Of a stretch of 64,000 nt of DNA, positions 1 to 64,000 are shown in pieces. The position numbers were made by a program, and so were the translations under genes. Source of the DNA: Alphaproteobacteria bacterium (GTDB lineage Bacteria; Pseudomonadota; Alphaproteobacteria; UBA6615); the NCBI GenBank assembly GCA_009691025.1, contig SHWB01000004.1, forward strand, positions 54,245-118,244, read 5' to 3'. The first letter of the stretch is position 1. The number at the start of each line of letters is the position of its first letter. The notes beneath the pieces were generated by a model. The model had not been told where the DNA came from and made no database searches. It was given only the letters and a program-made list of their open reading frames with translations.

Positions 1-13
1 GGCGACCGCAGGG

Positions 14-634
14 TCAGGCATGGCTCAGCGCTCCGATACGCAGGATGACCCCGTCCTGGTCGGTCCGGCTCGGCAGGCGGTCGATGGTGAACCGCCACGC
101 GGCGGCAGCATCGGCGATCTCGCTTTCGGCCTCGCGTCCCTTGAGAAACAGACACATGCCGTTGCCGGCCAGCCAGCGGGCGGCCCAGCCGAGCAGCCGC
201 TTGAGGGGCGCCAGCGCGCGGGCGCACACGACGGAGGACGGCGAAGGCTCGACAGTCTCGATCCGGCCGACACGGATCGCGACATCGGTCGCGGTCACCC
301 TTGCCGCCTCGCGCAGGAACTCCGCCTTGCGGACATCGGCCTCGACGAGGGCCATCGGCCGCACGCCCATGATGGCCAGGACCAGACCCGGCAGGCCGGC
401 GCCGCTGCCGAGATCGGCAACCGTGTCCTGTCTGCCGATATGGGGATAAAGCTGGGCGGAATCCAGCATGTGGCGGCGCCATGGATCGGCGAGGGTCCGC
501 GCGCCCACCAAATTGACCGCGCGCTGCCATTGGCCCAGCAAGCCTAGATAGGCCTCCAGGCGATCCAGCGTTTCACGTGAAACACCGGTCAGGGAGCGGA
601 ACTCTGCCGGCGTCAGCGGTCGCTCGGTCTTCAT
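14..634 (-). CDS. rsmG: 16S rRNA (guanine527-N7)-methyltransferase RsmG
   Basis: A 206-aa protein of normal RsmG (GidB) length. It uses SAM to methylate N7 of G527 in 16S rRNA in the 530 loop. The class I Rossmann motif is visible as VADLGSGAGLPGLVLA near residue 70, followed by the acidic VEADVRKAEFL strand. The N-terminal GLLGQWQRAVNLVG and RRHMLDSAQL segments are typical of the family. It lies just downstream of mnmG on the same strand, the usual alphaproteobacterial order, in which parA and parB would follow beyond the left edge. A parS site lies inside the 5' part of the gene. Confidence 0.95.
   Translation of the reverse strand: MKTERPLTPAEFRSLTGVSRETLDRLEAYLGLLGQWQRAVNLVGARTLADPWRRHMLDSAQLYPHIGRQDTVADLGSGAGLPGLVLAIMGVRPMALVEADVRKAEFLREAARVTATDVAIRVGRIETVEPSPSSVVCARALAPLKRLLGWAARWLAGNGMCLFLKGREAESEIADAAAAWRFTIDRLPSRTDQDGVILRIGALSHA
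569..584. promoter_or_regulatory. parS: parS centromere site 1 (inside rsmG)
   Basis: The perfect palindrome GTTTCACGTGAAAC occupies 570-583, and the flanks (CG...CA) match 15 of 16 bases of the general parS consensus TGTTTCACGTGAAACA. It falls in the codons for VSRET near the RsmG N-terminus. ParB binds parS to load the origin-proximal partition complex. The location next to the rsmG/mnmG cluster is where parS sites commonly occur. Confidence 0.9.
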
Positions 635-758
635 GCCCGTGTGACTACCACATATTGCGGTAGTGGTGACTGTGGAAAGTGATTGGAAATAGATATTGCG
701 TCCGGGCCGGCGCGAGAAACCGGCGCGCGTTACTGTCGAGCAACACTAGAAGCCTGCG

Positions 759-2627
759 TCAGGCGGCCGACCGTTCCCCCGCCCGTCGCACATGGCGCAG
801 CAGTGCCGCGAGCGCGGCCGGGGTGACGCCGGCAATGCGCGCGGCCTGGCCCAGCGTCGCCGGCCGGGTCCGTGTCAGCTTCTGGCGCATCTCGTTCGAA
901 AGGCCGCCGATCAGCCCGTAGTCCAGCGCTGGGGGCAATTCGAGGGCCTCATCGCGGCGAAAGGCGCGGATATCGGCGTCCTGGCGGCCGAGGTAGCCGG
1001 CATATCCGGCCTCGATCGTCAGCTGGTCGATGGCGTCATGTGACACGCCGCCGATGTCCGGCCACAGCCGCGCCAGCGCCGCCGCGTCAATCCCGGGGTG
1101 CCCGAGCAGGGTCATGGCCGTGCGGCGGCGGCCGTCGTGATTGACATGGAGCCCCGCGCGGGCCAGCACCTCGGGTGTCGCTGCGAGACCCTCCAGCAGG
1201 GCCCGCCCCGCTTCCAGCCGCGCCTGGCGGGCGGCGAAGGCGGCGCGCCGCGCCGGACCGACGCAACCGAGCCCGATGCCGGCCGGGGTGAGGCGCAGAT
1301 CGGCATTGTCGGCGCGCAGGGTTAGCCGGTATTCGGCGCGCGAGGTGAACATGCGATAGGGCTCGTCGGCGCCGCGCGTGACGAGGTCGTCGACCAGAAC
1401 ACCGAGATAGGCATCGGCCCGGCCGGGCGCGAAGCGGCGCCCGCCGCCGCCGGCCAGCAGGGCGGCATTGAGCCCGGCGACCAGACCCTGCGCCGCGGCC
1501 TCCTCGTAGCCCGTGGTGCCGTTGATCTGCCCGGCGAGGAAAAGCCCCGGCAGCCTGCGCGTCTGCAGGGTGGCGTCCAGCTCACGCGGATCGACGAAGT
1601 CGTACTCGACGGCATAACCAGGGCGGAGCATTTCCGCCCGTTCGAGCCCGGGGATCGTCGCGACGAAGGCACGTTGCGCGGCCTCTGGCAACGAAGTCGA
1701 AATCCCGTTGGGATAGACAGTGTGATCGTCCAGCCCTTCCGGCTCGAGGAATATCTGGTGCCCGTCCCGGTCGGCGAAGCGGACGATTTTGTCCTCCAGG
1801 GACGGGCAATAGCGCGGTCCCGCCCCCTCGATGCGGCCCGCATACATCGGCGAAAATCGAAGGTTTTCGCGGACGATGGCATGCGTCGCCGGGGTCGTGG
1901 CCGTCACATGGCAGGCGATCTGCGGCGTCGCGATCGCCGTCGTCAGGGCCGAAAGCGGCACAGGATCGGCATCGCCCGGCTGCGCGGCCAGAGCGGAGTA
2001 GTCGATCGTCCGGCCGTCGAGACGAGGCGGTGTACCGGTCTTGAGCCGTCCAAGAGCTAGGCCGTGGCGCGCAAAAGTTTCCGCCAGGGCGACGGAGGGG
2101 GCCTCGCCGGCCCGCCCGGCCGGCATCTGCCACTCGCCGATATGGATCACGCCGCGCAGAAAGGTCCCCGTCGTCACCACCACAGCGCCGCTACGCAACC
2201 TCCGTCCGTCGGAAAGTATCACTCCCGCCGTCACGCCGGCCGAGTCCAGCACCAGATCGTCCACCGCACCGGCGATCACGGACAGGCCGTCCTGGGCCGC
2301 CAGCAGCGATTGCATCGCGCAGCGATAGAGCTTGCGGTCGGCCTGAGCCCGCGGGCCGCGTACCGCCGGCCCCTTGCTGCGGTTGAGCAGGCGGAACTGG
2401 ATGCCCGCGCGGTCGGCGGCGAGGCCCATGAGGCCGTCCAGCGCGTCGATCTCGCGCACCAAATGACCCTTGCCGAGCCCGCCGATGGCGGGATTGCAGG
2501 ACATCTCACCGATCTTCGACGGGTCGTGCGTCACCAGCGCCGTGCGGGCACCGAGGCGCGCCGCCGCCGCTGCCGCTTCGCAGCCGGCATGGCCGCCCCC
2601 GACGACGATGACGTCTAAAAGAATCAT
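759..2627 (-). CDS. mnmG: tRNA uridine-5-carboxymethylaminomethyl modification enzyme MnmG
   Basis: FAD-dependent partner of MnmE that installs carboxymethylaminomethyl on U34 of tRNAs. The N-terminal dinucleotide-binding motif [19 protein letters not shown] and the [26 protein letters not shown] block are diagnostic, and the C-terminal helical domain ends normally. I start at the ATG at 2627 (622 aa, the family length). The longer ORF to 2750 adds 41 residues that only translate a REP-like repeat ([13 protein letters not shown]) and look non-coding. Neighbours mnmE and rsmG complete the conserved block. Confidence 0.95.
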
Positions 2628-2647
2628 GCGCTCCGCGGCCGTGCGGC

Positions 2648-2676
2648 CCTCATCCTTCGACAGGCTCAGGATGAGG
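2648..2676. repeat. REP-like palindrome, copy a
   Basis: Extragenic imperfect palindrome of the form CATCCTTCGACAGGCTCAGG flanked by CCT and ATGAGG, just upstream of the mnmG start. Related copies occur at 2755, 24296, 24381, 31145, 55586 and 55641. It is read as coding only if the long mnmG ORF is believed. Confidence 0.8.
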
Positions 2677-2754
2677 ATTTGGGAAGATTGGCCGGCCCCT
2701 AGGGACCGTTCGCCCCCGGCAGCGCCGATCCCGGGGGACCAATCCAACAAGAAG

Positions 2755-2780
2755 CCTCATCCTGAGCCTGTCGAAGGATG
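2755..2780. repeat. REP-like palindrome, copy b
   Basis: Second copy, inverted with respect to copy a (CCTCATCCTGAGCCTGTCGA...). The two copies flank about 80 bp in the mnmE-mnmG gap and could pair as a large hairpin. Confidence 0.8.
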
Positions 2781-2832
2781 GGACCTCGCGCCGGGTCTTA
2801 CCCTCGTGTCGCAGCCGCTGTCAAAGCGGCAG

Positions 2833-2848
2833 TGTTTCACGTGAAACG
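2833..2848. promoter_or_regulatory. parS: parS centromere site 2 (mnmE-mnmG gap)
   Basis: TGTTTCACGTGAAACG: a perfect 14-bp core at 2834-2847 with 15 of 16 bases of the parS consensus. It lies in the non-coding gap 6 bp beyond the mnmE stop. With site 1 this makes two parS copies about 2.3 kb apart, roughly 10-12 kb from the predicted origin. Confidence 0.9.
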
Positions 2849-2853
2849 CCGCA

Positions 2854-4191
2854 CTACTTGCCGATGCAAAAATCGCGGAAGATCACATCGAGCAATTCCT
2901 CGACGTCCACCCGACCGGTGATCCGGCCCAGGGACCGGGCGGCCAGGCGGACATCTTCCGCCACCAGCTCCGGCGGCACCCCCCCCGCGGCGGCCCGCCG
3001 CAGGGCCACCTTGGCCTCCTCCAGCGCGGCGCGATGTCGAGCCCGCGTCAGCGCGGGACTTTCGCGCGCACCGAAGCGGTCGGCCACCGCCTCCGTGAGC
3101 CGCGCCTCCAGCGCGGCGACACCCGCGCCGGTCAGCGCCGACACGGCCGACGCCGTCTGCCCGCCAATCATCGCCGCCGCGGGCGCCAGCAGATCGGCCT
3201 TGTTGAGCACGGGCACCGTCGTCGCATCGATCAGCGCCATTGTTTGCGGATCAAGCGCCGGCCACGCCGTCGCATCGAACACCGCAAGACGGAGATCTGC
3301 AGCGACGGCGGCCGCCTGCGCACGCCTGACGCCCTCGACCTCCACGGGGTCGGCGGCATCGCGCAGCCCGGCGGTGTCGGCCAGGATGACTTTCACTCCG
3401 CCGAGATCAAGCGCGACCTCGATGACGTCGCGCGTGGTGCCGGCGGTCGGGGCGACGATAGCCGCCTCGCGACGCGCCAGTCTGTTGAGAAGACTGGATT
3501 TTCCGACATTCGGCGCACCGATCACCGCAATCCGCACGCCATCCCGCAGTCTCTCCCCACGATGCCCGTCAGCGAGATGCGCCGCGATGTCGGCGGCCAG
3601 CCCGGCGATCGCCGCGCGCGCGGCGTCGCCGGCCTCAGGCGGTAAATCCTCGTCGGGAAAGTCGATATCCGCCTCAAGATGCGCGAGCAGCCGCACCAGC
3701 CGGTCGCGCCAGCCATCGTAGAGCCCGGCCAGCGCGCCGTCGAGCTGGGCCAGCGCCTGGCGCCTCTGCCCCGCCGTCTCGGCGGCGACCAGATCGGCCA
3801 CCGCCTCGGCGGCAGTTAGGTCAAGCCGCCCGTTCTCGAAAGCCCTGCGGGCGAATTCTCCCGGCTCGGCAAGCCGCAGCCCCGGCAGGCGCGCCAACAC
3901 ATCGAGCACGCCGGCCAGCACGGCGCGGCCGCCATGCAGATGCAATTCGGCCATGTCCTCGCCGGTCTCGCTGCCGGGACCGGGCAGCCAGAGAAGCAAG
4001 GCGGAATCGAGCACCTCCCCACCGGCCGGATCGCGCAGACGGCGTAGGCTCGCATGGCGCGGCGCCGGGCGACGCCCGCCGGTCAGCGCATCGATCGTCG
4101 CCCCGGCGCCGGGGCCCGACAGGCGGATGACGGCGATCGCCGCCACGCCGGCGCCCGTGGCCGGCGCGTAGATGGTCGAGGATTCACCCAC
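2854..4191 (-). CDS. mnmE: tRNA modification GTPase MnmE
   Basis: 445-aa GTPase that acts with MnmG on wobble uridine 34. It has the N-terminal folate-binding domain ([21 protein letters not shown]), a helical region, an inserted Ras-like G domain with P-loop GAPNVGKSS at about 225-233, and the C-terminal FCIGK whose Cys is the conserved family residue. The start is GTG at 4191; no better ATG fits the conserved N-terminus. A run of eight C (about 2980) lies within the gene but the frame is intact. Confidence 0.95.
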
Positions 4192-4199
4192 CTTCCACG

Positions 4200-4427
4200 T
4201 CAGTCCTTGCGCCCGCCGCCGAGGCCGCCGCCGAATCGCGCCCAGAAGGCCTTCTGCGCCTGCTCAATGCCTTCGAGCCCGAGCGGCAGCCGGGTTTTCA
4301 TCACCGCCTCCGGCTCCATCGCCGCGAGCCCCGCCATCACCGCGTCCTGCGCCGTGCGCACATCCGGCAAGCCGAGGAAGGCCCGCGCCTCTTCCGGCGT
4401 GCAATCGATATCGACGGTCAGTTTCAT
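4200..4427 (-). CDS. Small conserved alphaproteobacterial protein, DUF6489-like
   Basis: 75 aa, starting [23 protein letters not shown] and ending in a Gly-rich tail ([11 protein letters not shown]). The pattern TPEEARxFLGLPDV followed by an amphipathic helix resembles DUF6489, a small alphaproteobacterial family of unknown function. I chose the internal ATG at 4427 because the conserved part begins there. It lies 8 bp upstream of mnmE and is probably co-transcribed with it. Function unknown. Confidence 0.75.
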
Positions 4428-4547
4428 CGCCCCTCCCAGGACGCCCCGCGGCACCCTTTGCGCCTGTGCCGGCGCGCCCTACATTGCCGCAATCCGGCGC
4501 CGGCCATGATAGACCAAACCCCAACCGCCCGCGCCGCCGGAGAGCCC

Positions 4548-6575
4548 ATGGCCGTCAATCGCCTCGCCGACGAGACCAGTCCCTATCTGCTGCAGCACGC
4601 CGACAATCCGGTGGACTGGCGCCCGTGGAGTGAGGCGGCGCTGGCCGATGCGCGCAGCAGCGACCGGCCGATAATGCTGTCGATCGGCTATGCGGCCTGC
4701 CATTGGTGCCATGTGATGGCGCATGAGAGCTTCGAGGATCCCGCCATCGCCGCGGTGATGAACGAGTTGTTCGTCAACATCAAGATCGACCGCGAGGAAC
4801 GGCCGGACCTCGACACGATTTACCAGACCGCCCTCGCTTTGATGGGCGAGCAAGGCGGCTGGCCGCTGACCATGTTCTGCACGCCCGAGGGCAAGCCGTT
4901 CTGGGGCGGCACCTATTTCCCGCCGACGGCCCGCTGGGGCAGGTCCGCCTTTCCCGACGTGCTGAGGCGCGTGTCGGAAGTCTGGAAGACCGAGCGTGGC
5001 AAGGTCGATACCAATGTCGCGGCCCTTCTCGACGGAATCGCCCAGAGTTCGGCCGCGCATGGAAGCGGCGCGCTGACCGCCGACGCGCCGGTCGAGGCCG
5101 GCCGGGCCATCGCGCGCGCCATCGACCCGGTCCATGGCGGCATCGGCCAGGCCCCGAAATTCCCCAATGTGCCGGCGCTGCGCCTGTTGTGGCGGGCCTG
5201 GCGGCGCAGCGGCGAGGAACCTCTCGGCCGTCTCTTCGCCGTCTCGCTCGACCGCATGGCGCAGGGCGGCATCTACGACCATCTCGGCGGCGGCTTCGCC
5301 CGCTACTCGACCGACGATGCCTGGCTGGTGCCGCATTTCGAGAAGATGCTCTACGACAATGCCCAGCTCGTCGAGCTGTACTGCGAGGGGTGGCAAGCCA
5401 CACGCAAGCCGCTCTGGGCGAACCGCGTCGCGGAGACCTGCGACTGGGTGCTGCGCGACCTGCGCACCGGTGACGCGGGCGGCCAGGGCTTCGCCGCCAC
5501 CTGGGATGCCGATTCCGAGGGCGAGGAAGGTCGCTACTACGTCTGGGCCGCGGCCGAGATCGACGCCCTTCTCGGTACGGACGCGGCGCTGTTCCGCGCC
5601 GCCTACGACGTCGACGAGGCCGGCAACTGGGAAGGCCGCGCAATCCTCAATCGTACCGCCCGGCCGGATTTGCAGACCCAAACGGATGAAGCGATCCTCG
5701 CGCGCTGCCGCGCCGTATTGCTCGCAAAACGTGCCGAACGCGTCCCGCCCTCGCGCGACGACAAGGTGCTGGCCGACTGGAACGGGCTGATGATCGCCGC
5801 GCTGGCCCGAGCCGCCGGCATCTTCGAGCGGCCCGACTGGCTCGCCGCCGCGCGCGAGGCCTTCGCCTTCATCCTGCGCGCCCTCGATGCCGGCGACGGA
5901 AGGCTGCAACATTCCTGGCGCGCCGGACGCGCACGCAACCTGGCGACCCTCGACGACTACGCCAACATGGCGCGCGCGGCCCTCCTGCTGCACGAGGCGA
6001 CCGGCGAAATCTCCTATCTCGACCGCGCGCGCGCCTGGGTCGCCACCGTCGAACGCCACTACCGCGACGTCGGGGGTGGCGGATACTTCTTCACCGCCGA
6101 CGACGCGCGCGACATCATCGCGCGCACCCGCACCGCCGTCGACAACGCGACCCCGAACGGCAGCGGCACCCTCGCGGAAGTGCTGTCCAGGCTCTACTTC
6201 CTGACCGGACACAGGCCATACTTTGATGCTGCGGAGGCCCTGATCTCGGCCTTTTCCGTAGACATAGCGCGGTCGCCCCTGGGGTGCGCCACCATGCTGC
6301 TCGCGTATGACGGACTGCAACATCCCCTGCAGGTAGCGGTCACGGGAAGCGCCCACGACACCACCCGGCGCGCCCTGCTGGCGACGGCCCGACAGGCGCC
6401 CCTGCCGGCCGCCCTGATCCTGTCGGTGACAGATGACAGCGTCCTGCCTTCCGACCACCCTGCCGCCGGCAAGCTGCCCGCCGACGGCACGGCCGCCGCC
6501 TTCGTCTGCCGTGGCCCGATTTGCTCTCTGCCGCTCCGCGACCCGGCCGCGCTCGCCGCCGCGCTGGCGCAATGA
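4548..6575 (+). CDS. Thioredoxin-domain (DUF255/COG1331, YyaL-like) protein
   Basis: 675 aa. The N-terminal thioredoxin-fold domain carries [17 protein letters not shown], the CxxC-type motif of the COG1331/SSP411 family, followed by a large (alpha/alpha)6-barrel-like region resembling N-acylglucosamine 2-epimerases. The start at 4548 is chosen because [20 protein letters not shown] matches the family N-terminus and an AGAG-type Shine-Dalgarno lies just upstream; the ORF upstream of it is not conserved-looking. Biochemical role is not firmly known. It opens a short plus-strand island between leftward genes. Confidence 0.88.
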
Positions 6576-6579
6576 CGCG

Positions 6580-7037
6580 ATGAGCGGCGCTCTCACCGTG
6601 CTCAGCCCCTTCGGCCCCCTGGCCGTCATCGAAGACGATGGCGCCCCGGTCGCGATCGACTGGCAGGCCGGCGCGGACAGCCGGCCGCCGAGCAACTCGC
6701 TGCCTATTTCGCCTGGGATCGCAAGGATTTCGACCCGCCGGTCGCGCCCCGCGGCTCGGCGCACGCCCGCGCGGTCTGGCGCGCCACGTGCGCCATTCCC
6801 TGGGGTGAAACCCGTACCTATGGCGAGGTGGCGCGCAATATCGCCTCCTCCCCGCGGGCCGGGGGTGGCGCCTGCGGCGCCGATCCCCTGCCGATCATCG
6901 TGCCCTGCCCTCGCATCCTCGCGGCCGGCGGCCGGCTCGGCGGCTATTTGGGCGCCGGCGGCGGCGGCGCCAAGCGCGCGCTTCTGGCGTTGGAGGGTCA
7001 CCCGGTCCAGTTCAGCCTTCTCGACACAACGCACTGA
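6580..7037 (+). pseudogene. ogt: Methylated-DNA-[protein]-cysteine S-methyltransferase, frameshifted
   Basis: The frame starting at the ATG at 6580 gives MSGALTVLSPFGPLAVIEDD, a normal Ogt start. Near 6660-6690 the reading frame moves by one base (equivalent to a 1-nt loss), after which EQLAAYFAWDRKDFDPP ... IPWGETRTYGEVARNIASS and LAAGGRLGGYLGAGGGGAKR continue the protein. The active-site loop reads IVPCPRIL instead of the usual PCHRV, so the alkyl-acceptor Cys is present but its His partner is Pro. The two lesions together suggest an inactive gene. It follows the COG1331 gene by 4 bp. Confidence 0.8.
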
Positions 7038-7058
7038 TTCCACAGGGAGAATACATGA

Positions 7059-8030
7059 ATGGTCAACGCCATCCGTATCCATGAGCACGGCTCCGCCGAC
7101 AAGATGCGCTGGGGGCCAATCGAGGTCGGCAAGCCCGGCCCGGGTGAGATCCGGATCCGCCACACCGCCATCGGCGTCAATTTCATCGATGTCTACATGC
7201 GTTCCGGCGTGCGGCCGATGCAGCTTCCCGCCATCATCGGCATGGAGGCCGCCGGCATCGTCGAGGAGGTGGGGGCGGGCGTCGGCGGTTTCGCTGTGGG
7301 TGACCACGCCGCCTACACGGAGCCCGTCGGCAGCTACACCGAGGCGCGGGTTATGCCGGCGAAGACCGTCGTGAAACTGCCCAAGTGGATCGACGACAAG
7401 GTCGCCGCCGCCATGATGCTCAAGGGTATGACCGCGCAATTCCTTTGCCGGCGCACCTTTCGTGTCGAGAAGGGGCAGGCGGTATTGCTGCATGCCGCGG
7501 CCGGTGGCGTCGGCCTGATCCTGTCGCAATGGCTCAACCATCTCGGCGCTACAGTCATCGGCACGGCCGGCGGCAAGGACAAAACGGCGCTGGCCAAGGC
7601 TCATGGCTGCCATCACGTCATCGACTACCGGACGGAGAACTTCGTCGCGCGGGTCAAGGAGATCACCGGCGGCAAGGGCGTGCCGGTGGTCTATGACGGC
7701 GTCGGCAAGGCGACGCTGACGGATTCGCTTAAATGCCTGCATCGCCTGGGCATGCTGGTGTCGTTCGGCAATGCGTCCGGCGTGCCCGACCCGATCGCGG
7801 GCGGCCAGCTCGCCGCGGGCGGTTCGCTGTTCTTCACACGGCCGATGCTGTTCGACTACAACGCCACGCGCGACGAGCTGGAGGCCACCGCGGCCGACCT
7901 GTTCGACGTGGTCGCGAAGGGCGCGGTGAAGATCGAGATCAACCAGACCTACAAGCTCAGCGAGGCGGCGAAGGCGCATGCCGATCTCGAGGCGCGGCGC
8001 ACCACGGGCTCGACCATATTGCTGCCGTAG
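7059..8030 (+). CDS. Zinc-free quinone oxidoreductase (MDR superfamily, Qor-like)
   Basis: 323 aa. GroES-like N-terminal domain (NFIDVYMRSGV, GMEAAGIVEEVG) followed by a Rossmann domain with AAAGGVGLILSQWLNHLGA, the NADPH-binding signature of quinone oxidoreductase 1. There is no structural-zinc Cys cluster. It likely reduces quinones or enones with NADPH in the cytosol. A GGGA ribosome site precedes the ATG at 7059; an ATG four bases earlier is out of frame. Confidence 0.88.
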   Translation: MVNAIRIHEHGSADKMRWGPIEVGKPGPGEIRIRHTAIGVNFIDVYMRSGVRPMQLPAIIGMEAAGIVEEVGAGVGGFAVGDHAAYTEPVGSYTEARVMPAKTVVKLPKWIDDKVAAAMMLKGMTAQFLCRRTFRVEKGQAVLLHAAAGGVGLILSQWLNHLGATVIGTAGGKDKTALAKAHGCHHVIDYRTENFVARVKEITGGKGVPVVYDGVGKATLTDSLKCLHRLGMLVSFGNASGVPDPIAGGQLAAGGSLFFTRPMLFDYNATRDELEATAADLFDVVAKGAVKIEINQTYKLSEAAKAHADLEARRTTGSTILLP

Positions 8031-8147
8031 GGCGCTTCCAAAAGCATGGCGGCCGGCCATACAAGTAGTGCGGCAGGCCGTTTTCTATTGGAAACCCAGT
8101 AACTTGACGCCCAGCTAAAGTATGGCCGACGAAGCCTGCCGATAGCG

Positions 8148-9431
8148 CTACTGGTTCATCGATTCGAAGAAGTCGCTGTTAGTCTTGGTGTGGCGCAGCT
8201 TGTCGAGCAGGAACTCCATGCTGTCCGTCACGCCCATCGGCATCAGGATGCGGCGCAGCACCCAGACCTTCGACAGCATGTCGCGCGGCAGCAGCAGCTC
8301 TTCCTTGCGCGTGCCAGACTTGGTGATGTCGATCGACGGCCAGGTGCGCTTGTCCGACAGCTTGCGGTCGAGCACGATTTCCGAGTTACCGGTGCCCTTG
8401 AACTCCTCGAAGATCACCTCGTCCATCCGCGAGCCGGTATCGATCAGCGCCGTCGAGATGATGGTCAGCGAGCCGCCCTCCTCGATGTTGCGGGCGGCAC
8501 CGAAGAAGCGCTTGGGCCGCTGCAGGGCGTTGGCGTCGACGCCGCCGGTCAGCACCTTGCCCGACGACGGCACCACGGTGTTGTAGGCGCGGGCGAGGCG
8601 CGTGATCGAATCGAGCAGGATGACAACGTCGCGCTTGTGCTCGACCAGCCGCTTGGCCTTGGCGATGACCATCTCGGCCACCTGCACATGGCGCGTCGCC
8701 GGCTCGTCGAAGGTCGAGGAGATGACCTCGCCGCGCACGGTGCGCGCCATGTCGGTCACTTCCTCTGGCCGCTCGTCGATCAGCAGGACGATCAGGTAGA
8801 CCTCGGGATGGTTCGCCATGATCGCCTTGGCGATGTTCTGCATCATCACCGTCTTGCCCGTCCGGGGCGGCGCGACGAGAAGCGCGCGCTGGCCCTTGCC
8901 CAGCGGTGCCACGATGTCGATCACCCGCAGGGTCGGGTCCTTGATCGTCGGATCGGGGATTTCGAGTGTCAGCTTCTCGTCGGGATAGAGCGGCGTGAGG
9001 TTGTCGAAATTGATGCGATGCCGCGTCTGCTCGACATCGTCGAAATTGACGTTGTTGATCTTGAGCAGCGCAAAGTAGCGCTCGCCGTCCTTGGGCGCAC
9101 GGATCTCCCCGTCCACCGTGTCGCCGGTCCGCAGCGCGAAGCGCCGCACCTGGGTCGGCGAGACGTAGATGTCGTCCGGGCCCGGCAGGTAGTTCGATTC
9201 CGGCGAGCGCAGGAAGCCGAAACCGTCCTGCAGCACTTCCAGCACGCCGATGCCGAAGATCGGCACGTCGCGGTCGGCCAGCGCCTTGAGGATGGCGAAC
9301 AGCATGTCCTGGGTGCGCAGCGTGCTGGCGCCCTCGACCTCCTGCTCCTCGGCGATGGCGAGCAGTTCCGCCGGCGTCTTCTTCTTGAGGGCCTGAAGGT
9401 GTACCGGCTGGTCGAGATCGAGCAGGGGCAT
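8148..9431 (-). CDS. rho: Transcription termination factor Rho
   Basis: 427-aa hexameric RNA-DNA helicase that terminates transcription. It has the N-terminal helix bundle ([18 protein letters not shown]), the cold-shock-like RNA-binding domain ([21 protein letters not shown]), Walker [15 protein letters not shown] and the Q-loop/R-loop region ([20 protein letters not shown]). Length and order are standard. It is convergent with qor and sits next to the haem genes, as in many alphaproteobacteria. Confidence 0.96.
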
Positions 9432-9461
9432 GGTGGGTTGCCGCTATGTCGGAGGGAACAG

Positions 9462-9482
9462 GGCGCGCCTGACCGGCGCGCC
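9462..9482. other. GC-rich hairpin in the rho leader
   Basis: GGCGCGCC-TGACC-GGCGCGCC about 31 bp upstream of the rho start codon forms an 8-bp stem with a 5-nt loop. Each arm is itself self-complementary. Its role in rho autoregulation is only a guess. Confidence 0.35.
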
Positions 9483-9668
9483 GCGATGGCCAACGGTGAC
9501 GCCCACGCTCAGGGCACTTTGGAAATGCTGCGGCGGGGCGGCCGGTTCCGGCGTTATCGCCGGATGGCCCTGGGCGGGAGCGGGATTCCGGTGGGGAGCC
9601 GGACAACCCTTCGGCTGATGTAGTACGGGGGTTCCGGCAAAGTCAACACACTTCACCGCCCGCCGGGC

Positions 9669-10121
9669 TCAAAACGGCCGTACCATCACCATGGCAAGGA
9701 TGGCCAGCAACAGCACCGCCGGCACCTCGTTGACGATGCGGTAGAAGCGGGCACCGTGCCGGTTGGCGCCGGCGGCGAAATCCTTGCGCCAGCGCGCCAG
9801 CAGGTGATGCAGCGCGCTGAGGACGACGACGCAGGCGAGCTTCACCCAGATCCAGCCCTCGCTCCAGTCGGCGAGACCCGGAGTGAAGGCCAGCAGCCCG
9901 CCGAGCACCCAGACCATCACCAGCGACGGGTTCATGATGCCGCGCAGCAGCCGCCTTTCCATGACCACGAAAGTCGTGGCGGTCTCGGAGCCTGGCGCAG
10001 AGGCCACATGATAGACATAGAGACGCGGCAGATAGAGCATCCCGGCCATCCACGCGATCACAGCGAAGATATGCAGCGCCTTGATCCACGGCAGCATGTC
10101 GGCCCACAGGGTCTCGCTCAT
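9669..10121 (-). CDS. hemJ: Protoporphyrinogen IX oxidase HemJ
   Basis: 150-aa membrane protein with about four hydrophobic segments. It contains the conserved family residues ALHIFAVIAWMAGMLYLPRLYVYH near the N-terminus (His of the first helix) and KLACVVVLSALHHLLARW. HemJ oxidises protoporphyrinogen IX to protoporphyrin IX. The start at 10121 makes a 4-bp ATGA overlap with hemH; the much longer ORF in the track reads antisense-like GC shadow upstream. The order hemE-hemH-hemJ places consecutive late haem steps in one operon. Confidence 0.92.
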   Translation of the reverse strand: MSETLWADMLPWIKALHIFAVIAWMAGMLYLPRLYVYHVASAPGSETATTFVVMERRLLRGIMNPSLVMVWVLGGLLAFTPGLADWSEGWIWVKLACVVVLSALHHLLARWRKDFAAGANRHGARFYRIVNEVPAVLLLAILAMVMVRPF

Positions 10122-11161
10122 GCGGCCTCCCGCGCGCACGGGCATTGCGTGCGGTCGGGCGGGCACAGGCGCCGCCCGCCGGGTCCGGCGACCGCGCCGC
10201 CACTGTCCAGCGCCTGTCGCACGGTACCTACGAGCGCCGCGATGAAGGCCGGCCGCGTATCGACGGTCGGCGCGCGAAACCAGGCCGGCACCCCGACATG
10301 GCGGGCTAGTTTGGCATATTCGACATCCAGCTCGACCAGCGTCTCGACATGCTCGGAGACGAAGGCAATGGGCACGACCACCACCGGCACGCCGTCGGCG
10401 CCGGCCCGGCGGATCTCGTCGTCGGTCGCCGGCCCGATCCATTCCAGCGGCCCGACCCGGCTCTGGTAGCAGATGCGCCAGTCGGTCCCCGCACCCAGCC
10501 GCGCCGCCACCGCGACCGCCGTGCGCTCCACCTGCCACTGATACGGGTCGCCGCGCGCGATCACCTTCTTCGGCAATCCATGCGCCGAGAACAGCACGCG
10601 CGGCACGCCATGCGCGCGCGCCTCGTACGTCAACCGCCGGACTAGACCGGCCATTTCCTCGACGAAGCCCTCGGCCTCCGGCCAGCAGCAGGCCAGGGTC
10701 GCCGGCGCGGTCAGCCCTGTCTTTTCGGCCGCGCTCCGCCATACGCGCATCGACGATCCCATGGTCGTGGTCGAGTATTGCGGGTAGAGCGGTAGCAGCA
10801 CGATGCGGTCGGGGCGCCATGCCGCGACCGCCACCACCGCATCCTCGATGAAAGGATGCCAGTAACGCATTGCGACGAAGCAGCGCGTCTCTCCGAGTCC
10901 GGCATTGTCCAAAGCGCCGTTCAGGGAGGCCGCCTGCGCCTCGGTGTTTGGCAGCAACGGCGAGAGGCCACCGAGACGCGCATAGTTCGCCCGGGCGAAT
11001 TTTTCCCGACGCGTGGAGAGCATGCTCGCCAGCAGCCGGCGCATCGGCTGCGGCGCGTCAATGATGGCCTGGTCGTTGAACAGGTTGAACAGGAACGGGC
11101 GAACGGCCACCAGCGAGTCCGGCCCGCCAAGATTGAACAGCACAACCGCGGTCTTCATCAC
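10118..11161 (-). CDS. hemH: Ferrochelatase
   Basis: 347 aa. Inserts Fe2+ into protoporphyrin IX. Recognisable blocks are VVLFNLGGPDS at the N-terminus, PLYPQYSTTTMGS, FSAHGLPKKVIARGDPYQ (the conserved catalytic His region) and PIAFVSEHVETLVELD. ATGA overlaps on both sides with hemE and hemJ indicate translational coupling. Met1-Met2 leaves the exact start ambiguous by one codon. Confidence 0.95.
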   Translation of the reverse strand: MMKTAVVLFNLGGPDSLVAVRPFLFNLFNDQAIIDAPQPMRRLLASMLSTRREKFARANYARLGGLSPLLPNTEAQAASLNGALDNAGLGETRCFVAMRYWHPFIEDAVVAVAAWRPDRIVLLPLYPQYSTTTMGSSMRVWRSAAEKTGLTAPATLACCWPEAEGFVEEMAGLVRRLTYEARAHGVPRVLFSAHGLPKKVIARGDPYQWQVERTAVAVAARLGAGTDWRICYQSRVGPLEWIGPATDDEIRRAGADGVPVVVVPIAFVSEHVETLVELDVEYAKLARHVGVPAWFRAPTVDTRPAFIAALVGTVRQALDSGGAVAGPGGRRLCPPDRTQCPCAREAA

Positions 11162-12186
11162 GCCGCACTCGCCTGGCGGCGCACCCGGTCGACCAGCGCC
11201 GCAACATGCTCCGGCGGGGTCGACGGCAGCACGCCATGGCCGAGATTGAAGACGAACGGACCATCCGACAGTGCCCCGAGAATCGAAGCGACTTCACGCT
11301 CCATCGCGGCGCCTCCAGCCAGCAGCGTGACCGGATCGAGGTTGCCTTGAACTGCGCAGAGTCCCAGCAATTCTCGCGCGGCCCAAGCCGGCGATACCGC
11401 AGAATCGAGACCGACCGCCGTCACTCCCGTCTCGCGCACATACTCCGGCAGATTGACGCCGGCGCCGCGTGGAAACCCGATCACCGGGATATCCGGATGC
11501 CGCGACCGCAATCGAGCGATCAGCGCCTTCGTCGGCTCGATCGACCAGCGCCGGAAGCCCGAGGCCGGCAGCACGCCCGCCCAAGTATCGAATATCTGCA
11601 CGACATCGACGCCTGCATCAACCTGGGCAGTAAGCAGATCCACCGTCGCTGTCACCAGCCGGTCGATCAGCACGCCGAACCCATCTGGATCGCGCACCGC
11701 CCAGCCTTTCACGGCAGCAAAATCGCGCGACGGCCCGCCCTCGACCATGTAGGTCGCCAAGGTCCAGGGCGCACCGCAGAAACCTATAAGCGCCGTCTCG
11801 CGCGGCAGGTGCGCCCGTACCGTAGCCACCGTCTCCATTACCGCCGCCAGCCGTCCGTCGATGCGCAGGCCGCCCAGCGCCTCGACTGCGGCGCTGTCGG
11901 CCAGTGCCTCTAGCCGTGGCCCCTCGCCCTCGACGAAACTCACCGGTTGCCCCATCGCATCCGGCACTACGAGGATGTCGGAGAACAGGATAGCCGCATC
12001 GAGATCGAACCGGCGCACCGGCTGCAGCGTTGCCTCGACGGCGAGTTGCGGCGTGTAGCAGAAGCTGAGGAAATCCGGTGTCTTGCTGCGCAATGCCCGG
12101 TACTCGGGCAGATACCGGCCCGCCTGGCGCATCAGCCAGACGGGCGGCGGCTGCCGCCTTCCACCGCGCAGGACATCGAGCAACAT
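11158..12186 (-). CDS. hemE: Uroporphyrinogen III decarboxylase
   Basis: About 342 aa from the internal ATG at 12186 (MLLDVLRGGRRQPPPVWLMRQAGRYLPEYR), the family N-terminus containing the substrate-binding Arg/Gln loop. FCGAPWTLATYMVEGG and VVQIFDTWAG are further signatures. It converts uroporphyrinogen III to coproporphyrinogen III. The track ORF starts 18 codons upstream; that extension is not family-like. It is the first gene of hemE-hemH-hemJ and borders the predicted origin. Confidence 0.94.
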   Translation of the reverse strand: MLLDVLRGGRRQPPPVWLMRQAGRYLPEYRALRSKTPDFLSFCYTPQLAVEATLQPVRRFDLDAAILFSDILVVPDAMGQPVSFVEGEGPRLEALADSAAVEALGGLRIDGRLAAVMETVATVRAHLPRETALIGFCGAPWTLATYMVEGGPSRDFAAVKGWAVRDPDGFGVLIDRLVTATVDLLTAQVDAGVDVVQIFDTWAGVLPASGFRRWSIEPTKALIARLRSRHPDIPVIGFPRGAGVNLPEYVRETGVTAVGLDSAVSPAWAARELLGLCAVQGNLDPVTLLAGGAAMEREVASILGALSDGPFVFNLGHGVLPSTPPEHVAALVDRVRRQASAA

Positions 12187-12630
12187 CACGACGGGCAACA
12201 CTCCGGCAAGGGCCGTCCCGCGTCCCGGGACTGGCGGCAATATGCCTTGGCAACGCCTTGTGAGGACACAATCAATTCAATTAATATCTTTCTAAAGAAA
12301 CCTACTGAGGTTGTAGCAGTGCGGTGAATCCCGGGTACGGACTATCTGCCCACGTCGCCCGCCATGCTGCCTAAGATTCAGGACAAGCATCTCCCCGGGC
12401 GTGGATGAAATGGGGAGATTGCCGCGCGATACTGGTCCGCCGATTGAGCGAATTGCGGGCATGGAATTGCCCAGTGCACAATCGAACATCGATTGTCCCC
12501 ATCCCGGTATGAACTAGTCCACATGTGACCAGAACGGTGACAATGTCATTGCCCGCCGGGCACAAATCTGCGAACACGGCCCCGCCACCACAACTTGTCC
12601 CCGTTATCCCGCCCAATGCAGAGCGACAGA
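12187..12630. other. oriC: Predicted chromosomal origin of replication (hemE/ppsR gap)
   Basis: About 440 bp without a credible gene between divergent hemE and ppsR. In Caulobacter and Rickettsia the origin lies exactly between hemE and the DUF299 (RP001) gene, which ppsR is. The gap holds an AT-rich stretch at about 12269-12300 and imperfect DnaA boxes (7 of 9 to TTATCCACA): CGTGGATGA at 12400-12408 (reverse), TTGTCCCCA at 12493-12501 and TAGTCCACA at 12515-12523. Two GANTC sites occur at 12326 and 12375. Two parS sites lie about 10-12 kb away. No perfect DnaA box is seen. Confidence 0.6.
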
Positions 12631-13482
12631 ATGACTGCCGGCGCCGTCACGCCCCCGACCTTTCACCTCCATCTCGTGTCGGATTCGACCGGCGAGACGG
12701 TGCAGTCGGTCGCACGTGCCTGCGTCGCCCAGTTCGAGGGCATCGCCCCGCAGCAGCATTTGTGGGCGCTGGCCCGCACGCCGCACGCCCTCGACCGTGC
12801 GCTCGAGGATATCCGTGCCAATCCCGGACTCGTCATCTTCACCATCGTTGACGATACGCTGAGCCAGCGGCTGGTCGATGGCTGCCGCCGCCTGGGCGCG
12901 CCATGCATTTCCGTGCTCGACCCGATCATCAGCGCCTTCGGCGCCTATCTCGATGCGCGGCCGAGCCATCGCCCCGGCGTGCAGCACGCCCTCGACGCCA
13001 ATTACTTCCGCCGTATCGAGGCTATGGACTGGGCGCTGATGCACGACGACGGCCAGCACACCGACAACCTCGCCTCCAGCGACGTCATCCTCGTCGGTGT
13101 GTCCCGCACCTCGAAGACACCGACCTGCCTCTACCTCGCCAATCGCGGCATCAAGGCCACCAATGTCCCCTTCGTGCCCGGCGTGCCGCTGCCCGACGAG
13201 CTGGAGCATCTTGCCGGTTCGCTAATCGTCGGCCTGACGACCGATCCGCAGCGGCTGGTCGAGGTCCGCCGCGCCCGCGTCGCCGCGCTGCGCCAGGACC
13301 GGCCGACGGCCTATATCGATCTCGATCGCGTGCGTGAGGAAGTGCTGACCGCGCGTCGGCTGTTCTCGGCGCGAGGCTGGCCGGTGATCGACGTGACGCG
13401 CCGCTCGATCGAGGAGACGGCGGCGGCGATCATCGGTCTCTACGACGCCCATCGAACCGGCCTCAATCCCCCCGTCCCATGA
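12631..13482 (+). CDS. ppsR: Pyruvate, water dikinase / PPDK regulatory protein (DUF299)
   Basis: 283 aa. A bifunctional ADP-dependent kinase and phosphorylase that acts on PEP synthase or pyruvate phosphate dikinase. The N-terminal FHLHLVSDSTGETVQSVARA block and the P-loop VGVSRTSKTPTCLYLANRG with GIKATNVPFVPGV are diagnostic. I prefer the ATG at 12631; in-frame alternatives are the ATG at 12616 and a TTG at 12595. It is the first gene right of the predicted origin and heads ppsR-maf-aroE-coaE-dnaQ. Confidence 0.92.
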   Translation: MTAGAVTPPTFHLHLVSDSTGETVQSVARACVAQFEGIAPQQHLWALARTPHALDRALEDIRANPGLVIFTIVDDTLSQRLVDGCRRLGAPCISVLDPIISAFGAYLDARPSHRPGVQHALDANYFRRIEAMDWALMHDDGQHTDNLASSDVILVGVSRTSKTPTCLYLANRGIKATNVPFVPGVPLPDELEHLAGSLIVGLTTDPQRLVEVRRARVAALRQDRPTAYIDLDRVREEVLTARRLFSARGWPVIDVTRRSIEETAAAIIGLYDAHRTGLNPPVP

Positions 13483-14072
13483 CGCCGGTGCTCTCCTCTG
13501 CCAGCCCGACGCGCGCCGGCCTGCTTATGCGCGCGGGCCTCGCCTTCGAGGTCTATCCGGCGCGCGTGGACGAGGACGAGGTCAAGCGCGCGCTTGCCGG
13601 CGAAGGCGCCCCGGCAACGGAGAGCGCCGAGACGCGGGCCGAGCTGAAGGCCACACAGGTCGCGCGGCGCTGGCCAGGCGACCTCGTCATCGGCGCCGAC
13701 CGGGGGCTCGAATGCGCCGGCGGCGCCTACGACAAGCCGCCGGATTCGGCGCGGGCGCGCAGCCAGCTCCAGGCCTTGCGCGGCCGCCGCCATAGCCTGC
13801 ATGCCGCCGTCGCGGCGGCGCGCGGCGGGGCACTGCTGTGGCACCATCGTGGCCATGCGGAGCTGACCATACGCGATTTCTCCGACGCCTTCCTCGACGC
13901 CTATCTCGCCACGTCAGGCACCGACGTGCTCGGCTCGGTCGGCGCCTATCGCGTCGAGGGGCCCGGCATCCAGCTCTTCGCCGAGATTCGCGGCGACCGG
14001 CCGACTATCCTCGGCTTGCCCCCGCTGCCGCCGCCCGACTTCCTGCGCGGCCACGCGGCGGCGGCGACATGA
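13479..14072 (+). CDS. maf: Maf family nucleoside triphosphate pyrophosphatase
   Basis: 197 aa. Maf proteins hydrolyse non-canonical or modified NTPs to NMP. The N-terminal LSSASPTRAGLLMRAGL and the GADRGLECAGGAYDKP segment correspond to the substrate-binding and catalytic loops (usually GADQ; here GADR). It overlaps ppsR and aroE by 4 bp each (ATGA), so the unit is translationally coupled. Confidence 0.88.
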   Translation: MTPVLSSASPTRAGLLMRAGLAFEVYPARVDEDEVKRALAGEGAPATESAETRAELKATQVARRWPGDLVIGADRGLECAGGAYDKPPDSARARSQLQALRGRRHSLHAAVAAARGGALLWHHRGHAELTIRDFSDAFLDAYLATSGTDVLGSVGAYRVEGPGIQLFAEIRGDRPTILGLPPLPPPDFLRGHAAAAT

Positions 14073-14926
14073 AGACCGAGCCGCGCAAGGCCGGCGTCAT
14101 GGGCGGGCCGGTCAGCCACTCGCTGTCTCCCGCCCTGCACGGCCACTGGCTCGCCCGCCACGGCATCGCCGGCAGCTACGAGCGCATCCCCGTGCGGCCG
14201 GAGGAGCTGCCGGCGGCGCTGGCGCGGCTGGCGCCAGAGGGCTGGGCGGGCGTCAACCTCACGGTTCCGCACAAGGAAGCGGCTCTGGCGCTGGTCGACA
14301 CGCTCGATGCCGCCGCACGGGCCATCGGCGCCGTCAATACGGTCGTCGTCGGGACGGACGGCCGGCTCGACGGGCGCAACACGGACGCTTACGGCTTCAT
14401 CGAGAACCTGCGCCAGAACGGGCCGCCGGCGCCGCGCCCGGTCGCCGTGGTCCTCGGCGCCGGCGGCGCCGCCCGCGCTGTCTGCCACGCGCTGGCCGGC
14501 GCCGGCTTCCACGAGCTGCGTATCGTGAACCGCACGATTACGCGCGCCATGGCTCTGGCCGAGGCCGCGCGCGCCTTCGGCATAGCGCGCGTCGTCGCCC
14601 CGTCCTGGACGGAGCGCGGCGCGGCGCTGGACGGCGCCGGCCTGCTGGTCAACACCACGATTCTGGGCATGGCGGGCGCCGCGCCGCTCAACCTCGACCT
14701 CGCCGCGCTGCCCGCCGACGCCGTAGTCAACGACATCGTCTACGCGCCGCTCGAAACCGCCCTTCTCGCGGCGGCGCGGGCGCGCGGCAATCCCGTCGTC
14801 GACGGGCTCGGCATGCTGCTGTGGCAGGCGCAGGCGGGCTTCGCCTCCTGGTTCGGCGTGGCGCCGGCGGTCGATGCCGAACTGCGTGCGGCGGTGCTGG
14901 CGGCGCGGGAGGCGCAGGCGCGGTGA
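14069..14926 (+). CDS. aroE: Shikimate dehydrogenase
   Basis: 285 aa. NADPH-dependent reduction of 3-dehydroshikimate. The N-terminal substrate domain shows GGPVSHSLSPALH and GVNLTVPHKEAAL (catalytic Lys), then NTDAYGF (Asp). The Rossmann motif VLGAGGAARAVCHAL and the NRT loop point to NADP. The ATG at 14069 lies in the maf stop (ATGA); the longer track ORF reads the wrong frame of maf. Confidence 0.94.
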   Translation: MKTEPRKAGVMGGPVSHSLSPALHGHWLARHGIAGSYERIPVRPEELPAALARLAPEGWAGVNLTVPHKEAALALVDTLDAAARAIGAVNTVVVGTDGRLDGRNTDAYGFIENLRQNGPPAPRPVAVVLGAGGAARAVCHALAGAGFHELRIVNRTITRAMALAEAARAFGIARVVAPSWTERGAALDGAGLLVNTTILGMAGAAPLNLDLAALPADAVVNDIVYAPLETALLAAARARGNPVVDGLGMLLWQAQAGFASWFGVAPAVDAELRAAVLAAREAQAR

Positions 14927-15585
14927 TCGTCCTCGGCCTCACCGGATCGATCGGCATGGGCAAGTCGACGGCGGCGGCGATGCTGCGCCGCCTCGGCGTG
15001 CCGGTGCATGACGCCGACGCCGCGGTGCATCGCCTGATGGCGCCGGGCGGCGCGGCGGTCGCCGCCGTCGGCGCGCTGTTTCCCCCGGCGCTGGTCGAGG
15101 ATTCGAGGGGCCGGCGCATCGACCGCGCGAAGCTCGGCCCGCTCGTCTTCGCCGATCAGGCAGCCCGGCGGCGGCTGGAGGGCGCGCTGCATCCGCTGGT
15201 GCGCGAGGATGAGCGGTGCTTCCTCGCCCGCCAGCGCCGCGCCGGCACCCCCATCGCGGTGCTCGACATCCCGCTGCTCTACGAGACCGGCGGCGAGCGC
15301 CGCGTCGATGCCGTCATCGTCGTCAGTGCCACGCCGGAGGTGCAGGCGCGCCGCGTGCTGGCGCGCCCGGGCATGACGCAGGCGCGCCTCGATGCCATTC
15401 GCGCTATCCAGGTGCTGGAGCACGAAAAGCGCCGCCGCGGCGACTATGTGGTGGAGGCGGGCCTAGGCAAACACTATACTTGGTGCGCCCTCGCCCGCCT
15501 CATCCGCGCGCTGCGGGCCGACCCCCAAGAAGCGGGCAGGCGCCATGCGCGAAATCGTCGTCGATACCGAAACCACCGGGCTTGA
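14923..15585 (+). CDS. coaE: Dephospho-CoA kinase
   Basis: 220 aa from a GTG at 14923 that overlaps the aroE stop (GTGA). The P-loop LGLTGSIGMGKSTAAAMLRRLG opens the protein. VHDADAAVHRLMAPGG and PLLYETGGERRVDAVIVVSATPEVQ are the CoA-binding and lid regions. It phosphorylates dephospho-CoA in the last CoA step. Its last 41 bp overlap the start of dnaQ in another frame. Confidence 0.94.
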   Translation: MIVLGLTGSIGMGKSTAAAMLRRLGVPVHDADAAVHRLMAPGGAAVAAVGALFPPALVEDSRGRRIDRAKLGPLVFADQAARRRLEGALHPLVREDERCFLARQRRAGTPIAVLDIPLLYETGGERRVDAVIVVSATPEVQARRVLARPGMTQARLDAIRAIQVLEHEKRRRGDYVVEAGLGKHYTWCALARLIRALRADPQEAGRRHARNRRRYRNHRA

Positions 15586-16216
15586 TCCCGCCGCCGGCCA
15601 CCGCATCGTCGAGGTCGCCTGCGTCGAGCTGGTCAATCACATGCCGACCGGCCGGCATTTCCACAGCTATGTCTGCCCCGAACGCGACATGCCGGACGAG
15701 GCCTTCCGCATCCACGGCCTGTCGGCCGAGTACCTAGCCGACCATCCGGTGTTCGAAAAGATCGCCGCCGGACTGATCGAATTTCTCGGCGATTCGACGC
15801 TGGTCATCCACAACGCCGAATTCGACATGCGCTTCATCAATGCCGAGCTGGCGCTGCTGGGCCAGCCGGCGCTGCCGGTCGGCCGCGCGACCGACACCGT
15901 GGCGCTGGCGCGCAAGCGCTTTCCCGGCGCGCAGGTCAACCTCGACGCGCTGTGCCGGCGCTTCGAGATAGACCTGGCGGAACGCGAGCAGCATGGCGCG
16001 CTGGTCGATGCCCGCCTGCTGGCGGCGGTCTATCTGGAATTGCTCGGCGGCCGCCAGCCCGACCTCGGACTCGCGGCGAATGCCGGCGTTCGCAACGCCG
16101 CCGCGCTCGTCGAGCGTCAGGTGCGCGCCGCCCGCGCGCATGCCCCGAGCGCGGCCGAGATCGCCGCCCATGCCGCGCTGCTCGATACGCTGGAAGACCC
16201 TGTCTGGGGGAAGTAG
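15545..16216 (+). CDS. dnaQ: DNA polymerase III epsilon subunit (3'-5' exonuclease)
   Basis: 223-aa DEDD-family proofreading exonuclease. Exo I is VDTETTGLDP, Exo II VIHNAEFDMRFINAEL, Exo III HGALVDARLLAAVYLEL (HxAxxD type). The start MREIVVDTETTG lies within coaE, a 41-bp overlap that is common at this locus in alphaproteobacteria. It ends the ppsR operon. Confidence 0.95.
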   Translation: MREIVVDTETTGLDPAAGHRIVEVACVELVNHMPTGRHFHSYVCPERDMPDEAFRIHGLSAEYLADHPVFEKIAAGLIEFLGDSTLVIHNAEFDMRFINAELALLGQPALPVGRATDTVALARKRFPGAQVNLDALCRRFEIDLAEREQHGALVDARLLAAVYLELLGGRQPDLGLAANAGVRNAAALVERQVRAARAHAPSAAEIAAHAALLDTLEDPVWGK

Positions 16217-16224
16217 GCGGGCGC

Positions 16225-16315
16225 GGCTAAGACCCGCAAGGCCGTGTGCCTGGACCCGGGGCCCGGGGCCCCGGGCGCGGTCGCTGACGCGCCCTTGCAC
16301 GGGACGACGAGCCTT
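16225..16315. repeat. Possible partial copy of the CCATGAACACGG hairpin repeat
   Basis: GC-rich non-coding stretch after dnaQ with a self-complementary centre (GGGGCCCGGGGCCCCGGG) and CGGGACGACGA-type ends. It resembles the outer arms of the repeat at 16633 but lacks the CCATGAACACGG core. Confidence 0.4.
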
Positions 16316-16344
16316 AATGATTCCTCGGGACGAATGATCGGACT

Positions 16345-16625
16345 TTCCACGTCTACGTGCTTGCCAGCGGCAGGCGCGGCACGCTCTATGTCGCGTCACG
16401 AGCGACCTCGTTCGCCGGGTCTGGGAACACAAGCACGCCGAGGCGCCGGGCTTCACGAAGCGATACGGCGTGGACCGGCGGGCGCGGCTCGAGGCCACTG
16501 ACAGCATTGAAGCGGCGATCAGCCGAGAAAAGCAGATGAAGCGGTGGCGGCGAGACCGGAAGATTCGGCTCATCGAAGAACAAAATCCCGAGTGGATCGA
16601 TCTGTTCCCCGGACTGACGCCGTAA
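16345..16625 (+). pseudogene. GIY-YIG nuclease-like gene remnant
   Basis: Frame 1 gives FHVYVLASGRRGTLYV, the first strand of a GIY-YIG (UPF0213-like) domain. After a one-base loss near 16392 the protein continues as VTSDLVRRVWEHKHAEAPG and then REKQMKRWRRDRKIRLIEEQ with NPEWIDLFPGLTP before the stop. No start codon is in frame upstream of FHVYV, and the usual aromatic strand after YGVDR reads RARL. A single-domain intron-nuclease-like protein of unknown role has decayed here between dnaQ and secB. Confidence 0.72.
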
Positions 16626-16632
16626 CCTCCTC

Positions 16633-16751
16633 GTCGTCCCGGCCAAGGCCCGCGGGGCCGCGCGCCGGGACCCATGAACACGGGTGGCGGGAAACGTCGC
16701 TCAGCCGTGTTCATGGGTCCCGGGTCTCCGCGGCGCTCCGCCCGGGACGAC
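16633..16751. repeat. Long imperfect hairpin repeat (CCATGAACACGG family), copy 1
   Basis: About 119 bp with outer arms CGTCGTCCCGG / CCCGGGACGACG and inner arms GGACCCATGAACACGG / CCGTGTTCATGGGTCC. The second full copy lies at 50411-50536. Non-coding, in the gap between the GIY-YIG remnant and the secB end. Confidence 0.8.
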
Positions 16752-16769
16752 GGGTCAGGAGGGTAACGC

Positions 16770-17330
16770 CTACTCCAGCTCGAACTTGACCTTGCCGTCG
16801 CCCGCGGGCGCGGCCTGCGGCGCGGCGGCGGCGGGGACCTGGCCCTGCTGCGCCTGGGCGGCACGCTGCTGGAAGAGCTGGGCGAAGTCGATCGGATGGA
16901 TCAGCAGCGGCGGGAAGCCGCCGTCGCGCACCATGTCCGAGACGATGGCGCGGGCGAAGGGGAACAGCAGGCGCGGCGCCTCGATCAGGACGATCGGCTG
17001 GACATATTCCTGCGGCACCAGCTTGCCGATGGAGAACACGCCGGCGTACTCGATCTCGGCGATGAACAGCGTGGCCGCCTCGTGCTTGCCCTCGGCACGG
17101 ATGGCGAGGGCGACCTCGAAGGTCAGGTCGGAGATGCGGCGGGCGTTGACGTCGATCGCCACAGCGACATTGGGCGCGCGCTGGCCGGCCTGCATCAGCG
17201 TCGCCGGCGCGCCGGGGTTCTCGAAGGACAGATCCTTGACGTACTGGCCGTTGACGGTCAGGGCCGGGGCCTGTGCCGCCGCCTGGGCGTCCGTACCCGG
17301 TGCCGCTGCACCGGCCTGCGGGTCGGTCAT
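16770..17330 (-). CDS. secB: Protein-export chaperone SecB
   Basis: SecB keeps precursors unfolded and delivers them to SecA. The core VNGQYVKDLSFENPGAP, DVNARRISDLTFEVALAI and RAIVSDMVRDGGFPPLLIHPIDF are family signatures. I place the start at 17330 (MTDPQAG, with a GAGGCGAGG ribosome site), giving 186 aa; the track ORF starts at 17369. The Ala/Gln-rich tail (AAQAQQGQVPAAAAPQ) is longer than in E. coli. Confidence 0.93.
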   Translation of the reverse strand: MTDPQAGAAAPGTDAQAAAQAPALTVNGQYVKDLSFENPGAPATLMQAGQRAPNVAVAIDVNARRISDLTFEVALAIRAEGKHEAATLFIAEIEYAGVFSIGKLVPQEYVQPIVLIEAPRLLFPFARAIVSDMVRDGGFPPLLIHPIDFAQLFQQRAAQAQQGQVPAAAAPQAAPAGDGKVKFELE

Positions 17331-17436
17331 GCCGATCGCCTCGCCTCGTTTGGCCGGGCCGTCTGCCATCAGGGCCCCCGGACGCGGCGTGGCCTAACAC
17401 GGAACCCGTGGCGGCAACAACATCCGGACGGCGCTG

Positions 17437-18012
17437 CTACAGATCGAAGCGACCCTGCCGCGCGGCGGAAAAATCGAACGGCACCAGCGCGCCGTTGACG
17501 ACGCCCCGGCCAGTCATGGCGCGGATGAAGCCCCAATGCGTGACCACGCAGACCTCGCTGCGCGCCGCATGGCCGAGCATGCGGGCAACGAAGTCCTGCG
17601 TGCGTGCCGCCACCGAATCCTCGCTTTCGGGGCCGTGGCGTTCGCATTCGTGCCACCAGCGCTCGGTGTCGAGGCGGCTCCAGTCCCAGTGCGGCCAGCG
17701 CGCCACGAGGCTCGCGCGCGGCGAACCGGTGTCGCACGAAAAGGCCACGCGTTCGCGCACCAGCGGCTCGATCGCCACGGGCACGCCGAGCACCTCGGCG
17801 ATGATCTCGGCCGTCTCCAGCGTGCGCCGGTAGGGGCTGGCGAGCAGGGCGGTGATGCGCCGCGTGCCGGCGCCGGCGGCCAGCCGACGCCCCGCCGCAT
17901 ACGCCTGGTCGCGGCCCAGCGCCGTCAGTGCCGGGTCGGGAATGCCGGGATCGACGCGCGTCTCGCCGAAGAGGGCGTTCCACGCCGACTGGCCGTGCCG
18001 CACCAGGATCAC
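17437..18012 (-). CDS. Histidine phosphatase (phosphoglycerate mutase-like) protein
   Basis: 191 aa from a GTG at 18012 that overlaps the fxsA stop (GTGA). ILVRHGQSAWN carries the RHG motif with the nucleophilic His; LLASPYRRTLETAEIIAE supplies the second Arg, and THWGFIRAMTG the late His. Substrate unknown; the family covers phosphoglycerate mutases and small-molecule phosphatases. The long ORF to 18777 reads through fxsA in the wrong frame. Confidence 0.88.
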   Translation of the reverse strand: MILVRHGQSAWNALFGETRVDPGIPDPALTALGRDQAYAAGRRLAAGAGTRRITALLASPYRRTLETAEIIAEVLGVPVAIEPLVRERVAFSCDTGSPRASLVARWPHWDWSRLDTERWWHECERHGPESEDSVAARTQDFVARMLGHAARSEVCVVTHWGFIRAMTGRGVVNGALVPFDFSAARQGRFDL

Positions 18013-18545
18013 GGCCCCTTGTCGCGCTGGCCGGGCCGGCCGCCGGGCAGGCGGCGCGGATCCGCGGCCGGATCGGGCTCGACCTCCCAGGCATCGGCAT
18101 CGATGGTCGGGCCGCCGCCAGCCGGAGTGCCATGCGGGCCGCCGCGCGGACCCGCACCGTCGCGCCCGCCGCCGGCGACGATCGTGCCGTGGCGCGCCAG
18201 CAGCGCCCACAACGCGAGGCCGAGCACGCGGCGCATCGGCGCCAGCAGCAGGGCGAGCCCGATCGCGTCGGACACGAAGCCCGGCAGGATCAGCAGGAAG
18301 CCGGCGACGAGGATGCAGAGCCCGTCGAACAGCGCAGCCGCTGGCGGCTGCCCCGCGGCGGCGGCGCGCCGCGCATTGGCCAGCGTCGCCACGCCCGGAT
18401 GCCGCACGACGCCCAGCCCGACGACGGCCGCCAGCGCCACCAGCGCCAGCGTCGCCCACAGGCCGACGGCATCGCCGGCGACGACGAAGACGGCGATCTC
18501 GACCAGCGGCAGCGCGAGAATGCCGAGCAGGACGATCAAACCCAT
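18009..18545 (-). CDS. fxsA: FxsA family membrane protein
   Basis: 178 aa from the ATG at 18545: MGLIVLLGILALPLVEIAVFVV begins the first membrane helix, and LFDGLCILVAGFLLILPGFVSDAIGLALLLAPMRR is the diagnostic FxsA block. About three to four membrane segments are followed by a soluble Gly/Pro/Asp-rich tail. FxsA was named for suppression of F exclusion of phage T7; its cellular role is unclear. Usual neighbour of secB and timA. Confidence 0.88.
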   Translation of the reverse strand: MGLIVLLGILALPLVEIAVFVVAGDAVGLWATLALVALAAVVGLGVVRHPGVATLANARRAAAAGQPPAAALFDGLCILVAGFLLILPGFVSDAIGLALLLAPMRRVLGLALWALLARHGTIVAGGGRDGAGPRGGPHGTPAGGGPTIDADAWEVEPDPAADPRRLPGGRPGQRDKGP

Positions 18546-18742
18546 GCTTGTTCCCGCCGCGATGGCTGCATATGTAGGGAAAGGGCGAAGATCGCGAATA
18601 CTCCTGCGCGCGCCGTCTGGCATTCATCCGGCGGCGCCGATATGGTTGCAGGCCACTGATAGCCCGGAATGCCGACCGGCTCCACCCTGCCGGCCGCATG
18701 CCGGGCGCAACGGTGCCAATGGCGGCACGGACGGGTGGGCGC

Positions 18743-19450
18743 GTGGACTCTCTGATCGAAATCGTCGTCTTCGCCATGATCGCGGCCTTCCTGGTCTACC
18801 GGCTGCGCAGCGTGCTCGGCCGCCGCACCGGCACCGAACGGCCGCCGGGCGACCCCTTCGCGCGTGGCAACGGCGCCCGCCGCCCCGCGCCCGGCCCCGC
18901 CGGCCCGCGCGAGGCGCGCGACGACGACAAGGTTGTCGCCCTGCCCGACCGCACCGCGCCGTCCGCCGAACCGGCAGCAGCGACCGCGCCGGCCGGCCCC
19001 GCCGCCGCCGGCATCACCCAGGTGCAGATCGCCGATCCCTCCTTCGATCCGGCGCGTTTCGTCGAGGGCGCGCGTGCGGCCTTCGAGATGGTCGTCGCCT
19101 CCTTTGCCGACGGCGACCGCGACAGGCTGCGCCCGCTGCTGTCGAACGAGGTGTTCGAGAATTTCGCCGCCGCCATCGCCGCCCGCGAGAAGGACGGCCA
19201 TGTGCTGGAGACGACGCTGGTCGGCGTGCGCGACACGGAAATCGCTGAGGCCTCGGTCGAGGCGCGCGTCGCCTATGTCACCGTGCAATTCGTGACGGAG
19301 CAGATCAACGTCACCCGCAACGGCGCGGGCGCTGTCGTCGAGGGCGACCCGGGCAAGGTTTCCACCGTCACCGATATGTGGACCTTCGCCCGCAACACCC
19401 GCTCGCGGAACCCCAACTGGACGCTGGTGGCGACCGCTTCGCCGGGATAG
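18743..19450 (+). CDS. Tim44/TimA domain membrane-associated protein
   Basis: 235 aa from a likely GTG at 18743 (VDSLIEIVVFAMIAAFLVYRLRSVLG, a single N-terminal membrane anchor). A low-complexity Pro/Ala linker precedes the Tim44-like domain (FVEGARAAFEMVVASFADGDRDRLRPLLSNEVFENF ... WTFARNTRSRNPNWTLVAT). Bacterial TimA homologues lie between secB/fxsA and mltA/smr in many alphaproteobacteria. Here mltA, its usual downstream neighbour, is missing. Confidence 0.88.
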   Translation: MDSLIEIVVFAMIAAFLVYRLRSVLGRRTGTERPPGDPFARGNGARRPAPGPAGPREARDDDKVVALPDRTAPSAEPAAATAPAGPAAAGITQVQIADPSFDPARFVEGARAAFEMVVASFADGDRDRLRPLLSNEVFENFAAAIAAREKDGHVLETTLVGVRDTEIAEASVEARVAYVTVQFVTEQINVTRNGAGAVVEGDPGKVSTVTDMWTFARNTRSRNPNWTLVATASPG

Positions 19451-19589
19451 AGGGGGCTGACCGTCACCATCTGCGGTCATATCGCGCCCTCTATCGCTCC
19501 ATCGATCGGGCGGCATATCGGGCCGACCAATCGGTCCACGCTGAGGACTGAGGACAGAATTCCCAAGAGTGAGTCCAGACTGCAACAGA

Positions 19590-20232
19590 CGTTCGTTGTT
19601 TGAGCGCCGAGACATGAAGAACAGGAAGACCAGCAGCTTTACGACCGGATCCAAGAGCAGAATCTGAATCGACAACACGAGTTGCTGACCAGCTGTATTG
19701 AAATTGGCCTCTTAAGGGGGCCAGTTTCATTTGATAACTATTTGCCATTGGCGCTTAACCATGTGGCCGTCGCAAATATATCCCAATTTGGTGGGCGCTT
19801 TCGTCGGGAGCCCGTATTATGTCGGCGACCACAAGCCCCCGCATTTTAATGAAGCGGACGATTGGATGGACCGCTTTATCTCCACGGTCCAGGAGTAATG
19901 GGTACGTTTGGCCGCCAACAGAGCCAGCAACTTATGGGCTGTGGCGCCTAAACTGGATCCATCCATTTATTGAAGGAAATGGGCGCACAGCGCGGGCGGC
20001 CTGCTATTTTCTTTTATGTGTTCGTTCCGGTGTCTTACTGCCCGGCCGGAAAATTGTGCCGGAGCGCATCCGCGAAGATCGTGACGGCTATGAAGGGGCA
20101 CTATTTGCAGCGGACCAAGCTTGGTACAATGGACACCTCGATTTTTCTCAGATGGAGGATTATTTGGCTGTGCTGCCTCAGGCACAGCTAAGCGATGACG
20201 GACCTCCCTATCAGGGCTCACCCTCCGTTTAG
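19590..20232 (+). pseudogene. Fic-domain (AMPylase-like) gene remnant
   Basis: Different frames give successive parts of one protein: LYDRIQEQNLNRQHELL and VSFDNYLPLALNHVAVANIS, then YYVGDHKPPHFNEADDWMDR, then LWRLNWIHPFIEGNGRTARA and DRDGYEGALFAADQAW. HPFIEGNGRTAR is the intact Fic catalytic motif HPFx(D/E)GNGRxxR, but at least two frame changes and a stop (after FISTVQE) lie upstream. The DNA is clearly AT-richer than its neighbours, suggesting transfer. It sits where mltA would be expected. The track ORF 19819..20232 covers only the last part. Confidence 0.8.
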
Positions 20233-20348
20233 GCTGTCGTGATCCTTCCGGAGCCATTGATTGGCAGGCGCCGCTCTGCTGTATTGGCCGGCGGCGCCGC
20301 TCGTTCCACCCGTCATTCCTGCCTGCCCGGCGGCGCCGGGAGCCGTTC

Positions 20349-21125
20349 ATGTCCGGACCGCGCGTCGGATTGTTCGTCACCTGCCTCGTCGACCTGTTCC
20401 GGCCGACCGTCGGCTTCGCCGCGGTGAAGCTGCTGGAGGAGGCCGGCTGCACGGCCGAGGTGCCGCAGGCCCAGACCTGCTGCGGCCAGCCGGCCTGGAA
20501 CACCGGCGACCGCAAGACCACGCAGGCGGTGGCGAAAGGCGTGATCGCGGCCTTCGAGGGCTATGATTACGTAGTGGCGCCGTCCGGCTCCTGCGCCGGC
20601 ATGCTGCGCGTCCATTATCCCGAGCTGTTCGTCGCCGACGAGTCGTGGAAGGCCCGCGCCGAGGCGCTGGCGGCGAAGAGCTGGGAGCTGGTCGGCTTCC
20701 TCGTCGACGTGCTGAAACTCGAACGCGTGGCGGCCGACTATGCCGGCATCGTCACCTACCACGATTCCTGCTCGGGCCTGCGCGAACTGGGCGTGAAGGC
20801 CCAGCCGCGCGCCCTGCTGGCCGGCATCGGCGGCCTGCATCTGCGCGAACTGGCCGATGCGGAGGTCTGCTGCGGCTTTGGCGGCACGTTTTGCGTCAAA
20901 TACCCCGACATTTCCGACCGCATGGTGTCGAACAAGACCAAATCCATCGTCGATACCGGCGCCGACACGCTGCTGGCCGGCGATATGGGCTGCCTGATGA
21001 ACATGGCCGGCAAGCTGCAGCGCGAGGGCGCGGCGGTGCGCGTGCGCCACGTCGCCGAGGTGCTGGCCGGCATGGCCGACCGGCCGGCGATCGGCGAAGC
21101 GCGCGACGGCGGCGAGGGGGCCTGA
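20349..21125 (+). CDS. lutA: L-lactate oxidation Fe-S protein LutA (LldE)
   Basis: 258 aa with two CCG-type cysteine domains (AQTCCGQPAWNTG near residue 41 and AEVCCGFGGTFCVKYPDIS near 178) that bind Fe-S or act in electron transfer. First subunit of the LutABC L-lactate dehydrogenase-type complex. A GGGAG ribosome site precedes the ATG. lutB follows after 2 bp. The position between fic and smr, in place of mltA, suggests that the operon was inserted here. Confidence 0.93.
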   Translation: MSGPRVGLFVTCLVDLFRPTVGFAAVKLLEEAGCTAEVPQAQTCCGQPAWNTGDRKTTQAVAKGVIAAFEGYDYVVAPSGSCAGMLRVHYPELFVADESWKARAEALAAKSWELVGFLVDVLKLERVAADYAGIVTYHDSCSGLRELGVKAQPRALLAGIGGLHLRELADAEVCCGFGGTFCVKYPDISDRMVSNKTKSIVDTGADTLLAGDMGCLMNMAGKLQREGAAVRVRHVAEVLAGMADRPAIGEARDGGEGA

Positions 21126-21127
21126 GC

Positions 21128-22552
21128 ATGGAAGGCTCGACCAGCCACGACTTCAAGGCCAATGCCACGCGCGAGCTGGCCAACGCCGATCTGCGCGCCG
21201 CGCTGTCGGGCAGCGACCGGACGTTCGTCGCCGGCCGTGCCCGCGTCGTCGCCAATTTGCCCGAGTTCGACGCGCTGCGCGACGCGGCCAAGGCGATCAA
21301 GGACCACACGCTCGCCAATCTCGACCACTATCTGGAGGTTTGGGAGCGGCGGGCGCGCGAGGCCGGCGGCCATGTCCACTGGGCCAAGGACACCGCCGAG
21401 GCGCGCGCCATCGTGCTGGCGCTGTGCAAGCGCGCCGGGGCCAGGGCGGTCAACAAGGGCAAGTCGATGATCGCCGAGGAATGCGGCATCAACGAAATGC
21501 TCGAGGCCAACGGCATCCGCCCGGTCGAGACCGATCTCGGTGAATACATCATCCAGATCCGCCACGAGACGCCGTCGCACATCATCGCCCCGGCCATCCA
21601 CCTGACCAAGGCGCAGGTCGAGAAGAGCTTCCGCGAGACCCATACCGGCCTCGACCCGGCGCGCGACCTGACCGAGCCGCGGGCCCTGCTGACCGAGGCG
21701 CGCGAGATCCTGCGCAAGAAGTACTTCGAGGCCGAAGTCGGCATCACCGGCGCTAATTTCCTCGTCGCCGAGACCGGCTCGTCGATCATCGTCACCAACG
21801 AGGGCAACGGCGACCTGTCGCAGCTGCTGCCGCGCATCCACATCGTGCTGGCGAGCCTCGAGAAGGTGGTGCCGACGCTGGAGGACGCCTCGACCATCCT
21901 GCGCGTGCTGGCGCGCTCGGCCACCGGCCAGGAATTCTCGACCTACACCACGCTGTCGACCGGGCCGCGCCGCGCCGACGATCTCGACGGGCCGGAGGAG
22001 TACCACGTCGTCGTGCTCGACAACGGGCGCGCGGCGATGCTCGGCGGCGAGTTCCATGAAATGCTGCGCTGCATCCGCTGCGGCGCCTGCATGAACCACT
22101 GCCCGGTCTACCAGGCGGTCGGCGGCCACGCCTATGGCTGGGTATATCCCGGCCCGATGGGCGCCGTGCTTACGCCGGCGCTGATCGGCATCGAGCATGC
22201 GGCACCGCTGCCCAACGCCTCGACCTTCTGCGGCCGCTGCGAGCAGGTCTGCCCGATGCGCATCCCGCTGCCGGGCATGATGCGCAAATGGCGCGAGCGC
22301 GAGTTCGACAAGGGGCTGACGCCGCGCCCGGCGCGCCAGGGCCTGAAGCTGTGGGCGGCCTTCGCCACGCGGCCGCGGCTCTATCGTTTCGTCACCGGCC
22401 TCGCCATGGGCGCGCTGGCCAGGCTGGCCGGGCGCAAAGGGCGGCTGCGCCGCCTGCCGCTGGCCGGCGGCTGGACGCGCTACCGCGAGTTTCCGGCGCC
22501 GGAAGGCCGCACCTTCCAGGCGATGTGGGCCGAGAAACGGGGGCGCCCATGA
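21128..22552 (+). CDS. lutB: L-lactate oxidation iron-sulfur protein LutB (LldF)
   Basis: 474 aa. The N-terminal LUD domain (VNKGKSMIAEECGINEMLE, ETGSSIIVTNEGNGD) precedes a ferredoxin-type domain with CIRCGACMNHCPVYQ and CGRCEQVCPMRIPLPG, two 4Fe-4S cluster sites, then a C-terminal DUF3390-like tail. It transfers electrons from lactate to the chain with LutA and LutC. Start at the ATG at 21128, in the frame of the longer track ORF that begins inside lutA. Confidence 0.94.
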   Translation: MEGSTSHDFKANATRELANADLRAALSGSDRTFVAGRARVVANLPEFDALRDAAKAIKDHTLANLDHYLEVWERRAREAGGHVHWAKDTAEARAIVLALCKRAGARAVNKGKSMIAEECGINEMLEANGIRPVETDLGEYIIQIRHETPSHIIAPAIHLTKAQVEKSFRETHTGLDPARDLTEPRALLTEAREILRKKYFEAEVGITGANFLVAETGSSIIVTNEGNGDLSQLLPRIHIVLASLEKVVPTLEDASTILRVLARSATGQEFSTYTTLSTGPRRADDLDGPEEYHVVVLDNGRAAMLGGEFHEMLRCIRCGACMNHCPVYQAVGGHAYGWVYPGPMGAVLTPALIGIEHAAPLPNASTFCGRCEQVCPMRIPLPGMMRKWREREFDKGLTPRPARQGLKLWAAFATRPRLYRFVTGLAMGALARLAGRKGRLRRLPLAGGWTRYREFPAPEGRTFQAMWAEKRGRP

Positions 22553-23256
22553 GCGCCGAGGTCCCCGATACCGCCAAGTCTCGCGCCGCCATTCTCGGCG
22601 CCATCCGCCGCGGTCTCGGACGCGACGGGGCGCCGACGCGGGCGCAGCGCGAGGCGCCCGAGACGCGGCTCGCCACCCATCCGCGCAACCTGCAGCCGGC
22701 GCGCACCGCCGGCGCCGACCATGGCGGCCTCGCCCATCTGTTCCGGCACTACGCCGAGGCGGTGCAGGCAACGGTGACGGAAGTCGCCGACATGGCTTCC
22801 GTGCCGGCCGCCGTTGCCGACTACCTGCGCCGGGAGAACCTGCCGGCGCGCGCGGTGATGGCGCCGGACCCGGCGCTCGACGCGGCGCCGTGGGCGGAGA
22901 CAGGCATGCTGTCGATCCGCCGCGGCAAGCCGACCGAAAGCGACGAGGTCAGCGTCACCTCGGCCTTCGCCGGCATCGCCGAGACCGGCACGCTGGTCAT
23001 GCTGTCGGGCAAGGAGCATCCCTCGACGCTGAACTTCCTGCCCGAGACGCATATCGTGGTATTGTCGGCGGACCGCGTCGTCGGCACCTACGAGGATGTC
23101 TGGGACCGCATCCGCCGCAAGATGGGCGGCGCCGTGCCGCGCCTGCCGCGCACCGTCAACCTCGTCACCGGACCGTCGCGCTCCGGCGACATCCAGCAGA
23201 CCCTGCTGCTCGGGGCGCATGGCCCGCGCCGCTTGCACATCGTCCTGGTCGGCTAG
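22549..23256 (+). CDS. lutC: LutC/YkgG family LUD-domain protein
   Basis: 235 aa. Third lut subunit: SDEVSVTSAFAGIAETGTLVMLSG and HIVVLSADRVVGTYEDVW with GPSRSGDIQQTLLLGAHGPRRLHIVLVG are the conserved LUD C-terminal blocks. The ATG at 22549 overlaps the lutB stop (ATGA). No lutR/lldR regulator or lactate permease is seen nearby. Confidence 0.93.
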   Translation: MSAEVPDTAKSRAAILGAIRRGLGRDGAPTRAQREAPETRLATHPRNLQPARTAGADHGGLAHLFRHYAEAVQATVTEVADMASVPAAVADYLRRENLPARAVMAPDPALDAAPWAETGMLSIRRGKPTESDEVSVTSAFAGIAETGTLVMLSGKEHPSTLNFLPETHIVVLSADRVVGTYEDVWDRIRRKMGGAVPRLPRTVNLVTGPSRSGDIQQTLLLGAHGPRRLHIVLVG

Positions 23257-23272
23257 GGAGCGCCGGCGGGCG

Positions 23273-23902
23273 ATGGCGGCAGGGCGTGACCGGCGCGGGG
23301 CCAGAGCCCCCGGTAGCGCCGACGACGGGCCGGAGCTGTTCCGCCGCGCGCTGGCCGAGGTCAGGCCGCTGAAGGTCCGCAAGCGCACCGCGCACTCCCG
23401 CCCGGCTATCGTTGAATCGCAACTGATTGCCAAGAATTCTCAGCACCCCCGAAAGCCCGGTATGGCAACCGGTATAACCAAAGTCGTACCGTCGGCGCTG
23501 GCTCCCGGCGCGGCGCCGGCAGCGCCTGGCCAGGATCGCCGCACTGCCGAACGGCTGCGTCGCGGGCGCCTGCCGGCGGAAGCGCGGCTCGACCTGCATG
23601 GCGAGTTCCAGGAGCAGGCCTACCGGCTCCTCGTCGGCTTCGTCACACGGGCGGCGGCAGACGACAGGCGGGTCGTCCTCGTCATCACCGGCAAGGGGCG
23701 CAGCACTACGGACGAATGGGGGCGCGGCGGCGGCGTGCTGCGTCGCCAGGTGCCGCACTGGCTCACCCAGCCGCCGCTCGCCGCCCTCGTCTTGTCGACC
23801 GCGCCGGCGCGGCCCGACCATGGCGGTGACGGGGCGCTCTACGTCCTGCTGCGCCGCCGTCCGGCGTGTCGCTCAAGCGCATGGCCGGCGATCTCGCGCT
23901 GA
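23273..23902 (+). CDS. Smr (MutS2 C-terminal-like) domain protein, altered C-terminus
   Basis: 209 aa. The N-terminal DGPELFRRALAEVRPL is typical of stand-alone Smr proteins, and the Smr domain runs ARLDLHGEFQEQAYRLLVGFV (LDLHG) ... VLVITGKG ... LRRQVPHWLTQPPLAALVLS ... GGDGALYVLLRR. Smr domains nick or cleave nucleic acids. The last 16 residues read out of the family and overlap the next gene in another frame, as if the natural stop has been removed. Confidence 0.82.
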   Translation: MAAGRDRRGARAPGSADDGPELFRRALAEVRPLKVRKRTAHSRPAIVESQLIAKNSQHPRKPGMATGITKVVPSALAPGAAPAAPGQDRRTAERLRRGRLPAEARLDLHGEFQEQAYRLLVGFVTRAAADDRRVVLVITGKGRSTTDEWGRGGGVLRRQVPHWLTQPPLAALVLSTAPARPDHGGDGALYVLLRRRPACRSSAWPAISR

Positions 23903-24276
23903 CCCCGGCCCACCTGTCGGCGCTGGGGCATGGCCATCGCGGCCGTCCCTCCGAGGCGCTGGCGGCGCAGGTCTGCGAGCACTTCAACCTGATCTGGGAC
24001 GATTACGAGGAGATGCAGCGACTGGCCCTGCTGTCGCATCCGCGCGGTGTCGTCGATACCGCCGGCCTCGCGCCGCAGCACACGTTGCTGGCCAACGAAC
24101 TGGCCGCCGCGATCCGTCGCCTGGCGCCCGGGGACGCCGAGGCGATGCGCGCGCAAATCGGCAGGCTCGCCGGCGCCGCCCCGGACGCGCGCCAGCGACC
24201 GCGCGCGCCGCGGAGTGCTACAGGGATTGGCGCTACGCCGGGCCGTCCACCCCCGCGCCCGCCACGGGAGCCGTAG
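23866..24276 (+). CDS. XRE-type helix-turn-helix protein, N-terminally truncated
   Basis: 136 aa from a GTG at 23866. SLKRMAGDLALTPAHLSALGHGHRGRP is the HTH (helices 2-4) of the alphaproteobacterial regulator that normally follows smr; NLIWDDYEEMQRLALLSHPRGVVDTAGL is its characteristic continuation. The usual first helix is absent because smr sequence runs directly into the HTH. Probably a deletion of some tens of bases fused the two genes. DNA-binding function is doubtful. The C-terminal tail is Arg/Pro-rich. Confidence 0.6.
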   Translation: MSLKRMAGDLALTPAHLSALGHGHRGRPSEALAAQVCEHFNLIWDDYEEMQRLALLSHPRGVVDTAGLAPQHTLLANELAAAIRRLAPGDAEAMRAQIGRLAGAAPDARQRPRAPRSATGIGATPGRPPPRPPREP

Positions 24277-24295
24277 GGCCGCCTCGGCGTGTACC

Positions 24296-24322
24296 CGTCC
24301 GTCGATAGGCTCAGGACGAGGA
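24296..24322. repeat. REP-like palindrome, copy c
   Basis: CGTCCGTCGATAGGCTCAGG followed by ACGAGGA; family member after the HTH gene. With copy d about 60 bp away in inverted orientation, it can form a larger hairpin between two convergent genes. Confidence 0.75.
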
Positions 24323-24380
24323 CATTGGGAATGACCGGGCGTTTGCACGGCTGCTGTCGTGCCCACAGACCTTACCAAGC

Positions 24381-24412
24381 GTCCTCATCCTGAGCCTGCC
24401 GAAGGACGAGGA
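24381..24412. repeat. REP-like palindrome, copy d
   Basis: GTCCTCATCCTGAGCCTGCC followed by GAAGGACGAGGA, inverted relative to copy c, just beyond the end of the cyclase-like gene. Confidence 0.8.
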
Positions 24413-24443
24413 CGCCGAACCGCAGAACCGTACCTCGCGTTCC

Positions 24444-25226
24444 TCAATCGAACAGCATCGCCACGGCGCGGGTCCAGCCGCCGGACGCCGCCTTGATCTT
24501 GCAGGGGAAGCAGGCGACCCAGAAGCCAGTGTCGGGCAGCTTCTCGAGGTGCTGCAGCTTCTCCATGTGGCAATAGGGCTGCTCGATGCCGGCCCAGTGG
24601 CCCTGCCACACCTTGCGGGCGTCGTGGTCCTTCTCGTAGCGCGGGCGGGCGAAGGCGAAGGGCGCGTCCCAGCCCCAGGCGTCGATACCGGTCACGCGCA
24701 CGCCCTGGCCGGTGAGGCAGAGCGTCGCCTCGCGGCCCATGCCGATGCCGCGCGTCAGATATTCGGGCGTGCCGATGTAGTCGGGCGTGTTGGTGTGGAC
24801 CAGCACGATGTCGAGCGGCCGCAGCGTGTGGCCGATGCGCTTGAGTTCCGCCTCGACGTCCTTCGGCTGCACGATGTAGCCGTCGGGCTTGTCGCGGAAG
24901 GTCAGCTTGATGGCCGGGCGGAAGTACCAGTCGAGCGGCATCTCGTCGATGGTGTTCATCCGGTTCCCGTGCTTGTCGTGCGAATGGTAGTGGTAGGGCG
25001 CATCGACATGCGTGCCGTTATGCGTGGTGAGCTGTATTTTCTCCCACGCCCAGCCCTGCGCGTCGGGCAGATCCTCAGGCTTCATGCCGGGGAAGAAGTC
25101 GGACATGGTCCGGGCGTTGGCCTTGTGATCGACGTACTCGATCTTCGGCCGCATGATGTCCGGGTCGACGACGGTCTCGTTGTCGAGCGCCATCGAGATG
25201 TCGATGATCTGCCTCGGGATGCGCAT
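24444..25226 (-). CDS. Cyclase family metal-dependent hydrolase (KynB-like fold)
   Basis: 260 aa. THNGTHVDAPYHYHSHDK is the HxGTHxDxPxH metal-binding motif of the cyclase/kynurenine formamidase superfamily; DALDNETVV-type N-terminus and the FPCKIKAASGGWTRAVAM end fit the family. It probably opens an amide, ester or lactone; the substrate is not evident. A strong ribosome site (GAGGAGGAAGG) precedes the ATG, and a perfect inverted repeat lies just upstream. A broken esterase gene diverges from it. Confidence 0.82.
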   Translation of the reverse strand: MRIPRQIIDISMALDNETVVDPDIMRPKIEYVDHKANARTMSDFFPGMKPEDLPDAQGWAWEKIQLTTHNGTHVDAPYHYHSHDKHGNRMNTIDEMPLDWYFRPAIKLTFRDKPDGYIVQPKDVEAELKRIGHTLRPLDIVLVHTNTPDYIGTPEYLTRGIGMGREATLCLTGQGVRVTGIDAWGWDAPFAFARPRYEKDHDARKVWQGHWAGIEQPYCHMEKLQHLEKLPDTGFWVACFPCKIKAASGGWTRAVAMLFD

Positions 25227-25243
25227 CCTGGCCTTCCTCCTCG

Positions 25244-25259
25244 CTGAACGCCCGTTCAG
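25244..25259. promoter_or_regulatory. Palindromic operator candidate upstream of the cyclase gene
   Basis: CTGAACGCCCGTTCAG is a perfect inverted repeat (7-bp arms, 2-bp spacer) 18 bp upstream of the cyclase start codon. TGAACG-CGTTCA palindromes are typical of TetR-family operators. No regulator gene is adjacent, so the assignment is inference. Confidence 0.5.
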
Positions 25260-25312
25260 GGCGGCGAGACTTTAGGCCGGCCCGCCGCCCTCGCCAACCG
25301 CCGGAGAATCCG

Positions 25313-26236
25313 AGGGCCCGCCCGCCGCTGCACCCCCAGATGCTCCGCGTCGTCGCGCTGATGGCCGTCCCGAAGCTGTGGGAGATGAGCGCGAGCGCTT
25401 CCGGCGCCTCAACCAGCCGCTGCTGCCGATGGGCCGGGTCGAGGATATCTTCCCCGCCGGGCCGGGGGGGGGGGCCGTGCCGCTGCGCGTGCTGGTGCCG
25501 GCCGGCGCAGGGGCCGGCGAAGCCCTGCCGGCGCTGCTGTTCCTCCATGGTGGCGGCTGGGTCATCGGCGGTCACGAGACGGTCGAGCCGCAGTGCCGTC
25601 ACCTAGCCAATGCGGCGCGCGCGGTGGTGATTTCGGTCGAGTATCGCTGTGCGCCGGAATACCCGTTCCCGGCTGCCGTAGACGACTGCCTCTGGGCGAC
25701 GCGCTGGGTGCGCGACAATGCCGCGATGCTTGGGATCGACCCGCGCCGCGTCGCGGTCGGCGGCGACAGCGCCGGCGGCGGGCCGGCAGCGGTGGCGGCT
25801 CAGCAGACGCGCGATGCGGGCGATCCCGCCTTGGCCCACCAGCTGCTGCTGTTTCCGGCGACCAGCATGGTCTTTGACACGCCTTCCTATACCGAGAACG
25901 ACGAAGGCCCGTTCCTCACCCGCCCTATGATGGACCGGTTCCGCGCGCTGTACATTTCCGATCCGGCGCCATGGCGCGACACGCGCGCCTCTCCGGCGCG
26001 GGCGGAAGACCTAGGCGGGCTGCCGCCGGCGACCCGCGTCACCGCCAGCCACGATCCGCTGCGCGACGAGGGCGCCGCCTACGGCCGGCGACCTTGCCGC
26101 CGCCGACGTACCGGCCCGGCACCGCAACTTCGAGGGCTATACCCACGCCTTCCTGTCCTGGGGCGGCCACATCGACGCCGCCTTCGAGGCGCTGGACTTC
26201 GCTGCCGCGGGCCTGCGCGACTCCTTCGCCGGCTGA
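25313..26236 (+). pseudogene. Alpha/beta hydrolase (HSL-type esterase), frameshifted
   Basis: LLFLHGGGWVIGGHE is the oxyanion HGGGW motif, GGDSAGGGPAAVAA the nucleophile elbow (GDSAGG) and ASHDPLRDEG the Asp of the triad. Upstream, LHPQMLRVVALMAVPKLWEM lies in frame 2 while ERFRRLNQPLLPMGR is in frame 1. Near 26080 the frame changes again, so the His-bearing C-terminus (FEGYTHAFLSWGGHIDAAFE) is out of frame with the body. An 11-G tract at about 25474-25484 is inside the gene. Possibly sequencing errors; as given, no complete enzyme is encoded. Confidence 0.75.
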
Positions 26237-26279
26237 CGGCCGCCGGAGCGCGCGACGGCGCGGGATTACGACGATCGCC

Positions 26280-27589
<1,310 letters not shown>

Positions 27590-27593
<4 letters not shown>

Positions 27594-28135
27594 AGGATTT
27601 CCACCGTCACATTGGTGTTGGTGTAGACGCAGATGCCGGCGGCGATCCCGAGCGCGCGCCGCGCTATCGCCTCGGCGTCCATCTCCGGCCGGTCGAGCAG
27701 CGCGCGGGCGGCGGCCAGCGCATAGGGCCCGCCCGAGCCGATGCCGATCAGCCCGTCATCGGTTTCCAGCACGTCGCCATTGCCCGACAGCACCAGCGAA
27801 CGCTCGACGTCGGCCACCGCCATCATCGCTTCGAGACGGCGCAGATAGCGGTCGGTGCGCCAGTCCTTGGCCATCTCGACGCAGGCGCGGACGAGTTGAC
27901 CGGGATGCTGTTCGAGCTTGCCCTCGAGGCGCTCGAGCAAAGTGAGGGCGTCGGCCGTGGCGCCGGCGAAGCCGGCCAGAACCGTGCCGTTGGCGAGGCG
28001 GCGCACCTTGCGCGCGGTGCCCTTGACCACGGTCGCGCCCATGCTGACCTGCCCGTCGCCGGCGACGACCACGCGTCCGCCCTTGCGCACGGACAGGATC
28101 GTCGTGCCGTGCCACGCTGTATCGGCTGCTGCCAT
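27590..28135 (-). CDS. hslV: ATP-dependent protease peptidase subunit HslV
   Basis: 181 aa from the ATG at 28135 ([20 protein letters not shown]). Processing before the TT of HGTTILS exposes the catalytic N-terminal Thr. [12 protein letters not shown] and [16 protein letters not shown] are family blocks. The track ORF extends to 28240 but the extra residues do not fit. It is upstream of hslU in one operon. Confidence 0.95.
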
Positions 28136-28214
28136 GTCGCTGAATTCGCTTTCCGTCCAGAGGGCGGCCGGAACGCCGCCGGCCCCCGGAATGTGGGCAA
28201 CCGGACGCTGGCGA

Positions 28215-28926
28215 TCAAGCGTCGCCGGCGGGCCGGCCACCCCTCGACCGTCAGCACCATGCGGAAGCGCGAGTTGGCGCGGCCGGCGACGATCAGGTTG
28301 GCGCCCGGCTGCAGCGGCGTGGTATCGCGCGGCGCGGTGTTGCCGATGCGCACGCCGTTGACCTCGGTGCCGAGATGGCTCGACCCGTCGCGCACGACCG
28401 GGCCGTCCACCGTCTCCTCGATCGAGAAATGCACACGCGAGAACCCGTAAGGTTTATCGTCCGGCAGGGCGAGATCGACGGTCACCGAGGGCGGCCCCTC
28501 GGGCCGGCCCAGTACCCGGCCGATGCGGAAGGGCGGGGCGGCGACCCCGATCTCGCGGAAGCGCGCCTTGCTGCGCCCGTCCTCCGGCACCAGCAACAGA
28601 CGGCTCCAGCCCCGCGATGCGCGCGGGTCCTCCGCCTCCGCGCCGAGGCGCGTGCGCGGGCGATCCGCCGTCTCGGCCAGCGTCTCGCGGGCTACGGCGC
28701 AGGCCTCGACCGGCTCGACGACGACGGCGCCGATTCGGTGCGGCCCCCCGGTCCGCAGGCCGACCTCGCCGGCCACGTCGCCGGGGCCGAGCAAATCGTC
28801 GGCGGCCGTGCCGGGCCCGGTGAGCTGCACCCGCCCGACGACCAGCAGGAAGGCGCTGTCGCCCGGTGTGCCGGGGGCGAACAGCAACTGGCCGGCCTTG
28901 AACCGGCGCACCGAAGAATCGTCCAT
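28215..28926 (-). CDS. Cyclic-nucleotide-binding-like plus FHA domain protein, 3' end disturbed
   Basis: Begins [35 protein letters not shown], a cNMP-binding (CRP-like) beta-roll, followed by an FHA domain ([28 protein letters not shown]), which binds phosphothreonine. No kinase or HTH domain is seen, so a signalling adaptor is likely. The unshifted ORF continues to 27823, overlapping hslV by 313 bp with Arg/Ser-rich shadow sequence; a one-base shift in the GGGG run near 28240 would end the protein at the TGA at 28215. I use that end tentatively. Confidence 0.62.
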
Positions 28927-29109
28927 ACCCCTGCCCTTGACTACCCGATCGGCCCGTCGATCCCGTTGTAACAGCCGACGGGCCGGGGGCAATCCCGCGC
29001 CGCAGCGATTTTCGCCAAACTTGGCGCGCCGCGGCGGGCGCTGCTATATCGGCACCCAGTGCACGAGGCAGGCGGGCCGTGGCCCGCGCGAACCGAGGAG
29101 ATGGGCGCC

Positions 29110-29766
29110 ATGGCCGCCCCGACGAAGCGCCGCAAGCCGGCCGCGACCGGACGCACGGCCGAGGTGGTGCGGCGCACCCGCGAGACCGAGATCAGCGCCC
29201 GCGTGGCGCTGGACGGCAAGGGCGACTACGACGTCGCCACCGGCATCGGCTTCCTCGACCACATGCTGGAACAACTCGCCCGCCACAGCCTCATCGACCT
29301 GACGGTGCGGGCCAAGGGCGATCTGCACATCGATTTCCACCACACCGCCGAGGATTCCGGCTACGTCGTCGGCGAGGCCGTGGCGAAGGCGCTGGGCGAC
29401 CGCGCCGGCATCCATCGCTGGGGCGAGGCGCTGGTGCCGATGGACGAGACGCTGACCCGGGTGGCCCTCGACATATCCGGCCGGCCGGGCCTCGTCTGGC
29501 GGGTCAAGTTCTCGCGCGACAAGCTCGGCCAGATGGATACCGAACTGTTCCAGGAATGGTTTAAGGCCTTCGCTCAGTCAGCCGGCGTGACGCTGCATGT
29601 CGAGACGGTCTACGGCGACAACAACCACCACATAGTCGAGAGCGCCTACAAGGGCCTCGCCCGGGCGCTGCGCATGGCGGTCGAACGCGACCCGCGCCGC
29701 GACGGCAGCGTCCCGTCGACCAAGGGCACGCTCGGCGGCGCGCAGCGACGGGGAGGGGGGGGGTGA
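29110..29766 (+). CDS. hisB: Imidazoleglycerol-phosphate dehydratase
   Basis: 218 aa. Converts IGP to imidazole acetol phosphate. The metal-binding motifs [36 protein letters not shown] and the second-half [18 protein letters not shown] are present, and PSTKGTL marks the normal C-terminus. The extra [10 protein letters not shown] tail is read from a nine-G tract and may be spurious. The ATG at 29110 has GAGGAG nine bases upstream; the ATG at 29101 is too close to it. First gene of the his cluster. Confidence 0.93.
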
Positions 29767-29791
29767 GGGAGAGGCGGGGCGGCGTGCGACC

Positions 29792-30646
29792 GTGACCTCC
29801 CCCACCGACATCAGGCGCCCCGGCGGCGCCCCCGGCGCCGCCCCGACGCAGGTGCCGGCCGATTCCTTCGGGCCGCGGGCGCGGCTGTGCAAGCGGCTGG
29901 CCGACCGCATGGTGGCCGCGCGCGAGCGCGACGCCGAGGCGACGCTGCGCGCCATGCCGGCCCTCTGGGCCCTGCTCGAACGCGCCGCCGCCGGCAGCGC
30001 GGTGACGGGCGCGTCCTATTCGGACTATCTGACGCTGTGGCAGCAGGTGCGCGCGCAGCGCCCGCGCGAGATCCTCGAATGCGGCACCGGCATCTCGACC
30101 GTCGTGCTCGCCGCCGCCCTGCTGGAGAATGCGCGCGAGGACAAGGCGCTGCCCGGCCGCGTCACCTCGATGGAGGACGACCCGGCCTGGCTCGAGGTCG
30201 CGCGCGCGCGCCTGCCGCAGGAGGTGGCCGCCATCGTCGATCTCGTCCACAGCCCGAAGACCGACGGCTTCTACAAATGCTTTCGTGGCGTCTGCTACGA
30301 AAGCCTGCCCGACCGGCCCTACGATTTCGTCTTCTCCGACGGGCCGGACCGGCATTCGCCGGTCAATGGCGACAAGCTGTTCAACCTCGACCTGATCAAC
30401 GTCGTCGCCCGCTCCGACGCGCCTGTGCGCGCCGTCGTCGACAACCACTATCTGACCTTCTACGTGCTGCAGAAGGTGTTCGGCCTCGCCCGCGCGCGCT
30501 ACAGCGTCAGCCACAAGCTGATGTTCGTCGGCCCGGTGACGAAGCGCGACCTCGGCTTCCTGCGCAAGGAAAGCTTCGTCGCCGATCTGCGCTTGTTCCG
30601 CCCGACCGAGTTGCGCCTGCGCTTCACCCGGAGGCCCGCGCCATGA
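29792..30646 (+). CDS. Class I SAM-methyltransferase-like protein in the his cluster
   Basis: 284 aa from a GTG at 29792. REILECGTGISTVVLAAALLE looks like SAM-binding motif I, TSMEDDPAWLEVARARLP the acidic loop, and YDFVFSDGPDRHSPVNGDKLFNLDLI the motif IV region. Target unknown. It lies between hisB and the DUF2628 gene, overlapping the latter by 4 bp (ATGA), so it is co-expressed with histidine genes although no histidine step needs a methyltransferase. O-methyltransferase or sugar/lipid modification are possible. Confidence 0.65.
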   Translation: MTSPTDIRRPGGAPGAAPTQVPADSFGPRARLCKRLADRMVAARERDAEATLRAMPALWALLERAAAGSAVTGASYSDYLTLWQQVRAQRPREILECGTGISTVVLAAALLENAREDKALPGRVTSMEDDPAWLEVARARLPQEVAAIVDLVHSPKTDGFYKCFRGVCYESLPDRPYDFVFSDGPDRHSPVNGDKLFNLDLINVVARSDAPVRAVVDNHYLTFYVLQKVFGLARARYSVSHKLMFVGPVTKRDLGFLRKESFVADLRLFRPTELRLRFTRRPAP

Positions 30647-31023
30647 CAGCCTGGACGGTGATGGAGCGGCCATATTCGGCAGCGCGCGACGCCGATGCCG
30701 TGCTGGTGCCCGAGGGTTTTGCCCTGGGCGCGCTTCTGTGCGGCCCGCTCTGGGCCCTGTGGCACGCCGCCGGGCTCGTGGCGGCGGGCCTGCTGGCGGT
30801 CGAGCTGGCATTGTTCGTCGGCGCCGCGCTGCTGGGGGTGACGCCCGATGCGTCGGCCGCCGCCGGGCTCGCCTGGCGGGTGGCGCTGGGCCTCGCCGGC
30901 AGCGAGTTGCGCCGCATGGCGCTGGCGGCGCGCGGCTGGCGCGAGCGCGCCACGGTCGATGCAAGCAGCCTCGACGAAGCCGAGCGGCGCTGGCTCTCGA
31001 CGCCGCCCGGCACGGCGCGGTAA
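30643..31023 (+). CDS. DUF2628 membrane protein
   Basis: 126 aa. Starts MTAWTVMERPY, then VLVPEGFALGALLCGPLWALWHAAG (first membrane segment, the DUF2628 hallmark), two or three further hydrophobic helices, and ELRRMALAARGWRERATVDA. The gene normally lies between hisB and hisH in alphaproteobacteria, supporting the call. Function unknown. The ATG overlaps the preceding stop. Confidence 0.85.
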   Translation: MTAWTVMERPYSAARDADAVLVPEGFALGALLCGPLWALWHAAGLVAAGLLAVELALFVGAALLGVTPDASAAAGLAWRVALGLAGSELRRMALAARGWRERATVDASSLDEAERRWLSTPPGTAR

Positions 31024-31044
31024 GCAGCCGGTGGCAATCGCGCC

Positions 31045-31175
31045 GGGCTGCCTCGCCCGTCGCCCTTCGAGACGCCGCCTTGCGGCGGCTCCTCAGGGTG
31101 AGGAAGCTCATGGTGAGGCGTCCCTGGTGCGGCATTACCCTGCATCCTCATCCTGAGCCTGTCGAGGGACGAGGA
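31045..31175. repeat. Composite REP-like repeat, copy e
   Basis: In the DUF2628-hisH gap: CCTTCGAGACGCCGCCTTGC with GGCGGCTCCTCAGGGTGAGG, then TCCTCATCCTGAGCCTGTCG with AGGGACGAGGA at 31145-31175. The same two modules occur in inverse order and orientation at 55641-55735. Confidence 0.75.
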
Positions 31176-31198
31176 CGCAGGGCACGGACATCGGCGGC

Positions 31199-31852
31199 AT
31201 GGAAACGGTGGCGATTATCGATTACGGCTCGGGCAATCTGCGCTCGGCGGCAAAGGCGTTTGAGCGCGCCGCCGCCGATGCCGGCCTCGCCCTGCGCATC
31301 GTCGTCACCGCCGATCCGGACGCGGTCGCGCGCGCCGCGCGCATCGTGTTGCCGGGTGTCGGCGCCTTTGCCGACTGCCATGCCGGCCTCGAAGCGGTCG
31401 ACGGTATGGTGCCGGCCTTGCGCGCGGCGGTGGAGGAGAAGGGACGCCCCTTCCTCGGCATCTGCGTGGGCATGCAACTGATGGCGACGCGCGGCCTGGA
31501 GCATCGCGTCACCCCGGGCCTCGGCTGGATTCCCGGCGAGGTGGTTGCGCTGCAGCCGGGCGATGCGCGCCTCAAGGTGCCGCATATGGGCTGGAACGAG
31601 CTGCGCCCGCGCGGCCCGCGCCACGCGGTGCTCGCCGGCATCGAGGGCGCTGCCGCGCCGCACGCCTATTTCGTCCATTCCTACCAGTTCGTACCGCTCG
31701 ATCCGTCGCATGTGCTGGCGACCACCGATTATGGCGGCCCCGTCACCGCGGTCGTCGGCCGCGACAACCTCGTGGGCACGCAGTTCCACCCGGAAAAGAG
31801 CCAGGAGGTCGGCTTGCGCCTCATCGCCGATTTCCTGCTCTGGCGGCCGTAA
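31199..31852 (+). CDS. hisH: Imidazole glycerol phosphate synthase glutamine amidotransferase HisH
   Basis: 217 aa. Class I glutaminase that feeds ammonia to His[17 protein letters not shown] at the N-terminus, the nucleophile elbow [10 protein letters not shown] (Cys near 84), VPHMGWNEL and the catalytic [13 protein letters not shown] (His, Glu) are all present. Confidence 0.96.
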
Positions 31853-31861
31853 GGACATTGC

Positions 31862-32389
31862 ATGGCCGAGACGCGCGTCGAGCGGCTGATCGATTTCCGC
31901 GGCAACGACCTCGCCGACCTGTGCGACGCCGCCGACGCGGCGATCCGCGAGGGCGGCGGCTTCGGCTGGCTGACGCCGCCGCGACGCGACGTGATGGAGG
32001 CCTACTGGCGCGGCACCCTGCTGGTGCCGGGCCGCACCGTCATCATCGGCCGGCTGGACGGCGTCATCGCCGGCTCGGCCCAGCTCAACCGGCCGCGCGA
32101 GACGCAGGAGGCGCACGCCTATTCGGTGACGGCGACGACCTTCTTCGTTGCCCCCTGGGCGCGCGGCTACGGAATTGCCCCCGGCATCCTCGCCGCCTGC
32201 GAGGAGGATGCGCGGCGCGAGGGCTACGCGGTGCTGAACCTCGACGTGCGCGAGACGCAATCCCGTGCCATCGAAATCTTCGCCGCCAGCGGCTATGTGC
32301 GGTGGGGCGTGCATCCGCGCTCTGCCCGTGTCGGCGGCCGCTACGTCGCCGGCTATTACTATTACAAAGACCTGCAGGCCTCGTCGTGA
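31862..32389 (+). CDS. GNAT family N-acetyltransferase
   Basis: 175 aa. The acetyl-CoA loop appears in [27 protein letters not shown] (RGYGIAPG, fitting R-x-x-G-x-A/G), followed by [25 protein letters not shown], typical of GNAT motif B. Substrate unknown. It lies between hisH and hisA and overlaps hisA by 4 bp (GTGA), so it is part of the his operon. The N-terminus ([19 protein letters not shown]) suggests a small-molecule or protein N-acetylation role. Confidence 0.85.
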
Positions 32390-33114
32390 TCCTCTACCCG
32401 GCCATCGACCTCAAGGGCGGCCAGTGCGTGCGCCTGCTGCGCGGCGACATGGCGCAGGCGACCGTCTACGGCGACGACCCCGCGGCGCAGGCGTCGAGCT
32501 TCGCGTGCGCCGGCGCGCAATGGCTGCATGTCGTCGACCTCGACGGCGCCTTCGCCGGCCAGCCGGTCAACGGAGCCGCAGTGCGCGCCATACTCGCCGC
32601 CGTGGCGCCGCTGCCGGTGCAGCTCGGCGGCGGCATCCGCGACCGCGCCGGCATCGAGGGCTGGCTCGACGCCGGCATTGCGCGCGTCATCCTCGGCACG
32701 GTGGCGGTGCGCGACCCGGCGTTGGTGCGCGAGGCGGCGCGGGCGCATCCCGGCCGCGTCGCCGCCGGCATCGATGCGCGCAACGGCAAGGCCGCGGTTG
32801 AGGGCTGGGCCGAGGCGACCGAGATGGAGGTGATCGAGCTGGCGCACCGCATGGCCGATGCCGGCGTCGCCGCCATCGTCTATACCGATATCGAGCGCGA
32901 CGGCGCGCTCGGCGGCGCCAATGTCGCCGCCACGGACGCGCTGGCGCGCGCCTGCGGCGTGCCGGTCATCGCCTCGGGCGGCATCGGCTCGCTCGACGAC
33001 ATCCGCGCCGTGATGGCTGCCGCGGCGTCGGGCATCGAGGGCGTCATCGTCGGCCGCGCACTCTATGACGGGCGCGTCGGGCTGGCCGAGGCCCTGGCGC
33101 TGCTGGCGGAGTAG
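32386..33114 (+). CDS. hisA: ProFAR isomerase HisA
   Basis: 242 aa (beta/alpha)8 barrel from a GTG at 32386. [18 protein letters not shown] carries the first catalytic Asp and the opening strand; [24 protein letters not shown] (second Asp) and [13 protein letters not shown] complete the phosphate-binding halves. Isomerises ProFAR to PRFAR. hisF follows after 5 bp. Confidence 0.95.
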
Positions 33115-33119
33115 AAGAC

Positions 33120-33892
<773 letters not shown>

Positions 33893-33896
<4 letters not shown>

Positions 33897-34219
33897 GCGA
33901 CGCCAGCGTGATCGACCGCCTGCATGCGACGGTGCTGTCGCGGCGCGCCGCCGCCGCCGACAGCTCCTACACCGCTAAGCTGTTCTCGCAGGGCCGCGCG
34001 AAGATCGCTGCCAAGCTCGGCGAGGAGGCCGTGGAGACGGTCATAGCCGGCATGGGCGAGGCGCCCGAGCGCGTCGCCAGCGAAAGCGCCGACCTGCTCT
34101 ACCACCTCGTCGTGCTGTGGGCCGAGCGCGGCGTCGCCCCGGCCGATGTCTGGGCCGAGCTGGCGCGCCGCGAGGGCACATCGGGCCTCGACGAGAAGGC
34201 GAGCCGCGGCAAGGGGTAG
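33893..34219 (+). CDS. hisE: Phosphoribosyl-ATP diphosphatase
   Basis: 108 aa. [28 protein letters not shown] and [18 protein letters not shown] are the MazG-like metal-binding helices of HisE. Converts PR-ATP to PR-AMP. The correct start is the ATG at 33893 overlapping hisF; the long track ORF is a shadow of hisF. hisG, hisD, hisC and hisI are not in the window. Confidence 0.94.
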
Positions 34220-34249
34220 TCGGAAGGCATTTACGGCTGGGGAAGGGCA

Positions 34250-34444
34250 ATGGCCACGTTCAGTATGTGGCGCGGGCTGATCGTCATCTTCTATTCGGCA
34301 GTGATCGCTATCCCGTCGTGGCTGATCCTGCGACGGGCCGGGCATAGTGGCTGGTGGACCGTCCTGTTCATCGTTCCGTTCGTCAACCTCGTAGCATTAT
34401 GGATCTTCGCCGTCGCGCGCTGGCCGGCGGGGGACAAGGCATGA
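34250..34444 (+). CDS. Small two-helix membrane protein
   Basis: 64 aa, [42 protein letters not shown]...: two membrane segments separated by RRAGHSGWW. The pattern [RK]AG[HY]SGWW-hydrophobic-P-hydrophobic-N-ALWIFA-W is a recurrent small membrane protein family of unknown function. It lies between hisE and the HIT gene. Confidence 0.65.
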
Positions 34445-34470
34445 AGAGACGACAGGAGGAAGGTGCGGGC

Positions 34471-34842
34471 ATGTCCTATGACCCGACCAACATCTTCGCC
34501 CGCATCCTGCGCGGCGAGATTCCCTGCAGCAAGGCGCACGAGACCGAGCACGCGCTGGCCTTCCACGACATCGCGCCGCAGGCGCCGGTTCATGTGCTGG
34601 TCATCCCGAAAGGGTCGTACGTGTCCTCGGACGATTTCCACGACCGCGCCGGCGATGCCGAGATCGCCGGCTTCTGGCGCGCTGTGGGAGAGACGGCGCG
34701 GGCGCTCGGCGTCGACAGGAACGGCTACCGCCTGCTCGCCAACCACGGTCGCGACGCCCGCCAGGAAGTGCCGCATTTCCACGTCCACATCTGCGCCGGC
34801 GCCGATCTCGGCCGCATGATTCGCCCGCCGGAGAAGAGCTAG
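34471..34842 (+). CDS. HIT family nucleotide-binding hydrolase
   Basis: 123 aa from the ATG at 34471 preceded by AGGAGG. NIFARILRGEIPCSKAHE is the classic start and QEVPHFHVHICAGADLG the histidine triad (HxHxH). Related proteins hydrolyse nucleotide phosphoramidates. It commonly closes the his cluster in alphaproteobacteria. Its stop overlaps the convergent channel gene by 4 bp. Confidence 0.92.
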   Translation: MSYDPTNIFARILRGEIPCSKAHETEHALAFHDIAPQAPVHVLVIPKGSYVSSDDFHDRAGDAEIAGFWRAVGETARALGVDRNGYRLLANHGRDARQEVPHFHVHICAGADLGRMIRPPEKS

Positions 34843-35621
34843 CGCCGCTCGCGCATCATCGCCTCGATCCGGGCGACGTCGCTACGCAGAGCGGCGAGGT
34901 CGCTGGCCTTGTCCGCGGCCTCGCGCAGCTCGGCGTCGTGCCGGCCCTGCACGGCGTTGACGATGATGGCGATGAACAGGTTGAGCACCGCGAAGCTGGC
35001 CAGCAGGATGAAGGCGACGAAGAACGGCCAGGCCTGCGGGTAGACCTCCATCACCGGCCGCACGACACCCATCGACCAGCTTTCAAGCGTCATGATCTGG
35101 AACAGCGAAGGGGCGCTTTCGCCGACGCTGCCGAACCACTCCGTGAAACTCGTGCCGAACAGCTTCGTCGCGATCACCGAGGCGACGTAATAGACGAGGC
35201 CGAGCAGGGCAATGATCGAGCCGAGGCCGGGAATGGCCGCCAGCAGCGCCTGCACCACCTTGCGCATGCTGGGCACGCCCGAGACGAGGCGCAGCACGGT
35301 TAAGCCGCCCCTCGCCGGCACCAGTCCGATACCGACGACGATGAGGTCTAAGACGCTCCAGCCGCTGCGGAAGAAGGCGCCGCGCCGGGCGTAGAGCTTG
35401 GCCGCCAGTTCGGCCACGAAGATCGCCAGCGCGCCGCGGTCGAGGGCGAGTATCAGGCCGCCGGCGGTATGCACGGCGCTGGACGAGGTCTCCAGCCCCA
35501 GCGTGACCGCGTTAAGGACGATGACGGCGAGGATCGCCTGCTGCGCACGCGGCGCCTCGATGAAGCGGGCGATCCGCCCGCGCAAACCGGCCGCCGTTGC
35601 GCCCGCCATGTCCCCCGTCAT
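34839..35621 (-). CDS. NaChBac-like voltage-gated ion channel
   Basis: 260 aa from the ATG at 35621. Six hydrophobic segments: S1-S3 in AILAVIVLNAVTLGLETS ... GWSVLDLIVVGIGLV, an S4-like TVLRLVSGVPSMRKVVQ with few Arg, then S5, pore and S6. The pore reads LFQIMTLESWSMGVVRP: TLESWS is the selectivity filter of bacterial sodium channels. S6 is followed by a charged coiled-coil tail (LREAADKASDLAALRSDVARIEAMM). Only two or three positive S4 residues suggest weak voltage sensitivity. Confidence 0.85.
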   Translation of the reverse strand: MTGDMAGATAAGLRGRIARFIEAPRAQQAILAVIVLNAVTLGLETSSSAVHTAGGLILALDRGALAIFVAELAAKLYARRGAFFRSGWSVLDLIVVGIGLVPARGGLTVLRLVSGVPSMRKVVQALLAAIPGLGSIIALLGLVYYVASVIATKLFGTSFTEWFGSVGESAPSLFQIMTLESWSMGVVRPVMEVYPQAWPFFVAFILLASFAVLNLFIAIIVNAVQGRHDAELREAADKASDLAALRSDVARIEAMMRERR

Positions 35622-35800
35622 GTGCCGCCCCGCCAGTGCCCGCAGCAGATGGCGTCTGGCGGCCCGCCTGGAAAGCCCTCGCGCGCTCTCGCCGGGTGAT
35701 CGGACGGCCCGCAACGGCGCGTGCACGTTCGCGCCACCTGTGGCAAGCTCGGCCCCGTCGATAATCCGCGCGGGCCTCTACGCGGATCCGGGAGATAGCC

Positions 35801-36661
35801 ATGACCTACGAAACGATCACGGCCGAGAAGATGTCCGCCAATTGCGGCGCCATCGTCTCCGGCGTCGACCTGTCGAAGCCGTTGAGCAACCGGCAGTTCG
35901 AGGAAATCCACGCCGCGCTGATCGACCGCGTCGTCATCGTCTTCCGCGACCAGGACATCTCGCCGCAGCAGGAGGTGTCCTTCGCGCGCATGTTCGGCGA
36001 GCCGCAGCCCTCCGCCATGTCGGCCTTCACCAAGTCGAAGGAGGTGCCGGAGATCGACATCCTAGAATACGACGCGAAGAACCCGCCCTCGGTCACCAAG
36101 GACCTCTGGCACACTGATTTCGTCGGCACGCCGACTCCGACCATGGGCACCGTGCTCTACGCCCACGACATCCCGCCGATCGGCGGCGACACGATCTGGG
36201 TCAACGGCATGGCCGCCTGGGACGGGCTGTCGGACCGCATGCGGGCCTATCTCGGCGGACTGTGGGCCTATCACGACACCTACCAGCCCTACAGCGAGAC
36301 CGAGCGGCCGGACATGTACAGGCGGCCGGAGGACGTGGCGCATCTGCGCGAGGTGCGCAACACCTACACCCCGGCGCTGCACCCGCTGGTGCGCACCCAC
36401 CCGGTCAGCGGCCGCAAGGGGCTGTTCGTCAACGAGTCGATGACGACCCGCATCAAGGGCATCGACCGGCGCGAGAGCGACCACATCCTGCGCTATCTGT
36501 TCGATCACCTGAAGACGCCGGAATTCCAGTACCGCCACAAATGGCGGCGCCACGACCTCGCGGTCTGGGACAACCGGGTGTCGCTGCATTACGCGCTGTT
36601 CGATTACAGCGAACACCGCCTGTTGCACCGCGTCGTCATCCGCGGCGACAAGCCGTACTGA
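35801..36661 (+). CDS. TauD/TfdA family Fe(II)/2-oxoglutarate dioxygenase
   Basis: 286 aa. LWHTDFVGTPTP carries the HxD iron ligands, and the C-terminal HKWRRHDLAVWDNRVSLHYA ... HRLLHRVVIRGDKPY the distal His and the 2OG-binding Arg. IGGDTIWVNGMAAWDGLS is the usual TauD block. Substrate uncertain (sulfonates, chlorophenoxyacetates and others). Neighbours are a broken lysR and an LLM monooxygenase, a peripheral catabolic setting. Confidence 0.87.
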   Translation: MTYETITAEKMSANCGAIVSGVDLSKPLSNRQFEEIHAALIDRVVIVFRDQDISPQQEVSFARMFGEPQPSAMSAFTKSKEVPEIDILEYDAKNPPSVTKDLWHTDFVGTPTPTMGTVLYAHDIPPIGGDTIWVNGMAAWDGLSDRMRAYLGGLWAYHDTYQPYSETERPDMYRRPEDVAHLREVRNTYTPALHPLVRTHPVSGRKGLFVNESMTTRIKGIDRRESDHILRYLFDHLKTPEFQYRHKWRRHDLAVWDNRVSLHYALFDYSEHRLLHRVVIRGDKPY

Positions 36662-36670
36662 GCCGCAAGA

Positions 36671-36691
36671 GGGCCGGCAGCACGCCGGCCC
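36671..36691. terminator. GC hairpin after the tauD-like gene
   Basis: GGGCCGGC-AGCAC-GCCGGCCC is a perfect 8-bp stem 10 bp beyond the stop, without a T-run. Probably an RNA 3'-end structure. The rest of 36692-36941 shows nothing recognisable. Confidence 0.4.
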
Positions 36692-36941
36692 CTCGCCGGC
36701 CCCCGCCACTGGTGGGCACTACGGGCAGTGGGGCCGCACTACGTTAGCTCTACACGCGGTATCGAACGCAGTTCGAAGCAGTAAACCCATAGCCATACAA
36801 GAACGGACAGGGAGCGGGCAGCTGGCGCTACCGCGGTGCCGGCGTGTGCGGTGGCTGGCGGGACCGGCGGTTTCCGCGATCTCGACGAACAATCCGGGAA
36901 CGAACGGTCCGACTTCGGGCTGAATGTAGGGCCGACCGCGG

Positions 36942-37888
36942 TCAGACTGCTTCGGTCGTGCCGCTGGCCTTGTCCACCGCCGCCGCCCAGGCGGCGGTGC
37001 TGCGAGTCAGCGCGGTGTCGAGCCGTTCGGCGAGCAGGCGGGCGGCCGGCGACAGCGGGCGGCGCGCGCGGTGGACGAGGTAGTAGTCGAGCGGCGCGGC
37101 GGCGCCGGTGATCGGCTGCGTCACCAGCTCGGAATCGTCCCGCTCGCCGACGATCGCCGTGGCCGGCAGGATCACCACCCAGTCCGAGCGGCGCACGCAG
37201 GCCAGCGAGCCGTACAGCCCGTCGATGTCCGGCGTCTGCGTCGGCACGATATGGCCGGCGCGCAGAGCGCGGTCGACGGCCTGGCGCAGGCTGTGGCGGT
37301 GCGACGGCAGCACGAGGCGCAGCGGCCCGAGGCCAGCCAGCCGCACCGGGGCGGAGGGCGTGCGCCCGCCCGGCCGGCCGGAGACCGGCCCAACGGGTTG
37401 CGGGCGATCAAGCGCAGCACCAGCCCGTCCTGCGGCGAGGGCGGTTCGGTGACGATGGCGAAGTCGACCTCGCCCGACAGCCCCCATTCCGTCAGCGTGC
37501 CGCCGGAGGCTTCCGCGACGCGCAGCGCAAACTTGGGGAAATCGTCGGTGAAGCCCGGCCGCACGCGCGCCAGCGCCCCCTTGGCGATGGTCGGGATGAG
37601 GCCGACATCGAGCGGCCACGCCACCTCGCGACCGAGATGGCGCATGTCCTGGCGTGCGCCCTCGACCGCGCCGAGGGTGGTCTGGCAGTGGCGGTAAAAA
37701 TCCACTCCCGCCGGGGTGGGCGCAACACCGCGCGGCTGGTGGTCGAACAACGCGATTTACAGCTCGTCCTCGAGTGCGCGCAATTGCACCGACAGGCTTG
37801 GCTGAGCGAGGTTGAGGCGGGCGGCGGCCCGGTTGATGGAGCCGGCCTCGTATACGGCGACGAAGGCGCGGATCTGGCGCAAATCCAT
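36942..37888 (-). pseudogene. LysR-type regulator, nonsense plus frameshift
   Basis: From the ATG at 37888: [20 protein letters not shown] with [23 protein letters not shown], a normal LysR HTH. Codon 44 is then TAA (37757-37759), followed in frame by IALFDHQPRGVAPTPAG. Near 37385-37400 the frame shifts, and the effector domain continues as RLVLPSHRHSLRQAVDRALR ... SDWVVILPATAIVG to the stop. Two independent lesions make it a pseudogene. It diverges from the LLM monooxygenase, its probable former target, and an intact T-N11-A operator remains between them. Confidence 0.88.
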
Positions 37889-37896
37889 AGGGGGAC

Positions 37897-37916
37897 CCTA
37901 TAGGCTCAGCCTATGG
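37897..37916. promoter_or_regulatory. LysR-type operator (T-N11-A box)
   Basis: The perfect inverted repeat ATAGGC-TCA-GCCTAT (37900-37914) contains T37901-N11-A37913. It sits 11 bp upstream of the dead lysR start and about 95 bp before the LLM monooxygenase start, the classic place for autoregulation and divergent control. Confidence 0.7.
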
Positions 37917-38008
37917 AGTTTATCCGATCTTATTATTGGATTGCCAGAACCGGGCTCCGTATGGTGCCGGCCTCCGCCAGAAACGATCCCGCCGGGAGAC
38001 GCAGCGCC

Positions 38009-39235
38009 ATGGCCAAGCCGAAGGTAATCGTCCAGCTCTATCCGATGTTTCCCGCCAAGGACGAGGCGGACCGCAAGGCGCGCCGTCCGCTCGGCGCCGA
38101 CAGCGACATGTATCACCGCATCGTCCATGAATGGACGGACATCGTGAAGGAAGCCGACGCGATGGGCGCCTGGGGCGTCGGCACGATTGAGCATCACTTC
38201 CATTCCGAGGGCTACGAGGTCGGGCCGAACCCCGGCGTGCTCAACGCCTACTGGGCGGCGCATGTGAAGCAGGCACATGTCGGTGCGTTGGGCTACGTCA
38301 TGGCGACGCAGGACCCGATCCGCGTCGCCGAGGAGACGGCGATCATCGACCATCTGACCAAGGGCAAGTATTTCGTCGGCTTCGCGCGCGGCTACCAGTC
38401 GCGCTGGGCCAACGTGCTTGGCCAGTTCACCGACAGCCAGGCCACCGTGTCCGACGGCAGCGACGCCGACCGCAAGAACCGCGAGATCTTCGAAGAGCGC
38501 GTCAAGATGGTCATCGAGTGCTGGACTAGGACCGGCGTCGACCTCGACGGCAAGTATTACAAGGCGCCATACCCGCACGACACCGGCGTCGTCGGCTATC
38601 CGGCGTGGAAGATTGCCAGCGAGGCCGGCAATCCCGGCGAGATAGACGCCCAGGGCCGCGTGCGCCAGGCCGTGGTGGTGCCGAAGCCCTACCAGAAGCC
38701 ACACCCGCCGGTGTTCGTCGCCGCCTCCAAGAGCCGCGAATCGATCGAGTTCTGCGCCAGGAACGGCTTCATCCCGACCTATTTCATGCCCACCAAGGGC
38801 TATGTCGAGATGGCGCATGTCTACCGGAAGGTGGCTGCCGAGAGCGGCTTCCGCCTCGGCCTCGGCGAGAAGCAGAACCTCGTGCGCTGGCCGCACATCA
38901 CGAAGACCTCGGCCGATTTCGACCGCAAGCTGCGCGACTACGACCTCGACATCTACAAGAACTTCTATGGGCCGTTCTTCCCGCAATTCCCGGTCGGCAG
39001 CGACGACCAGTTGATCCAGTCGATGAAAGACAGCGACATCTTCATCGGCGGCACGGTCGACGAGTCGATCCGCGCCTGGCGCAAGATCTACGACCAGGCG
39101 CCGGCCGAGTACCTGACGCTGATCTGGCATTGGGCCCAGCAGCCCAAGGACGACATGCTCGAGGAGTTGCGCCTGTTCATCGACAAGGTGCTGCCCGAGC
39201 TCGAAGTGCCAGATTTCGCCGTCGCCGCCGAGTAG
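38009..39235 (+). CDS. LLM class flavin-dependent oxidoreductase
   Basis: 408 aa (beta/alpha)8 luciferase-like monooxygenase. GVGTIEHHFHSEGYEVGPNPG resembles the EHHF segment of LuxA-like proteins, ATQDPIRVAEETAIIDHLTKGKYFVGFARGY the flavin phosphate region, and FIGGTVDESIRAWRKIY the C-terminal part. Uses FMNH2 or F420. Start at 38009 (MAKPKVIVQLYPMF) with GGGAGA upstream; the track start at 37913 lies within the operator. Substrate unknown. Confidence 0.87.
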   Translation: MAKPKVIVQLYPMFPAKDEADRKARRPLGADSDMYHRIVHEWTDIVKEADAMGAWGVGTIEHHFHSEGYEVGPNPGVLNAYWAAHVKQAHVGALGYVMATQDPIRVAEETAIIDHLTKGKYFVGFARGYQSRWANVLGQFTDSQATVSDGSDADRKNREIFEERVKMVIECWTRTGVDLDGKYYKAPYPHDTGVVGYPAWKIASEAGNPGEIDAQGRVRQAVVVPKPYQKPHPPVFVAASKSRESIEFCARNGFIPTYFMPTKGYVEMAHVYRKVAAESGFRLGLGEKQNLVRWPHITKTSADFDRKLRDYDLDIYKNFYGPFFPQFPVGSDDQLIQSMKDSDIFIGGTVDESIRAWRKIYDQAPAEYLTLIWHWAQQPKDDMLEELRLFIDKVLPELEVPDFAVAAE

Positions 39236-39420
39236 CGGCCGGCGCGATCCCGGTTGCACGCCACCGCCGGGCCACCCGCCGGGAGACGCCCGATCGTGGT
39301 TAACCGACCATTGATAACAATGGCCTGGCCGATCCGGTATGGCCGGGCCGCGCCCATCTCCGGGCCGTTGTAGAGCCGGTGCATGACCGGCGCTGCCGGG
39401 ACCGTCACCGGCAGGCAGGT

Positions 39421-39818
39421 CTAGCCGGTCTGCACGAAGCCCCGGCCGCATTTCCAACGGTCGCCGGAGGGATCGAGGAAGGCGTGCTCCGGCGCCTTGA
39501 CCGCGACGCAGGCATCCTCGATCTGGCGAAAGCCGTACCGGCATTCCCAGCCGCGCCCGTAGCTGCGTTCCGTGGCGCGCGCATTGGCCGGCACCAGGAT
39601 GGCCATGCAGCCCTTCTCGACCCGCTGGAAGCCCCGGTCGCATTTCCAGCCACTGTATAAGTCTTGGCGCGGGCGTTGGCTGGTATCGCCGCGGCGGCGC
39701 CCTGCGCCCAGGCCGTCGCGGGCACGAGGGCCAGCCACGCCAACTGAAGCAGGGCCAGGCGCGGCGCGAGGTGGCCGCCGGTCGGTCGGCGAAGGGCACC
39801 TCCTTTGGAGCGGGACAC
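39421..39818 (-). pseudogene. Secreted Cys-repeat protein, frameshifted
   Basis: The frame from 39818 encodes a signal peptide (ALLQLAWLALVPATAWAQG) and IPANARAKTY, then the frame moves by one base near 39660 and continues SGWKCDRGFQRVEKGC, RGWECRYGFRQIEDACVAVK, PEHAFLDPSGDRWKCGRGF. The repeat unit is VPANA...GxGWxCxxGFxxxxxxC, about 35 residues. Such Cys-repeat exported proteins are common in alphaproteobacteria and of unknown role. One base change would restore it. Confidence 0.72.
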
Positions 39819-40194
39819 GGCGGTGGGCTCGAGTCACGACCACTGCAATGATTGCGCAAGAAAAAACAAAATCAGCGGTACAAAGAGCGCCGACCGTGAA
39901 AACAACGAAAACAAATTATGCGCCGATAATGAAGCTTTCTCAAGATAATGCTCTCAACATTCAACCCGCACTCGACGCGACGTAGCTGTATTGTTACGCA
40001 ATTCTACCCCCGCCCCTGCCGAGGCGGTACTTGCCGTGGCCGGTCGGGAATAGGCTTGTTATTTTGGACCAACTTGCCGTATATCAGCCCAGCCGTGCAG
40101 CGATTCCGGGCATCACGACCGGACCCCCGCGCGGCCTGCGCCGCCCATGAATTTCGCGAATCCGCACCGCGCGCCAGCGGCACCGAGGGCCACG
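39819..40194. other. Non-coding AT-rich gap
   Basis: About 376 bp without a credible gene. The part from 39850 to 39980 is strikingly A-rich (AAGAAAAAACAAAATC, AAAACAACGAAAACAAATT) compared with the GC-rich surroundings. I see no ORF, repeat copy or clear promoter; it may be a transfer scar or a promoter region for the Zn-ribbon gene. Confidence 0.5.
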
Positions 40195-40389
40195 ATGTCC
40201 GCAGAACCCGCCAGCGACGATCCCGTCACGCCGACCGCGGTGCATGTCGCGAAGCCGCGCCAGTGCCTGCGCTGCGGTACGCCGTTCTCCAGTTCGTGGG
40301 CGGGCGAGCGCATCTGCGGCCGGTGCAAGGGCTCGTCGGGCTGGCGCCAGGGCGTGCCGGCAGAACCGGCGAACGGCACGCGCCGCTGA
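40195..40389 (+). CDS. Small zinc-ribbon protein
   Basis: 64 aa from the ATG at 40195 (GAGG ribosome site); the track ORF starts 16 codons earlier. RQCLRCGTPFSSSWAGERIC with GRCKGSSGWRQG gives a CxxC...CxxC zinc knuckle similar to small hypothetical alphaproteobacterial proteins (CLRCxxxFxSxxxxxRxCxxC). Role unknown, perhaps nucleic-acid binding. 70 bp before the ABC-F gene. Confidence 0.68.
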   Translation: MSAEPASDDPVTPTAVHVAKPRQCLRCGTPFSSSWAGERICGRCKGSSGWRQGVPAEPANGTRR

Positions 40390-40459
40390 TGGCCATTAGC
40401 CGCGCCGGCACCGGCCGCCGCTGACGCGGTCGCGCGATTGTGCTACGCGACCGCTTCTC

Positions 40460-42349
40460 ATGCTGACCCTCAATGGCATCACCGTGCGCCTCGGCGGACA
40501 CGCCGTGCTGGAGCGCGCTTCGGCGACGATCCCGCTGAAGGCGCGCGTCGGCCTCGTCGGCCGCAACGGCGCCGGCAAGTCGACCCTGCTGAAGCTCATC
40601 GCCGGCCACGGCGAGGCCGACGAGGGCGCGGTCGAGATGCCGCGCGGCACGCGCATCGGCTATGTGGCGCAGGACGCGCCGTCCGGCCCGGCGTCGCCGT
40701 TTGAGACCGTGCTGGCGGCCGATACCGAGCGTGCAGCCCTGCTCGCCGAGGCCGACCACGCCGCCGACCCGCACCGCATCGCCGAGATCCATGAGCGGCT
40801 CGACGCCATCGGCGCCCATGCCGCGCCAGGCCGCGCGGCGCGCATCCTCGCCGGCCTCGGCTTCGACGAGGCGGCGCAGCGCCAGCCTCTCGACAGCCTC
40901 TCCGGCGGCTGGCGCTCGCGCGCGGCGCTGGCGGCGGTGCTGTTCTCCGCCCCCGATTTGCTGCTGCTCGACGAGCCGTCGAACCATCTCGACCTCGAGG
41001 CCGGGCTGTGGCTAGAATCCTTTCTCAAGACGGTGCGCGCCACGCTGGTCGTGGTCAGCCACGAGCGCGAGCTGCTGAACAACGTCGTCGACCACATCGT
41101 GCATGTCGAGGGCGGTCGCACGACGCTCTATGCCGGCAATTACGAGGCCTTCGAGCGGCAGCGGCGCGAGCGCCTCGCCCAGGCGGAATCGCAGCGCGAG
41201 CGCCAGGACGCGCGGCGCGAGAAGCTGCAGGCCTTCGTCGACCGCTGGCGCTACAAGGCGCATACGGCCAAGCAGGCGCAGAGCCGCCTCAAAGCGCTGG
41301 CCCGCATGGAGCCGGTCGCCGCCGCCGTCGAGGATGCGACGCTGGTCTTCGACTTTCCCTCGCCCGATCCTCTGCGCCCGCCGATTGTCACGATGGAAAA
41401 TGTCGCGGTGGGTTACGTCGCCGGAACGCCCGTGCTGTCTCGCATCGGACTGCGCATCGACCCCGACGACCGCCTCGGCCTGCTCGGCCGAAACGGGAAC
41501 GGCAAGACGACGCTGGCGCGTGCGCTGTCGGGCCGCCTGCCGCCAATGGCAGGCACCATGGCGGCGAGCGGTAAGCTGCGCGTCGGCTATTTCAGCCAGC
41601 ACCAGGTCGAGGAGCTGGAGCCCGACGAGACGCCGCTGCAGCACATGACGCGGCTGATGCCGGACGCGAAGCCCGGCGCGGTGCGCGCGCAGCTAGGCCG
41701 CTTCGGATTTTCCGGCGACAAGGCATTGCTAGAAGTGCGCCACCTATCGGGTGGCGAGCGCGCGCGCCTCGCTATGGCGCTGATCACGCGCGCCGCGCCG
41801 CACATGCTGATCCTCGACGAGCCGACCAACCATCTCGACGTCGATGCGCGCGAGGCCCTCGTGCAGGCGCTCAGCGCCTATGAGGGCGCCGTCATCGTCG
41901 TCAGCCACGACCGCCACATGCTCGACCTCACAGCCGACCGGCTGGTGCTGGTCGCCGACGGCACGGTGAAGGAATTTCCCGGCACGCTCGACGATTACCG
42001 CGACCGCGTGCTCGGCCGCGGCGGTGAGCCCGGCGCCGCGCGCGCCGCCGCCCCGGGCAACCGCAAGGACGACCGCCGCCGCGCCGCCGAGGCGCGCGAG
42101 AGCGCCCGCGCTCTGCGCCAGGCGGTCGAGAAGGCCGAGGCGGACATGGCGCGTTTCGCCGCCAGCCGCAGCGACATCGACCGCGCTCTCTTCGACCCGC
42201 AGATCTACGACGGTGAGCACAAGAGCGCGACGGTCACCGAACTCATGCGCGTGCGCGCCGAGATCGAGCGCCGTCTAGAAAAGGCCGAGGCCACCTGGCT
42301 CGCCGCCAGCGAGGCGCTGGAGACGGCGGGGATGGAGGCGGCGGAGTGA
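40460..42349 (+). CDS. ABC-F family ATPase (Uup/YheS-like)
   Basis: 629 aa with two ABC domains and no membrane segments. Walker A motifs GLVGRNGAGKSTLLKL (about residue 33) and GLLGRNGNGKTTLARAL; signature motifs LSGGWRSRAALAAVLF and LSGGERARLAMAL; the linker AQSRLKALARMEPVAA; and a C-terminal coiled coil (ALRQAVEKAEADMARFAASRSD). ABC-F proteins act on ribosomes or, in Uup, on DNA structures. Sequence alone does not separate the subfamilies. Confidence 0.92.
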   Translation: MLTLNGITVRLGGHAVLERASATIPLKARVGLVGRNGAGKSTLLKLIAGHGEADEGAVEMPRGTRIGYVAQDAPSGPASPFETVLAADTERAALLAEADHAADPHRIAEIHERLDAIGAHAAPGRAARILAGLGFDEAAQRQPLDSLSGGWRSRAALAAVLFSAPDLLLLDEPSNHLDLEAGLWLESFLKTVRATLVVVSHERELLNNVVDHIVHVEGGRTTLYAGNYEAFERQRRERLAQAESQRERQDARREKLQAFVDRWRYKAHTAKQAQSRLKALARMEPVAAAVEDATLVFDFPSPDPLRPPIVTMENVAVGYVAGTPVLSRIGLRIDPDDRLGLLGRNGNGKTTLARALSGRLPPMAGTMAASGKLRVGYFSQHQVEELEPDETPLQHMTRLMPDAKPGAVRAQLGRFGFSGDKALLEVRHLSGGERARLAMALITRAAPHMLILDEPTNHLDVDAREALVQALSAYEGAVIVVSHDRHMLDLTADRLVLVADGTVKEFPGTLDDYRDRVLGRGGEPGAARAAAPGNRKDDRRRAAEARESARALRQAVEKAEADMARFAASRSDIDRALFDPQIYDGEHKSATVTELMRVRAEIERRLEKAEATWLAASEALETAGMEAAE

Positions 42350-42373
42350 TCCGCGCGTAATCTCATCGGTAAC

Positions 42374-42466
42374 ACCCCGACCCCGACCCTCCCCCGCAAG
42401 GGGTGAGGGAGAACCCGATCGCGCCCCCCCCCCTTGATGGGGGAGGGCATGGGCGGTGGGGGGCCT
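42374..42466. repeat. CTCCCCC/GGGGGAG hairpin repeat, copy 1
   Basis: CCCTCCCCCGCAAGGGGTGAGGG followed by a C10 tract and TTGATGGGGGAGGGC: nested inverted repeats of the common GAGGG/CCCTC extragenic family. Similar sequences lie at 47524, 48877 and 50590. Confidence 0.65.
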
Positions 42467-42482
42467 CGACATATGTCTGCCG

Positions 42483-43301
42483 CTACCGAGCCGGCGCCGG
42501 CCTCCGCCACGCCAGCGCCTCGGCGATGTGGATGCGCCTGACGGGCAGCGGCGTGTCGCGGTCCAGCGAACCGAGGCCGGCGAGCGTGCGCGCGACGCGG
42601 AGGACGAGGCGCCAGCCGCGCGCCGAGAGTTTGAGCCTGCCGGCGGCGGCGAGCAGCAATTCGCGGCCCGGCGCGTCGGGCGCCGCCACCTCCTCGAGCA
42701 ACTGGCCGTCCGCCGCAGCAGTGCTGCGCGGGCCGTCCGCGCCGTAGCGGGCGCGCTGGAGGGCGCGTGCGCCGGCGACGCTGGTGGCGACTTCGGCCGA
42801 GCCCTCGGCCGGCGGCGGCAGGGCAAGTTCGCTGGCCGCGACGGCCGCCAGTTCGACATGCAGGTCGATGCGGTCGAGGAACGGGCCGGACAGGCGCGAC
42901 TGATAATCCGCGCCGCAGCGCGGTGCCCGGGAACATCCCTGCACGGGATCGCCGAGATAGCCGCAGCGGCACGGGTTCATCGCCGCGACGAGCCGGAAGC
43001 GCGCCGGGTAGTTCGCATGGTGGTTGGCGCGCGACACCACGGTCCGGCCGGCCGCCAGCGGTCGCCGTCGGGCACGCGCATAGCCGGCAGCCATGTAGGC
43101 GCCGGTCTTCTCGCTGTGCTCTAGGATGCGGCGCGTTCCGCCCGTCTCAAGCCCGGCCATGGTACGCAGCAGCGCGGCGGGCACATAGAAGACATGGTCG
43201 ATGCCGTAACCCTCCAGGGCGCGCGCGAGATATTCGGAACCGATGGTGGTCTTCGCGGGTGTCTTTGTCGCCCCGCGCTTCGCGGATGCCTTCGCGGGCA
43301 C
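42483..43301 (-). CDS. In-frame chimera: ThDP-enzyme N-terminus joined to ComM (Mg-chelatase-like) C-terminus
   Basis: From a GTG at 43301 (GGGAGG upstream), residues 1-80 read TTIGSEYLARALEGYGIDHV, ILEHSEKTGAYMAAGYARAR, the N-terminal pyrimidine-domain start of acetolactate-synthase-like ThDP enzymes including the Glu-bearing HSEK segment. From about residue 82 it becomes VVSRANHHANYPARFRLVAA, MNPCRCGYLGDPVQGC, SGPFLDRIDLHVEL, the C-terminal part of ComM/YifB with its Cys cluster and Mg_chelatase_C domain. Neither enzyme is complete: no Walker A of ComM, no ThDP-binding domain. A deletion between two same-direction genes explains it best. Confidence 0.78.
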   Translation of the reverse strand: MPAKASAKRGATKTPAKTTIGSEYLARALEGYGIDHVFYVPAALLRTMAGLETGGTRRILEHSEKTGAYMAAGYARARRRPLAAGRTVVSRANHHANYPARFRLVAAMNPCRCGYLGDPVQGCSRAPRCGADYQSRLSGPFLDRIDLHVELAAVAASELALPPPAEGSAEVATSVAGARALQRARYGADGPRSTAAADGQLLEEVAAPDAPGRELLLAAAGRLKLSARGWRLVLRVARTLAGLGSLDRDTPLPVRRIHIAEALAWRRPAPAR

Positions 43302-43468
43302 GGCCTGCCTCCCTGGCGATGAGCCGGTACGATCTAGCCAGCGCCGGCGCGGCAAGTTGAGCCGGCCCGGCCGGCGGCGCGGCACGGCGCGATGGGCCCT
43401 GTTGCCGTTCCCGCGCATTCTACGTGTGGCGGTGCCACTGGGCGGCCATTTCCGCCGCGGAGGTGCAC

Positions 43469-43948
43469 ATGAAGGTCGACACGAAAATCATCGCCATCCT
43501 CAACACGGTGCCGAGGAACGAGCTGACGGCGATCAACCAGCACTTCCTGCATTAGCGCAGGCTCGCCGACTGTGGCGTCGTGCGGCGGGCGAAGGCCTAA
43601 TACGAGGAATCGGTCGACGACATGCGCCATTCCGACCGGCTGATCGAGCGCATCCTCTTTCTCGAGGGCCTGCCCAATCTGCAGGATCTCGGCAAGCTGC
43701 TGCTCGGCGAGAACGTGCGCGAGATCCTCGACTGCGACCTCGAGGCCGAGAGCGCCGCCATGCCGGCGCTGCGCGACGGCATCGCCCATTGCGAGAGCGT
43801 CGCCGACTACGTCAGCCGCGCCCTGCTGCGCGAGATCCTCAAGGGCGAGGAGGAGCATGTCGACTTCCTCGAAACCCAGTTCGCCCTCATCGAGCGCCCG
43901 GGTATCGAGAACTACGTGCAACTGCAGAGCAAGCCGGCGGAGGATTAG
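43469..43948 (+). pseudogene. bfr: Bacterioferritin with two in-frame stop codons
   Basis: One frame from 43469 to 43948 gives a 160-codon Bfr-length reading: MKVDTKIIAILNTVPRNELT, AINQHFLH, TAG (codon 29), RRLADCGVVRRAKA, TAA (codon 44), YEESVDDMRHSDRLIERILF to the end. The ferroxidase ligands (Glu of NELTAINQ, Glu/His of YEESVDDMRH, Glu/His of EEEHVDF) and the haem Met of DDMRH are retained. Both stops replace residues usually Ala/Tyr/Ser and Glu. The codon frame is kept, so indel error is not the cause. bfd lies next to it, convergent. Confidence 0.88.
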
Positions 43949-43963
43949 AGCGGCGCCCGAAGA

Positions 43964-44152
43964 TCAGGCCGCCACGGGCTCGCGCGCGTCCTCGTGGTGG
44001 GCGTCGATCATGTCCTGCGCGCATTCGAGGCAGCAGCCGCATTGCGGCGCCGTGCCCAGACGGGCATAGGCGTCGATCACCGACGTCGCGCCGGACTCAG
44101 CCGCCCGGCGAATGTCGTTGTCCCTCAGGCTGTTGCACACGCAGACGATCAT
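43964..44152 (-). CDS. bfd: Bacterioferritin-associated ferredoxin
   Basis: 62 aa from the ATG at 44152: MIVCVCNSLRDNDIRRAAES with C4 and C6, and PQCGCCLECAQDMIDAH. The C-x-C...C-x2-C arrangement is that of the Bfd/BFD-like [2Fe-2S] domain, which reduces the Fe(III) core of bacterioferritin. Its normal partner, the adjacent bfr, is broken, so this protein may be an orphan. Confidence 0.9.
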   Translation of the reverse strand: MIVCVCNSLRDNDIRRAAESGATSVIDAYARLGTAPQCGCCLECAQDMIDAHHEDAREPVAA

Positions 44153-44195
44153 CCGCGCCCCGCTGGCTCTCACGGGTGAAAAAGTGACGCGAATC

Positions 44196-44216
44196 CGACT
44201 GAGAGTCAATTGCAAC
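44196..44216. promoter_or_regulatory. Possible Fur-like iron box upstream of bfd
   Basis: CTGAGAGTCAATTGCAACT about 45-65 bp upstream of the bfd start contains a TGAGAnTCA-type half-site of the Fur box on a locally AT-rich background. The second half is poor. Iron control of bfd is expected from the family, but the site itself is weak. Confidence 0.3.
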
Positions 44217-44231
44217 TGGTGGCCATGGCCC

Positions 44232-45092
44232 TCAGAACCGGAACAGCCTCGCCGGGTTGTCGGCCAGCACCTGCCGGCGCAGGGCCTCGCTCGGCAGCCA
44301 TTCGGCGAGGATGTCGACGAAATCGGCGTCGTTGGGCATCACCCCGTGATGGTCGGGGTGCGGCCAATCGGTGCCCCAGAGCAGGCGCTCGGGCGCCGTC
44401 GCCACCAGCTTGCGCACGAAGGGCAGCACGTCGGCCCAGGGCGCGCCCGGCGCGCGCGAGAAGCGGTAGGGGCCGGACAGCTTCACATAGGCGTGGCCCG
44501 AGGCCAGCAGGTCGAGGACGGCGCGGAAGCCCTTGGTGTCGGGGCCGTTGCCGGCGTCCTGCCAGCCCATGTGGTCGATGACGATGGGCCCCTTGGTGCG
44601 CCGCATGACCGGCTCCCAGTCGAGCATCTCGGCCTCGCTGCGCACCCAGTACTGGATGTGCCAGCCGCGCTCGACCAGGCGGGCATTCAGCCTCTCGTCG
44701 ACGGTGGGCGACCAGCGATAGGCGACGCGGTGGGCGACGATGCCGGCCGTCTCCATGCGCGCGAGATCGGCATCGGACACGTCGGCGGCCGGCATGGCGA
44801 CGCCGCGCAGCCGGTCGGGAAAGCGCGCGCAGGCATCGATCAGGTATTCGAAGGTGTTCGCGTGCAGCATCGACTGCACGATGACGCCGCGCGAGACGCC
44901 GAGCTTCGCGTGCAGCGCCAGCAGCGCCTCGACCGGCAAATCGTCGGTATCGTAGGGGCGCTGCGGCGGCAGCGGAAACTTCGCCTGCGGGCCGTAGATG
45001 TGGAAATGCGTGTCGCAGGCCCCGCCCGGCAGCTTCAGCTTCGGCGTGCGGGTGGCGGCGACGGGCGGCGTCAGCCTCGGACGGTCGGCCAT
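44232..45092 (-). CDS. Amidohydrolase (COG3618, PDC-lactonase-like), copy A
   Basis: 286 aa. TIM-barrel hydrolase: ACDTHFHIYGPQAKFPL supplies the HxH, VIDHMGWQD a mid-barrel His, and LLWGTDWPHPDHHGVMPNDAD the Asp. This is the family of 2-pyrone-4,6-dicarboxylate lactonase LigI. It is clearly paralogous to the next gene (IVQSMLH / IVQSVLH, GTDWPHPD / GSDWPHAD) with the same order. Probably hydrolyses a lactone made by ring cleavage. Start ATG at 45092. Confidence 0.87.
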   Translation of the reverse strand: MADRPRLTPPVAATRTPKLKLPGGACDTHFHIYGPQAKFPLPPQRPYDTDDLPVEALLALHAKLGVSRGVIVQSMLHANTFEYLIDACARFPDRLRGVAMPAADVSDADLARMETAGIVAHRVAYRWSPTVDERLNARLVERGWHIQYWVRSEAEMLDWEPVMRRTKGPIVIDHMGWQDAGNGPDTKGFRAVLDLLASGHAYVKLSGPYRFSRAPGAPWADVLPFVRKLVATAPERLLWGTDWPHPDHHGVMPNDADFVDILAEWLPSEALRRQVLADNPARLFRF

Positions 45093-45118
45093 GGGCGGTT
45101 CCTCGTTTGTCGTTGGTC

Positions 45119-45985
45119 TCAGGTGGGGAAGCCGAACTTGCGGGCCGGGTTGTCGACCAGCACGAGCTTTCTCAGCGACTCGTCGGGCAGCCATCCTCCG
45201 ATCAGGTCGACGAGGTCGCCGTCGTTGGGCATCTCGCCCGGCAGGTCGGCGTGCGGCCAGTCGCTGCCCCACAGCAGGCGCTCGGGCGCCTCGGCCGCCA
45301 GCTTGCGGATGAAAGGCAGCACGTCGCGCCAGGGCAGCTTGTCCGCCTCCGAGTAGCGGCCCGGCCCGGACAGCTTCACATAGGCACGGCCCGAGGTGAC
45401 GAGGCCCAGCGTGATGCGGAAGGCCGTGCCGTCGAGGCCTTCGGCCGGGTCGGGCCAGCCGAGATGGTCGATAACGTGCTCGCCCGGCGTGCGCTTGATG
45501 ATCGGCAGCCAGTTCGTCGCCTCCTCGGCGCCGCGGTACCAGAACTGCACGTGCCAGCCGCGCTCGACCAGCTTCGCCAACAGCTTCTCGTCGACATTGG
45601 GGGAGCCCCGGTAGGCGACGCGGATGCCGACCGCGCCGCAGGCCTCCATGCCGGCGAGGTCGGCGTCGCTGGTCTCCGCCGTTGGCATGGCGATGTACTT
45701 GAAACGGCCGGGATATCGGGCGTTGGCGTCGGCCATGTAGGCGTATGACGGGCCGTGCAGGACCGATTGCACGATCACCGCCCGTTGCAGCCCCAGGCGG
45801 TCGTGCAGCGCCACGAGCTGCTCGATCGGGTGGCTGCCGACATCGAAGAGCCGATTCGGGATCAACGGGAAGCGGTCCGGCGGGCCGAAGGTGTGGCAAT
45901 GGCAGTCGGTCGCCCCGGCCGGTAAGGCGAGGCGCGGCTTGCGCGGCGCGAGGTCGGGTGGGCGGACGAGGCGAAGCGCGGTCAT
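45119..45985 (-). CDS. Amidohydrolase (COG3618, PDC-lactonase-like), copy B
   Basis: 288 aa. TDCHCHTFGPPDRFPLIPNR (HxH), VIDHLGWPDPAEG, LLWGSDWPHADLPGEMPNDGD. Tandem paralogue of copy A, 26 bp upstream of it on the same strand and probably first in a two-gene operon. Divergent from the VOC pair across a 164-bp gap. Substrate unknown. Confidence 0.87.
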   Translation of the reverse strand: MTALRLVRPPDLAPRKPRLALPAGATDCHCHTFGPPDRFPLIPNRLFDVGSHPIEQLVALHDRLGLQRAVIVQSVLHGPSYAYMADANARYPGRFKYIAMPTAETSDADLAGMEACGAVGIRVAYRGSPNVDEKLLAKLVERGWHVQFWYRGAEEATNWLPIIKRTPGEHVIDHLGWPDPAEGLDGTAFRITLGLVTSGRAYVKLSGPGRYSEADKLPWRDVLPFIRKLAAEAPERLLWGSDWPHADLPGEMPNDGDLVDLIGGWLPDESLRKLVLVDNPARKFGFPT

Positions 45986-46149
45986 GGGGGCACCGGACGG
46001 GGCGAGGGACGGACGGCGATGAGAGCCGCCCCGACGGGCTGCCGTCAACGCCGGCCGTTGTCGGGGAGGCCATGCACGTGCATAATGCCAGCCGAAAGCG
46101 CGGCCCCGGCCTAGGGCGCCGCGACGCACCAAATCGGGAGGTTGCCGCC

Positions 46150-46764
46150 ATGAACATGGTCGTCCACAAGACGGCGCGCCAGCCGGCGACCGCCAAGTCG
46201 CGCGGCAAGATCGCGCCGAAGAAGCTGGCGCATGTCGTGCTGCGCACGCAGCCGGGCAACGTCAAGCCGCTGATCGACTGGTACGCCAAGGTGCTCGAAG
46301 GCGAGACGATGTTCGAGTCCGACGCAATCTCGTTCGTCACCTACGACCACGAGCATCACCGCATCGCCGTGCTGGCGCTGCCGGGCGTGCAGCCGCATGC
46401 CGACAACACCTGCGGCCTGCACCACATCGCCTTCACCTACGAGGGCCTGCCGGACCTGATGCACACCTACAAGCGGCTGAAGGCCGAGGGCATCAAGCCG
46501 CAGTTCTGCATCAACCACGGCCCGACGACCTCGATGTACTATTTCGATCCGGACAGGAACCAGATCGAGCTGCAGGTTGACAACGTGCCGGAAGAGAAGT
46601 TCGGCGAGTATTTCGCCAACGGCGAGTTCACGCGCAATCCGATCGGCGTCAAGTTCGACCCCGAGGAGATGTGCCGCCGCCTCGACGCCGGCGAGTCGCC
46701 GATCGCGCTGCTGAAGCGCCCGGACGGCGCACCGCCGCCGCTCGAAGATTTCCCGCGCAACTGA
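46150..46764 (+). CDS. VOC family (extradiol dioxygenase-like) protein, copy A
   Basis: 204 aa. Single glyoxalase/bleomycin-resistance-type module with the 2-His-1-Glu metal facial triad of type I extradiol dioxygenases in the right places: KLAHVVLRTQ (His28), TCGLHHIAFTYEGL and RNQIELQVDN. Then a C-terminal extension FTRNPIGVKFDPEEMCRRLDAG. Likely ring-cleavage or related oxygenase. The ATG at 46150 follows GGAGGTT; the long track ORF upstream is not supported. Confidence 0.83.
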   Translation: MNMVVHKTARQPATAKSRGKIAPKKLAHVVLRTQPGNVKPLIDWYAKVLEGETMFESDAISFVTYDHEHHRIAVLALPGVQPHADNTCGLHHIAFTYEGLPDLMHTYKRLKAEGIKPQFCINHGPTTSMYYFDPDRNQIELQVDNVPEEKFGEYFANGEFTRNPIGVKFDPEEMCRRLDAGESPIALLKRPDGAPPPLEDFPRN

Positions 46765-46879
46765 GGCGGCGACGCGGACCGACGAAAATTGGCGGGTCGC
46801 GCCACCGGGCGGTGCCCGCCTTGCATCCGGCCCGGCGCACGCCGTAAGGCGACAGCCTGCAGCGAGGAAGGAAAACACC

Positions 46880-47518
46880 ATGGACACGATCGAGAAACCC
46901 CTCGGCAGCATGACCGCCAACCGCCCGGCCCGCCTTCCGGAGACCGCCACGGCGCGCGGCAAGGTCGCGCCGGCCAAGCTCGCCCATATCGTGCTGCGCA
47001 CCTCGATGGAGCGCGTCAAGCCGCTGGCCGACTGGTACTGCAAGGTGCTGGAGGCGGAAGCGACGATCGACACCGACCAGTTCGTCGCCGTCACCTACGA
47101 CCAGGAGCATCACCGCATCGCCATCCTCGGCATCCCCGGCTCGCAGCCGCATGTCGATGGGCTGTGGGGCCTGCACCACATCGCCTTCACCTATGCCGGT
47201 CTCGGCGATCTTCTGAAGACCTGGCGTCGCCTCAAGGGCATGGGCATCGAGCCGGGCCTGTGCATCAACCACGGCCCGACGACCTCGATGTACTTCTTCG
47301 ATCCGGACAAGAACCAGATTGAGCTGCAGTGCGACAACGTGCCGGAGTCGCAGTTCGCTACCTATTTCGAGACCGACGAGTTCACGTCGAATCCGATCGG
47401 CGTGAAGTTCGACCCGGCCGACCTCGAACGCCGGCTGGCCGCCGGCGAGCCGGAGACGAAGCTGCTCAAGCGCCCCGCGGGCGCCCCGCCACCGATCTCC
47501 GAATTCCCGGTGAACTGA
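46880..47518 (+). CDS. VOC family (extradiol dioxygenase-like) protein, copy B
   Basis: 212 aa. Paralogue of copy A with the same triad: KLAHIVLRTS, LWGLHHIAFTYAGL, KNQIELQCDN, and the same C-terminal tail (NPIGVKFDPADLERRLAAG). GAGGAAGG precedes the ATG. 115 bp separates the two. The pair with the divergent amidohydrolase pair suggests one duplicated enzyme set. Confidence 0.83.
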   Translation: MDTIEKPLGSMTANRPARLPETATARGKVAPAKLAHIVLRTSMERVKPLADWYCKVLEAEATIDTDQFVAVTYDQEHHRIAILGIPGSQPHVDGLWGLHHIAFTYAGLGDLLKTWRRLKGMGIEPGLCINHGPTTSMYFFDPDKNQIELQCDNVPESQFATYFETDEFTSNPIGVKFDPADLERRLAAGEPETKLLKRPAGAPPPISEFPVN

Positions 47519-47546
47519 ACAGGGCCTCTCTCCCGGAGGGAGAGGG

Positions 47547-47602
47547 CTTCCGGCCCGAGCGTTTCCCGCCGCATCGGCGGCGGGAAACGCTCGGGCCGGA
47601 AG
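47547..47602. terminator. Perfect 26-bp-arm hairpin between convergent genes
   Basis: Arms CTTCCGGCCCGAGCGTTTCC(CGCCGC) and the exact reverse complement flank a 4-nt ATCG loop. It is preceded by CTCTCCCGGAGGGAGAG and followed by a second nested inverted pair (GGAAGGGCGAGGGGTT / AACCCCTCACCCTTCC, 47599-47663). It lies between copy B (+) and gshB (-), so it may act as a bidirectional RNA 3' end. No T-run. Confidence 0.7.
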
Positions 47603-47763
47603 GGCGAGGGGTTACAGATGGCGGTGGAAAATTCCGGCCATCGCAACCCCTCACCCTTCCCGCCTAAAGCTCGCTGTCGCTCGCCAGGGCGGGAAGCCCT
47701 ATCCCCATGGGAGAGGCAAGGATGGCGAGGCTGCGCGTTCCGCTCATGCCAGCGCCCGCGTCG

Positions 47764-48711
47764 TCAACGCCGCCCGCGGCGCGTCTCGATCGCGTCCCAG
47801 ACGAGGGCGGCGATGTCGGTGCCGTCGAAGCGGGAGATCTCCTGGATGCCGGTCGGCGAGGTGACGTTGATCTCGGTCAGCCAGTTGCCGATGACGTCGA
47901 TGCCGACGAAGACCAGGCCGCGCTCGCGCAGCGCCGGGCCGATCGATTTGCAGATCTCCTGATCGCGCTTCGTCAGCTTCGTCTGCACCGGCCGGCCGCC
48001 GACATGCATGTTGGAACGCGCCTCGCCGGCGGCCGGCACGCGGTTGATGGCGCCGACCGGCCTGCCCTCGACCAGCACGATGCGCTTGTCGCCCAGGCGC
48101 ACCTCGGGCACGTAGCGCTGCACGACCACCGGCTCGCGGTAGAGCTGGGTGAACAGTTCCAGCAGCGAGGCGAGGTTCTCGTCGCCCGGCACGATGTGGA
48201 ACACGCCGGCGCCGCCATTGCCGTAGAGCGGCTTGACGATGATGTCCTTGTGCTCGTCGCGGAAGGCTAGGATCTCGCGGCGGTCGGAGGTGATCAGCGT
48301 TGGCGGCATGACGCCCTCGAAATGCGTCACGAACAGCTTCTCGGGAGCGTTGCGCACCGAGACCGGATCGTTCACCACCAGCGTCTTCGGGTGGACATGC
48401 TCGAGGATGTGCGTGGCCGAGATATAGGCCATGTCGAAGGGCGGATCCTGGCGCATCAGCACCACGTCGACCACGGCGAGGTCGAGCACTTCCTCGGCGC
48501 CTAAGGTGAAGTGGTTGCCGCGCTCGCGGCGGAACATCACCGGCCGCGCCCGCGCCCGCACGCGCCCGTCGCGCAGGCTCAGCTCGCGCGGGTGGTAATG
48601 CCACAGGGCATGGCCGCGCTTCTGCGCCTCCAGCGCCAGGGCGAAGGTCGAATCGGCATCGATCGAAATGGTTTCGACCGGGTCCATCTGGATGGCGACG
48701 GCAAGACTCAT
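47764..48711 (-). CDS. gshB: Glutathione synthase
   Basis: 315 aa. ATP-grasp enzyme that joins Gly to gamma-Glu-Cys. [20 protein letters not shown] is the classic N-terminus. [32 protein letters not shown] (glycine-rich ATP loop) and [22 protein letters not shown] (metal-binding) follow. Standard length. Usually near comM and yraN in alphaproteobacteria, consistent with a once larger block. Confidence 0.95.
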
Positions 48712-48876
48712 GGGGCTCCCCGGGGTGGATGCCCCGGCACTATAGAACCGGCCGGCGCCCGTGCAATGGCGGCCGGTCTCTCCCTCTCCGACCTCGGGGG
48801 CGTAGAGGGTCGGGGTGCGGCGGGGGCGCTGCCGGTGATCTCGCTCGTGCCGTTCGACAGGCAGGCATCACCCCAC

Positions 48877-48912
48877 CTCACCCTGCCCCCCTGAAGGGGC
48901 GGAGAGGGAGAA
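48877..48912. repeat. CTCCCCC/GGGGGAG hairpin repeat, copy 3
   Basis: CTCACCCTGCCCCCCTGAAG with GGGCGGAGAGGGAG, a short inverted repeat between sirB1-like and gshB, directly after the sirB1-like stop. Confidence 0.5.
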
Positions 48913-48915
48913 GGA

Positions 48916-49755
48916 TCAATTCAACCGTGCCCGCAGATCCTGCAGCAGGGCGGCGGCCTCGTGGCGGGCGGCGCCTTCGGCGAGGTCCTGCCAGTGCTCG
49001 ACCGCGACGATGGCGGCGCGCAGATTGCCGAGCTTGCGGTTGAGCATCGCCGCCTCGTACCAGAGGCGAGCCTCGCCGGGGGCGAACAGCAGCATGGTCT
49101 CGACCGTGGCGAGGCCGCGGCCGATGTCGCCGGCGTTGAGCAGGCGCAGCTTGACGTTGTTCTGCAGGCGCAGCAGCACCTCGCGCACGCTGGCCGGCGC
49201 CCAGTGCTCGGGCCGCAATTCGGCGCCGTCGCCGGCCGTGGCCTTCAGTAGGCGGCGCAGCTCGGCCACGTTGGCGGTCTTGCCGCCGGCGAAGGGGTCG
49301 AACACCAGCCGCTCGCCGCCGCCGTCGATGCGTAGCAGGAAATGGCCGGGGAAGTTGAGGCCGGCCATCGCCCAGCCCAGCGAGTGCGCGGCGGACAGCC
49401 AGACGATGCCGAGCGCTACCGGCAGGCCGCGCCGGCGATCGATCACCCGCATGAGATTGGCGTTCTGCAGATCGTCGTAGGATTGCCGGTCGCCGGCATA
49501 GCCGTAGCGGCCGGCGATCACCTCGTTCAGCGCGCCGAGGCGCACGGAGGCGCCGGCAGCCGTGTCGCCCGCGACTTCGCCCACCTCCCGCGCGATCTGC
49601 GCGAGATGCTGGCGGTAGCGCTCGATGCCCACGCCCGGCCGGCCGATCGCGGCCAGCGCGAGCGCGGCCGCGCCGATGTCGATCGCGTCGTCGCCGCCGC
49701 CGCCGACGCCACGCAGGATGCCGCTCGCTTCCTCATGCGTGGTCACGTCGGCCAT
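48916..49755 (-). CDS. SirB1 family transglutaminase-like/TPR protein
   Basis: 279 aa. RLGALNEVIAGRYGYAGDRQSYDDLQNANLMRVIDRRRGLPVALGIVWLSAAHSLGWAMAGLNFPGHFLLRI is the SirB1 N-terminal (transglutaminase-like) block; the C-terminal helices (LFAPGEARLWYEAAMLNRKLGNLRAAIVAVEHW) look like TPRs. Function poorly defined. Start ATG at 49755 overlaps the BON gene stop by 1 bp. Confidence 0.85.
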   Translation of the reverse strand: MADVTTHEEASGILRGVGGGGDDAIDIGAAALALAAIGRPGVGIERYRQHLAQIAREVGEVAGDTAAGASVRLGALNEVIAGRYGYAGDRQSYDDLQNANLMRVIDRRRGLPVALGIVWLSAAHSLGWAMAGLNFPGHFLLRIDGGGERLVFDPFAGGKTANVAELRRLLKATAGDGAELRPEHWAPASVREVLLRLQNNVKLRLLNAGDIGRGLATVETMLLFAPGEARLWYEAAMLNRKLGNLRAAIVAVEHWQDLAEGAARHEAAALLQDLRARLN

Positions 49756-50390
49756 CAGCGCTTGGCGGCCGGGTGGCGGCGCGGGTCGTCGCGGAAGATG
49801 ACGTGGCTGACCACGGCGCGCACATCGGCGAGATTGCGCGCGACGGAGAGGACGCGGTCGAGTTCGTCCTGATCTTGCGCCACGCCGATCAGGTAGACCG
49901 TGCCTTCGACCGTGCGGATCGAGAAGTTGATCGAGTTGACGCCCTTGGTAAACAGCAGTTCGGCGCGCAGGCGCGAGCTGACGACGGCGTCGCGGCCGAA
50001 CTGCTCGGTGCCGCCACCGCCGGGGCCGACGCGGATCTCGTTGATGACCTCCTTCACGCCTTTCGGCTGCCACGCCATGCGGACGGCGCCGTCGCGCTGG
50101 CTTTCCTGGTCGACGCGCCCGGTCAGCAGCACGCGGCCCTCGTAGATCTGCAGGCCGACATCGAGGAACATCTGGTGGTCGTGCTTGAACCACAGATCGT
50201 TGATGGTGACGCGGATGATGGCGTCGTCCGCCGCGCCGTCCATGCCGCGTTCCTCGGACGCGGCGACGCCGGTGGTGGCGACGGCGCCGAGCAGCAGGCC
50301 CGGCGCGCAGCCGGCGAGCGCGAGCAGGACACACAGCAGTGCGGAAGTCCGTGCGGTCCGGACCATGCGGGTAATGTCAACGGAAGTCAT
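49755..50390 (-). CDS. BON domain lipoprotein
   Basis: 211 aa. ARTSALLCVLLALAGCAPG is a lipoprotein signal with lipobox LAGC. Two BON domains follow: IIRVTINDLWFKHD ... GRVLLTGRVDQESQR and LRAELLFTKGVNSINFSIRTVEGTVYLIGVAQDQ. BON domains bind membranes or phospholipid; the two-BON lipoprotein layout resembles DolP/OsmY. Probable outer-membrane-associated periplasmic protein. The start at 50390 is chosen for its signal peptide; the track ORF upstream is repeat DNA. Confidence 0.85.
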   Translation of the reverse strand: MTSVDITRMVRTARTSALLCVLLALAGCAPGLLLGAVATTGVAASEERGMDGAADDAIIRVTINDLWFKHDHQMFLDVGLQIYEGRVLLTGRVDQESQRDGAVRMAWQPKGVKEVINEIRVGPGGGGTEQFGRDAVVSSRLRAELLFTKGVNSINFSIRTVEGTVYLIGVAQDQDELDRVLSVARNLADVRAVVSHVIFRDDPRRHPAAKR

Positions 50391-50410
50391 TCCTGGCCGC
50401 TGAATGGACG

Positions 50411-50536
50411 TGTCGCCCCGGCCAAGCGGCGCAGCCGCGCGAGCCTGGGTCCATGAACACGGGCCGCGCGAAACCTTGCACTGTCCGGTGTTCATGGATC
50501 CCGGGCCTGCGCGCTCCGCGCTTCGCCAGGGACGAC
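50411..50536. repeat. Long imperfect hairpin repeat (CCATGAACACGG family), copy 2
   Basis: TGTCGCCCCGG...GGGTCCATGAACACGGG and CCGGTGTTCATGGATCCCGG...CAGGGACGACA: same architecture and core as the copy at 16633, 34 kb away, with variable middle segments. It lies upstream of the BON lipoprotein gene. Confidence 0.8.
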
Positions 50537-50589
50537 AATCGCGTATGACGGGGGTGTTGGAGCGGTCAGGATTTACAGCCGTTGGTATA

Positions 50590-50700
50590 ACGCCCCCCCA
50601 CCCTGGCCCTCCCCCGCGAGGGGGGGGGGGAATGCGTTTCCGGGCACCCTCCTCCTCGATGGTGGAGGGCGGGGGTGGGAGTGGCCTCGACGGGTCGAGG
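50590..50700. repeat. CTCCCCC/GGGGGAG hairpin repeat, copy 4, with G11 tract
   Basis: CGCCCCCCCACCCTGGCCCT and CCCCCGCGAG plus eleven G, then GGTGGAGGGCGGGGGTGGGA: inverted arms around 50-60 bp. No gene is supported between 50391 and 50768. Confidence 0.6.
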
Positions 50701-50768
50701 AAGAGACGAAGAAACTTCTGCATCACCGCATCGTGCCTTTTTCTCCCGGCGTCGCCAACCAGGCGCCC

Positions 50769-51121
50769 TCACAACCGCCATGCGTCCGGCACATGTCGCG
50801 GCAGGCGCCATGGCCGCACCAGCACGACGCCGAAGCGCAGTATGGCGCCGGATTGTGGCGGCCGTGCTGCAAGGAAGGCCTCGGCGGCACGCGCGATGCG
50901 CTGGCGCGGCGTCACGGCCTCGGCGTCGAGGCTCGGCCGTGCCTTGACCTCGACGAAGGCGGTCACGCGGCCACGCCGCACGATCAGGCCCACCGCGCCG
51001 GCATGGACGCGAAAGCCGCGCGCCAGCACCCGCCAGCCGGCGAGCGTCAGCCACAGCGCGGGGCCGCGCCTTTGGCGAGCCGGCCGCGTCGCTCGGCGGT
51101 CTGGCGGGCGGCCAGCGCCAC
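50769..51121 (-). pseudogene. YraN (UPF0102) nuclease-like gene, frameshifted
   Basis: A GTG at 51121 overlapping the rsmI region starts VALAARQTAERRGRLAKGAA in one frame; near 51060-51075 the frame changes and continues ALWLTLAGWRVLARGFR ... FVEVKARPSLDAEAVTPRQR to the stop. FVEVKAR is the UPF0102 core of the restriction-endonuclease-like fold. The order rsmI-yraN is conserved. A single base explains the break, so a sequencing error cannot be excluded; as given only 86 residues are open. Confidence 0.75.
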
Positions 51122-51122
51122 C

Positions 51123-52052
51123 TCAGTCGCCGTCGTCGCGCGCGAGAGCGCGGGCATAGACCTCGCGTTTCGGCCGGCCGGTGGCGGCGGCGACCTCGGC
51201 AACCGCGTCGCGCCGGCTGGCATGGCGGAGGGCGGCGGCGAGCAGCGCGTCGATCTCGTCGTCGCCCGTTACGGCAGTCGCCGCAGGCGGAGCAATAACG
51301 ACAACGATCTCGCCCTTCGGCGGGCCCGTGTTGGCGTAATGCGCGGCCAGCGTCTCCAGCGTGCCGCGTCGCACCTCCTCGAACAGCTTGGTCAGTTCGC
51401 GCGCCACCGCGGCCTCGCGCGGGCCGAGCATGGCGGCCATGTCGGCGAGGCTTTCGGGCAGGCGGTGCGGCGCCTCCAGCAGCACCAGCGTCGCCGGCAC
51501 GCCGGCCAGTTCGCCCAGCGTCGCGCGCCGCGCCGCGCCGCGCGACGGCAGGAAGCCGGCGAACAGCACGCGGTCCGCCGGCAGGCCGGCGACCGACAGC
51601 GCGGCCATGGGCGAGGCCGCGCCGGGCACCGCGCGCACGGGGATGCCCTCTTGCTGCGCCGCGCGGACCAGCGCGTAGCCCGGATCGGAGACCAGCGGCG
51701 TGCCGGCATCGGTGACCAGCGCCACGCTTCCGCCATCCTTGAGGCGCCCGATGAGCAACGGAATGGCGCGCGCCGCGTTGTGGTCGTGGCAGGCGACGAG
51801 CGGGCGGGACAGGCCGTGGGCGGCGAGCAGTTTCGCCGTCACGCGGGTGTCCTCGCAGGCGATGGTGCCGGCCGCGGCGAGCACGTCGAGGGCGCGCAGC
51901 GTGATGTCGCGCAGATTGCCGATCGGCGTGGCGACGACATGGAGGCCGGCGGCCAGCGCGCCCGGTTGTCCCGATTGTGGGGCGCCGCTAGGCTCGCCGC
52001 CCGCAACGGAGGGGCTGGAACGTGGACGGACGCGTGATTTCGGGTGGGCCAT
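51123..52052 (-). CDS. rsmI: 16S rRNA (cytidine1402-2'-O)-methyltransferase RsmI
   Basis: 309 aa from the ATG at 52052. LHVVATPIGNLRDITLRALDVL, VACEDTRVTAKLLAAHGL-type motif (IACEDTRVTAKLL), SDAGTP-type VTDAGTPLVSDPGYAL and the C-terminal NTGPPKGEIVVVIAPP are diagnostic of this SAM tetrapyrrole-methylase-fold enzyme. The first 36 residues are extra and overlap the divergent lipoprotein gene by 31 bp. yraN follows. Confidence 0.93.
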   Translation of the reverse strand: MAHPKSRVRPRSSPSVAGGEPSGAPQSGQPGALAAGLHVVATPIGNLRDITLRALDVLAAAGTIACEDTRVTAKLLAAHGLSRPLVACHDHNAARAIPLLIGRLKDGGSVALVTDAGTPLVSDPGYALVRAAQQEGIPVRAVPGAASPMAALSVAGLPADRVLFAGFLPSRGAARRATLGELAGVPATLVLLEAPHRLPESLADMAAMLGPREAAVARELTKLFEEVRRGTLETLAAHYANTGPPKGEIVVVIAPPAATAVTGDDEIDALLAAALRHASRRDAVAEVAAATGRPKREVYARALARDDGD

Positions 52053-53389
52053 GGCGCGTCGTCGTCTGCCTTGCGGCGCTGCTGGCGCTCGGTGGCTGTA
52101 TGATGGACAACGGTAAGGGTGCGGGTCCGGCGGCACAAGCCGGGCCGGCGACCGCCGCGCCGGCGCCGTTGTACCGCACGCCGCTCGCCGAGGCGCCGCG
52201 CCCCGTGCCGCCGGTCGGCGTTCCCGTTGGTGCGCGCGTGGCACTGCTCGTGCCGCTGTCGGGGCCGCAGGCCGCGCTCGGCCGGGACCTGCTGGATGCC
52301 GCCCAGCTCGCCATCTTCGATCTCGCCGGGCTCGATTTCACGCTGGTGCCGCACGATACCGGCGCCTCGACGGCGGCCGCCGAGCAGGCGGCGCGCGCCG
52401 CGCTGTCCGACCGCGCCGCGCTGGTGCTCGGCCCGTTCTTCTCCGACGCCGCCCAGGCCGTGGCACCGCTGCTGCGCGGCGCCGGCGTGCCGGCGGTGGC
52501 CTTCACCAACGATGCTAGCGTGTCGGGCAACGGTGTCTGGGCGATGGGCTTCCGGCCCTCGCCCCAGATCGAGCGCGCGGTGCGCCACGCCGCCGCGCAA
52601 GGCGCTCACCGCTTCGCCACGCTGGTGCCCGACACGGCCTATGGCCGGCTCGTCGCATCGGCCGCCGGGCAGGCCGTCGCCGCCGCCGGCGGACAGATCG
52701 TCGCCGCGGAAATCTACACGCCGGGCGACCGCGCCGGCACCGACGCCACCGTGCGGCGCCTCGCCAACTACGATGCCCGCCACCGCGCCTTGCTGGCGCA
52801 ACGCGCCGAACTGTCGCAGCGCGACGACGACATCGCCCGCGAGGCGCTGCGCCGACTCGACAAGCTCGACACGCTGGGCGAGCCCGGCTTCGACGCCATC
52901 GTGCTGGCGGCCGGCGGACAGGAGGTGCTCGGCCTCGCGCCGCTGCTGGCCTTCTACGACATCGATCCGGGGCGGGTGCGGCTGCTCGGCACCTGGCTGT
53001 GGGAGGACCGCGCGCTGGGCACCGAGCCGGCGATGCTCGGCGCCCGCTTCGCCGCGCCATCGCCGGCGTCGCGCGACGCCTTCCGCGCCCGTTTTGAGCG
53101 GGCCTATGGCCGTGCGCCGGTGCGGCTCGCCACGCTGGCCTACGACGCGGTGGCGCTGGCCGCCGTGCTCGCCGCCGAGGCGCAGCAGACCGAGGGCGCC
53201 CACCCGGGCGCCTCGCCCTACACCCTGCCGGCGCTGACCGACGCCAACGGCTTCGTCGGCATCGACGGCATCTTCCGCCTGCTGCCCGACGGCCAGGTCG
53301 AACGCGGCCTCGCCATCCTCGAAGTCCGCCGCAACGGCCCGGTGGTGATCGACCCCGCGCCGGGGACCTTCCAGGCGCGGCCGAACTGA
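52022..53389 (+). CDS. Penicillin-binding protein activator (LpoA-like lipoprotein)
   Basis: 455 aa from a GTG at 52022, preceded by GGAGGGG. VVVCLAALLALGGCMMD is a lipoprotein signal with lipobox LGGC. The mature protein is a periplasmic binding-fold receptor (VALLVPLSGPQAALGRDLLDAAQLAIFD, GVPAVAFTNDASVSGNGVWAMGF). In alphaproteobacteria this gene is paired with rsmI/yraN, as LpoA is in gammaproteobacteria, and is inferred to stimulate peptidoglycan synthases. Divergent from rsmI. Confidence 0.85.
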   Translation: MDGRVISGGPWRVVVCLAALLALGGCMMDNGKGAGPAAQAGPATAAPAPLYRTPLAEAPRPVPPVGVPVGARVALLVPLSGPQAALGRDLLDAAQLAIFDLAGLDFTLVPHDTGASTAAAEQAARAALSDRAALVLGPFFSDAAQAVAPLLRGAGVPAVAFTNDASVSGNGVWAMGFRPSPQIERAVRHAAAQGAHRFATLVPDTAYGRLVASAAGQAVAAAGGQIVAAEIYTPGDRAGTDATVRRLANYDARHRALLAQRAELSQRDDDIAREALRRLDKLDTLGEPGFDAIVLAAGGQEVLGLAPLLAFYDIDPGRVRLLGTWLWEDRALGTEPAMLGARFAAPSPASRDAFRARFERAYGRAPVRLATLAYDAVALAAVLAAEAQQTEGAHPGASPYTLPALTDANGFVGIDGIFRLLPDGQVERGLAILEVRRNGPVVIDPAPGTFQARPN

Positions 53390-53408
53390 ACTGGAGGCCC
53401 ATTCTTGG

Positions 53409-53441
53409 ATTGGGCACGCGTGCCAATTTCAATATTTTTTC
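53409..53441 (+). terminator. Probable intrinsic terminator after the LpoA-like gene
   Basis: ATTGGGCACGCGTGCCAAT (centre GCACGCGTGC is fully palindromic) followed by TTCAATATTTTTT, 20 bp after the stop. A stem plus T-run is rare in this window, so it stands out. Confidence 0.6.
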
Positions 53442-53510
53442 GCGGACCCGGCAGGGACAAAAGTGGAACATCGTTGATTCTCCGATTAGAATGTCGCGAA
53501 TTTCAAACGG

Positions 53511-54386
53511 ATGGACGATGTCATGCCGGATTCAGACCGGCCCACCTTGCTTCAGGACAACGCCATAAATCGTCTTGTGGCGAAATTTGAGCGCGTGGCT
53601 CATTCTGCAGGCAACGTGGAATTTTGGTACGCGAGGGATTTGCAGATACTGCTTGGCTATTCGAAATGGGACAGCTTTCTTGACGCGGTTGCGAAGGCGG
53701 AGACGGCCTGTCGCGCCGTCAGACAACCTTTCGAGAACCATTTTGCGCACGTGCGGGAGATGGCGCCAATTGGGTCGGGTGCTGAGCGCGAGGTTCTCGA
53801 CATAAAGTTGATGAGGTATGCCTGCCGCCTAATTGCACAGAATGGCGATTCTCGGGAGAAGCCAATAGCGTTCGCGCAGACCTATTTTGCAATTCAGACG
53901 AGGAAGCATGAATTAAGGGAAAAAGATGAAAAGTAAAATGTTGCACTTTCAGAGGATTAGAAAAGAATATTATTAAGAGAAGAGATAAAAGAACACAATA
54001 AGAACTCCGCAAGCGTTGCCAAGGGCGCAGGTGTAGTTGAACCTCGCTATTTTGCCATATTTCAGACGCATGGCCATAAGGGCTTGTACGGCGGATTAGA
54101 TTGCTGGGGAATTCAGCGGAAGAAGGGCTTAATTTCCAAGCAAAGCCTCCTGGACCACATGGGCAGTACAGAACTGGCTGCAAACCTATTTCGTGCAACA
54201 CAGACAGAATATAAGTCATTGCGGGAAAGGATACATGGTAAAGATGCAGCAAATCAAACGCATTTCGAAGTAGGCCGTAAGGTTCGACAGATGACCTACT
54301 AAATTGAAGACCGAATGCCCGATGAATTACCGCCTGCAGAGGACATTAAAAAGGTCGAGAGCCGTATCAAAAAAGCGATTACCTAA
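53511..54386 (+). pseudogene. dinD: DNA-damage-inducible protein DinD remnant
   Basis: The frame from 53511 encodes FWYARDLQILLGYSKWDSFL, LMRYACRLIAQNGDSREKP and FAQTYFAIQTRKHELREKDEK, then stops at 53936. The next frame continues VALSED, TAG, KRILLREEIKEHNKNSASVA, KGAGVVEPRYFAIFQTHGHK, MGSTELAANLFRATQTEYKS, RKVRQMTY, TAA, IEDRMPDELPPAEDIKKVES to a final TAA. That is one frameshift and two nonsense codons in an otherwise complete DinD (BRO-type N-terminus). The DNA is visibly AT-rich versus neighbours, indicating acquisition. The track shows only two fragments. Confidence 0.85.
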
Positions 54387-54405
54387 AGAAATACGCTCAC
54401 GCCTT

Positions 54406-55578
54406 CTATCCCAACAACCCTCCAATCACCGAATCCAGCCGGCGCAGGCCCGCCGGGGTGGCGCGCAACCCGGCCGCGTTGAGCACGAGGAAGCCGCCCC
54501 CGGCGAGGCGGGCGAGGCGCGCGGCGTCGAGGATATCCTCGGGTTCGCCGCCGAGGCGGGCGCGGAAGCGGTCGCGGGCTATGCCTGCGGTCAGGCGCAG
54601 GCCCATCGTCACCAGCTCGTCGCGGATCTCGCCGCTGGCCAGCACATTCTCCTCGCGCGTCGCGTGGCCCTGCCTGCGGACCGAAGCGAGCCAGGCGGCG
54701 GGCACGGCGGTCTGGCGCGTGGCAACCACCCCGGTGCCGAGCGTCAGGCGGCCATGCGCGCCGGGGCCGATGCCGATCCAGTCGCCGTGGCTCCAGTAGG
54801 CGAGGTTGTGGCGGCATTCCTCGCCGGGGCGGGCATGGCTGGAAATCTCGTAGGCCGGCATGCCGGCGGTGGCGAGCATCTCCTGCGTCGTCTCCCACAG
54901 CGCCACGGCGCCGCGCTCGGCCGGCAGGCGGAAATCGCCGCGCGCATGCCGGGTGTGGAAGGGCGTGCCCTCCTCGATGGTGAGCTGGTAAAGCGACATG
55001 TGGCCGCCGGCCAGCGGGAGGGCGCGCGCCAGCTCCTCGCGCCAGGCCTTCGCCGTCTGGCCGGGGCGGGCATAGATGAGGTCGAGCGAGACGCGGTCGA
55101 ACAGCCCGCGCGCCGTCTCCACCGCCGCCACGGCCTCGGCGACGGAATGTTTTCGTCCCAGAAACGCGAGCGAGGCCGCGTCGAGCGACTGGACGCCGAG
55201 GCTCACCCGGCCGATGCCCGCGTCGCGGCATTCCGCCAGCCGCCCGGCCTCGACCGAGGTCGGGTTGGCCTCCATGGTGATCTCGCAATCCGGGGCGAGG
55301 TCGAACGAGGCCCGTACGCGTGCGACGATCGCGGCGATGGTGTCCGGCGCCATCAGGCTCGGCGTGCCGCCGCCGAAGAACACGCTGGTGACCGTCCGCC
55401 GGCCCGTACGCGCCGCGAAATGCTCCAGCTCGGCCAGCAGCGCGTCGCGCCATTGCACATGGTCTACCTCGCGCGCGAGGTAGGAGTTGAAGTCGCAATA
55501 CGGGCAGAGCGACAGGCAGAACGGCCAGTGGACGTAGATGCCGAAGCCGGGGTCGGTTTCGCGGGTTGGTGTCGCCAT
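54406..55578 (-). CDS. hemW: Radical SAM protein HemW
   Basis: 390 aa from the ATG at 55578. YVHWPFCLSLCPYCDFNSY holds the CX3CX2C cluster for radical SAM, SVFFGGGTPSLM the SAM-contacting Gly-rich strand, and the C-terminal HemN-like domain follows (LYQLTIEEGTPFHTR). HemW inserts haem into respiratory proteins; it lacks the extra Cys of true coproporphyrinogen dehydrogenases. The upstream track residues ([11 protein letters not shown]) are repeat sequence. First of hemW, rdgB, rph in this block. Confidence 0.92.
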   Translation of the reverse strand: MATPTRETDPGFGIYVHWPFCLSLCPYCDFNSYLAREVDHVQWRDALLAELEHFAARTGRRTVTSVFFGGGTPSLMAPDTIAAIVARVRASFDLAPDCEITMEANPTSVEAGRLAECRDAGIGRVSLGVQSLDAASLAFLGRKHSVAEAVAAVETARGLFDRVSLDLIYARPGQTAKAWREELARALPLAGGHMSLYQLTIEEGTPFHTRHARGDFRLPAERGAVALWETTQEMLATAGMPAYEISSHARPGEECRHNLAYWSHGDWIGIGPGAHGRLTLGTGVVATRQTAVPAAWLASVRRQGHATREENVLASGEIRDELVTMGLRLTAGIARDRFRARLGGEPEDILDAARLARLAGGGFLVLNAAGLRATPAGLRRLDSVIGGLLG

Positions 55579-55585
55579 GCGCCCG

Positions 55586-55614
55586 CCTCGTCCTTCGACG
55601 GGCTCAGGATGAGG
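55586..55614. repeat. REP-like palindrome, copy f
   Basis: CCTCGTCCTTCGACGGGCTC followed by AGGATGAGG, just upstream of the hemW start. Same family as copies a-e. Confidence 0.8.
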
Positions 55615-55640
55615 CGGATTGGGGGCGACAGGCGCGTGAG

Positions 55641-55735
55641 TCCTCATCCTGACGTGGGCATCCTCATCCTGAGCCTCCTCACCATGAGGAGCCGCCGCCA
55701 GGCGGCGTCTCGAAGGGCGAAGGATGAGGGTGCGC
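55641..55735. repeat. Composite REP-like repeat, copy g
   Basis: TCCTCATCCTGACG, TCCTCATCCTGAGCCTCCTC, then GGAGCCGCCGCCAGGCGGCG and TCTCGAAGGGCGAAGGATGAGG: two modules in inverse order of the copy at 31045-31175. It lies between hemW and rdgB. Confidence 0.75.
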
Positions 55736-55785
55736 CCGGCTGCGGATCGACGGAAACATTTCGTCGCAGCCCATCATCGCGGCCA

Positions 55786-56388
55786 TCATTCCTGCCCGAA
55801 ACACGCCGCAACCAGCTTATCGAAGGCGCGGGCGCGGTGCGACATGCGGTGCTTTTCGTCTGGATCGATCTCGCCGAAGGTCCGCGAGTCGCCTTCGGGC
55901 ACGAAGATCGGATCGTAACCGAAGCCGCGCCCGCCGCGCGGCGGCCAGACCAGCGTGCCGGCGACCCGGCCCTCGAAACCCTCGACATGGCCGTCCGGCC
56001 AGGCTAGGGCAAGGGCGCAGACGAAGTCGGCGCCGCGACCGCCGCCCTCGCCGATCTCGCGCATAACGCGCGCCATAGCCGCCTGGAAGTCGCGTGCCGG
56101 TCCGCCCCAGCGCGCCGAGTGGACGCCCGGCCGGCCGCCGATGGCGTGGACGGCGAGGCCGGAATCGTCGGCCAGCGCCGTCAGGCCGGCGCCGCGCGCC
56201 GCCGCCAGCGCCTTCAGCGCGGCATTGCCGGCGAAGCTGTCCTCGGTCTCCTCCGGCTCGGGCAGGCCGAGCGCGGCGGCGATGACGATGTCCATGCCGA
56301 AGGGCACCAGCAGATCGGCGATCTCGCGCACCTTGCCCGCATTGTGGCTGGCGATGACCAGCCTTCCGGCGGCGAGGCGCCGCGCCAT
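55786..56388 (-). CDS. rdgB: XTP/dITP diphosphatase (RdgB/HAM1)
   Basis: 200 aa. [42 protein letters not shown] and [34 protein letters not shown] are the conserved substrate and metal motifs. Removes deaminated purine NTPs. Starts at the ATG at 56388 inside the rph stop (1-bp overlap), so it is co-translated with rph. Confidence 0.95.
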
Positions 56389-57149
56389 CAACGCTTGCGC
56401 TTGGGCGCGTCGAGGCCCAGGGCGCGCCGCTGCGCCGCCACGAGGCCCTCCGTGCCGGCGGCGGCCAGCGCCAGCAGGCGGTTGAACTGCGCCTTCGAGA
56501 ACGGCGCGCCCTCGGCGGTGCCCTGCACCTCGACCAGCATGCCCTGGTCGGTCAGCACGAAATTGGCGTCGGCGTCGGCGGTCGAATCCTCGGCATAGTC
56601 GAGGTCGAGTACCGGCCGGCCGGCGACGATGCCGCAGGAGACGGCGGCGACGAGGCCGCGCATCGGGTCGGCGCCGATGGCGCCGGTAGCGACGAGATGC
56701 CGGCAGGCCAGATGCAGGGCGACGCAGGCGCCCGTCACGGACGCCGTGCGCGTGCCGCCATCGGCCTGCAGCACGTCGCAATCGATGCGGATCTGCCGCT
56801 CGCCCAGCGCCCCGAGGTCTATGATTGCGCGCAGCGCACGGCCGATCAGGCGCTGGATCTCCTGCGTCCGGCCCGATTGCTTGCCGCGAACTGCCTCGCG
56901 GTCGGTGCGGGTATGGGTCGCGCGCGGCAGCATGCCGTACTCCGCCGTCACCCAGCCGCGGCCCTTGCCGCGCAGCCAGGGCGGCGGGCGATCCTCGACC
57001 GAGGCGGCGCAGAGCACCCGGGTATTGCCGAAGGCGGCGAGGCAGGAGCCTTCGGCATAGGGGGCGGCGCCGGGCTCGAGGATGACGTGACGCATGGCGT
57101 CGACGCTGCGACTGAAGGCGCGTGCGGCCATCGGGGCGGCCTTGGGCAT
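56388..57149 (-). CDS. rph: Ribonuclease PH
   Basis: 253 aa from the ATG at 57149; 57131 is an alternative. [70 protein letters not shown] is the RNase PH core, and [24 protein letters not shown] follows. Trims tRNA 3' ends phosphorolytically. The track ORF up to 57368 has an unlike N-terminus. Divergent from hrcA. Confidence 0.93.
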
Positions 57150-57238
57150 ATCGGGGGAGCTTTCTGCTGCGCGCCATGTGGCGGGGCGAAAACCTAGCCT
57201 CGCCAGCGCCTTGGCGTCCAGCGCCACGGGCGGCCGCG

Positions 57239-57267
57239 CTTGATCGCAAGCGGCGTGGCCCCTAAGT
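57239..57267 (+). promoter_or_regulatory. Candidate heat-shock sigma-32 promoter of hrcA
   Basis: CTTG (57239-57242)-N18-CCTAAGT (57261-57267) fits the alphaproteobacterial sigma-32 pattern CTTG-N17/18-CYTATNT with one mismatch in the -10. It would start transcription about 30 bp before the hrcA ATG. No CIRCE inverted repeat (TTAGCACTC-N9-GAGTGCTAA) is visible. Confidence 0.5.
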
Positions 57268-57303
57268 ATGCGTGCCCTACGAAAGGATTCCGGCAGCACC
57301 GCC

Positions 57304-58347
<1,044 letters not shown>

Positions 58348-58384
58348 CCGGCGGCCCAACCCCTATGAGCGAAACGGACCCGAC

Positions 58385-58984
58385 ATGAACGATACGACCG
58401 ACCGCAAGGACGAAGCGGCCGACGATCCCTTTCTCGCCCGTGACGAGCCGGCGGCGCCGCCGCCCGAGGAGCCCGGCCTGTCGCCCGAGATTGAGACGCT
58501 GGCGGCCGAGGCTGCGAAGCTGCGCGACCAGCTGCTGCGGGCGCTGGCCGAGACCGAGAATATGCGCAAGCGCAACGAACGCCAGATCGAGGATACCCGC
58601 CGCTACGCCGTCGCCAATTTCGCCCGCGACCTGATCGACATCGCCGACAATCTCGAACGCGCTCTGGGCGTCGTTCCCGACGAGGCGCGCGCCGAGGGCC
58701 ACCCGATGGCCGGCCTGGTTTCGGGCATCGAGGCGGTCGGCCGGGGCCTGCAGGCGGTATTCGAGCGCTGGAAGATCCACCGCATCGTGCCGGAAGGCCA
58801 AGCCTTTGACCCCAACAGGCACGAGGCGATGTTCGAGATGGAGGTTTCGGGCCAGCCCGGCGGTCGCGTCGCCCAGGTGATGCAGCCCGGCTACGTGATC
58901 GACGACCGGCTACTGCGGCCGGCCCGCGTGGCGGTGACAAAGGGCCCGGCGGCGGCGGGGCCGCGGGTGGACACCACGGCCTGA
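58385..58984 (+). CDS. grpE: Nucleotide exchange factor GrpE
   Basis: 199 aa. N-terminal acidic disordered segment, a long coiled coil ([56 protein letters not shown]) and the C-terminal beta domain ([40 protein letters not shown]). Releases ADP from DnaK. 37 bp after hrcA. Confidence 0.95.
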
Positions 58985-59041
58985 CGCGAACGGGGCCCAG
59001 CAAGGCTGGGCGCGGCGCGAATATCGACGCGCTCTCCAAGG

Positions 59042-59070
59042 GTTGCGGGCCGCTGGCTCGCTGCCTATAT
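59042..59070 (+). promoter_or_regulatory. Candidate sigma-32 promoter of dnaK
   Basis: GTTG (59042-59045)-N18-CCTATAT (59064-59070) matches CTTG-N17/18-CYTATNT with one change. Transcription would start about 105 bp before dnaK. It gives dnaK-dnaJ heat control independent of hrcA-grpE. Confidence 0.55.
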
Positions 59071-59183
59071 CAGCCTCAGCTTTCGTCGCCGGGGGTCGGG
59101 TCCGGAGACAGTATTCGCAAAAAGGGGACCCGGCCACGCGCCGATACGGGCGGGGCGGGTCTGCCGCAAGGAGAGATTGCACC

Positions 59184-61136
<1,953 letters not shown>

Positions 61137-61245
61137 CGGGGGCAGAGCGGGCCGCTCGTTGCGGCCGCGGCTCGGCAGCGCCGCTGCCTGGACCGGCGCG
61201 ACGGCCGGCCCGTCGCACGCCTGACGGGGGGGGGCGCGCCGCAGC

Positions 61246-62403
61246 ATGGCCAAGGCCGATTATTACGAGATGCTCGGCGTTGCCCGCGGGGCATCCGACG
61301 ACGAGATCAAGAAGGCGTTCCGCAAGGCCGCCATGCAGCATCACCCGGACCGCAATCCGGGCGACGCCGAGGCAGAGCGCAAGTTCAAGGATCTGAACGA
61401 AGCCTACGACGTGCTGCGCGACGGCCAGAAGCGTGCGGCCTACGACCGCCTCGGCCACGCCGCCTTCGAGAATGGCGGCGGCGCGCGTGGCGGCCGGCCC
61501 GGCGGCTTCGGTTTCGCCGGCGGTTTCTCCGACATCTTCGACGAGATGTTTGGCGATTTCTCCGGCGGGCGGCGCGGCGGCGGCAGCCATACGCGAACGC
61601 GCGGCGCCGATCTGCGCTACAACCTCGAGGTTAAGCTGGAACAGGCATTCGCCGGCTACCCTGCGAAGATTCGCGTGCCGGCGGCGGCGCCCTGCGACAC
61701 CTGCAACGGCTCTGGCGCCGAGGGCGGCGCGCAGCCGATCGCCTGCCCGACCTGCCGCGGCGCCGGCAAGGTGCGCGCCCAGCAGGGCTTCTTCACCATC
61801 GAACGCACCTGCCCGACCTGCCACGGCGCCGGCAAGGTGATAGACAGGCCGTGCAAGTCCTGCGACGGCCACGGCCGCGTGGCGCGCGAGAAGACGCTGT
61901 CGGTCAACATCCCGGCCGGCGTCGAGGACGGCACCCGCATTCGCGTGACCGGCGAGGGTGAGGCGGGCTTGCGCGGCGGGCCGCCGGGCGACCTCTATCT
62001 GTTCATCGCCGTGCGGCCGCACCGCCTGTTCCGCCGCGACGGCGACAACGTGCATGTGCGCGTGCCGCTCCCCATGGTCACGGCCGCACTGGGCGGCGCC
62101 ATCGAGGTGCCGTCGATCGACGGCACGCGCGCCCGCGTCGCCATTCCGGCGGGCACCCAGGCCGGCCAGGAATTTCGCCTGCGCGGCAAGGGCATGAGCG
62201 TGCTGCGCGCCACCGCGCGCGGCGATCTCTACGTGCAGGTCGTGGTCGAGACGCCGGTCAACCTGTCGAAGGAGCAGCAGGAGCTGCTGCGCAAGTTCGA
62301 AAGCGGCGGCAAGGCGACCAGGGGCGCCAAGTCCAACAGCCCCGAATCCGAGGCCTTCTTCACCCGCGGGAAGGAATTCTGGGACGACCTGACGGAGAAG
62401 TAG
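61246..62403 (+). CDS. dnaJ: Molecular chaperone DnaJ (Hsp40)
   Basis: 385 aa. J domain with HHPDRNPGD, a G/F-rich linker, and four zinc repeats [32 protein letters not shown], then two beta-sandwich substrate domains. Partner of DnaK. A nine-G tract lies about 15 bp upstream (61226-61234). Confidence 0.96.
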
Positions 62404-62424
62404 CAGCAGGAACAGATCAGGATT

Positions 62425-62958
62425 ATGGCCAGCAATTTCGAATTTCAGCCACCGGTTGTAGAGCCGACACCAGCAGAAGTTGAGAAGGCTCTCTCCATTC
62501 GCGGCCTGTCCCCCGAAAGGACATGCTGTGCATACTGCGGCGATCCTCATACTGAGTGGGATCACCTGAATCCCATTGTTAAGGACCGCAAACCGACTGG
62601 ATTTATTACAGAAATTCGGAATCTAGTCCCATCATGCGGGAAATGTAATCAGTCCAAAGGCAACAAAGATTGGGCCATATGGATGCGGGGCAGTGCTCGT
62701 CATTCTCCCGGCATGCGTAAAATCCAGGACATCGACGAAAGGTCAAAAAGGCTTGCGGATTTTGTAGTGTGGGGAAGAGTAGAGCCCTTACCCTTAGAAT
62801 TGATTGTAGAACCATCCGTATGGAACCGCCACTGGGCGTACTTGGACGCGGTCGAACAGCTATTTCGTGAGGCGGACTCGCACTTTCGCGAAGTTGGAAG
62901 AGTGATTCGTACTGCAATGTCAGCCCAGAAATTACCAGACAGAACTGCTTCGTCCTGA
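62425..62958 (+). CDS. HNH endonuclease-like protein
   Basis: 177 aa. CCAYCGDPHTEWDHLNPIVKDR ... TEIRNLVPSCGKCNQSKGNKDW is a full zinc-bearing HNH domain: Cys pair, DH, Asn and second Cys pair. The C-terminal helices (VEQLFREADSHFREVGRV) are unassigned. It is AT-rich relative to dnaJ and dapB and lies 21 bp after dnaJ, interrupting the normal dnaJ-dapB neighbourhood. Likely a transferred restriction or mobile-element nuclease; no methylase partner is seen. Confidence 0.82.
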   Translation: MASNFEFQPPVVEPTPAEVEKALSIRGLSPERTCCAYCGDPHTEWDHLNPIVKDRKPTGFITEIRNLVPSCGKCNQSKGNKDWAIWMRGSARHSPGMRKIQDIDERSKRLADFVVWGRVEPLPLELIVEPSVWNRHWAYLDAVEQLFREADSHFREVGRVIRTAMSAQKLPDRTASS

Positions 62959-63026
62959 CAGATAACGGAAGCTGTCGATATGCTTACCCCCTCTCGTTGG
63001 AGAGGACGAAAAGTGTGGAGCGGGGC

Positions 63027-63842
63027 ATGGCCGGGGTATTGAGGATCGGGCTGGTCGGCGCGGCCGGGCGGATGGGGCGGATGATCGCCGGGCTCGCCGC
63101 GATCATTCCGGGAGTTGCCATCGCCGGCGCGACCGAGGCGACGGGTAGCCCGCATCTCGGCGCCGATGCCGGCACGCTCGCCGGGCTGGGCGCCAGCGGC
63201 GTGATCGTCACGGACGATAGCGCGGCCATGTTTGCCGCGGTCGACGTGGTGATCGATTTCACCGCGCCAGCGGCGACGGCGATACACGCGGCGCTGGCGG
63301 CGGCGCAGGGCTGCGCGCTGGTCGCCGGTACCACCGGCCTCGAACCGGCGCAGCGCGCGACGCTGGACGCGGCCGCGAAGGACGTGCCGATCGTCTGGGC
63401 CTCAAACATGTCGGCGGGCGTGACCCTGCTGCTTGTGCTGGCCGAGCAGGTGGCGCGGGCGCTGCCCGACGATTACGACATCGAGATCGTCGAGATGCAC
63501 CACCGCCACAAGGTCGACGCGCCTTCGGGCACGGCGCTGACGCTGGGCGAGGCGGCGGCGCGAGGGCGTGGCGTCGACCTCGCCGCCGTGTCCGACCGTG
63601 GCCGCGACGGCATCACCGGCGCGCGGGCGCGCGGCCATATCGGCTTCGCCGCGCTGCGCGGCGGCGACGTCGTCGGCGACCACACTGTGGTCTTCGCCGG
63701 CGGCGGCGAGCGCATCGAGCTGACGCACAAGGCCGCCTCGCGCGAAGTCTTCGCGCGCGGTGCGCTGCGCGCCGCCATCTGGACGCAGGGCCGCGCGCCC
63801 GGCCTCTATTCGATGAAGGACGTGCTTGGGCTGGGCGGGTAA
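63027..63842 (+). CDS. dapB: 4-hydroxy-tetrahydrodipicolinate reductase
   Basis: 271 aa from the ATG at 63027 with GGAG upstream. LRIGLVGAAGRMGRMIAGLA (NAD(P) Rossmann), DFTAPAATAIHAALAAAQGCALVAGTTGL, and EIVEMHHRHKVDAPSGTAL (catalytic His/Lys with the DapB signature). Lysine and diaminopimelate pathway. Complete; it normally follows dnaJ closely in alphaproteobacteria. Confidence 0.95.
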   Translation: MAGVLRIGLVGAAGRMGRMIAGLAAIIPGVAIAGATEATGSPHLGADAGTLAGLGASGVIVTDDSAAMFAAVDVVIDFTAPAATAIHAALAAAQGCALVAGTTGLEPAQRATLDAAAKDVPIVWASNMSAGVTLLLVLAEQVARALPDDYDIEIVEMHHRHKVDAPSGTALTLGEAAARGRGVDLAAVSDRGRDGITGARARGHIGFAALRGGDVVGDHTVVFAGGGERIELTHKAASREVFARGALRAAIWTQGRAPGLYSMKDVLGLGG

Positions 63843-63867
63843 CCGGAAATGCCCTCTCCGCCCCGCT

Positions 63868-64000
63868 GTACAGACCGTAGAGATGGCGGACGTGCGTACG
63901 GGGACATGGTGGACGTTTTTCATCTCGCCTCGCGGAGGTCGAAGGAGGCGATGATGTGTCTGCCGAAGCAGATGTCGAAGCGGCCGTCGTCGCGGGTGGG
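63868..64000 (-). mobile_element. Edge of an IS481-like insertion sequence (partial)
   Basis: The minus strand from the right edge reads TRDDGRFDICFGRHIIASFD with LREAR and a stop (63920-63922), resembling the C-terminus of IS481-type DDE transposases (GxFDVxFxxxxIAxIDLR). Beyond it, TGTACAGACCGTAGAGATGG at 63868 looks like the terminal repeat of such elements, starting TGT. Only the 3' end of the transposase is inside the window. Confidence 0.65.

Follow-up and report, generated by a model that had tools for sequence, protein, structure and literature searches.

A predicted chromosomal replication origin of the Cori type between hemE and ppsR in an uncultured alphaproteobacterium

The hemE-ppsR gap and its surroundings

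The window (the whole stretch of 64,000 nucleotides that was analysed) belongs to contig C13 (118 kb) of a 61% complete MAG comprising 1.67 Mb in 27 contigs, and holds the divergent genes hemE and ppsR on either side of a 444-base gap at 12187-12630, which corresponds to 66.4-66.9 kb on C13. The gene order around this gap (parB-parA-rsmG-mnmG-mnmE...rho-hemJ-hemH-hemE, gap, ppsR-maf-aroE) is that of the standard alphaproteobacterial origin neighbourhood, with rsmG, mnmG, mnmE, rho, hemJ, hemH and hemE on the minus strand and ppsR (DUF299), maf and aroE on the plus strand. The genes parA and parB are found immediately beyond the left end of the 64-kb window. Left of the gap, parA/parB and parS lie at approximately 10-14 kb; in relatives, parS is found approximately 10-13 kb left of ppsR. 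The features of the locus are as follows, with strand where one is assigned.

569-584: parS-like site CGTTTCACGTGAAACA, 16-mer with one mismatch
2833-2848: parS-like site TGTTTCACGTGAAACG, 16-mer with one mismatch
11158-12240, minus strand: hemE (uroporphyrinogen decarboxylase), left flank; PF01208, E 2.8e-116; likely start near 12186
12187-12630: predicted oriC (Cori type), the hemE-ppsR gap, from synteny, relatives' skew and conserved core
12265-12304: AT-rich segment, a likely DNA unwinding element given its position beside the conserved core
12304-12322, plus strand: degenerate DnaA-trio-like run CTG AGG TTG TAG CAG, aligning with the TAG/AAG/TTG trios of relatives
12323-12340: where relatives have tandem DnaA boxes directly next to the trios; the window has the conserved GGTGAATCC and the degenerate CGGGTACGG
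12326-12330: GANTC (CcrM-type) site inside the core, shared at the corresponding alignment columns by 13 or more of the 21 family gaps
12375-12379: second GANTC site
12400-12408, minus strand: weak DnaA-like box TCATCCACG, two mismatches to TTATCCACA, not above chance alone
12493-12501, plus strand: weak DnaA-like box TTGTCCCCA, two mismatches to TTATCCACA, not above chance alone
12515-12523, plus strand: weak DnaA-like box TAGTCCACA, two mismatches to TTATCCACA, not above chance alone
12595-12603, plus strand: box-like TTGTCCCCG, in alignment columns where family members have TTATCCCCG or TTATCCACC
12595-13482 (ORF), plus strand: ppsR / DUF299 / COG1806 kinase-pyrophosphorylase, right flank; PF03618, E 4.7e-90; true start approximately 12619-12632

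Adjacent hemE and ppsR genes are present in 104 alphaproteobacterial loci (including a few duplicates), and the window's contig is collinear over most of its length with those of six relatives (G003, G001, G019, G010, G006 and G014). The Cori origin of Caulobacter crescentus and the origin of Rickettsia prowazekii have been placed between the same two genes, hemE and COG1806 (PMC1914354).

Much of what the original prediction had said of this locus is borne out. Pfam matches place hemE on the minus and ppsR on the plus strand, so that the genes diverge and orientation switches at the gap as described, while the two parS sites placed about 10 kb away correspond to the parS-like 16-mers, each with one mismatch, 9-12 kb left of the gap. 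The gap had been called non-coding, and indeed the ORF list holds no convincing coding sequence for 12187-12630, nor did an Rfam search of 11100-13600 return a match. It had also been called unusually long, which is true when set against ordinary intergenic gaps, but its length is normal for the orthologous gap, which measures approximately 400-530 bp in the family. GC content is 57% in the gap versus 69% in the window (AT 43% versus 31%), and the AT-rich segment reported at 12269-12300 is real, extending over 12265-12304; on the whole 118-kb contig, a density of 25 or more A/T in 32 bases is reached at just one other place. Both of the GANTC sites that had been noted were recovered, at 12326 and 12375.

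GC skew and replication polarity

GC skew is negative to the left and positive to the right of the orthologous gap in all seven same-family relatives, and the shift at the gap is clear in six of them. In five of the seven, the cumulative-skew minimum falls between -466 and -1191 bp relative to the ppsR match; in G003, it falls at -6.9 kb and is there the global minimum of a clean V drawn by a 1.17 Mb contig, with dnaA approximately 146 kb away on the rising arm. A two-line fit of the relatives' skew is less sharp, with hinges between -9 and +16 kb. In G007, a shallow minimum approximately 0.5 kb from dnaA and 29 kb right of the gap nearly ties with the gap itself (-1531 versus -1497). The dnaA gene of this genome (G007:C42, 105806-107221) is situated approximately 29 kb from the hemE-ppsR gap, in the orientation opposite to ppsR, and gene order in G007 departs from that of the family beyond approximately 7.5 kb.

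The original prediction had named a skew minimum elsewhere, for example at dnaA, as speaking against an origin in the gap. No minimum is present at dnaA in contig C21, which carries the dnaA of the window's own genome, or in G003, leaving the near-tie in G007. Skew along the window's own contig is shallow and reaches its minimum 29.8 kb to the right of the gap (hinge fit +27 kb), and consequently the origin call for this genome rests on homology; third-position skew shows the expected shift for minus-strand genes only. This minimum borders on a segment (36.7-42.5 kb) for which relatives have no orthologues, and such a segment can displace a shallow skew minimum. Adjoining both the segment and the minimum is a minus-strand ORF (42486-43487) in which an N-terminal fragment of a TPP enzyme is fused to the C-terminal portion of a ComM/Mg-chelatase-like protein, perhaps the scar of a recombination event, perhaps a join made during assembly. 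KOPS-like and chi octamers around the gap were either too few or inconsistent in their switch of strand bias.

DnaA boxes and a conserved core

Relatives' gaps, where the original prediction had suggested looking for conserved 9-mers, proved rich in DnaA boxes: the perfect DnaA box TTATCCACA occurs at 0.607/kb in the orthologous gaps versus 0.005/kb in their flanks, an enrichment of approximately 100-fold. One might suppose that the gap is simply a conserved divergent promoter or regulatory region of hemE and ppsR, with the origin elsewhere, for example at dnaA, given that other conserved blocks of the family gaps (e.g. near hemE) could be promoters and that the minimum near dnaA in G007 rivals that at the gap. 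However, this is very unlikely in our assessment, since it is at the gap that the skew of relatives changes sign, dnaA sits on the rising arm of the G003 curve and is free of a minimum in the window's own genome, and DnaA boxes are concentrated in the orthologous gaps.

Within the window's gap itself, no DnaA box with one mismatch or fewer was found, consistent with the earlier statement that it lacks a perfect box, and a single copy of TTATCCACA exists in the whole 1.67 Mb assembly. The three boxes matching at 7/9 positions on which the original prediction drew are real and lie where it had placed them, but they are weak as evidence: composition-matched shuffles of the gap contain a mean of 1.1 two-mismatch boxes and reach three or more in 10% of cases (P ~0.10), while only 1% of 444-bp windows of the genome's contigs C13 and C21 reach three. 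Gaps of this kind are not peculiar to the window, as boxes of one mismatch or fewer are missing from 24 of 99 alphaproteobacterial gaps (counting the window's own), many of them from Phenylobacterium and Brevundimonas; in the window's own family, only one other gap shares this state.

The original prediction had suggested that DnaA in this lineage may read a box of its own, unlike TTATCCACA, for which the lack of a perfect box in the gap and the single copy in the assembly could be cited. Yet domain IV of this organism's DnaA hardly differs from that of family members with TTATCCACA, TGATCCACA or TTATCCCCG in their gaps, and, with the binding domain so close to that of relatives that have normal boxes, we rejected this idea; a gap that serves as origin through a new recognition code appears highly improbable. 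By analogy with Caulobacter Cori, the use of weak boxes is the more likely reading of the absence of perfect ones.

The 20 family gaps aligned with the window share several conserved blocks. A profile of these 20 gaps, built without the window and searched against 215 kb of its own sequence (contigs C13 and C21), has one match, at 12304-12336 (ACTGAGGTTGTAGCAGTGCGGTGAATCCCGGGT, E 0.0074), a core that the original prediction had not flagged and that adjoins the AT-rich segment. A model of the core only likewise has its sole match in the same 215 kb at this place (E 0.00033), and 1.35 Mb of flanking DNA contains no match to it, although the model's columns were picked around the first match, and so it is the full 20-gap profile that constitutes the blind test. 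The core model matches 37 of 83 gaps from other loci (a set containing a few repeats of family members and also the window's own locus), 36 of these in the same orientation. Moreover, a model made without G003, which still included same-genus relatives of G003, singles out the G003 gap (E 1.1e-14), with no other significant match in 1.17 Mb. In relatives, the core consists of AT-rich DNA followed by TAG/AAG/TTG triplets, a short GC-rich spacer and one or two boxes (e.g. TGTGGATAA, CGGGGATTA); the window keeps this layout in degenerate form, as TTG TAG CAG, then GGTGAATCC and CGGGTACGG. A different, strongly conserved block, GGATGACAGGGGG...ACGAACGGCATAAGGTTGAACAAAT, is present in family gaps L005-L022 from several genera, approximately 60-110 bp left of the ppsR-proximal box, and was not recognisable in the window by alignment.

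An alternative hypothesis is that the gap represents an ancestral origin that has decayed in this lineage, initiation having moved, for example to the contig's own skew minimum some 30 kb to the right, and the gap being left without strong boxes. We regard this as extremely unlikely: the core has been retained although relatives are only approximately 60% identical at the ppsR protein, the distant minimum coincides with the edge of the orthologue-free segment, and gaps without a box of one mismatch or fewer are found in almost a quarter of the alphaproteobacterial set (24/99).

Synteny, the skew minima of relatives, box enrichment and the conserved core point the same way as the original prediction, and the gap is very probably the chromosomal replication origin, oriC, of the hemE-COG1806 (Cori) type; that this organism uses it, with DnaA binding and unwinding there, is what its sequence would suggest. 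For an uncultured alphaproteobacterial family, it provides an origin with good support, and an ordinary one, at the place expected for the class. The oriented core of trios and tandem boxes is a marker of the hemE-ppsR gap across much of the class and is kept where ordinary DnaA boxes have faded, making it possible to find origins in fragmentary genomes with weak GC skew.

Comparison with known origins and a possible mechanism

The gap has in common with Cori of C. crescentus and the R. prowazekii origin its flanking genes, its size, an AT-rich segment and DnaA-like sites that are weak and depart from the consensus (PMC1914354), and weak G- and W-boxes have been described in Cori (PMC4468827). 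In contrast to Cori, its boxes are weaker than the Cori G-boxes TGATCCACA, and there is no clear array of TTAA-N7-TTAA CtrA sites: by eye, the gap holds no perfect site and a single TTAA-N7-CTAA with one mismatch to the CtrA consensus, at 12281-12295 inside the AT-rich segment. Several predicted origins are also without CtrA sites (PMC1914354).

A second point of comparison is the basal unwinding system (BUS), composed of DnaA-box and DnaA-trios, described in Bacillus subtilis and other bacteria, for which the published rule asks for at least three 3'-NAN-5' trios within 16 bp of a DnaA box (PMC8287927). Family gaps present the same order and polarity, with AT-rich DNA, then 5'-TAG-3' trios (3'-GAT-5'), a GC-rich spacer and tandem boxes, and three trios are present in some relatives (L016, L023). 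The window differs in having only two consecutive NAN trios (TAG CAG after TTG), below the published search rule, and its core box GGATTCACC has three mismatches to TTATNCACA (box mismatches being 3-4 overall). Since the window falls short of the strict rule of three consecutive NAN trios by a box, its origin is not classed as a BUS, and its core can be described, by analogy, as working like one.

Under the mechanism that we propose, DnaA would bind the weak boxes between approximately 12323 and 12603 and oligomerise leftward along the single-stranded trio-like run (12304-12322); the AT-rich segment (12265-12304) would then open, helicases would load and forks would proceed to left and right, after which segregation of the new origins would fall to ParB, bound at the two parS-like 16-mers 9-12 kb leftward of the gap. 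A bolder version, which we think unlikely, has replication starting from the core of trios and tandem boxes with almost no recognisable double-strand boxes, such that weak cooperative sites, in place of high-affinity ones, would define this origin.

CcrM-type methylation may possibly play a part in timing. The count of GANTC, examined for depletion as a sign of CcrM, was not clearly below that of palindromes of the same composition. A protein with a RAMA domain (CcrM-like) is encoded in the window's own genome (G000:C2:66722-67003) and in nearly all relatives, and among 14 control genomes the domain was found in Caulobacter only. Finally, a search for G-boxes TGATCCACA clustered elsewhere in the genome gave 14 sites, the sole pair within 1 kb being that at C14:76279 and 77125.
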